This document shows, in pieces, positions 1 through 64,000 of a stretch of DNA of 64,000 nucleotides. The position numbers were made by a program, and so were the translations under genes. The notes under the pieces are model-generated. The model searched no databases. It was not told the DNA's origin and was given only the letters and a program-made list of their open reading frames with translations. Source of the stretch: Rhizomucor pusillus (Eukaryota > Mucoromycota > Mucoromycetes > Mucorales > Lichtheimiaceae); contig FWWN02000193.1 in assembly GCA_900175165.2 (NCBI GenBank), positions 1 to 64,000 on the forward strand. Reading direction: 5' to 3'. Within the stretch, counting starts at the first letter, position 1. Each line of letters starts with the position of its first letter.

Positions 1-169
1 TATCTACTTGCATCACGTTAGCTCGAGATTTCTCCGCAGGCTTCTTTTGCAAATACTGAGTATCAAGAGCAAATTGTTCCTGGTCAATGAAGTAGTCCAT
101 GGGTTCGGGTCTACCGTTCTCATCGACAATAATTCCTTGTCCATCTTCATATAAAAACTGAGCACCCAT
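1..169 (-). CDS. Unrecognised protein, N-terminal exon, cut by window edge
   Basis: On the minus strand an open frame begins at an ATG at 167-169 (MGAQFLYEDGQG) and runs without a stop to the window edge, about 56 codons. The peptide is acidic to mixed, with a DENGRPEPMDYF stretch and a basic QKKPAEKSR stretch, and reads like a normal soluble protein. I do not recognise the family. The start is the first ATG in this frame after in-frame non-coding sequence. It lies only 256 bp downstream of the decayed Fanzor on the same strand, so it could be the start of an ordinary gene or a second ORF of the same element; the sequence here cannot decide. Confidence 0.4.
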   Translation of the reverse strand, partial: MGAQFLYEDGQGIIVDENGRPEPMDYFIDQEQFALDTQYLQKKPAEKSRANVMQVD

Positions 170-425
170 GCTTGAAATTGTAAAGTAATGAAAAAGGGAA
201 CAGTGAGGGAATACAACTGCACCTAATATAAGAATTCCCAGCAACAACTTTTTTCTGCGACATTGAATTTCATTGGCTACGACATTACATTTTAAAAAAG
301 TTGTACATTGATGACTTTTTTATCCTGCAAAAAGTTTGCATCTATTTCATCTGCATTTCCTCGTATTGGAACTCGGTCAAGAAGTTTAAGGTAATGTACT
401 TTGCCGACAATTTGCGTTTGGAGCA

Positions 426-2740
426 TCAATTGCGGACGAAAGGTACAGGCCGTCCAAGACCTGACCAAATGCACATGGCAATATGGAACATATGTTTGGA
501 TGCATTAGTGTCTCGATTCCAGAGGGTCCCGCAGCTCTTGCAGACTTGGATCCCGTAGTGTTTGACACCGTCATCCGTGACAACATTCTGGAAAGTTCGA
601 GATAAGCATGTATGACATGTCTATCAAATACACTGTTTTCGCTTAGCATCTGCAGTCATGTGTTCGCCAATAATGATTTTACCTGTGTGGTCAAGTATTC
701 ATCGATTGTAACGACGACAACTTCATCGTTTGCTTCTCTTTTCTTGAGCTCTCTCCATAAAATATCTACTACATCCGATTGCAGACCTTTCTGGACACTC
801 TTTCCTTTCCAAACATCCCCGATCCAAAAACGATAAGTGGCATCTTTCCGTGATTATTGCAGTCAACTCTCGCCTTCCGCCACTGGTTTTCTTTGAATGG
901 TAGCTGTTCCTTTCCCATATAAAGCGTGTAACGGGCCGCTGAAATTGGTTGAGATGGTATTCTATTACAAGTGATCAGTGGCCAGGCCTCCGTTGATTAC
1001 GATTTTCAATTGCGTACCTTCTGCTGGATGTCCGCTTTTTTTTAAGCCTTTTACGATTCTTTCGAGCCTTTTTCTTTTCTCGTCTGTTCTTGTTCCTATT
1101 CTTCTTTTTAGTTTCCTTCTTTGCTTATTGTACTTGCAGCCGCCATTGATCAGTATGTCGGCTATTTCAGCCCTTGCTCGTTGCTTTTCTTGGTAGTCAC
1201 GGAATCGTTTGGCCGCTCTTCAATCGAAGTTGTAGAACTCGGGAAGAGTATCTAGGTGCCAAAAGTAATATGCGGCATATTGAAGGAACTGTTCGATGAC
1301 GACCTTTTTCCTGTTAAAAAATGTGATTCGCTATAGTCGATTCCTAGTCGCTTTGATCCTCTCAAGCTGTAATATTCACTTGTCGCAGTTTCTGATATCA
1401 TGCTCTTCACAACCGCAGTCGTAGGCCGCTGGGAAGACATCACGGCGATCGGGATCCACCGCGCATGAAAGGATGCTTGATAGCCATTAGTGGTGATTTG
1501 ATTTATGAACATGCAGCTTCCGTGGCTAATTTATCTTTAAGAACTATCTGTCACCCTCGAACTTTTGGCTGTGGACAACTTACTTGGAAACAGTTGCAAA
1601 AACTCAGGTGCGTTCGTTATCTGCTCTTGGAAGGCGCATGCCTAAGATGCGAGCCAACGTTGCTCCGTCTACGGTGACGAATCGCCCATGGTATGATGGC
1701 AGGGGCACGAACAAGGAAAGGCAAGGTAAAGTCCTGGTGTCCGATAATTGTTGGACCTGCTGTGCCAATTGATGCTCATAATTGTACTATTGCAGGATAT
1801 GGCACAGTGCAGTGGTACATGGGCGGGGCATGTAAGATACGAGTTCGCTCCAAACTTCTCGTATTGCGTTGCCAATTTCAAGACAGTGATTTTGAACCAG
1901 CAACCATCTCGTACGAGTAATCATTTGCAATTTTTGACGCCATATGTTTTTTTCATGCTCTACACACAGTACAAGATGGAGTGTAAGTAAAACTCTAAAT
2001 ACAAGATTACAAGTCTGTTCGTAAGATGCTTATTAGAACGAGCTTTTGCAATTTAAAGGCAATAAACTTCTCCATTCTGGACCGGAAGTACTCCACGACA
2101 ATGTTGCTGTAGCAGTCTTTTCAACACTTTACACGCGTGTGCAAGGTCTGCAGAGTAATGCTCTAAGTTATTTGAGCAGATAAACTATCGCTGGATATTG
2201 AAGCTTGATAGAAGCCCAAGTACTGTATCCATTATATTTCCAGACGTGTTTGAATTGTCATTAGTTATTGACTGTCCAAGGACAAGCTAAGCAATCAAAT
2301 ATAAGAACTGCTGTGCGAATATAAAAGTCGGAATGCCCTGGTCATCGTGTTGGATGATGTACACATCCACGAATAGCATGGCTCTGGAGACAACGTCGCC
2401 GCATGATTGTGACAGATTGCAAATGCCTTGCAATAATTGCCCACTGTATTCATCCCGAACGACATCCAGAAGAGGTACGGTCCAAGTATATCGTTCGGCA
2501 TTTTTCCAAAGCTTTCTACATACCTTCTTGCATTGATGGCACGTGATTGGGGCATTTTCCTGAGCTCGATTTCGAATGACTCGCTGATCCCACAACTAGG
2601 GCCTGGTTTTGTGTTGACTTCTTGTTTTGATATTCTCGCAGAATTCTCCCCTTCTTCTTTTGACCTGCTTCCTCGGCTGCTTCTGCTTCAGTACGCTTCC
2701 TCTTGCGCCCAACTGATTAGCTAATGTTATTACGAGCCAT
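426..2740 (-). pseudogene. Decayed Fanzor (eukaryotic TnpB-like RNA-guided nuclease)
   Basis: Minus-strand coding blocks in broken frames follow the order expected for a Fanzor/TnpB protein. The N-terminus (about 2740-2530) is basic and has a Cys/His-type SHSKSSSGKCPNHVP segment. A helical block with LLQGICNLSQSCGDVV lies at about 2590-2290. RuvC-I is AVDPDRRDVF, with its Asp codon at 1454-1456. A linker with RARAEIADILINGG lies near 1180-1140. Then come VVVVTIDEYLTTQ (about 720-683), a clean 62 nt GT-AG intron at 621-682, and a zinc ribbon CHTC...CKSC. RuvC-III is GTLWNRDTNASKH, with its Asp at 510-512, and the stop is at 426-428. Damage includes an in-frame TGA at 1220-1222 and several frame changes (near 1440, 1380-1310 and 840-800). 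DPxxRD, a DE-(Y/F)-x-T-(S/T) block, the paired CxxC and WNRDxNA are known Fanzor/TnpB marks. It is therefore a dead copy; family confidence is good, exact subgroup unknown. Confidence 0.8.
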
Positions 2741-3735
2741 GACAGAAGCTCCGACAATCATGCTCCCCTGTTTCTTTCTTCTGGTACAGACTACATTTTC
2801 TTGTTTCTTTCAGGACCGCGTTCGCCACAGTCTTTACAGAGATCTGCAAAAGCGTTGTATTAGCAAACCATCACTATATGTATGATCATTCTGCGTGACC
2901 TTGTTCTCGTTCTTTCTGCACCTTTTTCCATGCCCTTTTAAAAGGCAACAGCAGAAGTGGAGGGTAAAGCAATATGTCCAAAGAGATCAGCAAAACAAAA
3001 AGCAGTTCAATGAAAGGATATAAATCCAGTGAAGTATCGTTATCCATTTTGAAAAGTGAAGTAAGGAAGAGAAAGAAGCGTCAGATTTGGGATTATGCAA
3101 AGACAGAAAAATCAATTTTTTTACGGTTTACGACAACGAGTAGCCGACAATGAAACATCAGATAAGCTTTTTGAAACGCAAAACGTTGTACTATAAGAAA
3201 TACCGTTTCCTTCCATTCAAAGTATGTCGGACTGCCTGTAAGCTCACGTATAACTAACGTATTTTTCCCTATCTCTTTTGCATACGTCTTTTGAACCAGA
3301 GAATAACGAATAATACTCCGCAGAAAGAATTCATTGTGGAATTCCAGTAGATGCTTAGGTGAATAACCGGTTGTTAAGCAGTTAGCCTGAAAAAGCAAGG
3401 TCTTCCACTGTCGTCATTGGTTCACCCAGATCCCCCTGTGTAAATGCTTTATATCCGTGTAATTTATAATGTCCATAAGTCTTTTTCCAACTTTTGAATT
3501 TAAAAGCCATATGTAATGTCATAAAGGATTGTTCCGCACCTTTCAAACTTATCGACATTCAGCGATAAAAATTGGTATCTTCAAATATTATGTTTGTGCT
3601 GATGTACGTCAAACGAGGCAGACATACATTCGCATTTTTTGCATTTCCAGCCGTTAGCCGACCTGGGTATGTGATTCTTTAGAATGCACACGAATTTTGT
3701 CAAAATTACAAGAGCACTTTATCATTTTTCGATGT
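2741..3735. other. Gap with no supported gene
   Basis: This stretch lies between the Fanzor relic and the FMN-binding gene. It is AT-rich, and short frames on both strands lack splice logic, codon regularity or recognisable motifs. It may hold the 3' region of the FMN-binding gene on its right side. I see no repeat, RNA gene or terminal inverted repeat in it. Confidence 0.5.
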
Positions 3736-4643
3736 CTAATTCATCTTGTCCTTGACCCATTGTCCGTCTTTAATTCTATAGATTTCATGTGCACCAGTTG
3801 GGAGATCGACGTAATCCACCTGGTCCACTTGCACTAGCAAAAGTGCAAAGTTCGAGTACCCTTCGTCTAACAATGCCTGGTCCTTTCCGTTGACTGGCAT
3901 TCCTGTATGTGGATCCATATCATAAATTTCAAGCTGTGGTGGGCACGCCTTGGTAAACGTGGCTCGCAAGTGATCATTCATCCGGTACCACTGCCGCAGC
4001 CGCTCAGCTTCCCAGATCGACGCCCCTGTTTCCAGTTTTTTCCAAAATGCTCGCGTGGCGAGGCTAATGTTTTCCTGATGGGTAACTGGCTCCGGAATGT
4101 CTTTTTTAGGTGTAACCGCGCCATCCAATTCATCGTCTGGCGTATGCTCGTCCGTCACAGTGTAGACTTTGCCGGTAACGCGGAACTGTTCTTGCGTGCC
4201 GCCCATCCACCTGTAAAGAAAATGGCAAAAGGAGAATGGATGTTAGCATTTAGCGGAAGAAACATGGTAGTACATGGATGTGACAGTGACATGGAAAGCC
4301 AATTGCTTACCAACAAATTTCAGCGCTAGGATTTGCTGCGAGCTCACGCATTTTGTGTGAACGCTTTGCTGTTGTGATCGTCAGGATATCGCTTTCATAT
4401 CCAGTCTCTTCATCGTGACTCTCGCCTGCGAACCCTCTGTTTTGGAGCGCTATCGTCAGTGCGCATCCTCCCTGCGACGCTGCATAAATTCACAAACCTA
4501 AACACGACCATGCGGTTTGCAGCCGTCTTATCCGGTCTGACAGTGGCAAGCGAAACGTATGCTGCTGACGGACCAAGCTTCTCAATGTTGGCATTCAATT
4601 GCGTTGTAATGTGACTCTTCCATGGTGGAAAGATTCGCGACAT
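3736..4643 (-). CDS. FMN-binding split-barrel protein, pyridoxamine-phosphate-oxidase-like (Alr4036 type)
   Basis: Three exons (4498-4643, 4311-4436, 3736-4210) join in phase to give 248 residues. Introns are 61 nt (4437-4497) and 100 nt (4211-4310), both GT-AG. The N-terminus has PPWKSHITTQLNAN and then ATVRPDKTAANRMVVFRGF; the middle has KRSHKMRELAANPSAEICWW followed by EQFRVTG. This order (a flavin-binding beta barrel with R-VVFRGF, a KM-EL-NP-AE-CW helix/strand and QFR-(V/I)-G) matches the pyridoxamine 5'-phosphate oxidase Alr4036-like family. The family binds FMN; the substrate is generally unknown, so I do not claim vitamin B6 synthesis. The start MSRIFPPW gives the usual N-terminus; an in-frame ATG further upstream exists but adds a non-conserved leader. 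A cytosolic location is inferred from the absence of a signal peptide. Confidence 0.8.
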
Positions 4644-4812
4644 TGTGGAAAACCTTAGCAGCGGAGCGCAAAGCTGATGGTGGAAATGCATCTTATCATG
4701 CTCACTAGTTCCAAAAGTTCCACAAGACAAATGCCATTCTAACAATGCAGGAAACGATAAGATAATATGAAAAATGGCTCTTTTTTTACTTGATAGTAGG
4801 ATGATTCTAAAA

Positions 4813-7800
4813 TTAATCGGTTTCCTCTGTAAAATGAAAGTAACCATGTATGAGTAATGCGCCAAACAAGAAGTAAATTGGCATATTTTTCCAACTTACC
4901 GGTATGATAACCGCTTCGTCTGTTGCGAGCAAGAAGGAGAAGCATGATTAATGATCCATTCTATCATGTAAGGACGTAGTATTACATACCGCATTTCGGC
5001 CAGGACGCGCCTGGCATTTGTAAGCTCTGCATCCAGCTTGAGAATCTTGACTTGCTGCTCCATTTCCCTCCGCTTGAACTCATGCACAGACAGCTTGTTG
5101 AAATCTTCTTCCAACGTTTCTCCCTTTTGTGCCACAAGACTCTTGACCTGTTTTACAAGCTCGGCTGCAGCGTCCTTGACAGACTTCGCAGCCAGTTCCA
5201 GACGCTCCTGGGTACGAGACATGAACGTAGATTTTACACGAGAAGCAGCAACAAGTTGGGCCGTTGCTGCTGAGACTTCGTTTGATGCGACAATTAGCTG
5301 CTCCAAGGAGTGAGTCTTGCTGATAACACCGTCAGCAGCTTCTACCAGAAGATTGGTGGCGACAGCAACTGCCTTGGCCGCAGAGATCAAACCTTCAGTC
5401 CAGCGATTGTGCTTCTTGTAGAAAGCAGCCTTGGATGAAGTGCCACGTCCCTGTGCTACGATCTCCTGCTGAGAGGCAGTAGCGCATTTAATAAGGTTCG
5501 CAATAGCACTAGTAAGTGCGAGTACAGAGTTAAGGATGAGCTGATGTACTTGAAGATCTGTGGCAGACAATTCGGGGTTGCTAGGTCGCTTCATCAAAGC
5601 TTGAATTTTGGCAGTTGCCTCCTCGATGGCTCTCGCTGCGTTGGACATTTCTTGTTCAACCAAATCACCAACTTCACCTTCTGCTAGCTTATTGATATCA
5701 GTTGCACCAGCAAGGATGAGATCTTCAGTCTTTTGAGACAACTTCGTCAAGGCTTCCTGGACTCGCATGTCGCCTTGGATGACTACTTCAGGACGCTGTG
5801 CGGGCGGAAGCATTTTCAGGTAGCTCGACATGACGCTGCTAAAGTATTGTATAGTGGCTTCAGCAGATTGTCTGGCCAGTTTTATGATTTCGTCAATATC
5901 CTCGTCTTGCAGCACAAGACGGGTGATTCCTTTGGCATGGAGGAGGACGTCAATGATGGTATCTGCAAACTCCAGCGCTCTAGTGATAGTAACAGTGTGA
6001 TCGCCTGTGTTGCTTCCGTCCAGGAATTTGCTGAATGCTGATAAGAACTCGACAGACATGATACTTGCACGTTCGATCATGGAAAGTGTCAACTCGGGAG
6101 TAGCATTCTCGTTACCATGCTGTCCAGGTGTCTCGAGCTCGTATACACCCTCGTTAATCTTTTGCACGCAAGTAGTGAGGATACTATCTGTAATATACGT
6201 TAGACTGCCTGACAACATAGCCCCGTTAAATCCTCTTCTAACTAACCAAGAATTTGGTTGAGTTTGTCGGTTTGCTGTGATTGCAGACGCTCATATTCTT
6301 CTTGCAAATCCGCTTGTCTGTCATTCTGAACATGCGGTCAGTGTACATGAATTTTCATACAGCTGGAAGCCGTTAGCTACTTGCCTGCTGAAGTTCAGCA
6401 AGTTGTTTGAGACATTCATCCATGCCTGCTTGCAAGACAGCAATTTCCTCATCTTTTTCCTATTTGAATGCTAGGTTACATATCATTGATGCATCGTGCA
6501 GTATCTGAAATTTAGCTTACATGACGGATACGGTCTGCATCGCCTTGTTGCTCCTCCAATTGCTTGAGAAACTCATCAATGAGAGCCTGCTTTTCAGCCA
6601 AACTCGCTTCTAGCTCGCCCTTTTCACGGTTGAAACGCGCCAGCAACGCGCTGACTTCTGCACCTTTAGATTTGCCCATATCTTGAGCTTGTGCTCGGGC
6701 CTCTGCGAGCTCTCGTTGCAAACGTTCCATATCGTCACGTTGATTCTATTCAAAGTATAAGCAACTATTAGTTATTGATTCACGTTCTAACTTACGCCTT
6801 GTAATCTGGCTAACTCGTTGCGAGCACGATCACGCTCACGAATAAGATCCGCTAATTCGATATTCTTTGCACGCATATCAGCTTCCATGCGTTCCAATTT
6901 TTCGGATGCTTCCTGTGCTGAGTTGGCCTTCACTTGCAGCTGTTTGTATTTGTTCAGCAATTCGATATGCTCCTTTCGAAGTTGGCTGTACAGTTTGGCA
7001 AGAGCCTCATATTTGTTCTTCCACATCTGAATCTCATCTGTCACATAATCAGTAAACCTTCCTGATATCCAATATCGTTCTGATATTTACTTTGCAGTGA
7101 TCGGATGAGTTCATCTTTTGATGCATCTCTTTGTTGGGCATGTGCATTCACTTGACTAAGTTCTTGTTCCAATGCTTTCACTCTCTATAGACAGTGGGAA
7201 GATATGATCTTAGCTTTGTATCAGTATTAGCATCCTCTTTGCAGCTTACTCTATCATACTGCTCCAAAAGCATCTGATCTCTCTCGATTTGGTTACGTTG
7301 TTGCAAGAGCTGCATTTCCAATTCGTTTATTCTTCCAGCTTGGTGGTTCTGCATCTGCTGTCTCAATAATTCTTCCTGCTGTTGACGTTCACGCTCAGCA
7401 AGTAGGCGTTGTTGTTCTTCAAATTCTCGTTGTTGCTGGAGCTGCAGCTGGCGCATGCGCTCTTGCTCTTCAGCTCGTTGCTGAGCCAAGCGGCGTTGCT
7501 CTTCTTCGTATTCACGCTGCTGCTGCGCCTGTTGCTGTGACCAGAAATCGATAACAGGTTCTGGCGATGGTTGAGCAGGTGGTGGAGTCGACTCTGCCAC
7601 CTGAGGACGTTTAGGTAATTTGGGAGTACTTGCTTCAATCAACGATGGTGGATCAGCGGGTAATTTGGGCACATTGATCAGACTCGTCAGATATTTGAGG
7701 TTAGAGCACTCGTAATAGAATTTCAGCAATGCATAATGCTGTTGGTTGTATCGCTGCCGTAACGGCTCAAGGGCATCCATAGCGCCGGTTCCTAGGGAGC

Positions 7801-8697
7801 AATGAGGATGAATAACGCCATTTTCTTGGCAACCCCCTTTGTCCATAACTTACTCTTGTGCATGGCTCTCAACATGCTAGTAATAAATTTGTAGATACCG
7901 TAACTCTCCTCCACAAGTGGTACGAGTGATGCAATTCGGCATTCGTTGTTTGAAGCCATGCGAAAGCTGGTGAAAACTACTTTTTGGAACTTATCGATGC
8001 GGTCCTGCAGAGTCATCAAGTCGCTGATTGTCTCGAAACTAAAAAGAACGGTCTGGTTGAGTAATATTCTAAGATAAAACATAGAATATGGCTTTTTACC
8101 CTTCATTTGGATCATCAATGTTTTTCAAGCTGATATACTCCTCATAGTCAAAAGTGCCGTTGAATTCCGGGTGATCGCGGTGAAATTGAAGCTTGAACAA
8201 TAAAAGATCGACGTAATTCCGAATAAGTGTACCATATCCTCGTACTCCGTCCGCCATGACGCTGCGAGCACATGCTTCTAACCATCCAACTTCCCGCAAC
8301 GCATCCTTGATAACCTGTTGAAACATTTCCCATAAATATCTCGTAGATTCCAGTAATGAAATATTAGGAGGATTTTCCCTCTCCAACGTACGTTGGGATG
8401 ACCATCCTTGATGATTCGGTGGACTGTAATGAGCGCCTTGAAAGTCTGCACCTCATCGGACAGTAAAGGCAACACTTTAAGAATATTCCAAATAACGGCC
8501 GAAGTTCTGTGGTCCCAGGTATACACGATGCATTCTACGATGGTTCGTTTAGAAAGTCAGCCTTAACAATAACTTTGCTGAGCAGGCAGCTTACTTCGGA
8601 CGTGTTTCTGTTTTGGCGCCGTCTCTTCGATGCTGGTCGCCTTTTTGATGCTTTGCGTAAGTTCTGATTCGGCTTTCTCGGCCGAGAGGTACGACAT
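4813..8697 (-). CDS. SLA2: SLA2/END4 (HIP1-family) endocytic actin-binding adaptor
   Basis: This is a large gene in about 13 exons. Exon 1 (8595-8697) begins MSYLSAEKAESELTQSIKKA and exon 2 carries KHVRKCIVYTWDHR, the start of an ANTH domain that binds PI(4,5)P2 and clathrin-coated membranes. The middle (about 7840-6500) is a Pro-rich linker followed by Gln/Glu-rich coiled coil (many QQ, EEQ and RLAE heptads) used for dimerisation and clathrin light chain binding. The long exon at about 6190-4990 encodes the talin/HIP1 I/LWEQ (THATCH) actin-binding module, with repeated AAKAVA, VEAADGVI and ELTNARRVLAEMR. Two small last exons give a C-terminus of RRSGYHTEETD, stop at 4813-4815. Fungal Sla2 links the endocytic coat to actin during internalisation. 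Domain order and length agree with the family; internal exon borders are approximate. Confidence 0.93.
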
Positions 8698-8936
8698 TGT
8701 GTGTTGGAAAGAGCGATTCCCTGCGAACTCGTGGTTCACTGCTGGAATTTCCTCCCGCCATGTTTCACAAAGTCAATGGAGCCGAAAATTCCTGCCAAGA
8801 TGCGTCAGAGAACGGCCAATGCAAGCTTGTCCTACACGGTTAGAGGTCTTCCAAGTTCTATATCTAAATACCAGCTCCGTTACTGATAGTAAAATACTTA
8901 GAGCCTCGATACAGAAAGGATTTGTTACAGTAGATC

Positions 8937-9840
8937 CTATTGTAGACCTGCTAGACGTAATCTAATTTTGTAGCGTATATGAACCACTAGCAGCGCACAC
9001 AGTAAATTTTGGAAATCAGGATCGCCTCTCCTCTTGGTATTGCTCAATGCTTCATGATTCAATTCTGTGGATCTTTTCAGTACTAAAAAGAAGAGAGTCA
9101 ATGGTATAGGTCGCTGGAGGAATGTTATTTCATCAATCTTATGCAGCGACAACCTTGGTATAGTAGCTAATATGTATACTATATATATTGCATCCACAAT
9201 AAGATACATATGAAAGCTATTAACTCAAATCAGTTAACGACGGTATTTTGATCTAAGGATCTTCCGAAGGCGCCTACATGTCCAACCCGATGGCCTTCGT
9301 CGTATGCACTAACGCCTGCAAACGAAGCTAGCCGATAGTTTGAATTACTTCGTCAGCTATTAATGCCCGTCTCTGCACACGGCACATTGTTCACCTAGGA
9401 TCCCAGCGTATAGCTACACAGCAAGTTGAAAATTTTTTATATAGTAATCAGAACTTAGCATGCCCAAACGCAAATCTGTTGCTGATACAGTATCTATAAT
9501 TCATGCAGCAAGGCAACGTAAACTTATCATAGTTTCAGAATTAGAAAGAAACGAGAGACCAGACTCTCACAAGGGTCCTCTTGGTCGTCTATAATAGACA
9601 AGAGTTTTATTCTTGTCATTTCAATCCTTCAAGTAAATACAGCCGTTCGGCTCACATTGACGAATAATTCAACGACATATTCAGGATCCAAACTGCGGAT
9701 TTGCGGCTTAACAAAGTCCCGCTGTCTCCGAACAAGAGATGTTAACTTCCAAACGTTGCGTCTACAGGAGCCTGCGACAGTCTTGTCATAGATCGCAGTA
9801 TTCGTAGTTCCTCGGAACTCTAAGATAAAAGTAGCAAGCT
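8937..9840 (-). other. Decayed coding traces of unknown origin in the SLA2-VAC7 gap
   Basis: In the 1.55 kb gap between SLA2 and VAC7, minus-strand segments read like protein but do not join. They include TAIYDKTVAGSCRR followed by LTSLVRRQRDFVKPQIR and DPEYVVELFVNVSRT (about 9640-9840), NYRLASFAGVSAYDEGHRVG (about 9230-9350), and NHEALSNTKRRGDPDFQN (about 9000-9060). Stops and frame changes separate them. I do not recognise the family. The even spread on one strand suggests one dead gene or transposon ORF about 0.9 kb long. The remainder, 8698-8936 and 9841-10251, shows only promoter-like sequence, including a pyrimidine-rich run at about 10135-10220 before VAC7. Confidence 0.35.
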
Positions 9841-10251
9841 ATTACCAATATCGACATAGGCTAGATTGTGATCGAGTGCTCAGTGTCAGTATTGGTGCCA
9901 GATTTCTATCATGCTAAAAGTTGCTAAGCGGTTTAGATTGAGTTTGGTGATTTGAGCATGCGACTACGCAACAAATACTCGAGTATCAACACAGGCTTCA
10001 CGTGAGGGCAAACAAGGCAGCCTTCTGGGTGGGCGGCTATATCTCTCAACACTGCAACTTTTTTCTTCTTTCCCGCCAGAGAATACAAAAAAGGCACACG
10101 CTGGTTTGCACACAGTTCCAGACACACACAAACCTATACTCTCTCTTTTTCTCTTTTCTCCACATATCCCTCTAAACTTTTAGCAAGCGAGTTTATTTCT
10201 CTTTCCTTCTCTCTTATTTGCTGCAGTTTGCAGCAAAGCAGTTTTGCGGTT

Positions 10252-12227
10252 ATGAACACTCAAAGGCGCACCGCTGCCCAAGCAAGCAGCTCCCCAAAGA
10301 GTGATTCGGTGACAACTCCAATGACAACAACCACGACAATGAGCCCGTTGAATCTGAGCCCTTCCTCCGAGCAGCTGTCTGTCCAGTCCATGCCTGTCCC
10401 AAGGAAACAACACTCGGCGCCTTCCGAGCTGCCGGCACAGCACACGCTGAAACCGCCGAGCCTACGGCCCAAGCTCAATACCATCCTTAGCTCAGACGCC
10501 TCACGCTTCATGTCACTCGAAAAGTTGCAGCAGAATATGAAAAACACAAATCCACATCAAGAACGCCAGCTGACGATAGAAACAGCAGTGTTCCCGGAGC
10601 AGCAGTCTATTTTCAACGACAAGGCGAGACGCGGGGCGCCTCAGGTTAGCCAAGCTCTTCTTCTTCTGTTATGATTATACATTTGTTTTTATCAGCGGAT
10701 GGGATATACGGACTGATACATATGTCTATATATATCTTATATCAGAGCGATGCCCGGAGCGTGCGCTCAGTCAATGATGCAAATAGCCATCAACAACACC
10801 ACAAACGATCGCCAAGCAAACGTAGCAATAGACGGACTAGCAGCAAGAAACGGTCTGCTCAGAGCATCAAGCCGTCCGAGATCTTTGCTAGAAATCTGAG
10901 CGATGCCGTTCTCGATGCAAATGGTAAGAGAGGGCGGATTTGTTGTTGAAGATAAATGAATACATATTGATATGGATATCGATATCGGGATCCACAGACT
11001 CTGACGAATTGGAGAGCTTTGTGTATCATGACAACCGGTCGTCTCTATACCCTGTCTTACCTTCCTTTCAGTGGGCCAGCGAAAGCTATGTCAAACGAAT
11101 AGATGCTGGAGTCGAATCATTCAATCAACATAAACCCCGTCGTCCTGTATTACGATCTGCCGTATCAGAATTGCCATCTACAGCATTGCTACACTCATCC
11201 CCTTTCCATCCGAAACAGCCTAAGAGGTACCAAGATTATTACACAAGTGATGCTGATGAGGAAAGCGCACTTTTGCACCCCCGTGGCAGTAGGAGGAAAC
11301 ATCATCGTTATCATATGGCTAATAAAAGGTAAGCGGGCAATCACGATCTTCTTGGTTTGAAACAAATCTGCCCTGATATATTAATGTTATTATTTACTTT
11401 TGTTTACGTTTTTCGACAGGAAATATATCTTGTTGTGGATCATCTTTGCTCTGCTTGTCGCAATCACCGCCATATGGTCGTGCATCCTTTTCACCGCAAT
11501 GCCTCTAGCTTCATTTGAAGCAGTAGGCTTATCCAACGTTCTTGGATCTGACAAGGAGCTATTTTTCGACCTTCATGTAAAAGCGAGGTAAGGGCACGTT
11601 TTCTCTGCTCCCGGATTTCTGTGTTTCCTAATCATCTTATTAGGAACCCAAATTTTTGGTCAGTCTATGTATCACATGCCTCCTTGTCCGTATTTGCTTC
11701 AAGCCATTACGTACCAATCGTTATGGACACAAACAATACATCATCTATTGACCATATGCTAGGTAAACTTTGGTTGGAGTTTATAATAAGACAGAGATAG
11801 TAACGATAATAATATCATGCAGCATCGCCCATCGAATTTCTTGGTACAGTCAGTGAACTCGACGAACCGCTCATTTTCGAATCTGCAAGCTTCTTTGAAC
11901 CCACAGTGACCAATGCTACTACGCAGATACAAATCAAATATCCAGGCAAAACCAAAGGCGACATGTCGGGAAATGAACGATGGTGAGTAACGGACGTTCC
12001 TTGTTTTACGCCTGCTTCTGACGCATACACTGCTTAGGGCAAGGATTATTCGATACCCATACGAGTTAACTGTCAGGGGCGTTGTAAAGTATCGTGTGCT
12101 CCCAATGATGCAAATGCACACCGCACGTCTGTGTGAAGTGGCTCGCGTTGATCCCTCGACAGGCGGTATCTCAGATGTGCCGCCGTCCGAGCGCTCCGTC
12201 TGCGACGAAGAAGTCCTAGTAGCATAA
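10252..12227 (+). CDS. VAC7: Vac7-like vacuolar membrane activator of PI(3)P 5-kinase
   Basis: Seven exons join in phase to 512 residues: 10252-10644, 10746-10923, 10998-11328, 11420-11587, 11644-11762, 11823-11982 and 12038-12227. The first 280 residues are low-complexity Ser/Thr/Pro/Gln with basic runs (KRSPSKRSNRRTSSKKRSAQ) and an acidic DYYTSDADEESALL segment. One membrane span follows (YILLWIIFALLVAITAIW), then a lumenal domain with SNVLGSDKELFFDLHVKA and NPNFWSVYVSHASLSVF, the fold shared by fungal Vac7 and LEA-2-like proteins. In yeast Vac7 sits on the vacuole and activates Fab1 to make PI(3,5)P2. The C-terminus has an unpaired run of Cys-containing beta segments and ends in EEVLVA. 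The start is the first in-frame ATG after a pyrimidine-rich leader. The call rests on the conserved lumenal block; the N-terminus is not diagnostic. Confidence 0.8.
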
Positions 12228-12569
12228 CAAAAAACGAACATATACCCTCACTATCACCTTTGTACCCTTCTATCACGTTCTTTCTCTCTCGCTCTCTCTT
12301 CGTTTTTTTTTTTATTTTTTTTTAAATCTGCGCTCTGCGGCGGTGCATTTCACTCCATTCAACTCTTCTGTGCATGTATCCAATTAAAATATGCTTGATC
12401 AAATGTGCAATGTCTGTTTATCTATTATGAAGAGTAGGTCTGCAACCTAGGTTTAGGTATTGCTAAACTAGATACACTGATGGATGGTTGCCACGAGTTT
12501 TACCGCTGGCAGGTTGACAACCGGCAGGTTTTTATTATCGCTGCTATTGTCATTCTTGTCTTAAGGACG

Positions 12570-14270
12570 TTATACTTTTTTCTTCTTCTTTACTTGCTGA
12601 GATTTGAGAATCGGACGATCTGCATCAATTTCATCTGCATGTACCATTTTACGTTTGCGTTCGGCATCGTGCTCTCTTTTCGACCTGCACGTACAGATAT
12701 ACTTGTCAGCCAACTGGCACTCATCCGGCATGTAAAAAAGCCATACTTGTCTTCTTTCGATATGTGGTTACGAATTTCGGGATAGGTTGGGAGTAACGAT
12801 GGATCTTGGGCTATATGTAAAATGTGTTTGGTTGATAAATTCAAGCATATCGACCTTTCTTCTCAGGATTTTACCTCTGGGAGATTCTGTAAAGTATGGA
12901 TGTGACAATGCTTGCTTAACTGTAAGCCGTGCTTTCGGATTATAGGTGAGAAGACCCGCTAAAAGGTTCTTGGTATTTTCGCTGTAACGCGGGAATACTT
13001 GTGAAATATTATTGTACCTAGAAAACCAGTTTTAGTATTCTTGCCTTTTATTTAGGCTGCAGAGGTTTGAACAACGATAAACTTACTCTTCCTTTGGGAG
13101 CACAAGGGTTCTTGCCAGTGGAAGATTCTTGAATCCAGGCCATATCTTTTCATTTGGAGTGCCAAGCAATTTGACAATAAGATCCAGCTGGTCCTGCTCG
13201 GTATTGCCGGGTAACAATGGACGGTGCTGCAGAAATTCTCCAAATATACATCCTGCAGACCTATGCGACGAGTTAATCATTCCTGTCTGTTGCTCCGAAA
13301 ACGAGAATGTTATACTTGCCATAGATCCACTGCATATGTATAGTTTGGTTCACCAAACAACAGTTCCGGAGATCGGTACCAAAGTGTAACCACATTCGGT
13401 GTCATTGCTTTTTGAGGCAGACCGATTGTCCGTGCCAGACCGAAATCAGCTGCGAGATATATTATTCAGTATTTTTTTTGATCCATTCAACGAATGTTAT
13501 ATTTCTTTACCAATTTTTAACAGTCCCGTAGATGTAAGTAACAAGTTGGACATTTTCAGATCTCTGCCAGAACGATATTTGTGTAAATTCCTTCTTCAAG
13601 CAACAATGGGCTACCTTGTTCTTTTACCTGTGAATGATGGAGTGGTTGTGGCAATATTCCAATCCTTGCAAAAGCTGAAGCATCAAACATTTGACTAGAA
13701 TGTCTGTGATCAGTGCATGATTATCATCACTGTATATATCCGCACTTCATACTTTCAGATGGAGTGTAGGGAGTGGGTACCATGTCCAGCAAAGTACCCA
13801 GATCCTGTTCACAGTACTCCATGACCAAGAAGATCGATTCCAGCTTAGGACCCACCGCCACATCGGTCACGTTGACAATGTTCTTGTGCCGCATGCGTTT
13901 CAATATGCTAATTTCACGCAGACTCGATATAGGCATGCCATCCATTTCGCGCTCCATACGGATCTTTTTGAGCGCAACAATTTCGTTCGTTTTCGTATCT
14001 TTCACCCTGCTGCAACGCCTTTTGTTCAGCATTCTTGATTGCAGGTTGGCTTCTGATTTTACGAAAAACATACTAGACGACACCGTATGTGCCTTCACCG
14101 ACACGATTCAGTTTTTGAAAATCGTCTACGTCCCGACAATCACCGTAGAACGGAACATCGTCGTATTCAATGCATTGATTACAGACTGTATATAGCTTAG
14201 TTCTTTGTACGGATTCTCTGTCGTCGTTGTCTCCCATTGCATTTCCCTGGTTGCCCTCTGGAAAATGCAA
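12570..14270 (-). CDS. CDK10: CDK10 (PISSLRE) cyclin-dependent kinase
   Basis: This is a short-intron kinase gene. The N-terminal lobe shows [17 protein letters not shown] (glycine loop), [13 protein letters not shown] (catalytic Lys) and [11 protein letters not shown], the PISSLRE helix that names CDK10. The catalytic part has [33 protein letters not shown] and [16 protein letters not shown] (T-loop Thr, APE equivalent), then [13 protein letters not shown] and [13 protein letters not shown]. These are CDK10-type rather than CDK11- or CDK9-type residues. In animals CDK10 pairs with cyclin M; the fungal partner is unknown. The start is either the ATG at 14268-14270 or that at 14234-14236 (MGDNDD). 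The 3' end is uncertain: reading straight through stops at 12768, whereas splicing a last intron reaches a highly basic end (QQVKKKKKV) at 12570. MED16 ends only about 55 bp upstream on the same strand. Confidence 0.87.
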
Positions 14271-14324
14271 TCAAGCAAAATGAATTTCTCCTCCTCTCTA
14301 AAAACCCCGCTCAGTCTCTCTTTA

Positions 14325-17300
14325 TTAAGTGAAAAGGCCACCGCAGATACATCGTCTTCCTAAACTCTGATACCACAGTGCGTGCACAGATGGATCCGAT
14401 TCGTCCAAGGCTACGCTAGGTGGTAAGGAAAGCTGATGGCAGCGCACACAGCTGCGAACATGCTTTGCATTTGGAGGTATCCATCTTTTCCTCAACACAT
14501 CTATGCGTTGCTCCTTGTCCTGCTCTAGGTATATGACGGGCTGCGCACAAGTTTCAGCAAAATCAGCAGTGATTTTCCGTAATTGCACCAGTTCAGACTT
14601 TGGCAACCGCGATTTGAGTAAAAGCATCCATTCTTTCGCTACATAGAAATCCAGCGTGTATCAGCTATCCAGGGTCCAGCCATTTTGCAAGCGCTTACCT
14701 ATATCATCTTGCCCTTCTCCTTGTGCTTTCTCTTCGTTTTTAGTATCCATGTCGTCTATTGCTTTGAGAAAAGACAGTACGTTCTCTATGGAGACAGGTT
14801 CGTTTTGTAAAATATTGGATGCGTATCTGCGGAGGAGTTGTGCTGTCTCCGGTCGTCGTTGCAGCTCATAAGATGAAGATGATGTGAATTGGATAAAATG
14901 CTTAATGATGACGAGAGTCTTGTATAGAGCAATGCGTGAGGGGCCGTGGAGTAATAATACAGCATGTACCGGACGGGCTGTAATATCTGCCAGGGCTATG
15001 TATAACTCCGTTAGATACGTTTATGTCAAGTAGTGCCAGATCATCACTTGCCAGAATTCTTTGGATGCTTGCAATTAAAAAGCATGAACCATTTAGAGAG
15101 TATCCATCGTACAAAGTCCAAAGTCCACGTTGTCAGCGAAACAAGAGACCATAAACTGTCTGCATAAAAGCAGTCTAAGTATTCTGCTTGGCGGAATAAT
15201 TGCCGACTTTCAATTTACCTGGATCAAATTCGAGGGGTGTCTCGGTTTTATCGGTGCCTTCTACAAAAGCTTATTGTCAATGCCATCAAATACATCTCAC
15301 GCGATCAGAACCTTACCTAACACTTGCGTAACAGTAGAGTAATCGCTCGTGCAACTGCCAAGAAAACATTCAAGTATGATTGGCAATTGTATTGCTCTGG
15401 CAAAGTTGGTGTATTGGATCGATCGCTCAGGCAATCGACTGAATAGCAAGCCAATAAACAATTTAGAATAGTAACACCACGTCAGCTTCATGATGATGAA
15501 AACTTACTCTAATAAGCCAAGTGCAAGGCCGTATGCATATCCTCGCTGAGGAGAATTCCATTCACGTAAAACGGAAACAGCAGCCTTAATGTCGGCTTGG
15601 AATGGAGTGACGCTCAGACTTTCCACTCGTCCTTGACTGCAAAATACTTGATACGCAGTTATTGCCCGGTTAATGACATCTTCAGCAATGCCTAACAAAG
15701 CACCGTTGGTTTGCAGCTAGATTTGTAGAAGCCGCAGCTGCGAAATTATACCTTTGTTGCCAGTAGCCACTTCTAAACGAACAAGTTCTGACAGCAGATC
15801 TGCATCTTCGAGTTGATTCAGAAGCGATAACTTTATCATTTTCTCCAAAAGTGATATCTCAGTATCAGCTTCATTCGGTTTCGGATCGCTCGTCGTACGC
15901 GCGACACCATATTTGCTTGATGAGTACAAACACAAAGCATGCGTCTCGTTGGGTGATAAAGCTATGTCCACCACAGCATCTGGCCGCCCATCAGCGTAAG
16001 ATGAAGACGTCAAAATTTGCCAGAATGTATACGAAATAGAGCTATTCGTGTCATTCGTAGTCTTTGATAATCCAAACTCGTTGCTACCAGATTACATTAA
16101 TGCTTTTTGCATATCAAGTTTCACGTAATACGACTCACCTTTCGCGGAATTCCATATGTACACTGCCGTTTGACAATCCAACGACAAGGCGACCATCCCG
16201 GCTACTTGTCAGACATGTAATGAAAGCCTCGTCTATTGAGAATCCTTCAGTGTAATGTAAGCTCTGCAACCAAAACTTTAGTCTTAATATCGTTTTCAAG
16301 CATCTGTAAATACTTACTGCTCTGGAATTAGAGAGATCTGTTTGTCCTTCAAGTGACCATTTTGCCAAAAAGCTATTAAATTGTTTTTCCTCTAAGTGTT
16401 CAAAAAAGCCATCAGTATATCTCGTTTTGTATGGCCACGGAGGAAAGAAGGAGTGCTTACCTTCGGAAGAGCTTAAGCCAATTGCAAGAACGATTTTGGA
16501 TTTCCTCTGCAGAATATGCACTTGAGACACTCGTCTGCTGGAACCAACAGACAATCCGGCACTTTTCAACAGGGAAGGAGTCATTCTCAACTTTGCAATT
16601 TCCTGGCAGACTACACCTGGATGCTCGCAATAAGTTAATAGATGGTACTAGATAAAATCGCGTGCAGATACGCTTATCTACCTCCTCCCTCACGAGATCC
16701 ATGTGTAAACCGAATAGTGATTTTGTAAATATGTATAGTCTGCGATTGTGCATTCGCATAGTGTGCCGCAAGGTATACGTTTCCATCTGGTTTTTTTTTT
16801 CAAATTTAGACAGAGTACAGTAAAGTCAATGTATGTTTCAAACTTTACCTTTTCCAAGCAGGATAGAAGCATGCGATATGCGTTTCCAATCATCAATTCC
16901 CATTAACATCATGCCGTAGCATCCCGTATCAGCGCGCCGGTAGGCGGAACCACCTACCGCCGGCAGGGTCGTAGAAAACGTCGAAAAAATCTTGCCACCG
17001 CGCTGGTAGTAGACAGCTAGTTGACCTTGCACAGTGACAACGATGAATGATAGGACGCCGTACGGATTCCTTGGACCTTGTATATTCTCCTTCACAAACC
17101 GATCATCCGTTTCCGAGTATTCATACTATAAGATCAAGGTTGAATAAATCCCATCATCACCCCCAGCAATAGCAGGCTTTGGTTAGTTACTCGTCTGTCA
17201 TGATTCAGCCATAGAAATGCTGCAACGGGTTGACATAGATCAGTTGTGTATATTTGCGTCCACTCTTCAGCTGAGCTCTATAAAGCCCAATAAGTCTCTC

Positions 17301-17790
17301 GCTCCAGTCATTCGTTTACGGTCATCCTACTACTTACTCCAAGCTCCCATATTCCAATTCTACCAGTTTCATCGACTGTTGCAAGTGCCGTGCCGCGTTG
17401 GTTCCACTCCAGGTGAGTGATTGTTCGTCGAGCGTGAAGTTCCTGAGCCAACCGAAGTTGTGTTTTGCAGAGCGGTGCATGCTTTCCACTCAGATCAAGA
17501 CTGTAGTGATCCCCTGTAATAGCATGAATTCCAGGTGGATTAGGTTTAGGTGGAACGGTAACAACAACGCTGTGTGCTGATGACGCTAGATGCCGCGGTG
17601 CTTGTCTGTACAGTAGAGTTGACAATAAACAGGACTGCGGGTATCGACTAGCGGGACGTTTGGTCGTCGCTGCCGCTAGTGGCGATTCAGAATGTTGATC
17701 GACCCGTCGTCTTTTGTTTGGAGCGGCGTCGATCACCATTGTCATATCAGGTTCAAGTTCGGCAAGAGCGGGGGGAATAATCGGTTCCAT
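14325..17790 (-). CDS. MED16: Mediator tail subunit 16 (Med16/Sin4)
   Basis: This is a multi-exon gene. Exon 1 starts MEPIIPPALAELEPDM at 17790 and contains a basic patch (NKRRRVDQ) and TITHLEWNQRGTALATVDE followed by GRIGIWEL, a WD-repeat blade typical of the Med16 N-terminus. Later exons add further WD-like blades (YGVLSFIVVTVQGQLAVYY; CLTSSRDGRLVVGLSNGSVH) and an all-helical region. The last exon ends with HVRSCVRCHQLSLPPS and LWYQSLGRRCICGGLF, the Cys-rich C-terminal knuckle seen in Med16 (CxRC ... W ... CxCGG). Med16 anchors the Mediator tail module and transmits signals from activators. Sin4 of yeast is the same subunit. Divergence is typical, so individual exon borders are not certain. 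The stop at 14325-14327 lies 55-90 bp ahead of the CDK10 start. Confidence 0.8.
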
Positions 17791-17895
17791 ACGCGTTTAT
17801 TATATTCATCGCCGCCAATTTTGCAGTCAGACTGCATTTTTGACCTTCCCTCACAACCCTCCCTGTTTTCCCTTGTCTTTTTTCTCTTCTCCAAC
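17791..17895. promoter_or_regulatory. Bidirectional promoter shared by MED16 and CHZ1
   Basis: Only 105 bp separate the MED16 ATG (minus strand) from the CHZ1 ATG (plus strand). The segment is T- and C-rich on the plus strand just before CHZ1 (CTTGTCTTTTTTCTCTTC), a common fungal start-site context. No TATA box is visible. Both products act on chromatin or transcription, so shared control is plausible but is inference. Confidence 0.5.
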
Positions 17896-18576
17896 ATGTC
17901 TGATCAACGAGCAAGATTGCAAGCACTAGCTGCCAAAAGACACAAGGACAAAGATCAGGAAGAATCTTCTCGTGCAAAGAAGCCAAAGACTTCGTCAGAG
18001 CAGTACGTTTAGGAGTTTATTCATGTTGTGCGCAGTAGAACGCTTGCAAGGTGTTTGACACGTAATCTTTCGTGTTTCCAGAGCGACCAAAAGGTCTAGC
18101 AAAAATAAGGATCCGTTCATAGTCGATGATGATGAGATTGAAGAGGAAGAAGAAGAATCCGACGAAGAGGAAGAGGAAGAGGAAGAGGAAGAAGAGGAGG
18201 AAGGTATGTGCAGCTATCTTGTTACACACACAATTTGATCTACGCGTCTAACGACATTGGGCCACAGATGAAGAAGCCCCCAGAAAGAAGAAATCAAGCA
18301 AGTCAAACGAGTCCAAGTCAAAACCCGCGAGAAAAGAGAAACGTAAGGATGACGATCAGGGTTCCGATGCCGAGGATAAAAGCGAAATTTCAGGTGAGAT
18401 ACAGCAGCTGGTCTATTTTAGGCACCTTGGATACTCAAAACAACTTGTTTGTGTGTTCAGAGGGCGAGCTCGAAGCGCTGGACACATCCAACATTATCGA
18501 AGGCGGCCGTCGTACGCGTGGCAGAAAGATCGATTTCAAGCAATTTGGTGCGGATCCAGAGGACGAAGAGGAGTAA
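17896..18576 (+). CDS. CHZ1: Chz1-like H2A.Z-H2B histone chaperone
   Basis: Four exons encode about 160 residues. The start is MSDQRARLQALAAKRHKD. Exon 2 is almost pure acid (a run of about 20 Glu with a few Asp and Ser) from a GAA/GAG trinucleotide tract at 18135-18205. The last exon has LDTSNIIEGGRRTRGRKIDF, which is the CHZ motif that clamps H2A.Z-H2B, and ends FGADPEDEEE. Chz1 carries H2A.Z-H2B to the SWR1 remodeller; HIRIP3 is the animal relative. Intron 1 uses a donor inside the CAG codon (GAGCA|GTACGT). The gene converges on the sirtuin gene with only 28 bp between stop codons, so the two 3' ends must overlap in transcription. Confidence 0.85.
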
Positions 18577-18604
18577 TGAAATCATATTACCCATCTTGTC
18601 TTTA

Positions 18605-20069
<1,465 letters not shown>

Positions 20070-20213
20070 GACAACACTGCTGCTTGCTCTCTTTCGTATG
20101 TGTCTTATCGAAAAGAGAAACCACGGGCCTGCCCTCTGATGAAATAATGCGTGACCCGACTTTTTTCAAGCGCCGCGCAAACAAAAGCAAAAGTTGTGAC
20201 TGTGATAATATGG

Positions 20214-20224
20214 ATATAAAAAGG
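20214..20224 (+). promoter_or_regulatory. TATA box of the RNase P RNA gene
   Basis: ATATAAAAAGG lies 37-47 bp upstream of the 5' strand of the predicted P1 helix. A TATA element at that distance suits RNA polymerase III genes with upstream promoters, allowing for a few leader bases in the following T-run. Confidence 0.45.
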
Positions 20225-20260
20225 CGTCAGACTGCGGAATTTCTTTTTTTTCTTTTCTTT

Positions 20261-20556
20261 GGAGGCAACTTGCTTATGCTTTACGGGTAAACACACGAAA
20301 AGACTTGTTCTTTATATGCAGCCCGTGGGAAAGTCCGAGAAAAGCCGTAATGCTCTTGCTGGGCAACTCGTGAAAACGGGTGTAGGGTACCAGAAACCAC
20401 TGTTCTGTGTGTACCGCTTGACCGACGATGGTTTCCATACCTAGGGAGGTGCCTCAGGACATTGAAAGCGCCCTACTGGTGTTTAGGCTATGCAGTGCAA
20501 TGCATAAGGCCGGTATAACCGGTAACTCAATTCGGATTACACTAGTTGCCTTCCAC
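20261..20556 (+). ncRNA. RNase P RNA (RPR1-like)
   Basis: The plus strand carries the conserved blocks of eukaryotic RNase P RNA in order. CR-I is GTGGGAAAGTCCGAG at 20325-20339. CR-IV is AGTGCAAT near 20491-20498. CR-V is AACTCAATTCGGATTAC at 20524-20540, closely matching the block near the human RNase P RNA 3' end. The ends pair as P1: GGAGGCAACT (20261-20270) with AGTTGCCTTCC (20544-20554), ten pairs with one bulge. TCCGA of CR-I also pairs with TCGGA of CR-V, the expected P4 helix. RNase P removes tRNA 5' leaders. No coding frame runs through here. RNase MRP RNA is a possible alternative but its 3' block differs. End positions are estimates from P1. Confidence 0.8.
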
Positions 20557-21185
20557 TCCCCATAAAAAAGGAAAATGAATATATGGTAACGGCTTACGCG
20601 TCGTTTGCCTGAAGCTGCGGAGAGAGTCGTGAAGAGGAAAAAAAAATTTTGCTGCGTAGAATGTTGGTGTTGTGCAAGTCAGGAACCAGACTGACAGCTG
20701 CTGGTAACAGAAGAGCCGAATAGAAGGCTAAGGCGAGCCGAAAGATTGAAGAGTCAAAAGCTGCTCCTTTTTACTGTTCACATTGCACCTAATTTTTAAA
20801 AGATTTGTCGTCCCAAATGAGATCCACTAAAGAAATGTGAATGTGGTGCGGAAGATGAATCATTTCGTGGCTTTGAGCTGCTTTACGACGACGTATAAAA
20901 AAGGAGCTGTGCATCTGCAATTTTCTTTCAAACTTTTTTTTCCGTGCTTTTGAGAAGGCGTAGAGTACTGTCCAAACCAGTTCTACTTCGGTTATCAAGC
21001 ACAAGAGTGGCCTGGTTGTGTATCTGCCGTCTACAGCTTTTTGGTCTGTAGCTCGGTTCGTTTAACCAACCGAAATACTATCCATACCTTTAAAAAGACG
21101 AGAAAGAAAATGAAAATGAAAATAAAATGGATGAAGATGAGCTTTATTTACAAGTTGGGAAAACAGAAAGAGAGGGTGTGTATAT
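20557..21185. other. Gap between RNase P RNA and POL2 3' end
   Basis: No gene is supported. A second TATA-like run (GTATAAAAAAGG, about 20896) and several T-runs are present, but nothing downstream resembles U6, a tRNA or a C/D snoRNA. A small hairpin at about 21031-21051 (CTACAG...CTGTAG) is weak. POL2 converges from the right with its stop at 21186. Confidence 0.4.
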
Positions 21186-24100
21186 TTATCCTGATCTCGA
21201 CAGGATCCAGTTGACAAGATCTGACAAGAACGAGAAGCCTTGTTCCTTGGCAACCCTTTCTAGAACGCGCACCTTTCTTAAAATGTCGTTCCTGTCTTGC
21301 GTCGTGACAAATTCGCTGCCACAGCGGTTGCAATGCTTGAGCAAATTCTCACGCTTAATGTCACGGCAGCGAGGGCACTGCAGGTCTTGTACCTGGAACG
21401 AGATTGCCCAGTCCTGAACCAAGGAGATGAGAGTACCTTCAATGTGAGTTTTGTCGAATTCGACCTTGCAGGCCAAACAACGCCAAGTTTGTGGTATGCC
21501 ATTCACGGGTAGCAGAGACTCGTCTCGGCAGAAGTCCAGATCGTTCGCATAGTTACAGAAGGTGCAAAGGAGACCTGAAAGCTTGAATGTGTTGCAGGGA
21601 TTTTGGAACTTCGCTTCGTCGCTAAATTCACTTATTCCAGATACGGCGAGGAGCGCGTTGCTTTTCAGTACTCTCACTTGGTCCTCCAAAAGTGGGTCCA
21701 AATGCAGCACGTGGCAAATGGCCTTGACGCACTCCAAAGTTGGATTGGATAGTTGCAAGTGAGAACCAGATAGTTCGGGGAACTCGTAGCCTTCTTCTGT
21801 AGCTTGCTTTCGAGTAGCCTTGAGGATCCATCGTAAAAGATCTCCTTGTACGTCGTGTGATACATAGTTTCGGGTTTCTATCACTCGCCGCTCTATATTC
21901 TCCTCATCTTGATCCATTTGCGCTTGGTTGCGGATATCGCGAGGATGTTCGATCTTGAGGGAGCGTATCCTGCTTAGAAAGTTGGCAATTATCTTTTGGA
22001 ACGTAGGTTGCGTCGCTGGTGCAAGGTAGTTTTGGATATTCCAGTGCATGATAACTTCGGGTGTTGGAGTTGAAACGTCGGTCATCATCGTGTCTGGATT
22101 GGCAATAATGCCTCCATGGTTCATTTCGTCCATCCATATCAGGACATCCCAGCAGTACACGAGTCGCAACTCGAGTTCGTTGAATATCTGTTTGCTCTGT
22201 AAAGTTCGGAATAGGTATTCTTGGTATGGTTTGGCTGTCAACAAGGATTCCTTTGTAGTAGCGAGAATAACTTTGCGGAAATCAGCGTGAACAATGCTAG
22301 CTCCCAAGTCCTTGATTGCAGCGATCAACTTCATAAACACCTTCTTCATCATGCCGTGGACGACGCCATACAGACACGGGTCATACATGTTGGAGGAAGG
22401 ACTTTGAAGCCATCGATGCAATGCATCAACCATCATTGCTGCCGTAGGATTATTTTGCTTTGATTCTTGCATCCATTGCTGCACTGTATTGCGAAGCATC
22501 GTGAAAGTTTTTGCTGAAAGGGTACCATCCGCGAAACCGACTGATGTGTAGACCGCATTGTTGCTGTATTCATCCAGACTATGCAAGGAAGTATCAAACC
22601 CCATAATGCCAGTCGTGCCTTCCAGTTCGTTGATAGCCAATGCCTCTATGATACTGTTGAGGCAAAGCTTGTAGATTTCTATCTCAATGCAAACATTGTA
22701 ATATATAGATGCATTTGAGATTTGTGGGTGCTCAATGTCAGTGATAGCTGCCAGGTTTTCGTCCTCTTCTCTTCCGCCTAAATCTGGCTTATTGGCCTCT
22801 GACCACCAAAGGACCATATCGTTCTTCATCAACCGCCGAGCGAAGAGGATATCAGCCAGGAACAAATATGCATCGTCAGGAATATTACAAATAGGGACGT
22901 TTGCGTAGCGTGCTTGTCGAACTTTTTCATCAATCCAAGTACCCAGGGTAAGATACGAATGGATGGAGCGGCGAGCAATTTGTTGCAGCCAGCCAAGCGC
23001 ATTCAACCCGCCGTCTGGAAGTCGAGGTGGTATTGTCATGTAAGGGAATTCATTAATAATTTTGGCATATTGTATGATTTGGCCGGGCTCGCTCGGAGAG
23101 CAGATGACGATCATAGTTGGCCCATGTTTTGCATCTTGGTATCGGCCTAGGGCTCTGTTCACGTGTCGCAGGGCCTCGCGCTCTGTTCCGTGATTGCTTA
23201 TTTGGAACTCGAGCTCTGGTTTCAATTCAACCGTCTGGCTAAAATTGTCTTGCGCCGTAAGCTCCTGATACAATGTCCTGTACAATGAACGCATATTTGG
23301 AAGCTGCTGGTTATCCCTGGGTCCTCCGACAATGAAGCACTCTGCTGTCTGTAAGGATGAACCCAATAGTGCAAAGAAGTGTCGGTTATCCAAGTAATCG
23401 TGATAAAGATAGATATAGTTGTAATCCTTTGGATTTGATAAGTAGCTGTTGGAGATGCCGAGCTTTGGTTCGAGATCCAAAAGGTTGAACTTGTCCTCCA
23501 GTCTGCTACGTCCAGCTTTCTCCTTGATCACGCTGCAGTGAGCTCCAAGCAGCAGCAAGGCGCGAACATCCAAAGGCACATGAGTTTCATAAACACTTTC
23601 AGTGGATGGGTGATTAAAGATACTTGACATCTTTCTGCATTCCTTTTGATAGTTTTCTTCAGACATGATGACCTCAAACAAGTTGTAGCAGGGGTAAGAT
23701 CGTGGCAGCGTACGAACACATTTAGAATAGTTGCAATTTGGACTTTCCTCCAGCAGTTGTGTAGGTTCATCTTCTCGGCAATTGAGGTAGAAAATACGTG
23801 GTACACTCAACTGTATAGATACCAGACGCTGTTGTATAGAGACCCACATGCGGTACTCGCCAGCTGTTTCTGTCTTGGTGATTTGTAGCACTTCCCAAGT
23901 ACTGGAAACGAGGGATCCGGTTTGTCTTCTAAAGAATCCACCAACGTCGCCTCGACTCAATCCTTGCGAACTGCGTCCGTTGGCTTCTCTTCGTTTGGCT
24001 CGAAGTAAACGTTGTCGCTTCCATTTCAACTTTTGATACGCTAACCATCCTTGATAATCTTCATACATGTCGGGCATTGTTTCTGGTAAATCTTCGTCTA

Positions 24101-27100
24101 TAGGCTCTGTGCCCTGGCGACGTTTGCGTTTGGTCACTCGTCCAACTCGTTGACCGTTGCTCACAGCAGGGCCACCGATATCCAGATCCTCGATATCGTT
24201 CATTTCAACATCATCTGACGAGGAGGCTTCGTTCATCTCTTCATCTAAGTCATCCAAGTACTTTTCCCGTTCTACACGCTGGAACATTTCCGATATACGG
24301 TTTTGGCGAAGCTTATCATCCTTTTCAGATACACGTTTCCGCAACCAATCTGGATGATGCACACGCGGTACTGGGTTGTTAACTTTCTGCATGGCCGCGG
24401 GAATTGTAATGAGCTTTTGGATAACTGATCCGAATCGTTCCAGATAATAATCCCAATCGAGAATGTCACGAATATCGAAGCTTGTCAGTGAGTTATCCTT
24501 GAGCCATTTTCGTAAATAATGTTTTTTGATACTTGGCTCCGCGTTGAAGATCGTAACAGGGATAGCGCGTTCAGAAACGGGAGAGCCAGCAGGCAATGCA
24601 GAAATAATGAATTTACACGCAAGACCTTTGTCTTTGACCATCTGATCGCCCAAAAATTCGGCCAGACGCTTCGCTGTACTAATAGCCGTCGATTTCTGTG
24701 CACCGTAGTCCTCCAAAGTCTTGCTCATGCTTCGATTTTCTGAAATCAGATCGAATAGTTCTTCGTCGTGAAGGTTCCTTGCCTTGCTGTAAAGAATATC
24801 TAGCCATTGATTGGCAACCTGCGCAACAGCAGCGTAACATTCCTCGAGCGTCTTTCCTTGCAAGAACACCTTGAAGATCTCTGACTGGAAAATCTTGATA
24901 AGCTTGAGTTCACCTCGTCGTTTGACTTCGAAGCCTTTAAGTTCTGCAAGCGATCCATCGTCGTTGAAAACAGCGTATCGCTTCTTGAGGAGTTTATCTT
25001 CGTGAGTGGATGCTGGCAGAATCATGGCGCGGTAAGGACCATCGATTTCGAAAAAGATACTGTTTTCACTGTGCACGGAATACTCAAAGGTCGCTGGGTT
25101 GGTTAAAGTCTGGTACTGGTGGTTTGTGAAGCCGGCGTGTACTAGATGGTTCAACATGGTACATGGATAATCAATCTTGACTTTCTTTCCGTTCGCAAGA
25201 GTGAATGCAAAGGTTTCTGGGAACGTTTTTGGTAGAATACACCAGATACCATCCGTATCCAGTTCGAGAGGTCGTCCTAGTCTTTCTACTAGCTGACGGG
25301 CCATTTGAATGATTCTTGCGCCTGTCAAACAGACAATACCAGCCATTTCCAGTGAGTGCCATCGAGCGCCTTTTCGCATGACATAGCCGTAGAAAGAGTT
25401 GAGAATACACTTGTGCGCAAGCTGCAGCGAGTCGTACAAAACAATCATCTTCTTTGCTTCGTCTACTTTGGTCACTGCGCCCTCAGCTAGTGCCTTGTCC
25501 AGATTTTGTTTCCATTTTTTATGGAGGCCCTTGTACTCGTAACGTCGATCACGGAAAGCACGTACTGTGCCGATATAGAATGGGTTCTCTCGTTGACAAA
25601 TGATGGATTCTCTCTCGATGGTTTTAGTCTCTCGAACCTTTTTGTAGACTTTTTTGCAGTAATCTGTTAAGCGTTTGTGGAGCAAGGTCGTTCTTTCGGA
25701 TTCGTCAAGCGCTTGCCATGTTCTTGGCTGGCCTTTAGGCTCTTTTGGAGGAAACATTTCCGTTGAAAGCTGGTTTTCGATCATGTTGTATTCGTTGCGC
25801 TTGGCTGGGAAATATTCGCCTCTCCAGGACCAAGTCATCCTACGATCGCACGTTTTGTCTGGTGTGTTAAACTCGCAAGTGGCGCACATTGACTCGTCGA
25901 TCATTGCATCAGGTTGCAGTCGATTGGTAAGAATAATGTTTGGATACATGGCGGCAACATCCAAGTGATAAATGAGAGGACTTTCATGGCGTATCGGGTT
26001 GTCTCGAAGATCTTCTAGTTTCTTTTTGATTTGATCGCGCACTTGTTCGTAATCTACGATATCTTCAAGTTTTTGCTTCTCTTCCACTGTTAATGTAAAC
26101 TTTAATGCATCGTCCAATTGGTCGATTAACTGTAATCGCGATCGTGTTAGAACCTTGTTAGGATAATAATGGTATCCACGTTCTGAAACGTCTGTACATA
26201 CCTGCTGTGCAGCTTCCGGATCCACTTTGAAAAAGGTATCAATGTCGCTTCTAAAGACGCCTGCCTCCAGAGCTTCGACGTGACCACCGACGTATGTTTC
26301 ACTTTCAAGTAAATGACCTTCGAACATCTTTGAACGGTCTTCAACATGCTTATTGGGTATAATAACGTTGGCTTTGTAGGCTTCAACCTATGATAAGAAT
26401 TATTCGACTGTAATCCGAATGCGTCGCATATCATACATACCATTAACAATAATTCACAAAGCGTGCCGGTACCTTTACGCAGCACTTCGTCGGGTGTGAG
26501 AGGAATAATATTACAAAGTGAGAAAATGAATGGATGCACATATTTCATATACAGGTAATAAGTAGCGACGGCGTCGGAAACTGAGTATTGCGCAAGTGTC
26601 TGAGGTTGCTCTGATGCAAATCTAATCACAAAATCGGTTACGAAATTAAATCATCTGATTTGTGAACCAAAACAATATTACCTTGTCATATCTTCTGGAT
26701 CAAGTTCCATTGGGTTATAGCCCAGCTTGGCAGTTGTCACAGCCTTTAGACCTTGACTGCCCTGAGGCAAATATGAATCGCGCTTTACCCAACGGAACGC
26801 GTCCATATGTGAAGCGAACTTGCATTTATATTCATCTTCATCATCCTTGTATACACCAATTACCTAAATTCATAGTATATCAGTCATCCATTTATCACTA
26901 GTAGCTGAGTGGATTCGACGTACATCATACATGTTGATACCATGTACTTTAGCGCGAGCTTCTATGAACGGCCAATCGAAGAAATCACCGTTATAACTGA
27001 CGAATATGGTGGGTCTGGCTTGTTGGATATGTTCAAAGAAGCGCATAATGACATCGTACTACTAACAATAAGTATGAGGGTGAAAAAACTAACCTATCTG

Positions 27101-28549
27101 GAACTTACCTCATTTGCCTCGTTAAAGATTGTAAAAGGTCCTTCAATTTCTGGCTTCGGATTGTATTCGAAATCCTCAATGTCTTCGCTGACAATTTCCC
27201 GGTTTGTAATTAAGTATCCCTAGTGAATGGATAAGAGAACTGTTTAATGCTTGAAATATTCACACATGTAAGCTTTCCATATACCCGTCCATCAATCATG
27301 TATGAAATCATCATTATGTTGTCAATGGTCGCATCAGGAAACTTTAGAGGTAGCTTGGTGGTTTCAATATCAAAAGCTAGAACGACGGGTTCTGGACGGT
27401 GTACGAGATCATGCCGTCGAGTAAGCACGACTGTCTCATCTGGCAATGCTTTTGCATTGTACCAGACACCAACACGGATATCTAATGAAAAGATAAGATA
27501 CATGGAACTGGAAAAACTTTGTGATTAGAGTTGTTACCCAAATCAATAGCACATCGAACATAGTATGGAACATCGTATTCGCGGATATCGATGATATTTT
27601 CCAAAGCATCGTGTGGATTTTTGCGGAAATTCGTGGCAGAGATATTGTTCGAAGATTCGTAACGAATCGTTTCCCTGAATACTGTATCAGTAAAAATTCC
27701 ATTCCAGTGTTGAACCGCCACTTACTTTACTACTTCTGTGTACATGTCCATTGAGTTTAGCTTTGCCTCATTCTTCTTAGCCTCTGGCAGGATAACTTTT
27801 CGAACAGTCAATAGGTCGGATACGTTTCGAAAGCATAGTTGCAGAAAGGTCCGCTTCCTGCCAATTAGGTGATTTGGCTAACAGCAAATGACGGGTTGCT
27901 CAGCATATTCCATATCAACTGTTTCGTACATGCTACAGTGTGTACCTGTTTCAGATCCTCCTTTTGTATACGTTTGATTTGCTCAATTGTGCTTTCAAAT
28001 TTTCGTCGTAGATATTCCTCTACCTCTCCTTCGGTGCCAGGCTATATACAGCCAAGAAAATTACTATCTAGTTCCATGCCAATAAACATGCAGTCATAGG
28101 TTACCTTGCAACCAATATAAAAGTAAGGACTATAAAATTGCAGTACTTTGAAAGTCTCGCCGTTTTCATCCAAGAAATAGTACTTTACGGCTGCGCGGCC
28201 TCCAGGCCATTCTGAGTCAGGAACAACGGTCTATTATGCGCCGTGGGTCAGCTGCGATCTCAAGTTGCGATAGATGCTAAAACCATATATGTGGTACCTC
28301 GTGCATATTAATGAGCCAGCCTAGACGTTCGGGACCCTCTTTGTAGCGATCGAATCCGAATCGTGATTCGATTTCATCGAGTTTGCGAATGTGTTCGAAA
28401 CGTTGATTGCGAACGGTAGGTTCACTGGCAGACCCAGTCGGTAAGCCATAGCGTTGCAGTGAGCTGTTAGCCCTTGTCGAACCAAGTTTCCTGTTGAAGC
28501 CTCGCCGAAATGTCCTGCTGCCGCTTCCAAACTCTCGTTTGGAGCCCAT
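21186..28549 (-). CDS. POL2: DNA polymerase epsilon catalytic subunit
   Basis: About 2,200 residues; the first third is split by short introns and the remainder is one 5.1 kb exon. The start is [18 protein letters not shown] at 28549. Exonuclease motifs: [18 protein letters not shown] (Exo I), [20 protein letters not shown] (Exo II), [20 protein letters not shown] (Exo III). Polymerase motifs: [18 protein letters not shown] (A), [20 protein letters not shown] (B), [10 protein letters not shown] (C). A Cys set (MCATCEF...CDRR) fits the Fe-S cluster in the catalytic core. The C-terminal half is the inactive exo-pol module needed for helicase assembly, ending in two zinc sites (CTFCNYAN..., [16 protein letters not shown]..., CNRCGSEF). 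Pol epsilon synthesises the leading strand and proofreads. All catalytic acids I checked are intact. It shares a 190 bp divergent promoter with PUF6. Confidence 0.96.
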
Positions 28550-28739
28550 GTTCAAGTTTGGGTTGAGAAAGAAGAACACCGCGCGAGAACGACGCGACCG
28601 CGCTTTTCCAGGAACAGGCCTAGGCTGAAACAGCGCGCTTCCCAATAATTTCCATAATTGGAACACTTGTGGCTTTTTAGGCACTAATTTTTGGGTCCAA
28701 CCGTCCGAAACCAGCGTTGTTATGCAGTAATGGCTAATT
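28550..28739. promoter_or_regulatory. Bidirectional promoter shared by POL2 and PUF6
   Basis: The two ATGs are 190 bp apart and point away from each other. No TATA box is evident. The minus-strand frame of POL2 stays open upstream of the chosen start, so a longer N-terminus is possible but looks non-conserved. Confidence 0.5.
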
Positions 28740-30780
28740 TAAAGAGAAAGGCAAGCACCCAAGCCGGTGCAGATAAGAATAGAAAAAAGGCGAAGAATGG
28801 TATACTCAATGATAAAAGAGATTTCCATGCACTCAAGGTCCAAGATCTAACTTGTACCTCGACAGATTCGCACAAGCACCAAAATGCATCAAAACAAGAT
28901 CGCAAGAGCCAAAATCGTCACAGTGATATGATCACAGAGGCTAAGAAGATCTGGGAAACTTTGAGACGTGGTGATATTTCCCGTGAAGAGACAAAGCAGT
29001 TGATGGACCAAATAATGGGTGTTATCAAGGGCCACGTGCAAGAGGTTGGCAATCGAAATCCGTCGATTCTTCTAAGTGCAACGTTGCTAACGAGAAACAA
29101 TAGATTATTTTCAAGCACGATGCCTCTCGTATTATTCAAACTTGTTTAAAGAAGGGCAATGCAGAGCAGAAAAACGAGATCGCCGGAGAACTTGCCGGCA
29201 AGTACCTTGATCTGTCAAAGTCCATGTACGGCAAATTTATTGCTTTGAAAGCACTCGAATACTGGTATGTAGGAGAACAGATGTAAAAAAAAAAAAAAAG
29301 AATTCTACTCAACGGATGTTAACGATGATGATCCTCTAGTCCAAAGCAGCGAGACCAGATCTTGTCTGAATACCGCACGCACATTCGCAGACTCATTAGA
29401 CACAAGGAAGCTTCAACAGTTGTCGAAGCCTTTTTTGCACAGTTCTCCAATGCAGCGCAACGTCGAGAATTACTTGCTGAATTTTACGGTCCAGAAATGA
29501 CGCTTTTCAACCACGGCGGAGGAGCAAAGACTTTGGATGAATTGCTAAAGAACTTGCCGGAAAAGAAAGAAACTGTATTGAAATTCATGGCAGAAACATT
29601 AACTGGATGCATGGACAAGGGCACTGTCGTCCACAGCATCGTCCATACAGCTCTTTACCAGTACTTGACCCTCGCGGACGATAAGGGTCGTCAGGATATG
29701 TTTGCTCATCTTCGCGACAACGTCCAAGATATTTTGCACACTCGTGAAGGCTCCAAGGTTGCAATCATGCTGGTGTCTTATGCTTCGCCCAAGGTACTGT
29801 CTTATTTTGCCAAGTCTTGGAATGTCTGCTTACCGTTTATTTTTAGGACCGTAAGCATATTGTAAAGAACTTTAAGCCTTACTTGACAAAGATTGCTGAA
29901 GACCAATACGGCTACTTGGTCTTGATCCGATTGTTAGACGTCACTGATGATACCGTACTTATCAACAAGGCTGTAGTTAGCGTAAGTTGATAGATATGTG
30001 ATTCATCTAACCACTGCTGCGTATGCTCACTGAATCTCTTGTTCCCTTAGGAATTATTGAAAAATGCTCAAAAACTATTCAATGACAAATACGGCCGCCG
30101 AGTTTTTCTATACATTTTGGCCGGCCGCAATACCAAGTACCTTTCTCCTGAGACCGTCAAACAGCTAAAGGAAGCGGATGCATACAGAAACAGCAAGAAA
30201 GATCCCGAGATTAGAAGCAAGGAAATTCTGGAGGGTAGCTCGCCTTTGCTTATCCAAGCCGTTGCACAACATGCATCGACACTTTTGCGCGAGAGCTTAT
30301 CCTCACAGATTGTGAGAGAGACCATGCTCCATGCTGTTGGTAAGTGTTGATCTGTACTACCCTTTCTCAACACGATTGGAGATGGCTCACATGTACTCAT
30401 TTCATGCAGGTGACAAGACCGCCGCTATCAATGCAATTCTTGATCTTTGTGGTGAAAGCATCGAAAAGGATAATCACATCATGGAAAACCCGTTTGGAAA
30501 CCGTGTTATCAAAGCAATGGTCAAGGCCGATTCCGCCGAGGAAGCTAACGATCGCGCGACAGAACCTTTGAACTTTGCACCGAAACTCCTAGAACGCATC
30601 AAACCTAACCTGGCACACTTTGCAGCAAACTATGGTAGCTTCGTTGTCGTCGCATTGCTCGAGGAACCTTCGACCAAAGACGAGGTTGCTGCCTTGCTGA
30701 AACCTCACATGAAGGAGATCAAAAAAGCAAAGGAGCAGAACACTGCTCCAGGTGCCTCCATCTTACTAGAACTTTTGTAA
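28740..30780 (+). CDS. PUF6: Puf6/PUM3 nucleolar pumilio-type protein
   Basis: Six or so exons. The N-terminus is basic (MANLKRKASTQAGADKNRKK; nuclear/nucleolar signal). It is followed by EAKKIWETLRRGDISREETK and then puf-like helices: IIQTCLKKGNAEQKNEIAGE, KSMYGKFIALKALEYW, IRRLIRHKEASTVVEAFF, HTREGSKVAIMLVSYAS, IAEDQYGYLVLIRLLDVTDD and KYGRRVFLYILAGRN. It ends ENPFGNRVIKAM and a helical cap with PGASILLELL. Repeat order and the KDRK-HIVK-FK block fit Puf6/PUM3 (CPL domain) rather than classic Pumilio. These proteins bind pre-rRNA and assist 60S assembly. A poly-A run of about 15 sits in an intron at 29285. The frame is open a short way upstream of the ATG with no other ATG. It converges on VMA16 with 106 bp between stops. 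Confidence 0.9.
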
Positions 30781-30886
30781 TTCTATCATTTACTCGCGTA
30801 TTCCTCATGCAAAAATCGCTTTCTGTTTTTCATGTATTTCAACCTTTTATAAATTCGGGTATTCACAAATTCTTGGCGTCTCATCT

Positions 30887-31719
30887 TCACTGGAAATCGG
30901 CTGCTTTTCCGGTCTGCATAACGATGACAAATTCAGTGAATAAGACTGGTTACTTTCGCTGCTATATATTGTTCAATCCTTACCGTGAGCAAACCCACGA
31001 TGAGGCCAAAAAGGCCAAGAACAGAACCGAAAATTTCAACAACGAGTACTTTAACAAAGAGTTGACCATCCTGAGCATCAGCGAGCGCGGCGCTTGATCC
31101 TGTAACTCCAACGCAGACGCCACAGAGCAAGTTGCAGATACCAACTGTCAAACCGCCCCAAAAGATAGCGTGTCCTGATAGTTTGGAAAACAAGGCGATT
31201 ACATGCACGTTAGTATCAGTAAAGACAACTGCTGCCACTGTTGCATAGGCGTCGTTTACCAGTAAAGTAGTTGGATGTGGTATACAACAGTTCAGGAGGA
31301 ACGTAGTTCAACTTTGCTGAATAGACAATAGCCATAATAACACCGTAAATAGCGACGACTTCGCAGAAAATAATTGAAATGAGGTTTCTTGACTGGATGC
31401 GAGGTGCCTTGACAGCACCACCGAGAAGGGATGCGCCGGTAATGTAAATACCCCTGTGTCCGTCGATTGTCAAATTGGCTGCGTTGCAAAGAAAAAGCGT
31501 TGCGCGCGTGTGTCCTTTTGTGTCTTACCACGCAGCACCGGCCACCGAGAGGCCAATGCAGAGACCCATCCCGGTCAACGCCCAGGCATAAGGCGAAGTA
31601 TCTTCGAGTAATTTTCCAACGTTGAATGCTTCACCAGATCCGGTGAAAAGCATGTATAAGCCGACAATAGTCGCGAGACTGGTAGCTGCCCCGGCGAGTC
31701 CTGTGTAGAAGCCAGGCAT
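30887..31719 (-). CDS. VMA16: V-ATPase proteolipid subunit c'' (Vma16)
   Basis: Four exons (31529-31719, 31260-31453, 30984-31174, 30887-30913) give 200 residues. Membrane segments include [57 protein letters not shown] (with the buried proton-carrying Glu), [20 protein letters not shown] and [20 protein letters not shown] (second Glu). Exon 2 begins [20 protein letters not shown], the usual c'' signature, and a tiny last exon adds TGKAADFQ. The c'' subunit sits in the Vo rotor ring and moves protons into vacuoles and endosomes. The five-helix layout, not four, separates it from c and c'. The last exon would be missed by a simple reading that runs through its 70 nt intron. Confidence 0.94.
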
Positions 31720-32610
31720 GATTTCGGTTTACAATGGAGTCTGAAGGGGAAAAGACAAAGACGCGCGACGTGCAAAGCGGACCGACAACGGACAGGAGGG
31801 GGAAAGGTGGAGTGTTTCAGGTTACTTCGCTGCCGTGACGTTGCCAGGTCCGACGACCTGAATTGCTTGCTTTACAACGCCATTCGTGGTTCTTGCCTCC
31901 CCTCACAGACAGTTGGATAGACTTGGAGCCGCAAAGTAGTAACAAAATCAAAGGTTAAATCATACAAAATGATACAATAATCTGCTTGTATCCATCGATT
32001 TCTTCTGCATGTACTAGGCAGAGAAATAGTCTATGACCTTCATAGAGACATAGGTATATCTATCTTCATGATTGAATCTCATACTACTTCTTCCATCAAA
32101 AGGTGTTCCTGTTGCTTTAAAAGGAAGAGGTCGATTTGGTTACTGCCGAAAAATTTGCTGGTCCCGCATCTCCAGGTAATAACAAGCAGCCGCAAGACAT
32201 CTGCAGTGCCTTTTTATTATTTTTGTGTGTTTGGGGCTATTTGGATGCATGGAAATACTCTTCAATCTCTGCATTTGAGTGCTTTGGGACCACGGAAGAC
32301 AGTATATACTACTCGTTCTTCCCAGTTTTTGGAATAGGCGCAAGATCAAATTTGTGTAGATAAAACTCAAATTTATCTCTTGAATTTGGCTCTTACGTGA
32401 TAAATTTGCTTAAAAGTTAGCAAGTTGCTGACAGCAGCTGACATATATGCATATATCAAATGTAAGGAAAGGCTGGGAACCAGTGTATGTACTGCGGCTT
32501 GCATGATGGTGTAGGGATTTGAAACCGCTACTCCTTAAAAAGCACAGCATTTCTTTCTCTTCTCTTTTCTTCTTCTTTCCAGACTACATACTTTCATCAA
32601 GAAACAAAAC
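31720..32610. other. Gap upstream of the metallothionein gene
   Basis: No gene is supported. The left part is the VMA16 promoter. The right part holds the metallothionein promoter, with a palindromic cluster of GCTG cores at about 32426-32441 (TTGCTGACAGCAGCTGAC) and a C/T-rich leader at about 32550-32580. GCTG is the core bound by copper-responsive Ace1/Amt1-type factors in yeasts; whether this fungus uses it is inference. Confidence 0.4.
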
Positions 32611-32878
32611 ATGGGAAACCCAAGCTGCTGCGGTACTTCTTGCGTTTGCAAGCCTGAAAACTGCCAATGCACTGCTAATGCCTGCAAGTGTGGCGAGAAC
32701 TCTGGATGCTCTTGCGCTTCCAGCAACGAGTAAGTTTGACAACTACATATGTCGGCTGTGTCGCGCGCTATTGGGAAGCACTCACGTTGTGACCATTTTT
32801 TGCAGAGGTTGCAAGTGCAGCTCCAGCTGCCAATGCGCTACCAAGGAGGTCGGCGCCGAGGGATGCGCCTGCAAGTAG
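32611..32878 (+). CDS. Cys-rich metallothionein
   Basis: Two exons (32611-32729 and 32806-32878) join at a phase-2 GT-AG intron of 76 nt to give 63 residues with 16 Cys. The protein starts MGNPSCCGTSCVCKPENCQC and ends ATKEVGAEGCACK. Cys occur as CxC and CC pairs with Lys, Ser and Asn between, and there are no aromatic residues or His, as in metallothioneins that bind Cu(I) or Zn(II)/Cd(II). They buffer metal in the cytosol. The gene is too short for routine gene-finders and has a 5' GCTG cluster that could be a metal-response site. Both exons keep the Cys rhythm across the splice, which supports the intron. Metal preference cannot be told from this. Confidence 0.88.
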
Positions 32879-34343
32879 TGGCTAACGCCATACGTCGAAA
32901 AGCAACGCGAATAAACATGTTTTACCCGGGGGCGTTCACTGCACCCGACACTAAACTCAGAAGGGTCATTTATGTGGTGTTCTTGCTTCAAACACGAATG
33001 TTACAGAGTTTGATAGCTGAGAATTTCAAAGCCGTCAATAGCGTGGGTGTCACAAGGACTTTAGATAACATGCAAATCCCGAGTTTGCATCTGATCCATG
33101 GCCCCATCGACTGTTGTATTGGTAGCTATGGTACTTCAAATCTTCATATGCATCCTTTTGCGTTGCCTTTTCGGACAATGCAAATACATCTTCTTTGCCT
33201 ACCTGACGAGCAACTTGCATCCATGTCTCCGTAAATATTTATCTCTTTGTTTCTATTTTGCGCCACATCAGATTCCCTTCATACCAATACACGCTTCAAC
33301 TTCCATTTCTTCGTGGCGAACATGCATCTAAACTCCACGGTAACATTTTGATTTCTTCAATTATAGGGTAAGATGTTATAAGCGTAATTTATAATTTTTT
33401 TTTCAAAATATAACCGTCGTTTGCTTCTTCCTTTATCCTATTACAATTCATCGCTGTATTTTGCAAGAACAATGAAATGCTGGCTCCACCAAATCTTACA
33501 AAGGTATTGGTGTTCTTCCTCCTTAGAGACGGAAGCACACGATGAAACTATCCACAGGAACAGTACCCATCTTGACAACAGGTTGAGAGGCAATATGCTG
33601 ATATTATTACCACATTTCATGTCATGGAAATCTGTCTATTCCATATCCCTTTTAATTCACTCTCTCCATGTCTTTCTGTTACGCATTTGTTTCCGTGCTT
33701 GAACAGGTTTTACAGAGTAATGAAAAGTCGTTAGCAAATACAAGGGAGCGAAAATTGTTAAAGGTCGCTTGTTAATACAGTATGTACATGGTATTTTCTC
33801 GAAAGCCAGTTTCGATTTCATCATGTGCAAACTAAAACTACAATAGAGAGACGATATGCACAATTTAGCTGCTTGTTCAGAAAGCAATTATACGAACTAC
33901 GATTGTTAGGGGGATAGTTAACATGCTAAATCTGAATTAAATCTGTCGAAACAGATAACCAGGTTTGAACGTTACTGCATCCATGGATCAGTTTGGAACA
34001 ACCATGGTAAGGACAAAGAATGTGCTTATAGGTTTTGTTACTAGCACATGGCTGTCTCTATATTCCTGGAAAGAACAAATACATAATAGACTCAAGAACA
34101 GCAGCTTCGTTCACTACTTGGCCGTTCAGTGGGGATAAGAAAGGAGAGCAGAGATTGTACGCAGAAAATAAAAAAGGCTTTTTTTTTGGTCTGACAGAGC
34201 AGGCATGAAAATCGGCAACATGCGTACTACAGAGCGGTTATTCACTCCTTTTCCTCCAAGACTTTCCAGGCTGTTAGCCCCAAGATAACGTTAGTCAAGT
34301 AGAACCTTGATTCCCCCTTCCATTCCTTCATCAATTAGCCGTC
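32879..34343. other. Gap with one orphan coding-like segment
   Basis: The only protein-like stretch is on the minus strand at about 33055-33230, reading WMQVARQVGKEDVFAL then KDAYEDLKYHSYQYNSRWGH and GSDANSGFACYL before a stop. It has no joined exons and I do not recognise it; a gene or transposon remnant is most likely. The rest, including 33400-34300, is AT-rich with no motif. The last 200 bp are the promoter of the kinase gene. Confidence 0.35.
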
Positions 34344-35983
34344 ATGCACAAGTCATTCACTACTAGAAAACCAGTGCAAAAGTCGTGTTCTGACAGTACT
34401 GCTACTGCCCTTGCTTCGAGCGCTCAAAAACGCAATAGCACCACCGCAGGCACGGTGAAACGACGTTCCCTAGGTTCCATAAAACCAAACTCACTACTTG
34501 GCAGCAAAGCACCCGCGAAGGTAATGTTGTTTCAACACTGCTTATATGACCGCAAGGTTCTTATATTTGCGTATCTTAATAGTCAGTCTGGCGTGCGCCT
34601 GGACACTGCGAAATCCCAGATATCTTGGGCAACGCCTACCTCTTGCCAGCTCCCGAACCTCGCAAAGATCCGCCTAAAAAGAAAGAGACTGGTGCTCCCA
34701 CAAGGGTGAGTGTGCGTTCGATATGTTTTGGGTGATCTCAAGCCGCTGTTGATTGAAACGTGTCGTTTGTTCTTGCAAAGCCTCCATGGATACCGGCGTG
34801 CTGCAAAGCAGACTGGACACCGGCTCCTCCGGCACCTGTTCTGAGAAAGCAAGATTCCGCCTTTGTGAAACGTTTGAGAAAGGCGATACCCAAGCTAACA
34901 CTCATTGATGCACCCCGAAATCGATACCAGGGATCCAAGGAGATAGGGACCGGGTAAGTGGAGTATACAGACAACGAGACAGGGTATAAGAGAAATAGGA
35001 AAATTCCAAGGAGAGGAGGAAGAAGGAGGGGATCAGGATTACAGATCTCTAAATATATCTACTATACCAGGGTGAACGGATCAGTTGTACAAGTTTCTGT
35101 CCGAGGCATGGGCTCAGTAAAAATGGCTTTGAAACGTTGCAAGCTAGACGATGATCGGGAATACCGGGCTACCATCGTTCGCGAGCTACGCATCATGTCT
35201 AGTGGTCACACAAACCTAATTAAACTACGCGAGGCTGCTATACACAGAGACGAAGTATGGATGGCCATGGATCTCATGCAATGCAGTGTTTTTGCCGTCT
35301 TGTGCCACAGGGCGCTCCCAGAAGAAAATGCCCTTTATATTGTCCGTCAGATCTTGAACGCCCTTATATTTTTGCACAGTAAAGGTTACATCCACCGTGA
35401 CGTCAAGTGTGAGAACCTACTGCTCGGATACAACGGCGAAGTGAAACTAGGTAAAAAAAAAATTGGCCCATTGATTTATTATTGCAAATGCTGACAAGTC
35501 CTAGCCGACTTTGGCCTTGCTACAAGCACAAAGTACTCCAATCGGGATCGTCTCGGTACTGCAAAGGTCGGTGATAAATTTGCTCTAACTTCCAAGTAGG
35601 ATCTAATTATAAATATCGGTATGTAACAGTGGATGGCGCCCGAGGTTATTCGCGAACAAGAGTATGGTGTCAAGGTCGATCTCTGGTCACTCGGTATTAC
35701 ATTGATTGAAATGATGGATCGTGTACCGCCCCACTATGCCCTTAAGGACGACGAAGAAGTCTTTCACAAGATCCTCGAAGAGCCCAGTCCAACCTTCACC
35801 TACAGCTATCCAACCATCTACTGCACAGGCCTAGTTGCCTGGTTGCTAGATGAAGATCCTGAAAGTCGCCCAACTGCACAGGATGCTGCCATGGAGCTCG
35901 ATATGCATTTTGAACAAAAATTATTGCAAGCTTCCGACGCAAATGAGCTAGCAAAGTTTGTAGCAAAGACCTTGGCAGAGTAA
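34344..35983 (+). CDS. STE-group (STE20-like) serine/threonine protein kinase
   Basis: Six exons join in phase to 422 residues: 34344-34520, 34583-34705, 34781-34953, 35071-35450, 35505-35566 and 35630-35983. The first 130 residues are basic and Pro-rich, with no CRIB or PH motif that I can see. Kinase motifs: [18 protein letters not shown] (glycine loop), [11 protein letters not shown] (catalytic Lys), [17 protein letters not shown] (HRD, with Lys and Asn), [11 protein letters not shown] (DFG), [20 protein letters not shown] (activation loop and APE) and [20 protein letters not shown]. The GTxxWMAPEV form and IEM-(D/G)-PP context place it in the STE group, near the PAK/GCK families. The lack of a CRIB argues against a standard PAK. 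All catalytic residues are present. Substrates are unknown. Confidence 0.82.
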
Positions 35984-36299
35984 TTCACTGCCTTGCAGCT
36001 CAAATCTTTATACAGAGTAGTATACATTTTTCGATATCCTGTTCCTTGTCGTATTTCATACATTTTATATACTTCTGCAAACGTAATGGAATATTTTTCC
36101 GTACTTCAACATATATGTTTGCTATTATGTACCTCTTCCATGACTGCTTCGCAAATTCTCTTGCACCTAGCAAGAATGATAACGATTTCATTGAGAAAAT
36201 GGGATACATACAAGATGGGGAAGGATCGAAATGGAGAGAAAAAATTGACAAGAAGAAAGGCGATGTGAAATAAAAAGAAGGGAATGATTCGATACATAC
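35984..36299. other. Convergent 3' region between kinase and UBE2S
   Basis: These 316 bp contain the two 3' ends. The sequence is A/T-rich with AATAAA-like runs (GAAATAAAAAG near 36267). Nothing coding is seen. Confidence 0.5.
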
Positions 36300-37433
36300 T
36301 TAAAGTCTGCGAAGATTCTTTTTACGGTCAAGCATGGAACCTGTTTTCTTTTTCAACGGATTTTCGACTTTGGGCTGCTTTGCTGGTAACGAACTTTCGA
36401 GGGTATCCTTTCCTTCTTGTGCCTCTGCTGCAGATCTCTTGCGACCATTCGATGAAGCATTGTTTGCGGCTGATGTGGTCAGCACGTTGTTGGTAATGAT
36501 GTTAGACGTCTTGTTTGCCGGCATATCTTTCTGTTTCGCAGCATCTTCGTTGTTGCTTTTAGACGTATCTGGATTCTCGTTTTCCACTTTTTTCCCAGGC
36601 AGTGCTGTCGCTCCTTCGGCCACACGTTCAGCAGCCAACCTCATGTACTCTTGTTTGCCACGCTTTGCGTGGATCTTTGTGTAGAGTCTCGCCTGATGTG
36701 CGTAGGAATCGTATTGTTCCAATAGAAGTTTTCCAGCCTCCTCATTAAGTGCTGACTCGGGATTTGGTACAATCAACAAACACTTGATAGTCTAGATTTA
36801 TGAAATTCAGTGACTTGTCTCAAATGCCATGACACATCCAGCTTGGTTCTTACCAACAACACTTTGGTAATTCCAAGTTCTGGCTTCCAGTCCTTCTTCA
36901 AAGTACTGACGCAAATTTCGCCATCAGCAGATACGTTTGGATGGAAGATCTTCGTCTCAAAGAAACCTGCATGGATAAGATCAATGTCATGGTTACACAT
37001 AGGAAACGCGCATGCGTGGCTCCTACCTTTGGGAGGTGCAGTGGGGTATTCCTCATTCAAAGTCAAACACACCTTAAAGTATCCATCCTCGTAAGGTGTA
37101 CCATCTATTCAGCAAGCAATGAGTCCACTGGCACAACACATATCAAATACTCACCGGCAGAATCATACCTGGGCCACGGATCCATGCCTTAATCTCAGTC
37201 AAGTCCTGATCATCGTTGATTACTTGTATATCTTCAGGAGGTGACTGCTGCAACGACCGAAGATCTTTTGCAACCTTCTTCAAAGCTTGAGGCGAGAGCG
37301 TAGATCGCGTAGTCTAGTCAACATGCCAATAATAAAACGTACAGTAAGGAAAGGCAGAATGAACAAAAACAAAGCCAAAAGCTTCTCCACTGAAATCTAA
37401 GCCATCTACCTCCAAGAAATGCTAACTTACCAT
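36300..37433 (-). CDS. UBE2S: UBE2S-type ubiquitin-conjugating enzyme with APC/C-binding tail
   Basis: Exons run from an ATG at 37431-37433 that is directly followed by a GT donor (ATG|GTAAGT), then [72 protein letters not shown] (HPN motif and active-site Cys), [18 protein letters not shown], and [21 protein letters not shown] 120-residue Lys/Asn/Ser-rich tail follows and ends DRKKNLRRL. This matches animal UBE2S (E2-EPF) in the [12 protein letters not shown] block and in the final LRRL, the motif through which UBE2S docks on the APC/C to extend K11-linked chains. S. cerevisiae and S. pombe have no obvious UBE2S. UBE2S could be confused with other E2s by the core alone, but not with this tail. 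Confidence 0.92.
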
Positions 37434-38116
37434 GAGGATGCTATTGCAGCCTGAAGTAGAACAAGCTGGGAAAGCTGATAAAAATGCTGAAGTTCGTGCA
37501 CGGCCATTCTCAAAAGGAACTTGCATTCAATTTCCGACGACCTGGCAGGTGCCTTGAACATAAGCGCTGGCATGTATCATACGTATTCGATGTCGCAAGA
37601 CATGGTTATGTATCATCCAGCAGATTGCCAAGTTGCATACTACATCCCTTGTACTACCTCATTTTATGAATTTGAAGCGATTGCTTATTGAAATTTAGCC
37701 ACCATTGTAAACTAAATACACCGCTAACTGGTACAAAGCGAAATACCCAGAAACTTATTATTTTACACTACAATAAACTATGAAAGATGCCACATTCAAA
37801 ACATTCAGGATGTATCGAACCCTAGTCGCCATGACTAAGTCTGCGCCAATGTATAAACCCATTTTTCAGCTGCTATAGGTGATAAATAAGGAAGTCATTC
37901 CTAGTAAGATATTGCAAGATATCTTAAATCTAGAACCATCGTGTTATATTTCATCCATCTCTCGAAATTGAATAAGGTAACGTCTCTGTACAAAGGTGTC
38001 TTCCAATGTAAAGGTACAGGCCGAGATTTGATAAGCAAAAATGCGTGATCTTACTCTCCGAAACCGGTTACCTGGGGAACCGGTCCTTGTTCCGTTTACT
38101 TTTGCACAGCCTTGAA
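37434..38116. other. Divergent gap between UBE2S and the NXPE-like gene
   Basis: The 683 bp between the two starts include short open frames on the plus strand (about 37484-37669) with no motif. The segment is AT-rich with no repeat. It presumably holds both promoters; no TATA box stands out. Confidence 0.4.
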
Positions 38117-39911
38117 ATGCAGATCCCGTCAATGTCTCGGCGGAATCTCGTGTTTGGTGTAGCATTGCTGGTGCTTCTGCTTACAGTCCTACATCTGCAG
38201 CAGACATCGGTGTTAGTACCAAACCATATTGATGGGATCGACCGTATACCCGACTACGAGTCAGTTGAAACGGAATTGACTGAGCAGAAAGAGACCTCTT
38301 CAGATGACCCCGAAGTAGCGGTACAGCCACCTATAGTTGAGGAACTGGTCAAGGAAGATAGGACCCCAACTGCTTGCGACAACGTTGATTTTGGATGGCT
38401 GTACGTATGATTGTCATAACAGTCGTGGAGTACTCCTAGCGTTGCTTATATAAATTGATCCTCAGAGCATCTGATCGTGTATATTGGGATGGTTGGGTAT
38501 CCAAGGCAATGTTCATGCGCCAAGACGGCAATTTCACTACGAAACATGTCTTTATTTCTGAACGCGATTCTGTGTGTGTTGTGGTCCTGGTATATATCTC
38601 AACCGCGTACTATGCTTGATTTTCTTTTGTTTTGCACTAAGCTTACTTGAAAATAGCTTGGTCCTGCGCCAGCAAAATCAGCGATTCGACCTGAAGAGCA
38701 CCTGGCACCTGCCGACAGCATAGTCATGACAGCCGTTGGAAAATCTATGAAACAAATCATCGAATTAATGCAACACGAAAAGCAAACCAACGTCTACTAT
38801 GCATCCGTCACCTTTCCTTACGAAGGCACGTACTATCTCGACACACGCACCGAATATAGATCCTATTTCTGGGAAGAGCCAGTGCTGCATCAATACCGAC
38901 CAAATCGATTTACATCCCAGAATAAACTGGTGGTCAGATCCAGAAGCAACGCGCCCAAGCCAACGTTACCTCCGTGTGATTTTAGCAATCCTGCTCACAA
39001 TCATGGAGGGTGGATGAAGAAAACCGAGTATCAAAGGATCTTCCCTCTTGATTTCTTTGGCATGTTCGGAGTATCCCAAGAAGATCATGCGGAAAACAAT
39101 AGATTATACGTACCTGGCGAATGCCGCCCTCAATATGTCAGTATCGGGCAGGCCTCGGAGTGCTTAAAGCACAAAGTTGTTCATGTATGGGCGGATGGAA
39201 ATGTTCGAAGGTAATTTAATTGCTACTCTAATATCTAAGGATCTTTAAAGCCTCACACACGCATGTAGAAACTTGAAGGCATTCAGCTCTGGCAACAGAT
39301 GGTGTAGCGACGTAGAAAGTCCTTGTGTATGCAACGACGACGATGAAGATCCAGAAGGAGTGCTATATCCTTGGGCCACTGATGCAAGCGTTCCATTGAT
39401 AATCAACGAAACTTGGGGAGCCGATACGAGCATTTACTTCAATCAGGTTGGCAGTATCAATCTGGAGAATTACAAGCAAGTCATCAGCGAACGCGCTCAG
39501 GATATTTCCAAAGCAGACATTGTAATCTTGGGATTTGGAAACGAGGATATTCGTAACCGAGATGTTTCACCAACACAGTTTGCTAACACGTTTTTGGATC
39601 TGGTTTCTTACCTCCGTACCTCGGTCTATCCTACGCAGACCATGATCATTCGCACTCCTCAACCTTTCTGCTGCGGAACAATTTATTCAACATCATGGAA
39701 CGCAGGACGAAGTGCAGCCTTCACCCAAGCTGTCGTAGACGGTGTAATGAAACTGAATCAAGGCGATCGAAAAGTCTTACTATGGGACGTTCACCAGCTT
39801 GGACTGCCAGATCACATGTGTGTTCTTTCAGGGACTGCATACACCAAACGCAATGTTGTCAATATTGAGAATCAGTTGCTATGGAATTTAATATGTGGTG
39901 CCGTTTTTTAA
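38117..39911 (+). CDS. NXPE/PC-esterase-like type II membrane protein
   Basis: Four exons (38117-38400, 38466-38589, 38657-39210, 39269-39911) give 534 residues. A signal anchor follows MSRRN (LVFGVALLVLLLTVL), then an acidic stem, so the protein should face the Golgi/ER lumen. The body has YVSIGQASECLKHKVVHVW, then ADGNVRRNLKAFSSG, a late block GFGNEDIRNRDVSPTQFANT and WDVHQLGLPDH. The layout is that of the SGNH-fold PC-esterase/NXPE C-terminal domain: block I near GDSxxRR, then DxxH at the end. In this protein block I reads W-A-D-G-N-V-R-R, so the Gly and the nucleophile Ser of GDS are both changed, while the Asp-His block is kept. It may be inactive or use another residue. The start is MQIPSM or the ATG five codons later. 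Function in the wall or glycan is inference. Confidence 0.7.
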
Positions 39912-40361
39912 TATTCGCTACCTTTATCCTCATAACTTATCAGCTTGTTTTGTGTAATATTCCTTCTCCATGCATAGAAATACTGGATTTTAAAAAAATG
40001 TTCGCGCTGCTTCGAACAAAACTTTGCGGCTTGGAAAGAGATAATTGTGGTGCCACCTTTAGATTTTGTGGACATGATGTATAGAGGTCTGAGGCTTACG
40101 ATATTCACGCACTGATGTGCATTCAGCGCAAAGAATGTCCCAGGCAGCGAGAGTATAGATACATTGTGCCGCCATAGCTAGTGAATTTGTATCAATTTTA
40201 ATGCTTACCACTCCTAAATAAAGCATGTGAGCATATTATGTACCAAAAATCTAAGAATAACTTACGAAATTGCTAATGCAGAGTGAGGTAATGTCCGTGC
40301 TTTTCACGGATATCATTCTGGTACCTCGAGCATTTACATGGTTAGCGACCAGAGCTCGAGT
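39912..40361. other. Short gap before the decayed mobile-element ORF
   Basis: AT-rich 3' region of the NXPE-like gene. Nothing coding is supported on either strand. A GAGTTCAAGCCC run at about 40359-40370 looks like a tRNA B box but has no tRNA around it. Confidence 0.4.
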
Positions 40362-40815
40362 TCAAGCCCTAAAAACATGCTTACCGGTGCGGAAGGTAGG
40401 TGATTTTTTATTCAGTTTTTCCAATGCTGAAACTTGTTGAAAGATGGATCTGGCGCTTCGAAGCATTTGGCTTGCGCCAGTCAAAGCTATGCGTTTTGCT
40501 GCCATCTTGTCTCGTATTTTGGTTGCTCGTCCACTGGTGTGCATAGTACAGTCTGTGCTTCTGCAAAAACTGGAGCAATCAACAGGCTTGAGGACGATCT
40601 TCTGTCCTTCGTTGGTAGGTCTCTTCCGTCTTCTGGGCATACTTGGGCGCAAAGTGAAAAACACTCTCAGGATTTATCAGTATTCCTTTTGTTCTCTCCA
40701 ATTCAAGCGCAGGCAGCGCTTTTGAACCTGTCCAAAATTTGCCGCGAGGAACCAGGCACACAGACAGGTTTGCCCAAACAACTGAGAACGATACGGTAAC
40801 TATATGCATTTCCAT
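40362..40815 (-). pseudogene. Decayed mobile-element ORF, possibly a second Fanzor-type C-terminus
   Basis: Two minus-strand frames overlap in one direction. The upstream part reads VSFSVVWANLSVCLVPRGK, FWTGSKALPALELERTKGIL and NPESVFHFAPKYAQ, then a frame change occurs near 40630. The downstream part reads DCSSFCRSTDC, then RATKIRDKMAAKRIALTG with its Asp codon at 40509-40511, then LEKLNKKSPTFRTG and a stop at 40362. A Cys pair (CRSTDC) followed by RDxxAAxxIxxxG is the form of a zinc ribbon plus RuvC-III in the Fanzor/TnpB group, but the first zinc pair and RuvC-I are not visible. The family call is therefore weak; a relic of some other transposon is possible. Confidence 0.4.
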
Positions 40816-42153
40816 GGTTTTACGTGATTATTCTGTCACACGAGCCTATAATATAAGAGAATCAAAAGTGCATATTCGGATACAAACTTTTGCTGTTATT
40901 GTGTTATCACACACGCGCAGCTAGAGCTATTTTTAAAGTAAAGCATGCAGTAATAATAATACAAACATTTGTATCTGACAAGTATAACAGCTTTCGCTGT
41001 ACACGAACGGCAACTTGTTTGCTTAATACTTTACAGTCTAGAAAGCATTTGAGCTACATGACACAGATAATGGAAGTCGTTGCAGAAAAGGCAGAGTATC
41101 CTCTCTATAAGTCAATACGAAGATACTACTTCGCTTCACGATCACGAAGCAGCTGGAATGTTCATGACGGTGGACATCGAGAGTAGATTATAAGGCCACG
41201 AAAACCGAAAGAGAGCTATCCGTTTAATATTCCTTTTCCCTGCATTGTAGCTGCAATCGCAAAGGATATCGGATCTGATTTTGAGCCCTGTCGCTCGCAG
41301 AAGGGTTAGGAAGCAAACTGACTTGCGCAGGGATATCTCTACAGTCATTAACGAAACCTTGCGGGAAGAAACAATGTATGCTTCTGCGGGCAGCCAATCA
41401 ATGACTTGTTTAACATGCTGAGATGATCAAGCATCTTTATGTTGATTTGAGGCGAATACCAAGGTATGGTCAGTCGCCGTTAATAGTACATAGTCTTTCG
41501 GCTGAGTCATAAACCGAAAGTCTATCTCTATTAACCGAGCCCACAAAGGATAGTATAACTAGCCCTGCGTCCCACTCTTCGCTCGTGTCTCATTTTATGA
41601 TGATAATTATGCATTAGTGACAATTCCTTTTATATTTCGAGAAAATAAAGCTATCCATAGGCGAAGGATAATGTTATCACCGACGACCTTATCTACAGAG
41701 CAAGAAATTCGCAGTTTAAACAAGTCACGTGTAATGAAAGTATTGGTGCGGATAGTCAGACGCAACATCCAGGTCTGCATTCAAAGTGTTCAGCAGATAC
41801 ATGACGATGGATGAATGCAGTGATAAAGAAAGGAAGAAAGAATGCAATGCTCCTTTTACATGTTTATATTGTAAACCCATGGATGTCACGTACGCACTTT
41901 TGAACAATACCTCGACCTCATCGAATATATTCATAATACAAATTTTCAGAACGCAATGTACACAAAGGACATCCTGTAAATGTTTCTTCCGCCGCCGCAG
42001 CATAATCCACGTGACCTAAGCCACGGCGCTATATAAGGAAGCGCGGCGCGGGAGACCAATTCCCTTGTCGTGCAATTGTCTTCGTCATTCGAAAGGTGTG
42101 CATTGAAATATCAATACGTTATACGTTTTTCATATTGACGAATCCTCATAGTT
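40816..42153. other. Non-coding region upstream of BRR2
   Basis: No gene is supported. Its only notable items are an inverted repeat CTTTCGG/CCGAAAG (41495-41501 and 41514-41520) whose loop holds TGAGTCA, a CACGTG box at 42009-42014 and the TATA box reported separately. A possible 5'UTR intron (GTGTGC ... CATAG) lies just before the BRR2 ATG. Confidence 0.4.
42030..42038 (+). promoter_or_regulatory. TATA box of BRR2
   Basis: TATATAAGG sits about 115-125 bp upstream of the BRR2 ATG, followed by a GC-rich patch. A CACGTG E-box is 16 bp upstream of it. The spacing fits a start site in the following 30 bp and a leader of about 90 bp. Confidence 0.5.
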
Positions 42154-45100
42154 ATGGCTGAAAACATTGCAAAGGCGAATCAATATCAATATGCAGCAAA
42201 TTCCAGTCTAGTGCTGCAAGCTGATCGAAGTGGATTGCCACGTAGAGATCAGGAACCCACAGGCGAGCCAGAGTCTTTGTGGGGCAAGATTGATCCCAAA
42301 GATTTTGGGTCAAGAGCTGTTCGAACCACACCAAAAGATCTCGAAGAGAAAAAGCGACGGGCTGCAGAACGATCAGAAGAAAAAGCCGAGAGACGACGGA
42401 GAAAGAAGGAAGAAAGCGCCATCAGCAAAGCATACGGCTACTCATCAGTATTATCAGCAACCGACGATTGGGAAGGTCTCAACTATCGGCCACGAACTAA
42501 AGAGACACGTGAAGCATATGAGCATATTCTCGCGTTCGTATATGAACACCTTGGTGACCAGGCTCGAGATGTTATACGAAGCGCTGCTGATGACGTATTG
42601 GAAACGTTAAAGACCGACACACTCAAAGACTTTGACAAGAAGCGCGAGATTGAATCGGTCATAGGAACAATGTCGTCTGACAGATTTGCTCAGCTTGTCA
42701 ATCTTTCAAAGAAGATTACTGACTATGACACGGAAGGTGATGCAATGAATGTCGACGAAAACGGCGAAAAGGTCGGAGATATCGACGACGAACTTGGTGT
42801 TGCTGTCGTATTCGACGAAGACGAAGAGGAGGAGGAAGAAGATGATCAATTCGAAGTCAAGGATGTAGAGGAGGAGGAAGAAGAAGAGCCTACAGCGGGT
42901 GTTGGCCCTGCAATCTCAGCTGCTGACAAGCCATTGATCGATGAAGAAGAAGCTGAAGAATCACCTGATGAAGAAGAAGGTTTTAAGACCGTTCTTCCAG
43001 GTGCTAAGGGCGATCAGAAGAAGAGAACTGGAGCATCAGCACAACGACCAGATGTTATTTCACCCCATGACATCGATGCATTCTGGCTCCAGCGACAGAT
43101 TGCCACTCATTATCCCGATCCTCACACTGCTCAAGAAAAGACGCAAAAAGCTTTCGACATTCTCGGCAATGAATCCATTAATATGCGTGATTGCGAGAAC
43201 GAATTGATGGGTCTTTTCGATTACGATAAATTCGATCTTGTACGAGTGCTTGTCAAAAACCGAGATTTGATCTACTGGTGCATTCGACTCGCTAGAACTA
43301 CGGCTGAAGAACGCGCATCTGTTGAAGCAGAAATGCAGCAGAAGAACCTTGGATGGATTTTGCGAGATATGAGCGGTGATCGTGCACGTCGTGGCGAAGC
43401 TTTGGAACGTAAAGGTGTTGTAGAAAGCGCCATGGAAATCGATGAAGAAGGAGCACCAAAAGCACGAAGCAGAGGACAGATTCCTACTACGACGACAGTG
43501 ACACCCGGTACTACGGCTCCACCACGTCAACTATTGGATCTGGACGATTTGGCATTTGATCAGGGTTCTCATCTTATGTCTAACAAGAAAGTCAAACTGC
43601 CAGACGGTTCCTTCAAGCGATCGAAGAAAGGCTACGAAGAAATCCATGTACCAGCACCAAAGCCTCATGCATATATGCCAAATGAAAAGCTTGTACCAAT
43701 TGAAGAGATGCCTGCTTGGACGCATGAAGCTTTCAAAGGTCCAAAGACCCTCAATCGTGTCCAAAGCCGATTATATCCAACGGCCTTTGGAAGTGATGAA
43801 AACTTGCTCCTCTGTGCTCCAACCGGTGCAGGCAAAACTAACGTTGCCATGTTGACTATTCTGCGTGAAATGGAAAATCACAGGGATCCTGAAACTGGGC
43901 ATATTGATTTGGAATCCTTCAAGATCGTTTACATTGCACCCATGAAGGCTTTGGTCCAAGAAATGGTCGGCAACTTCTCGTCTCGACTGAAGTCTTATGG
44001 AATGAACGTGGCAGAATTGACTGGTGATCGCCAGCTAACCAAGCAACAAATAGCCGAGACTCAAATCATTGTTACTACACCTGAAAAATGGGATATCATC
44101 ACTCGCAAAGCTACTGACCGCAGCTACACGACTCTCGTGCGATTAATTATCATTGACGAAATTCACTTGTTGCATGACGAACGTGGTCCGGTTCTCGAAA
44201 GCATTGTATCACGTACTATTCGCAACATGGAACAGACTCAAGAGCTTGTTCGATTGGTCGGTCTATCTGCCACGCTTCCCAACTACGCTGATGTTGCCGC
44301 ATTCTTGCGCGTGAATCCAGATACTGGCTTGTTCTATTTTGACAGTGCATACAGACCTTGCCCTCTTCGCCAGCAGTTTATCGGTGTAACTGAGAAGAAG
44401 GCCATCAAGCGCTTCCAGGTCATGAATGAAGTTTGCTACGAGAAAGTTATTGAACAAATCGAGCAAAGAGAAGAGAATCAAGTTCTTGTGTTTGTTCACT
44501 CTCGCAAGGAAACTGCAAAGACTGCAAAGTCACTTCGAGATATGGCCTTGGAGAATGATACCATTAATCGCTTCTTGAAAGATGATTCTGCAAGCCGCGA
44601 AATTCTGCAATCTGAAGCCGCAACAGTCAAGGATCCAAATTTGCAGGAACTTCTTCCATATGGTCTTGCTATTCACCATGCCGGTATGACTCGAGCTGAC
44701 CGTACTCTGGTGGAAGATTTGTTCGCCGATGGACACATCAAAGTTCTTTGCTCGACAGCCACGTTGGCTTGGGGTGTCAATTTGCCCGCACACGCTGTCA
44801 TCATCAAGGGTACCCAGATCTATTCTCCAGAAAAGGGTCGATGGGTAGAACTTTCTCCTCAAGATGTACTCCAAATGTTGGGTCGTGCTGGTCGTCCTCA
44901 ATATGATACTTATGGTGAAGGTATCATCATTACAGCTCACGCCGAATTGCAGTATTATCTATCACTGCTGAATACGCAATTGCCGATCGAATCTCAGTAC
45001 ATTGCCAAGTTGGCGGATAATATGAATGCGGAAATCGTCTTGGGAACTATCCGCAACAGAGACGAAGCAGTGCAATGGCTTGGATATACTTATCTCTATG

Positions 45101-48100
45101 TACGCATGCTACGAAACCCATCGCTCTATAATGTTTCTGTGGACGACTTGAACGATGACCCCTATTTGGAGCAAAAGAGAGTTGATCTTGTACACTCTGC
45201 AGCGACGGTTCTCGACAAATGCAACTTGATAAAGTATGACAGAAAATCCGGACGCTTCCAGGTTACCGAATTGGGCCGCATCGCATCACACTTTTACGTC
45301 TCTCACCATTCTATGGCTACTTACAACCAGCATTTGCGTCCAATGATGAGCCACATTGAACTTTTCCGTGTGTTTGCTCTTTCTGACGAATTCAAGTATA
45401 TCCCAGTTCGTGAAGAAGAGAAGATGGAACTTGCCAAGCTGCTGGAGCGCGTACCAATCCCTGTCAAAGAGAGCATTGAGGAACCGACGGCCAAAATCAA
45501 TGTTTTGCTTCAAGCATACATCTCGCAGCTCAAGTTGGATGGATTCGCATTGGTTGCGGATATGGTATATGTGACACAGAGTGCTGGCCGTATATTGCGA
45601 GCAATCTTTGAGATATGCCTTAGACGCGGATGGGCACAGTTGACAAAGAAAGCATTGGATCTTTGCAAGATGGTTGAGAAGCGTCAATGGTTATCCATGT
45701 CACCTTTGCGTCAGTTCAAGGCAATGCCTGCAGATCTTATTCGCCGTCTGGAGCGCAAGGAATTCCCTTGGGAACGTTACTTCGATTTGAATCCTCAAGA
45801 ACTCGGTGAACTGGTAGGACAACCAAAGGCTGGCAAGTCCCTCCACAAGTTCGTCCATCAGTTCCCCAAATTGGATCTTCAGGCGCATGTGCAGCCGGTT
45901 ACCCGTTCCTTGCTCAAGGTAGAACTTACGATCACACCAGATTTCCAATGGGATGAAAAAGTACATGGTATCGCTGAAGCTTTCTGGATCATGGTGGAAG
46001 ACGTTGATGGCGAACACATCTTGTTCCATGACTACTTTGTATTGAAGCAAAGATACGCTGAAGACGAACACCTGGTGACGTTTACAGTGCCTCTATATGA
46101 ACCTCTTCCGCCAAACTACTTTATCACCATTGTCTCCGATCGTTGGTTACACTCGTCGACCAAGCTGCCGGTATCGTTCAGACATCTAATATTGCCAGAA
46201 AAATATACACCCCACACTGAATTGCATGATTTGCAACCATTGCCAGTTTCAGCGTTGGGCAATGCAGAGTACGAGAAATTATACGCCGGCTGGTCAACAT
46301 TCAATCCTATTCAGACGCAAGTTTATAACACGCTGTACACCACCGATGACAACGTCTTCATCGGAGCACCTACTGGCAGTGGCAAGACTGTATGCGCCGA
46401 ATTCGCTTTAATGCGATTGTGGAACTATGCCCCTGATGCTCGTTCAGTTTACATTGCACCTTATCAAGAGATAGTGGATCAGCGAGTGGCCGACTGGAAG
46501 CAAAAGTTCTCGGACATTAATGGTGGCAAGGAAGTCGTTGCGCTTACTGGTGAAACTAGTGCCGATCTCAAGCTATTGGAGCGCGGCGATATTATTGCTT
46601 GTACGCCGGTGCAATGGGACTTGATCTCTCGTCGATGGAAGCAGAGGAAAAACGTACAAAACATCAGTCTGCTTATTGCGGATGAAGCTCATCTCATCGG
46701 CGACGAAGACGTTGGTCCGACCTACGAAGTTGTTTTGTCACGCATGCGATACATGGCGGCTCAAACTCAAAAGCCTGTGCGTATTGTGGCGCTTAGCACA
46801 TCTGTGGCAAATGCTCGTGATCTGGCTGAATGGCTTGGTGCAACATCACATTCTGTGTTCAACTTCCATCCTTCAGTCAGACCTGTTCCTCTCGAAATCC
46901 ATATCCAGAGCTACAACATTCCTCACTTCGCATCCCTAATGATGGCAATGGCGAAACCAGCTTATCTTGCAATTACTAATTATTCCGCTGACAAGCCAGT
47001 CATTGTCTTCGTTCCATCACGTAAACAATGCCGACTTACCGCTCTGGATATTATCACATATTGTGTGGGCGATGACACTCCTACAAGATTCTTGCATTGT
47101 CAACTCGAGGAAATCCAACCTTTGTTGGACCGTATCCAGGACAAGACTTTAGTGGAAACTCTTCAACATGGTATTGGTTTCTATCATGAAGCATTATCAA
47201 AGCAAGACAAACGCATTGTCGAGCAGCTGTACGAATCTGGTGCCATTCAAGTCATGGTTGCATCGCGTGATACATGCTGGGGAATGAACATCACGGCTCA
47301 TATGGCTATCGTGATGGGCACACAGTACTTTGAAGGCAAAGAGCACCGTTATGTCGATTACCCTATCAAGGATGTATTGCAGATGATCGGTCGTGCTTGC
47401 CGTACTACAGATGAGACTGGCAAATGCGTGCTAATGTGCCAAGCCAACAAGAAGGAATACTACAAGAAGTTCTTATACGAAGCAATTCCTGTGGAGTCAC
47501 ATCTAGACCAAGCGTTGCACGACCATTTCAACGCTGAGATTGTGACAAAGACCATCGAGAACAAGCAAGATGCAGTCGATTATTTGACATGGACTTTCTT
47601 GTATCGCCGTTTAGCACACAATCCAAACTACTATGGTCTTTCTGGCACATCACATCGACACTTGTCTGATCACTTGTCAGAACTTGTGGAGAATACACTC
47701 AACGATCTGCAGGAAACCAAGTGTATCACTATCGAAGACGAAATGGATGTCAGTCCACTCAATCTCGGCATGATTGCAGCATATTACAATATCAACTATA
47801 CCACTGTGGATATGTTCAGCGTCAGCTTGAAGAGCACCACCAAGCTTCGAGGATTGCTGGAAATCGTTGCATCAGCTACCGAATTCGATAATATTCCTAT
47901 TCGCCACCACGAAGATTCTCTCCTTAAACGCATTTACGAACGCTTGCCGGTCAAATTGGCTAATCCTAAATTCGACACTCCAAGAATCAAGACAAATATC
48001 TTACTACAAGCACATTTCTCACGCCTTCAACTCACACCCGACCTTCAATCTGATCAATCTCTCGTCCTTGGCCGCGTAATTCCTCTTCTTCAAGCATGTG

Positions 48101-48759
48101 TTGATGTCATTTCCTCAAATGGATGGTTATCTCCTGCATTGTCAACTATGGAACTGTCTCAAATGTGTGTGCAAGCCATGTGGAACCAAGATTCGCCACT
48201 CAAGCAGGTGCCGTTCTTTACAAGCGATGTGATCAAGCGCTGCGAGCAACACGGAGTTGAATCGGTCTTCGATATCATGGAAATGGAAGATGATGTACGC
48301 AACGAGTGCTTACAGATGGATCAACGCAAATTACGCGAAGTCGCCAATTTTGTCAACAGATATCCCAACATTGAAGTCGGATTTGATGTAGCAGAGGCAG
48401 ACTCTATAGCCTCGGGCAACGTTGTGAATGTGAAGGTCCAAATTGCACGCGAAGGTGACGAAGACGAGGATGTTGGTCCGGTTATTGCACCGTTCTTCCC
48501 CAAGAAGAAAGATGAAGGATGGTGGATTGTTATCGGCGATCCTGCTACAAAGACTCTTTTCGCAATCAAGCGTGTCACTCTGCAGCACAAGCTCACCGTT
48601 AAGCTCGACTTCATCGCACCCAAAGCTGGTCACCATGCACTCAAGGTCTATCTTATGTCTGACAGCTACAATGGATGCGATCAAGAATTAGATATGGACC
48701 TGGATGTTGCTGAAGGCGAAGAAAGTGATGAGAGTGATGAAATGAGCGAAGATGAATAA
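42154..48759 (+). CDS. BRR2: U5 snRNP RNA helicase Brr2
   Basis: One uninterrupted frame of 2,201 residues. After an acidic N-terminal region with long Asp/Glu runs come two Ski2-like helicase cassettes. Cassette 1: [14 protein letters not shown] (motif I), [15 protein letters not shown] (DEIH), [11 protein letters not shown] (SAT), [12 protein letters not shown] and [12 protein letters not shown] (VI). Cassette 2: [30 protein letters not shown], then a changed motif III ([10 protein letters not shown], where SAT is STS) and [11 protein letters not shown]. Each is followed by a Sec63 domain (for example [11 protein letters not shown] and [10 protein letters not shown]). Brr2 unwinds U4/U6 during spliceosome activation. 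The changes in cassette 2 match its known inactive, regulatory role. The end is acidic ([10 protein letters not shown]). For an intron-rich genome the lack of any intron in 6.6 kb is striking. Confidence 0.97.
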
Positions 48760-48955
48760 GCAGAACGTTTTGTTATTTTAGTTCTCAGCTAAAACAACGT
48801 CAATTTAAAAATGAAAAAAGCCTTTCCTTTTTTTGTTTTAAATAGTTCTAAAGTTGTGTTGTGGACTATACAATTGTTGAAAATTATACACAAACATTTC
48901 GTTGAAGTATTTACATGAAGTGGATAAAATAGTTTTCAGGGAAAACGCAAAGTTT
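48760..48955. other. Convergent 3' region between BRR2 and FOL1
   Basis: The 196 bp hold both 3' ends. The stretch is A/T-rich with T-runs at about 48823-48840 on the plus strand and A-runs for the other strand. Nothing coding is seen. Confidence 0.5.
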
Positions 48956-51244
48956 CTATGGGTTCTTTTTTCGTTTCCAGATTGGATCGCAAACTTGGGC
49001 GACTTCCCACATGGGACGAACATCGTGTACTCGCAGGATATTCGCTCCACCGGCGATGCTAGCTGCGACAGCTGCTGCAGTGCCAAATGATCGTTGACCG
49101 GCTTCTTGGACACCAGTGAGATTGCCAATGAATTTCTTTCGACTGGGACCCATCAGTGAGGGGAATCCATCTAGCGCTGACTCGCTACCATTGACCATTT
49201 CCCCCAAACGCCGGAGGATCTCGATATCTTGTTTGACGGTCTTTGCGAAGCCCAATCCGGGATCAACAATGATGTTCCAGCGATAGACACCAGCTTCAAT
49301 AGCTCGATTGATGAGGATATGTAACTGGCGTGTCACGTCTTCCACGACATCGTCGTTTTCATAGGTAGTGTTCTCCTTGGACATCATCGTCTTTGCATCG
49401 CCGCGCATGTGCATCAAGCAAACCGGAACCTTGAGCTCTGCCATGACCCCGAGCATAGCTGGATCGCGTGCACCCCCGCTGATATCATTGATTAGATTAG
49501 CACCGGCTTCAATAGCTGCACGGGCAACAGATGCACGGAAAGTATCGATGGAAATAGGTAGATCAAATCCTCTTTCACGGAGTTTCTTGATCACAGGTAC
49601 AACGCGGTCTATTTCCACCTGTTCGGGGAATTGATCGTCAGCTCCAGGACGGGTAGACATGCCGCCAATGTCAATGATATCTGCACCCTCAGCTTTCATT
49701 CGCTCGGCAGCAGCCACCGCTTTGTCAACGTCAATGTAGCTGCCTCCATCCGAGAAACTGTCTGGAGTTGTATTGAGGATGCCCATAATGTATGTCTTGT
49801 CCTTCCAGCGCCAAAGTTGCTGTGGTTGTATGGGAATGACCTTGTCGATCTCGGTTGGTGCATCTTGGTTTTCAGCCGCAAGCTTGAGACGCTGAGACAA
49901 AAGCTGTCCACAGGTCTTGTAAAGTTTTGGATGCTCCATATCTTTGGCAATGTCACAGAGTGGCCACAGAACAAACTCTCGTTCTTGCATTTTTGGATGA
50001 GGTATAATCAAATCAGAAGCCTCCATAACAAGGTCGTTGTAAAACAAGATATCGAGGTCCACAGGTCGAGGTGCGTTCCGGAATGAAGCTGTTCTGCCCA
50101 GAGTGGACTCAATATGCTTCAGTTTTGCGAGCAAATCGTGAGGCTCCAGGCAGGTAGCAACTTTGCAAGCTGCGTTCAAGAATGGTGGTTGTTCTGTGTA
50201 ATACATTGGTGGTGTTTCGTACAAGAAACTGGTATCCAGGACGACGCAGCTACATTCATTCTCGAGCATATCGAGAGCCTTGTAGATATTGGCCACACGG
50301 TCGCCGACATTGCCTCCCAAAGCAATGTACGCGGTGTGAGAATAAGATGCTGGGACCTCACATCTTGCGCCGCTCTCAACAGCAGAGTGAGCGAACTTGT
50401 GATCTTCGTTATGTTCCTCCTCCAGGACCTTCATCAACCAGTTGCGATCGCGGGTAACTTCAATGCCAGATGCGTCTGCGAAAAGGATGGCGCTAGGCTT
50501 TTCAAGGCGCACTCTTATTTTGTTGACATGGCATTTTTCAAGAGCAATGCGGGCAACAGCGACAGCAAAGGCCTCGACAGTTTTGTAACCGGATGATTCA
50601 ATGTGCCTTGTCAGAGTACGTACAATTGTTCGCAAATGATGCGATTTCTTCTCTTGGTCGTCTTTAGTAGAGAACAACAGCGGGGAAGGATAGACAGTCA
50701 GATTAACGACAACGACTTGCTTTTCCTCGCGTTCCCATGGGTTCACGCCAATGATGGTAGACAGGCGCAAATCCTTGACATACACTGTATCCTCTTTACC
50801 CAGTCCAGATACGTCGCCAAGTGTCTCGTTTCCTGTAGGATCGTCCTTAAAGTCCTGGCGAGTACGACTCAACTGTACACCAGCAGCTGCAGCGTGGAGT
50901 AATGCTTTGGGCTGCTCCACCTTGACAGTAGTTCGCTCGGCGCCAAAGTCAACGCAGCAAAGACGGACAATAGCATGGCCAAGAGTCTCAATAGACTTGA
51001 AAGTACCCGTTTCGGTCAGCTTGGTGATGGCTTTTGTGACGTGACCATAGTGGATCGAGTTTGTGACATGGTCCGAATTGCCAGCAGCAGTAATGTCGGT
51101 GTAGAGCCAGACGCTAATGACTACTGGTTGCGATTTCAAACGTTGCCAGGAGTCGACACCGGTAACATTTTTGAGAACCAGGTTCTTTATCAGAATTTTA
51201 TCGAGATGTCGCGTTTCTTTGGTTTCTTCTTCCATGTTGTCCAA
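48956..51244 (-). CDS. FOL1: Trifunctional folate enzyme Fol1 (DHNA-HPPK-DHPS)
   Basis: A 762-residue, intronless frame starting MDNMEEETKE. Residues 1-120 form a first FolB-like domain (VTGVDSWQRLKSQPVVISVW; later VKVEQPKALLHA). Residues about 145-270 form a second one (IIGVNPWEREEKQVVVVNLT; later RVRLEKPSAILFADASGI). Then comes HPPK (YIALGGNVGDRVANIYKAL; RNAPRPVDLDILFYND; IPHPKMQEREFVLWPL) and DHPS (MGILNTTPDSFSDGGSYID; DIIDIGGMSTRPGAD; NDISGG; VDPGLGFAKT; GPSRKKFIG). Together they make dihydropteroate, the sulfonamide-target path. In FolB copy 1 the active-site Glu (W-E-R in copy 2) is Gln and the Lys (E-K-P in copy 2) is also Gln, so copy 1 looks structural. An in-frame ATG three codons later (MEEETKE) is also possible. 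Confidence 0.96.
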   Translation of the reverse strand: MDNMEEETKETRHLDKILIKNLVLKNVTGVDSWQRLKSQPVVISVWLYTDITAAGNSDHVTNSIHYGHVTKAITKLTETGTFKSIETLGHAIVRLCCVDFGAERTTVKVEQPKALLHAAAAGVQLSRTRQDFKDDPTGNETLGDVSGLGKEDTVYVKDLRLSTIIGVNPWEREEKQVVVVNLTVYPSPLLFSTKDDQEKKSHHLRTIVRTLTRHIESSGYKTVEAFAVAVARIALEKCHVNKIRVRLEKPSAILFADASGIEVTRDRNWLMKVLEEEHNEDHKFAHSAVESGARCEVPASYSHTAYIALGGNVGDRVANIYKALDMLENECSCVVLDTSFLYETPPMYYTEQPPFLNAACKVATCLEPHDLLAKLKHIESTLGRTASFRNAPRPVDLDILFYNDLVMEASDLIIPHPKMQEREFVLWPLCDIAKDMEHPKLYKTCGQLLSQRLKLAAENQDAPTEIDKVIPIQPQQLWRWKDKTYIMGILNTTPDSFSDGGSYIDVDKAVAAAERMKAEGADIIDIGGMSTRPGADDQFPEQVEIDRVVPVIKKLRERGFDLPISIDTFRASVARAAIEAGANLINDISGGARDPAMLGVMAELKVPVCLMHMRGDAKTMMSKENTTYENDDVVEDVTRQLHILINRAIEAGVYRWNIIVDPGLGFAKTVKQDIEILRRLGEMVNGSESALDGFPSLMGPSRKKFIGNLTGVQEAGQRSFGTAAAVAASIAGGANILRVHDVRPMWEVAQVCDPIWKRKKNP

Positions 51245-52378
51245 GAAAGAAAAAAATCAAAGCGCTGTCAATCCCCGCATTTAGAACAAGCTCGATTACT
51301 CTCGCACTACTGGTACTTCCTCTCTACAGGCGCTGCAAGATTCTCATCTTAATTGTCTTTAGACTTTGTAATCCACGTAGATAGCATGTTCCTATCGCAT
51401 ATTAACCTTCAAGTTTGAGATTTTTGCATCGATCAATGCATTTTGCACACCATAGTTGGATTGCAAAGTTTAGTGTGTACGGAACGCGATGTTGCACAAG
51501 TTAAGACAGGGATTCTGTATACTGTACATAGGTCATGCTGACTCGCCACTATACAATGACGCCGTTGCCTTGGTGCGATACCAATAACACTACTATTTTA
51601 AATAGCTATTGAGGCTCTCCAAATGAGACTTACTTGCGCTAGTAGTAGTACTTCTTATCCAACTACCAGATCTAAGGCTCAGTCTAGCTCTTCATCAGTG
51701 TAATATAAGCGTCCTGCTCCCGAGGATGCTGTTGGCAGCCATACCCAGCCATGAAAGGTAAACGCCTACGGAATCCAAGACTCCAAAGCCGAAGATGGAA
51801 AAGCGAATCGACGTGATATGCGTTAAAAAGAACAGACACATGCCGAAGGCCTTACTTTCAGGAAAATGTGAAGTGAATCTATGGTACATACTTCGACAGC
51901 AGTTATATCTTTTTTAAAGGAAAAATCACAGAAAACGAAGAGAATATCATACTTCATACTTCAACAGTACTTTCTGGAAATTAAACCACTTGTTAAATTT
52001 GTAAAACCTCAATCATTTCGACAGTATGGGAAAATCCACTGTCGGTCCGAAATGAGTTGTTTGATTTCTCTAACTGACAATGATGTCTCGCATTGCTAAC
52101 CATAAAAGTGTCATTATTTATATGGAACGAGAAAGGTAGTGGTTTTCCTTATAGAGAATGCAGAGGAAGAGTTGATAGTTTGATTCATGCAGCAAATAGA
52201 CAGGCCGGGGATGATAACACAGAAAATAAGAGGCTCTCGTATACAGTCACAGTTTCATCTTTTCGGTCAGGTCAACCCGTTGTTGACTTTGCTTTTGTGA
52301 GCCGCTTTTTAGGCTTTCTTCTGATTCAGATGTCGCATCGTCTAGTCGATATACTTCCTAATTGACCAAGTATTCAGA
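51245..52378. other. Region upstream of an orphan terminal exon
   Basis: It contains the FOL1 promoter on the left and should hold earlier exons of the plus-strand gene whose last exon lies at 52379-52529. A possible exon with GRVDSLIHAANRQAGDD (about 52168-52240) starts after a CAG acceptor, but I could not join it in phase to the last exon, so I leave it unassigned. No repeat is seen. Confidence 0.35.
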
Positions 52379-52529
52379 CTTTTTGTCGTGTGTTCGAGAG
52401 TCCAGGATCTGCTCCACGGAGCTACCGGAAAGGGTCAAGGAAGTGATGGATCATTTTTACTACAAGAGGCGCAAGGCGATGACCACAGAAATGGACTATT
52501 TGATGAGTTGGCTGGAGGCTGCAGATTAA
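52379..52529 (+). CDS. Terminal exon of an unrecognised protein
   Basis: After a branch-like CTAAT and a TATTCAG acceptor, a plus-strand frame reads DFLSCVRESRICSTELPERV followed by KEVMDHFYYKRRKAM and TTEMDYLMSWLEAAD, stop at 52527-52529. The helical, charged text and the clean acceptor make it look like a real last exon of about 50 codons. I do not recognise the family. Upstream exons in 51.3-52.3 kb could not be joined in phase with confidence, so the start and total length are unknown. A remnant of a larger gene cannot be excluded. Confidence 0.45.
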
Positions 52530-53122
52530 GTTAACACCGGATAACGACGTTTAGATAAAGCCTCACAGTATCCCCTCTTCTGTTTCCCTCGCTCTTTTTC
52601 CATAATATTGCCTGCTATAGGTTATTTTATTATACTTAACCCATATGCTTAAAGACAATAGACTTTAAACCACAAATTGAAAGCCTCGCAATTCACGAGC
52701 AACATCTGCCTGCGATGCTGTGCCCAGAGAATGACCATTAACTATTATCTATTGTCTCCCCTCTAAGCATATCGTAGCTTGATATGTACCAGATGAATTA
52801 GTCAGAGCATATAGGTACACATAGCCATATTGTTTCTTGTTGTTAGACATGCACGTCGTCATCAAATAAGCTACTCGAGATTTCTATAAATTATCGTTAT
52901 TGACAGTAACTTGATTGTCAACTGTACCTCCATGGAATACATTGATGTATCCATGATGATTTAATTAGAGATATCTATATTGTTTAAAGATCCCGTAACG
53001 GGTTTTATGGAGGAATGCTATTGTCTTTGGGACCACTGCTCTGCTCCGCCCGAAAATACTGAAGGCGCGTAAAGAGCGCGGCGCGGCACACGTACCGGAC
53101 AGCAGCTTTTTGATCTTGCAGC
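52530..53122. other. Gap before the clamp-loader gene
   Basis: A/T-rich sequence that should hold the 3' end of the orphan gene and the promoter of the RFC gene. No coding frame, RNA gene or repeat is supported. Confidence 0.45.
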
Positions 53123-54646
53123 ATGAGTTTCTTCGAGGCACGAACAGGGACCAATCGCGCAGCGAGTGGTAAAAAGGAGATTGATCGCAATGAGATCAAA
53201 CCATGGGTAGAGAAATAGTGGGTGTCTGGAATCACGTTGCAGAATTGGAGCTTATTTTTTATTGACGATCTTACGCAGCCGACCGCGATCCATGGACGAT
53301 GTCTCCTCACAGGAACAAGCCGTCATGGTCCTCAAAAAGGCTCTACAGTCTGAAAATGTAATCGAAAGAGCATGAAAGCATACAGAGTCTCTTGTCTGAA
53401 CCGTTGCTGTATCTAGCTTCCACATTTGCTATTTTATGGTCCTCCAGGTACTGGTAAAACATCCACTATTCTCGCTCTTGCACAAGAATTATATGGGTGA
53501 GTGCAATATAAAATAATGTTACGAAACGGCAAATTTAGCTCAACTTCCTTCAGACCTTCATTGGCAAAGTCTCGAGTGCTTGAACTCAATGCCTCTGATG
53601 AAAGAGGTATTCAGATTATTAGAGAAAAGGTCAAGAACTTTTCAAGATCTACCGTCACTCAGAAAGTCAGGTAACGCAATGCTGTGATACATCCATTTCA
53701 TTCATGTACCAACATTCCTGTTAACAGTGGCTATCCCTGCCCACCCTACAAAATTGTGATTTTGGATGAAGCCGACTCGATGACTAAAGATGCACAGTCA
53801 GCACTTCGACGAACTATGGAAACTTACTCAAAAAGCACTCGTTTTTGTATTATCTGCAATTACGTTAGTAGGTGCGTAAATGATCTAAAGTATATATACA
53901 CCGCGACGGCCGTAGCTTACTGATGGAATCAACACACATAGAATTATTGAACCTATCACCTCGCGATGCGCAAAATTTCGATTCAAGCCCCTGCCTGTTG
54001 ATGATATTACAAAACGAATCAATACTATCTGTATGCAGGAAAACGTAAATTTGGCTAACGGGGTCAGTAACTTGTTTTGACCGCCTATCAATCTGCTTGC
54101 TGCTAACAAACTATCTGTCCTCATACAGACTATGGAGACATTGATCAAAGCATCAAACGGCGATTTGAGAAAGGCAATCACCTTTTTACAGAGTGCGCAT
54201 ACATTACATCAGAATGAACCTATTGTGCCAAGCACCATCAACGAACTGGCGGGTGTAAGTAACTTGGATCTGACATATTGGAATTCGACTTGACGCGAAT
54301 TTTAGACAATCCCTGATGAAACATTAAATCGATTATTCGATGCTTGCCGTTCAAATAACTTTGAGCGGATACAAAGTGAGACGCAGAATATCATGAACGA
54401 AGGATACTCTGGCGAGAACATCGTATCCCAGGTTCGTATGCCTGCTAACAATGCCTTTTGCTTATATACTAACAGCGCTTTTAGGTTCACGACGAAATTA
54501 TGGGTACGGATGAACTGACAACGTTCCAAAAATCGAAAATCTCCCAACTGTTAGGATCTTCGGATATCTGCTTGGTCCATGGTTCTGATGAACATCTCCA
54601 AGTTCTCAATCTTTTGCTTGGCATTGCATCTATCATTGCAGCCTAA
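53123..54646 (+). CDS. RFC4: Replication factor C subunit (human RFC4 / yeast Rfc2 type)
   Basis: About nine exons. Exon 1 starts [19 protein letters not shown] and gives [20 protein letters not shown] across the first splice. The AAA+ core has [18 protein letters not shown] (Walker A), [39 protein letters not shown] (Walker B DEAD), [13 protein letters not shown] and [15 protein letters not shown] (SRC Arg finger). The C-terminal collar ends [20 protein letters not shown]. SDERGIQxxREKVKNF and [16 protein letters not shown] point to the human RFC4 / yeast Rfc2 orthologue among the small subunits. RFC loads PCNA onto primed DNA, for which Pol epsilon (POL2 in this same window) is one user. 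Naming differs between species, so the symbol uses the human number. The first intron has an unusual GTGGGT donor. Confidence 0.92.
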
Positions 54647-54748
54647 ACTGTACATTTCTCTTTTTGCTTTTCTGCATTCTTATACAAAAAATATAAACGA
54701 ATGAATTTCTCTAGTATCTTTTGAAAGTCTATTTACAATGCTGCATAT

Positions 54749-56314
54749 TTACTGTAGTTGCTCGGTCAAATTGTCAAACATGTCTCGAACTTGGTCAACT
54801 GACATTGTGCCTACTATCTTTCCGTCGCGAGCCCTGACATTGACAGTGTTTGTATCCATCTCTTTTTGACCGACGACGAGGATGAAATTGTAACGTTCCA
54901 GCTGAGCGCGTCGGATCATCTTGTTGAGTCTGTCGCGAAGGGATTTATCAACATCAACGTAGTATTGCTGCGCATTAGAAGAATTGTTGCCAAGAGAGAG
55001 ATTCTTTGCGACAGTCTCAGCATATTCGATGAATGGGGTTGCAACAGGTATAACGATCGCTTGTCGTGGACTAAGCCAGAATGGCCATTTACCCTCAGTA
55101 TGCTCGATCAAAATGGCCATCATGCGCTCTACGGATCCGAGAATAGCCCGATGGATGATAACGGGAATCTTCATACTATCGTTTTCATCGACATATCGCA
55201 GACCGAAGCGCTGTGGCAATTGAAAGTCTAGCTGGATGGTAGCCGTTTGATGAGATTTCCCAGTCGAGTCCTTGACCATAATATCGATCTTTGGTCCGTA
55301 AAAGGCACCGTCACCTTCCTTAACCGACCACGGCTGTCCGGAGCCATTCAGAGCATCAGTCAAAGCTTTTTCCGCATTGTTCCATTCTTCAACAGTTCCA
55401 ATAAAGTTAGTTTCCGGGCGGGTCGATAGAGTGAGTTCATACTGAGGAAACTGAAAGGCTTTGTAGACACGGTCAACAAAGGACAAGCAGGCAGATATTT
55501 CGGATTTGATCTGCTCTTCAGTGCAAAAAATATGCGCATCGTCCTGATGGAATCGACGGACGCGTGTAAGTCCAGACAATGCGCCAGATGCTTCATTTCT
55601 AGCAACGATACAGAGTTGGCATTTGGCCCGCCTCATGTGTTTTTAGCTGCGACCTACCGATGCAAAGGACTGAAATCGGCGAGACGCATGGGAAGATCCC
55701 GATAAGACTTTGGCGTGCTGTCAAAAATCAGACAATGCCCAGGACAATTCATTGGTTTCAAGCCGTAAGTTCCTTCTTCCTCGGAAGGTTGCTGCTGTCG
55801 CCCGCCTTGCACCATAAACATGTCTTCCATGTAGTTCTGCCAGTGTCCACTTGTCTCCCACAGATCCTTTTTGTAAATAATGGGTGTCATGACTTCCTCG
55901 TATCCATATCGAGCGTATTCGCTTCGAAGAAAATCCTGCAGTTTGCGAACAATGCGTGTGCCGTGCGGAAGCATAAATATAGAGCCAGGGCTGCAAGGGT
56001 GGATCATGAAGAGCGATTGTGCCTTGCCGATCGTGCGGTGATCTCGGTCAGTAAGTGCTGGTACTTACGTAAAATTCCAGGACTGAATACACTTCGAAGT
56101 GATATATTATGAGTTATTCTCTCTACCTTCCACAGCTTTGTGTGCAGCACAGGCCAGCGTTCGACCAGCGTGAAGTTGTCGAGCAGCATTGGGCCCTATC
56201 CGTTCTTGAGAATGATTGTCAAATGAATAATGTTACGCATTCCACAAGGCTGAACACGAAGAACATACGAAAGGTGGCCAAAATCCTCAAAGGACCTGTA
56301 GCTCTACGGAGCAT
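54749..56314 (-). CDS. MST1: Mitochondrial threonyl-tRNA synthetase (Mst1)
   Basis: Exon 1 starts MLRRATGPLRILATF, a basic amphipathic leader typical of mitochondrial import. The body has AQSLFMIHPCSPGSIFMLP, YEEVMTPIIYKKDLWETSGH, TYGLKPMNCPGHCLIF (zinc Cys), LADFSPLHRNEASGALSG with LTRVRRFHQDDAHIF (class II motif 2 and zinc His), GDGAFYGPKIDIMVKD, and VIIHRAILGSVERMMAIL (zinc His, motif 3), then the anticodon-binding domain to the end (NLTEQLQ). It lacks the TGS and N-terminal editing domains of the cytosolic enzyme, as yeast Mst1 does. It charges mitochondrial tRNA-Thr. The 3' end converges on the RFC gene (102 bp). RIB7 lies 88 bp upstream on the same strand. Confidence 0.92.
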
Positions 56315-56402
56315 TGCTTTCAGGCACAGGGAAAAAATGACAAATTGTTTGATGCGGTCGGTGTTTTCTAGCGGTTTTCGTGTCTGAGCCCGCTTTACTC
56401 AT

Positions 56403-57493
56403 TTACTTTAGAGCATCGCATGATTTAGCTGCTAGTACCATATCCATCCCAAACTGCTGATAATGGACTTGTTGGAGTTTCGGCAAGTCCAGCCTGTCTC
56501 TGTCACTTGTTGCTGAAACACCTCCGCTTCCAATAAACGTTGGTGCTATGGTAACTATGAGCTGATTTACCAGCTTTTGGCTATCCGCCAAAAAGCTCTG
56601 GATTATCTTGGCCCCGCCTTCTACCATGAGCCGTTGTATGCCTTCCTTTCTCAGGATCTCTAATGCAAGGTTTATATCAAGATGTGTACCTGCAACCGCT
56701 AATATCAGCATCGTTGCTATGCGAGAAAGCGCGCTTCACATTCTTACCAGCTGCACCGTCTATCATCAAGATCCGTGCACCGGCATCTTCTAATGCTTTC
56801 TAAATCATATACGCGTTGTTAGATTTATTTGTACAGTTATTTTTTGCTCCTCTCATTTATCGAGTACCTGCTTATTTGGATTCTGCTCGCAGAATTGCTT
56901 TGTGGTGACCAACCATGGTTGTTTTCCCCTCTTCTCTCGATGATTTGCCAAGAGTTTGCAGTTGAGTGGCATTTCTAACTTTGAGTCAAGTATGATAGGC
57001 TGCGGTTGAGGGTAAGTCTCCAGGTCGTCCTCTGGTACGTGCCGTGCTTCACGCGAGTTCCTTTTAGTTTGCAGGCACATAGTGATCGAGATCTTGAAAC
57101 GTACTTACCATTGAGTTGCGGATTGTCAATCAAGGCGGTACCTGATCCTACCAGAATGCCATCATGCAGTAACCGCAGCCTATGTTTAACAAGTAAGCTT
57201 TTTGATATATCACGCCGCAGTGACTTTGGAAGCCTCGCAGTAGTTGCATATTACCGGTGTGTCATGGCCATGCTTTCTGGGCCGCTTAAAAGGACTTGAT
57301 GCCCACGTTTAGAGATATATCCATCCAGGCTTTGAGCGTATGTAAGCGTAACAAAGGGTCTCTTGTGGCATTTGGGCGACCAATTCGTATATATTTTATC
57401 CAGAAATTCCTTTGCTGCCTGATATTTATCCATCTTGCGGCAAAGAGAAAAGGGCTGCAGCGGCGGAAATTTGGCTAATCGTCGATGATGCAT
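56403..57493 (-). CDS. RIB7: Riboflavin pathway reductase Rib7
   Basis: Several short exons. The start is MHHRRLAKFPP at 57493 (MDKYQAAKEF a few codons later is a second choice). Motifs: RPFVTLTYAQSLDGYISKRG (substrate/NADPH-binding start of the RibD reductase fold), GPESMAMTHRLRLLHDGIL, VGSGTALIDNPQLN, QPIILDSKLEMPLNCKLL, KEGIQRLMVEGGAKIIQSFL and IVTIAPTFIGSGG. This is the fungal 2,5-diamino-6-ribosylamino-4(3H)-pyrimidinone 5'-phosphate reductase, which uses NADPH in riboflavin synthesis. It lacks a deaminase domain, as in fungi and archaea. All GG(A/S)KxxxxFL and TLTYAQSxDG blocks are intact. Exon borders in the middle are approximate. Confidence 0.92.
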
Positions 57494-58568
57494 TTATTAA
57501 CTGTAACATGTGCGATGTTGAATGGATGATCAGAACGTGTATACAGTAGCATTGAAATCTTATACACGCGTTCTCAGAAGGTCATTATAATAGATAAAAC
57601 TTACAAGTGAATTATTGGAAATTAGCCTATCTTTTTCTTATTTGTTCATTCTCTTTCTTTCTCTTTATGCTTAAATTACAATTACAGTTTCTTCTTGAGC
57701 ATTTCAATCTTCGTCCAACTCATTGTTATCCTAGTAGTTTAGTTATCGATTCACATATCTCACCGTTGTACGTGAATTTCAAGTTATCCATGAAATACAT
57801 CCACTTGATGCTTTGGTAGCTTCTGACCGAATGTGTTGAATTAGATTTAATGCAGTAAGTAGGTGTATGAGCTGGTGAGACTGACATAGTGGGTAATACC
57901 GGGATTTATTCGTTCTACCAGCAAAAGAACTGCATGAAAATGCCGCCAAGTATACATACTGGATGCTTGCTTGCAAGTTAGATGATAGATACCTGGACAC
58001 GTTTCGGTAGGCATTGTAGTAGAGTACGGGCTGTGGCCAGCAACAATGACTCAAGAAACTGTCAGGAAATAGTTACCAGTAGTACTCTACATACCCTTAG
58101 TTGTTTCCTACCGTCTCTCCATTCTTTAATGATCGGAATAACAATGCTTTGTCTCCGTCTTCTGCAGATCCCAGCTACATGGGCGAAGTTGTCATACCAG
58201 ACAATATCTTACAATTAAGTAAACATTCCAATTGCTGATATACCAAATTAAACTTTGATTGCCTACATTTTTATAGATCCATGGCAAAGCGGCAACTACG
58301 CAAAGGCAATGGCAATTTGGGTCACAATTCCAAACATGTTTTGCATGACATTATCAACTATCAACTTACTGTGATGTTTCAGAAGAGTATCCTGCAGTAA
58401 GAAGGAGCGACGAAAATGGAAGGCTCGATTGTAGTGCACACCTATATTTAACTTGTAACTCTTCTACTTGTTTGCTTTTTCGGCCACTTTCCTAGCAAAT
58501 TATTAATTTCGAAGAGCATTTAATATACATTGTTTGTTTTCTTTCTTTAATTTTGTGTATATCGCATC
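57494..58568. other. Gap between RIB7 and the alcohol dehydrogenase relic
   Basis: Nothing coding is supported. The frames have no conserved text, splice logic or codon rhythm on either strand. T/C-rich runs (57620-57670, 58530-58560) look like leader sequence. If the dehydrogenase relic was once full length, its missing N-terminal half should have been here or was lost before it arrived. Confidence 0.4.
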
Positions 58569-59263
58569 ATGACTCTCTACTTCTCTGAGGCTAAAAACCT
58601 GGGCGAAAGGAAAGCATACGAAAAGCAATCACAGAGTCGTTATTTTGATATCATTCATATGACCAACGAGAATGCTGCTTGTTTATTATGCGCTGGTGTC
58701 TCTACATACGCAGAGACGCGCCTTTGAAGCGTCAAGGTGTCAAGCCTGGCAACAAGGTCAGTGTTGTTGGCATCGGCGGCTTCGGTCACTTTGGCGTTCA
58801 GCGGGCAAAGGCCATGGGCGCAGAGGTGGTTGCAATTTCTAGTTCAAAGCGTAAGCAGGAAGATGCCAACGCCCTTGGATGCGGCGATTATGTGCTTATT
58901 GACGACGAGGAGGCTATCAAAAAGCATGCTCCTTCTTTCAGCCATATCCTCTGCACTTTGTTTAGCAAAGACTTTAACTGGTACACCTTCTTTTCCATGA
59001 TGGCACCTAACTCCACTTCTATTTGGTTGGCTTACCAGAAGAACCGCTGAAAAACATTGCACCTTTTCATCTCGTTATGCGCCAAATCGCTCTCATTGGT
59101 TCCATAATTGGAGAACCAACGACCATCGATGAAATGCTCGAGTGTGCTGCGGTGAAAGGTATCAAACCGTGGCTTAACAAGTTTCCCATGAAAGAATGCC
59201 CTCAAGCAGCCCAGTACATGCGCGATGGCAAAGCGAAGATATCGCGTTATTCTCGAAAACTAA
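58569..59263 (+). pseudogene. Zinc/NADP alcohol dehydrogenase (Adh6/CAD type) pseudogene
   Basis: Text matches the C-terminal two thirds of NADP-dependent cinnamyl-type dehydrogenases: HMTNENAACLLCAGVSTYA, APLKRQGVKPGNKVSVVGIG, GFGHFGVQRAKAMGAEVVAI, LGCGDYVLIDDEEAIKKHA, FSHILCTLFSKDFNW, GLPEEPLKNIAPFHLVM and IKPWLNKFPMKECPQAAQYM with RDGKAK. The N-terminal catalytic zinc half (about 140 residues) is missing. At least three frame breaks are present: 8 extra bases (AGAGACGC, flanked by an ACGC repeat) near 58712-58725, one base change in frame near 59015-59030, and one extra base near 59236. The ancestral stop appears to be the TAA at 59261-59263. It is therefore dead unless corrected by sequencing error, which three separate hits make unlikely. 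Confidence 0.85.
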
Positions 59264-59514
59264 ACCGAAAGGATATTTGTTGTATATATGTATTTTTCAG
59301 TTCATCTTTCTTGACATCAAATATAATAAGTAATATTGATTTTTGTTACAAATAGTCACGATAAATTGAATTGGATCAAGCATCCATCCGGTCGCGGTTT
59401 CAGGGTACCTGCAATGCAGTGCAAAGTTGCATAAAATTGTGGCTTGCCCCATTGGGAGTTAAAAGTCAAAAAAATGGATAGAGCCGACCAGGCACCCTAT
59501 TTTTTAGCACCAAT

Positions 59515-61074
59515 ATGGCGATGGCAATGGAACTTACAAAAGCTTATCCGCAGTCCAAGTTCGCTGCGGACAATGCCTTGACTAACGCCGATGTTCTGCA
59601 AAAGTACAAGATCGCCGCTGATGTTGTTAATGGTACGACCTTGTAAATGCGATCGATCTTCAAAGACTGGATCTTCTAACGCAAATCACTTTTTTTTGTC
59701 ACTCTACAGTGATCTTACCTGAGCTTGTAAGCCGCGTATTGGTTGGCACCTCTGTCTGCGACCTTTGCCAATTTGGTGACGACCTTATCAACGCACAGGC
59801 AAGCTTTGAGGAACAAAACTTGTTCGGTTTTGACAAAGTCGCCTGATCCTTGTGGATTCTATAGGTGGCACATCTGGACAGCAGCAAAGAAAAAGGAATT
59901 GCTATGCCGACCTGCGTCTCTGTCAACAATCTTGTACAGTACTTCTCTCCATTGTACGATTCGGATTATATTTTGCAAGCAGGCGATGTCGTGAAGATGT
60001 AAGAGCAAGATATATGCTGCATGCACGAAATAGACAGTGGAACTGATCGTGATGGGCTGTAGCGAGTTGGGCGCTCACTTTGACGGATACGTTGCCACCG
60101 CCGCACACACTACCGTTGTTCCATTGTCACCGACTGAGCCTCTTCAGGGACGCGCCGCAGACGTGATTTGTGCTACTTATTTTGCTCACGAAGCAGCCCA
60201 ACGTATGCTTCGTCCAGGCGTCAAGAGCTCAGAGATCACCCGTGTTATTAACGAAATTGCCGCCTATTTCCGCTGCAAACCCGTCGAAGGCACATTTTCT
60301 TCGCCTATGAAACGTTTCGTACTTCGTGCTGGCAAAGATATCGAGAACCAATTCCCTGAGGGCTTGACTGTGCAGGAATTGGAAAAGTGTGATTTCGAAA
60401 TTGAAGCCAATCAAGTATATCAAATGAACATTGTGCTTACCACTGGCGACGGTTCCGTCAAAGTCTCTGAACATAAACCACATGTTTATCAACGTGATGT
60501 CAACAAATCATACCAGCTCAAGGTGAAGGCTGCTCGGATTGCATACAATGAAATCAATGAAAAGTTTACTGTTTTCCCCTTCGCCACTAGGTAAAGTACA
60601 TCAAATTGAAACGAATGTTTCATTTCAGACTCTAAAAAGTATATCGTTACTGCAGAGCTCTATCGACGAATCAAGCACGCCTTGGTCTTGCTTCTGTGCT
60701 TAGTCACAACTTGATCACGTCTTACATACCAACTCGTTCATCAAAAGCGAGCGACATCGTTGCCCAATACAAATCGACCGTGCTTGTCAGCGCCGACGGT
60801 GTATTACGGACAACCACTCCAATGAAGCCTCCTTTTGTGCATTCACAGTACTGTGTACCGGCAGGAACAATGGCCGCCAATATTTTGGGCGCACCTTCCA
60901 ATATTACAATCAATGAAACTACCGAACCACTTAAAGCTGACAGCGTCTCGTTTGGCAGCCGGCGCTTATTGGTAAGATCTTCAATAGTAGGAAGCAGGGA
61001 GTACCGGGTAAACTAACTAGTGCAATTTCGTTTTCTAGAACGAGGATACTGAAATGGACGCAGATATGGCATAA
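59515..61074 (+). CDS. PA2G4/EBP1-like protein (inactive methionine aminopeptidase fold)
   Basis: Several exons. The start is MAMAMELTKAYPQSKFAADN, then ADVLQKYKIAADVVNG, SVCDLCQFGDDLINAQ, KEKGIAMPTCVSVNNLVQYF, LYDSDYILQAGDVVKIELGA, HFDGYVATAAHTTVVPL, KPVEGTFSSPMKRFVL, ANQVYQMNIVLTTGDGSVKV and a C-terminal block ending NEDTEMDADMA. The pita-bread fold with FPTxxSVNN, KI-(D/E)-LG-H-DG and AHT is that of methionine aminopeptidases. The usual metal Asp in KIDLG is Glu in this protein, and PA2G4-type proteins are known to be non-catalytic and to bind 60S ribosomal subunits and rRNA. ARX1 is a related alternative. Two small introns near 59800-60070 are inferred from phase. A short sequence precedes the start with no better ATG. 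Confidence 0.75.
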
Positions 61075-62820
61075 CGATTTTTGGTTTATTCTTTCTTCTT
61101 TCCTGCATTGGCATTCAAGACATCATTCTTCTTATTTTCTCTTACTCTACTTGTCAAATATAATTATATCTCTTTCGTTGTTGTAACTCTGACAGAAAAA
61201 TAGAAGAAGCTTTCTCGATCGGTTGAGCGGCCTGTCTCTGCCGAATGTATAATAAAAAAAGACCTATTAAGTTATGCTTATTATTGCGCTTCGGTGGTGG
61301 GGTATTTATATCACTTTATGCTTTGTAAGATCAAGGCTTTTGCCAGGCTCTTCGGTACCAGGACGTGCTTTATGCTATGGGTGGAGCTGGAAATCAGGCA
61401 GAGTCTTGAAATAAGGCAGAAGGTGAATTCAACAGAGTTCTTGAAATTAAATGCATCGTTGAAAGGTGCTCAAGACTTGAGGACTATCCTCAAGTGCTCG
61501 AACTCTTCAACGCTACCTTTCTATTGGAATTATAGTTAGTCCCTGTGTACTTGCCCAGTTCCAGCTGATGTTAACTTGCTCGCAATGTTTGCTGGCTTGG
61601 CCCGCATTCGGGCACTAAAATGCACCCAAGCCAAGTAGGCGAACAATACCTACGAGGCGGATGGCGATTCGTAGCACCGGTGAAACCTTGCCGAGCAATC
61701 TTGCGCTAGTAGTAAGAGTAGTTAATAAAAGACCTGCTTTCATATTGCAATACCATATATCATACTTACGGATGGCGGTGCCGGGCGAGTTGTACAGCTG
61801 CCACGGGGCTACTTCTAAGTGACAGTTCTCCAGATCAACTTTATCTCCAAACCTTCGGAGATAACGCACGTGGCGTCAACCACGCGCGCGTGTTTTTGGA
61901 TGGCTTCCTCGTTTCTCTGGCAGAGAAAGGAGGTGCAGAGGTGGACTGCAAGCGAGCTGCACCTACGTGGAATGAATCCATCGTTGGCTGCATGAGCAGG
62001 TGGAGTTGCAGCGATTGACGAGCTAAGGTCTAGGTTGGAAGAGTTACTGACGTGTGGATACATTTGAACCAATCCAATATCGATCGATAGAATGCCAGCT
62101 TTCCCGATAATGTATGAAAAGACTTGAAAGTTGCCGGTCGTGGATACTTAGCTAGACTCCTTAACAGAAACTAGCTGATATATACTTGTAACACTCATTG
62201 TTATATTTATCGCTATAGCCATCTATGAGAAAAACTCTTTACAAAGTTTTTACAATGTTTCAAGAAAGACGCTGTATTGTAAGAAGAGTCTGAAGCAATA
62301 CTGACTGCAGTAATATCGTTGCGCCGCTCCAATTCCCTTTGAAGTCGGTCCTGTTGCACCATCAAAGACATCGTTGGCAACTTTTCCAATCCAGGGGCTG
62401 GAATGTTGCATGGAGCTTAACCGGTGCGATTTTGTCCAGAAAAAGGCTAAGGAAAGCGACATGAATATGGACGTAGCATTTTTTCGGTACTAACCTCCAA
62501 GAATCCATTTTCGTATCGTTTCCGTTATTAATATCATCTGTGCATTGTGCTTTTACGGCCTAAACAAATGCACGAAAAAGAAAATACATATCATATGGTT
62601 TTAATCGGCAATTTGCCACTTGCTCTTTCAAATGCACATAAAAAGAAGGAGGAAAAATCACTATGCAGAGATGTTTGTTTCTTTCTTGAATGAAATCTCT
62701 CTCTGTACCGTTTGCATATTTTTTTTATATATTTTGGATCGTTTCAAGCATTCGAGACTCTTTCCCTTTTTTCTCCTCTTTTTTGCATCGTTGATTTGAC
62801 GTTCCCGGAATATTTTTGCA
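61075..62820. other. Gap with orphan coding-like segments before the transporter
   Basis: On the minus strand at about 61575-62070 the text reads FGDKVDLENCHLEVAPWQL and YNSPGTAI, followed by a good GTAAGT donor and, after a TAG acceptor near 61711, RKIARQGFTGATNRHPPRR, ending TWLGCILVPECG. Upstream a different frame carries LSSSIAATPPAHAANDG and NEEAIQKHARVVDATC. The parts do not join in one frame, so a dead gene or one with unseen introns is likely. I do not recognise it. Imperfect direct repeats (GAAATCAGGCAGA / GAAATAAGGCAGA, about 61389-61425) are present. The rest is AT-rich. Confidence 0.35.
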
Positions 62821-64000
62821 ATGGGATCTAAAAAAGAGGACGCTCCTAACAGATTATCCAACAGCATTGAAGAAGAAATGCCTCGTCCAAGTCTCAAACG
62901 AAGCGCAAAATCACTTGCTACTTTGCAGCTACCGAAACAGCGACCGGTTTTGCGAACAGCTGCATCGTCCGTGTCGCTGTATAGCCACTTTGCAGGCGAA
63001 CGGTTCGAATCTCAAGAGACAAAATTGCCATCTGCGGCTTCCCTCGGTGCGCAAGATATGCAGGATGTTTCCCAACGAGATACGCCCACAGCAACAGTCG
63101 GAAAGGCCATGTTTGTGTTCTTGAAAGCATTTATTGGATCGGGAGTACTATTCTTGCCTAAAGCGCAAGTTTCTAGAGTGATTGAAATCATAATTCGATG
63201 AGGTGTTCTAATATCTTCACTGCAGCTTCGACAATGGCGGATTGGCACTTTCCATTCTACTTATGATCGCGGTGGCAGCCATATGCATCTTTGCGTTTCT
63301 GCGACTATTCCGCACCCAGCAGATACTAGGCGGTTCCTACGGCGACGTGGGCGGCAAATGCTACGGCTCATATGTACGGTACGCAGTCCTCTTTTTCATA
63401 GTCATGTCTCAGTTAGGATTTGCATGCTCGTATCTAGCATTCATTTCCGGCAATATCGGGAGCGTTGCAAGTGTACTGTCACGATGCACCGTGCATATCG
63501 ATCAAAAATACTATATTTGGATACCCTTGGCGATTGTCATTCCATTGGCATTAATCCGCCACATTGCTCGATTATCTTTCACGGCTGTTATTGCAGACGT
63601 ATTTATCTTGTTCGGTCTCCTCAGTGTGGTCTACTTTACATCAAAGCAGCTGCACGACCATGGAATTGGACCTGGTATTCAAGCCTTCAATCCTTTCAGT
63701 TTTGGCATGATGATCGGTACAGGTAGTAGCCTAAAATTGTCGTCAAGTTAAGACAAACAGAGTTAAATCGAGCCTCCTTGCAACAGCAACGTTCTCGTTC
63801 GAAGGCATCGGGTTGGGTAAACTACGATCAATTTGACCAAGGAACGGTCTAACCAACGCATTGATATTTTTCCTGTTGTTATAACTATCAGTCATACCCA
63901 TTGCTGAATCCATGGAAAAGCCCGGGAAATTTCCCATGGTCGTCGCATTAGGCACTACGATTGTATGCATTATCTATGTCTTGATGGGATCCGTTCCATA
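62821..64000 (+). CDS. Vacuolar amino-acid transporter (Avt3/4 type), cut at the right edge
   Basis: The start is MGSKKEDAPNRLSNSIEEEM, followed by a 95-residue cytosolic N-terminus, then TVGKAMFVFLKAFIGSGVLF and LPKAFDNGGLALSILLMIAV, the start of the AAAP/SLC36 transporter fold. Later spans include YAVLFFIVMSQLGFACSYLA, IWIPLAIVIPLALIRHIARL, SFTAVIADVFILFGLLSVVY and FSFEGIGLVIPIAESMEKPG. The family exports neutral amino acids from the vacuole. Four exons are visible; the first intron (63165-63225) joins only with a GC donor (AAAGC|GCAAGT ... CTGCAG|C), because the GT alternative leaves the frame. The end of the gene is outside the window. Substrate choice is inference. Confidence 0.85.

Follow-up and report, generated by a model that had tools for sequence, protein, structure and literature searches.

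A decayed Fanzor1 element in Rhizomucor pusillus has lost the candidate omegaRNA scaffold kept by its sister copies

Near the start of the stretch of Rhizomucor pusillus DNA analyzed here (64,000 nucleotides, C124:1-64000; hereafter the window), a genuine Fanzor1 pseudogene, ordinary in kind, was found on the minus strand. The best explanation of this locus, very likely the correct one, is a dead copy of a mucoralean Fanzor1 element whose living form used the RNA and guide mechanism proposed below. A conserved structured RNA region, very probably a guide-RNA scaffold, lies at the right end of sister elements elsewhere in this genome and is absent from the window copy. Four points are shown here: the protein family, where the sister elements begin and end, the presence in them of the conserved structured region, and the loss of that region from the window copy. 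What the analysis adds is an element map, a well-supported candidate omegaRNA, and the correction that the window copy has lost its scaffold. The features of this part of the window are the following.

1..303, minus strand: distinct Tc1/mariner-like element, truncated where the contig begins (its repeat family matches window 1-299)
397..431, minus strand: remaining right end of the Fanzor element, its last 35 bp, ending ...AAAGTA (matches sister right ends)
431..433, minus strand: deletion junction, ~300 bp gone (between the same points, 301 bp in L029 and 1 bp in the window)
432..2681, minus strand: Fanzor1 pseudogene, running from what is left of the N-terminal zinc knuckle to RuvC-III (P0001-P0004, P0012-P0014, and P0019 match it in colinear tblastn pieces)
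492..617, minus strand: zinc ribbon and RuvC-III (CxxC pairs at 617-606 and 542-531; LWNRDTNASKH at 524-492)
621..682, minus strand: 62-nt GT..AG intron (when spliced, the frame joins DEYLTTQ to TCHTCLSR)
683..703, minus strand: DEYLTTQ motif, preceding the zinc ribbon (read directly; the relatives have DEYLTSQ)
1220..1222, minus strand: in-frame TGA stop (direct reading)
1433..1462, minus strand: RuvC-I, AVDPDRRDVF (direct reading; Asp codon 1456-1454 retained; VDPGRRD in relatives)
2682..3108, minus strand: 5' region of the element, preceding the Fanzor frame (blastn to L035, L034, L029, and L033)

All of the features named in an earlier note on this DNA (RuvC-I, DEYLTTQ, the 62-nt intron, the paired CxxC, RuvC-III, and the stop at 1220-1222) are present on the minus strand, and the RuvC-I Asp, the CxxC zinc ribbon, and the RuvC-III NRD are readable both in the window copy and in its relatives. 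The intron site coincides with a splice site in three of the four annotated R. pusillus relatives (P0002, P0003, and P0004); the annotated model of P0001 is unspliced there and reads on into the intron. Of the several frame changes claimed, two were located in the alignment to P0001, at about 2150-2119 and at 790-787. Together with the TGA and a 3' deletion at 433/431, they leave the window copy without an intact reading frame and make it a pseudogene. DNA homology to the sister elements continues past the limit of 2740 given earlier, to at least 3108, the whole-genome match covering 2883-3108. Elsewhere in the window, a full-length Rfam match (119.4 bits) marks a nuclear RNase P RNA at 20261-20553 on the plus strand, and a 464-aa frame at 4896-6290 on the minus strand, with an I/LWEQ domain (180.5 bits), is probably the end of a talin/Sla2-type actin-binding gene.

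The assignment to Fanzor1 was based on homologs. In tblastn searches of window 1-4500, R. pusillus P0001 matched over 1882-1154 (E 2e-42), and the long relatives P0012, P0013, P0014, and P0019 matched as colinear pieces from 2681 to 402; at the sequence level, this homology to Fanzor relatives is far beyond chance. The window zinc-ribbon exon scored 22.8 bits with the Pfam family Cas12f1-like_TNB, under the curated cut-off of 26.3, and its top PDB matches were ESCO2 (0.0022) and TranC (0.023), with no Fanzor1. A read-through of the sister copy L029 scored 42.2 bits with the TNB family, and the C-terminal frame of L042 had a sole match, TranC at E 0.9. On their own, the window blocks are weak and do not single out Fanzor; the placing rests on sister copies and relatives. 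A family profile, made from one sister-copy reading and six relatives with the window sequence excluded, matched in the PDB SpuFz1 (1.1e-9), GtFz1 (5.2e-6), TranC (2.9e-4), and TnpB (7.8e-3). Fanzor1 ranked first by a wide margin in both the profile and the fold of the family, and the relatives have the Fanzor1 fold, the structure model of P0014 being of low confidence at residues 1-13, 30-91, 343-391, and 655-681 and in some shorter stretches. Judged by sequence, the family is nearer to Fanzor1 than to TnpB, Fanzor2, or Cas12. The proposed profile search thus placed the family, with Fanzor1 first, and left the window exon alone below the TNB cut-off.

The genome (24.45 Mb, 353 contigs) contains 28 matches to the TNB family, several of them clearly other Fanzor lineages. 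Eight related copies were found (L029-L035 and L042); the DNA relatives of the window copy lie on C104, C99, C155, C333, C20, C329, and C57, and a protein-level relative lies on C3. L029, L034, and L042, which were read in three frames, are all broken, and the other sister copies appear as pieces in several frames. The view of a decayed Fanzor gene from a once-mobile unit is supported by the profile and fold of the relatives and by the related copies in the same genome. The top protein relatives of a sister copy are four R. pusillus proteins. All motifs are present in P0014 (Mucor saturninus, 821 aa) and P0013 (789 aa), and P0019 (Rhizopus delemar, 756 aa) is without a stretch in the middle. 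A further set of loci, L036-L041 and L043-L048, belongs to other Fanzor-type lineages with differing zinc ribbons (e.g., DEYNTSKVCPRC, DEYLTSKICPKC, and DEYVTSQICPIC) and had no match to the RNA model described below up to E 1.

The ends of the element were defined from the sister copies. Five family-A copies (L029, L031, L033, L034, and L035) share the start TACAGGTTT(T/C)TGACTTC with unrelated DNA outside, and four more left ends were found in L069-L072, with TA reading CA in L070. At the right side, 14 of the ends read in subfamilies A-D terminate precisely with CAGTA and have unique DNA beyond, and seven others (L029, L031, L033, L050, L058, L062, and L065) have a one-base variant of CAGTA, likewise followed by unique DNA; L032, L053, L055, and L059 diverge before CAGTA, and L056 has lost a stretch just before the end and kept CAGTA. 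The 3'-end alignment suggested in the earlier note did reveal a conserved structured candidate scaffold. The TA present at both ends and the CAG-type termini fit a Tc1/mariner-type element, but the terminal inverted repeats are short and imperfect. A Harbinger-like three-base target duplication (TTA) was rejected because the right ends read GTA, not TTA. No transposase was found in the element, and the longest frames seen in the 5' region of L035 do not exceed 133 aa; across the genome, there are 161 matches to DDE_3. In L074 (C46:53830-54600), a DDE_Tnp_4-like frame (85-438, plus strand), whose 16.7 bits fall below the cut-off, lies immediately after the initial 600 bp of a truncated Fanzor element and could be a chance neighbor or an autonomous form; no such frame was seen in L034 or L035. 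The left end of the window copy is not recognizable. Compared with single-base shuffles, the family-A 5' region aligns unconvincingly upstream of 3108: the first 60 bp align at 3515 (64 of 200 shuffles equal or better), the first 300 bp align at this same position with marginal significance (5 of 200 as good), and 1,300 bp at 3708-3239, not significantly (24 of 200 as good). Around the left part of the element, at 3093-3558 on the minus strand, lie two open frames (58 and 106 aa) with no Pfam match above the cut-off.

The right side of the window copy has been reshaped by a deletion. Between the GTCCG of the FVR codons and AATTGATGCTCC, L029 has 301 bp and the window 1 bp; the ~300-bp deletion removed the C-terminal tail and the 3' UTR, together with almost the whole candidate omegaRNA scaffold. 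The TA at 398-397 is presumed to be the target-site copy. A scan of the window with the scaffold covariance model gave 13.2 bits at best, at an unrelated place. Six sister loci of this group have a Fanzor 3' end (L029-L034); the scaffold is retained in five of them and lost in L030. The element at 1-303, whose exact start at 303 (TACAACTTTTTT) was read by eye, is not part of the Fanzor unit; the repeat family matching window 1-299 has more than 30 genome matches, several of them beside DDE_3 transposase matches (e.g., on C74, C54, C198, and C120).

To characterize the scaffold, 16 right-end sequences from four subfamilies were aligned; L032, L053, L054, L056, L058, L059, L061, L065, and L066 (truncated, deleted, or not yet recognized), L067 (near-identical to L068), and the deleted window copy were left out. 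RNAalifold gave 39 pairs, 11 of them with two-sided changes, and the predicted shape is one long stack of four nested helices, of about 170-190 nt. Covariation was counted over the 29 pairs of these helices. Pairing was found in 95.8% of 456 cells and in 30.9-41.2% after sliding by 1-3 columns; two-sided-change cells numbered 26 (9.5 in shuffles), and the covariation score was 0.253 (0.169 in shuffles). Two of the five covariation measures failed to beat the shuffles: pairs with a change on both sides (6 versus 4.5; 83/500) and further pair types (18 versus 19.4; 494/500) were not in excess. There were few independent events because most of the two-sided pair changes stem from one clade (D). 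On folding, 14 of the 16 trimmed sequences had z values of -2 or lower (exceptions, L031 at -0.36 and L068 at -1.37), and the minimum-energy folds contain 13 to 28 consensus pairs; single-strand folds of pieces without the outer arms gave mixed z values (-0.31 to -3.85), and the full-length folds are used in their place. With a covariance model trained on the 16 sequences, 40 loci were searched, and 25 of them scored at least 65 bits. Sixteen of these loci are the training set, and most of the nine outside it had been chosen for similarity to the same region; L061, chosen for similarity around the stop codon, scored 119 bits. A comparison of the L042 and L029 scaffold regions with Rfam gave nothing at E values up to 1. 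Identity was also counted per 60-bp block of L029 4601-5863. Against L050 (subfamily B), it was 26-44 of at most 60 in the coding part and 44/59, 50/60, and 46/60 in the last three full blocks; against L042, the last three full blocks gave 45/58, 52/60, and 47/60, and against L055 (subfamily C), only the last full block stood out (49/60). The comparison was limited to L050, L042, and L055 because L029 and L052 did not align before 5201. In blastn searches with L034 and L042, only the element right end matched in L059, L065, and L066, which recall the ghost elements of Spizellomyces; with the RNA model, L059 and L066 scored 66-67 bits, and L065 had no match.

Other readings of these data were weighed. 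The conserved 3' region abuts the transposon end, its layout is close to an inverted repeat, and in some truncated copies the match is confined to the final ~57-190 bp, features that could belong to a transposase DNA element (subterminal binding sites or a cruciform) rather than an RNA. We regard this as improbable: the left end does not repeat the region, there being just a short imperfect repeat common to both ends, and the helices are rich in G-U pairs (e.g., UG:6, GU:5, and GU:4), which are expected of RNA, not DNA, and speak for RNA over a DNA hairpin. That the region is instead coding, as a C-terminal exon or the final part of a second small gene, is very unlikely. An 88-aa open frame in the 3' region of L042 looked promising at first, with 21 genome matches to its translation, 6 of them (including one on C104) without a stop, but 15 contain stops and the candidate failed the coding tests, which found no third-position excess of substitutions and gaps mostly of one base. 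Furthermore, all forward frames of all 16 sequences contain at least one stop, and the annotated P0002 and P0004 end upstream, at ...NVGP and ...NAGPGWV, respectively. On the reverse strand, one frame is free of stops in 3 of the 16 sequences (L049, L051, and L068).

Two further alternatives concern the window copy itself. A Cas12f-like or TnpB-type gene newly acquired from bacteria, or another RuvC nuclease of that kind, is an extremely remote source for the window blocks: relatives do give weak PADLOC matches to Cas12 models, at the zinc-ribbon end only, and the PDB search with the window exon alone returns TranC rather than Fanzor1, but the family profile and fold favor Fanzor1 by a wide margin, introns are present, and the nearest relatives are mucoralean. 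The earlier placement of the guide RNA at 170-426, the expected side of the Fanzor gene, deserves next to no credence and has been abandoned. Only the last 35 bp of the element remain there, ending at about 397, some 300 bp having been lost; the covariance model finds nothing in the interval, window 1-303 is a different transposon, and the sister copies contradict the placement.

Between the stop codon and the scaffold, the sister copies contain a stretch with conserved ends. Their frames end at ...NVGP or a few codons later, and the stretch that follows begins with G|GTAAGC, GTATGT, or GTAGGT and ends with CTTAG, GTTTAG, or CTTTAG. A TACTAAT precedes the 3' side in subfamilies C, D, and B (L042, L049, L050, L051, and L054), with the variants TACTCAT in L052 and TATTGAT or TATTAAT in subfamily A; the interior is unalignable between subfamilies. 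The 5' part is deleted in L042, L053, L056, and L058, the 5' side reads GGCATG in L050 and has lost two bases in L054 and L052, and the sequences of L064, L067, and L068 begin inside the stretch. From these motifs, it looks like a spliceosomal intron in the 3' UTR. A second intron, considered for a further 5'-splice-like GTAAG after the first, was not called because there is no fitting 3' site in subfamily D. Mucoralean Fanzor1 elements may, as a tentative and rather doubtful proposal, encode an unusually long, rod-shaped omegaRNA past a 3'-UTR intron, with splicing linking the Fanzor mRNA to guide release. If true, the maturation of a eukaryotic omegaRNA would be coupled to the spliceosome, and the portions of the Fanzor literature examined mention no such step: no Fanzor 3'-UTR intron appears in the titles or abstract openings among the literature matches listed, and the word "intron" has no occurrence in the available text of PMC10432273, PMC10711439, PMC3627910, and PMC11423790.

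The closest known parallel is SpuFz1 of Spizellomyces punctatus. In the sections available, SpuFz1 is a Fanzor1 protein in a transposon with inverted ends, a conserved noncoding region lies between its stop codon and right end, and copies without the protein exist; this noncoding region, 75 nt long, was shown to be the omegaRNA scaffold, with the guide supplied by the 14-15 nt of flank that adjoin it (PMC10432273). Going by the same sections, the Rhizomucor element differs in the length of the scaffold (75 nt versus ~190 nt), in its inverted repeats (30 nt versus short and imperfect), in the base before the left end (a conserved CA before the SpuFz1 left repeat; C or T before TA here), and in the intron-like stretch between stop and scaffold (PMC10432273). 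Passages on GtFz1 of Guillardia theta describe a Fanzor1 fold and a long omegaRNA (150 nt), as here, with several stem loops in place of the one four-helix nested stack predicted for Rhizomucor; PpFz1 of Parasitella parasitica, also of the Mucorales, has an omegaRNA of 75 nt (PMC11423790) and is absent from the 12 PDB sequences found by the family profile at E up to 1. The candidate omegaRNA exceeds the lengths that these passages give for PpFz1, SpuFz1, and GtFz1 (75-150 nt). Fanzor1 has also been reported in Tc/mariner elements with TA target sites, and the Rhizomucor element resembles these in being Fanzor-only and in its presumed TA target-site copies; the passages concerned describe no guide RNA, unlike the candidate here, and the examined part of their species table gives Fanzor1 families in Mucor, Rhizopus, and Phycomyces and does not include Rhizomucor (PMC3627910).

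The living element would be a TA-flanked DNA transposon of ~4 kb, with one large intron-bearing Fanzor1 gene and a structured noncoding RNA of ~190 nt just upstream of the right end. Transcription, guide use, the target motif, and an effect on mobility are proposed here by analogy with SpuFz1. The right-end transcript would consist of the scaffold and the first bases of flanking DNA beyond CAGTA as the guide; Fanzor1 would bind this RNA and cut DNA with a short motif beside the guide match, perhaps 5'-YTA. Excision would leave an empty site in which the left flank and TA stand immediately before the guide match, and cutting of this empty donor site would favor copying of the element back. In all nine family-A left ends, one of which has CA for TA, the left TA is preceded by C or T; among 17 right ends from all subfamilies, read by eye, 7 have A or G following the right TA (L067 and L068 counted once; L033, L062, and L065, which have no TA, left out). 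This asymmetry suggests, from a small sample with left ends of one subfamily, a YTA-type TAM and would be unexpected for a symmetric TA-target transposase. The window copy itself is incapable of the proposed cycle because its protein frame and scaffold are both destroyed.

To our knowledge, the RNA has been defined for few eukaryotic guide-RNA nucleases. The guide part of such an element can vanish while the protein motifs stay readable, and protein remains alone therefore do not locate the guide. The candidate scaffold is recognizable by sequence and structure across four subfamilies of one fungal genome, and it can serve directly as a model with which to look for the RNA partners of intact Mucorales Fanzor1 proteins.
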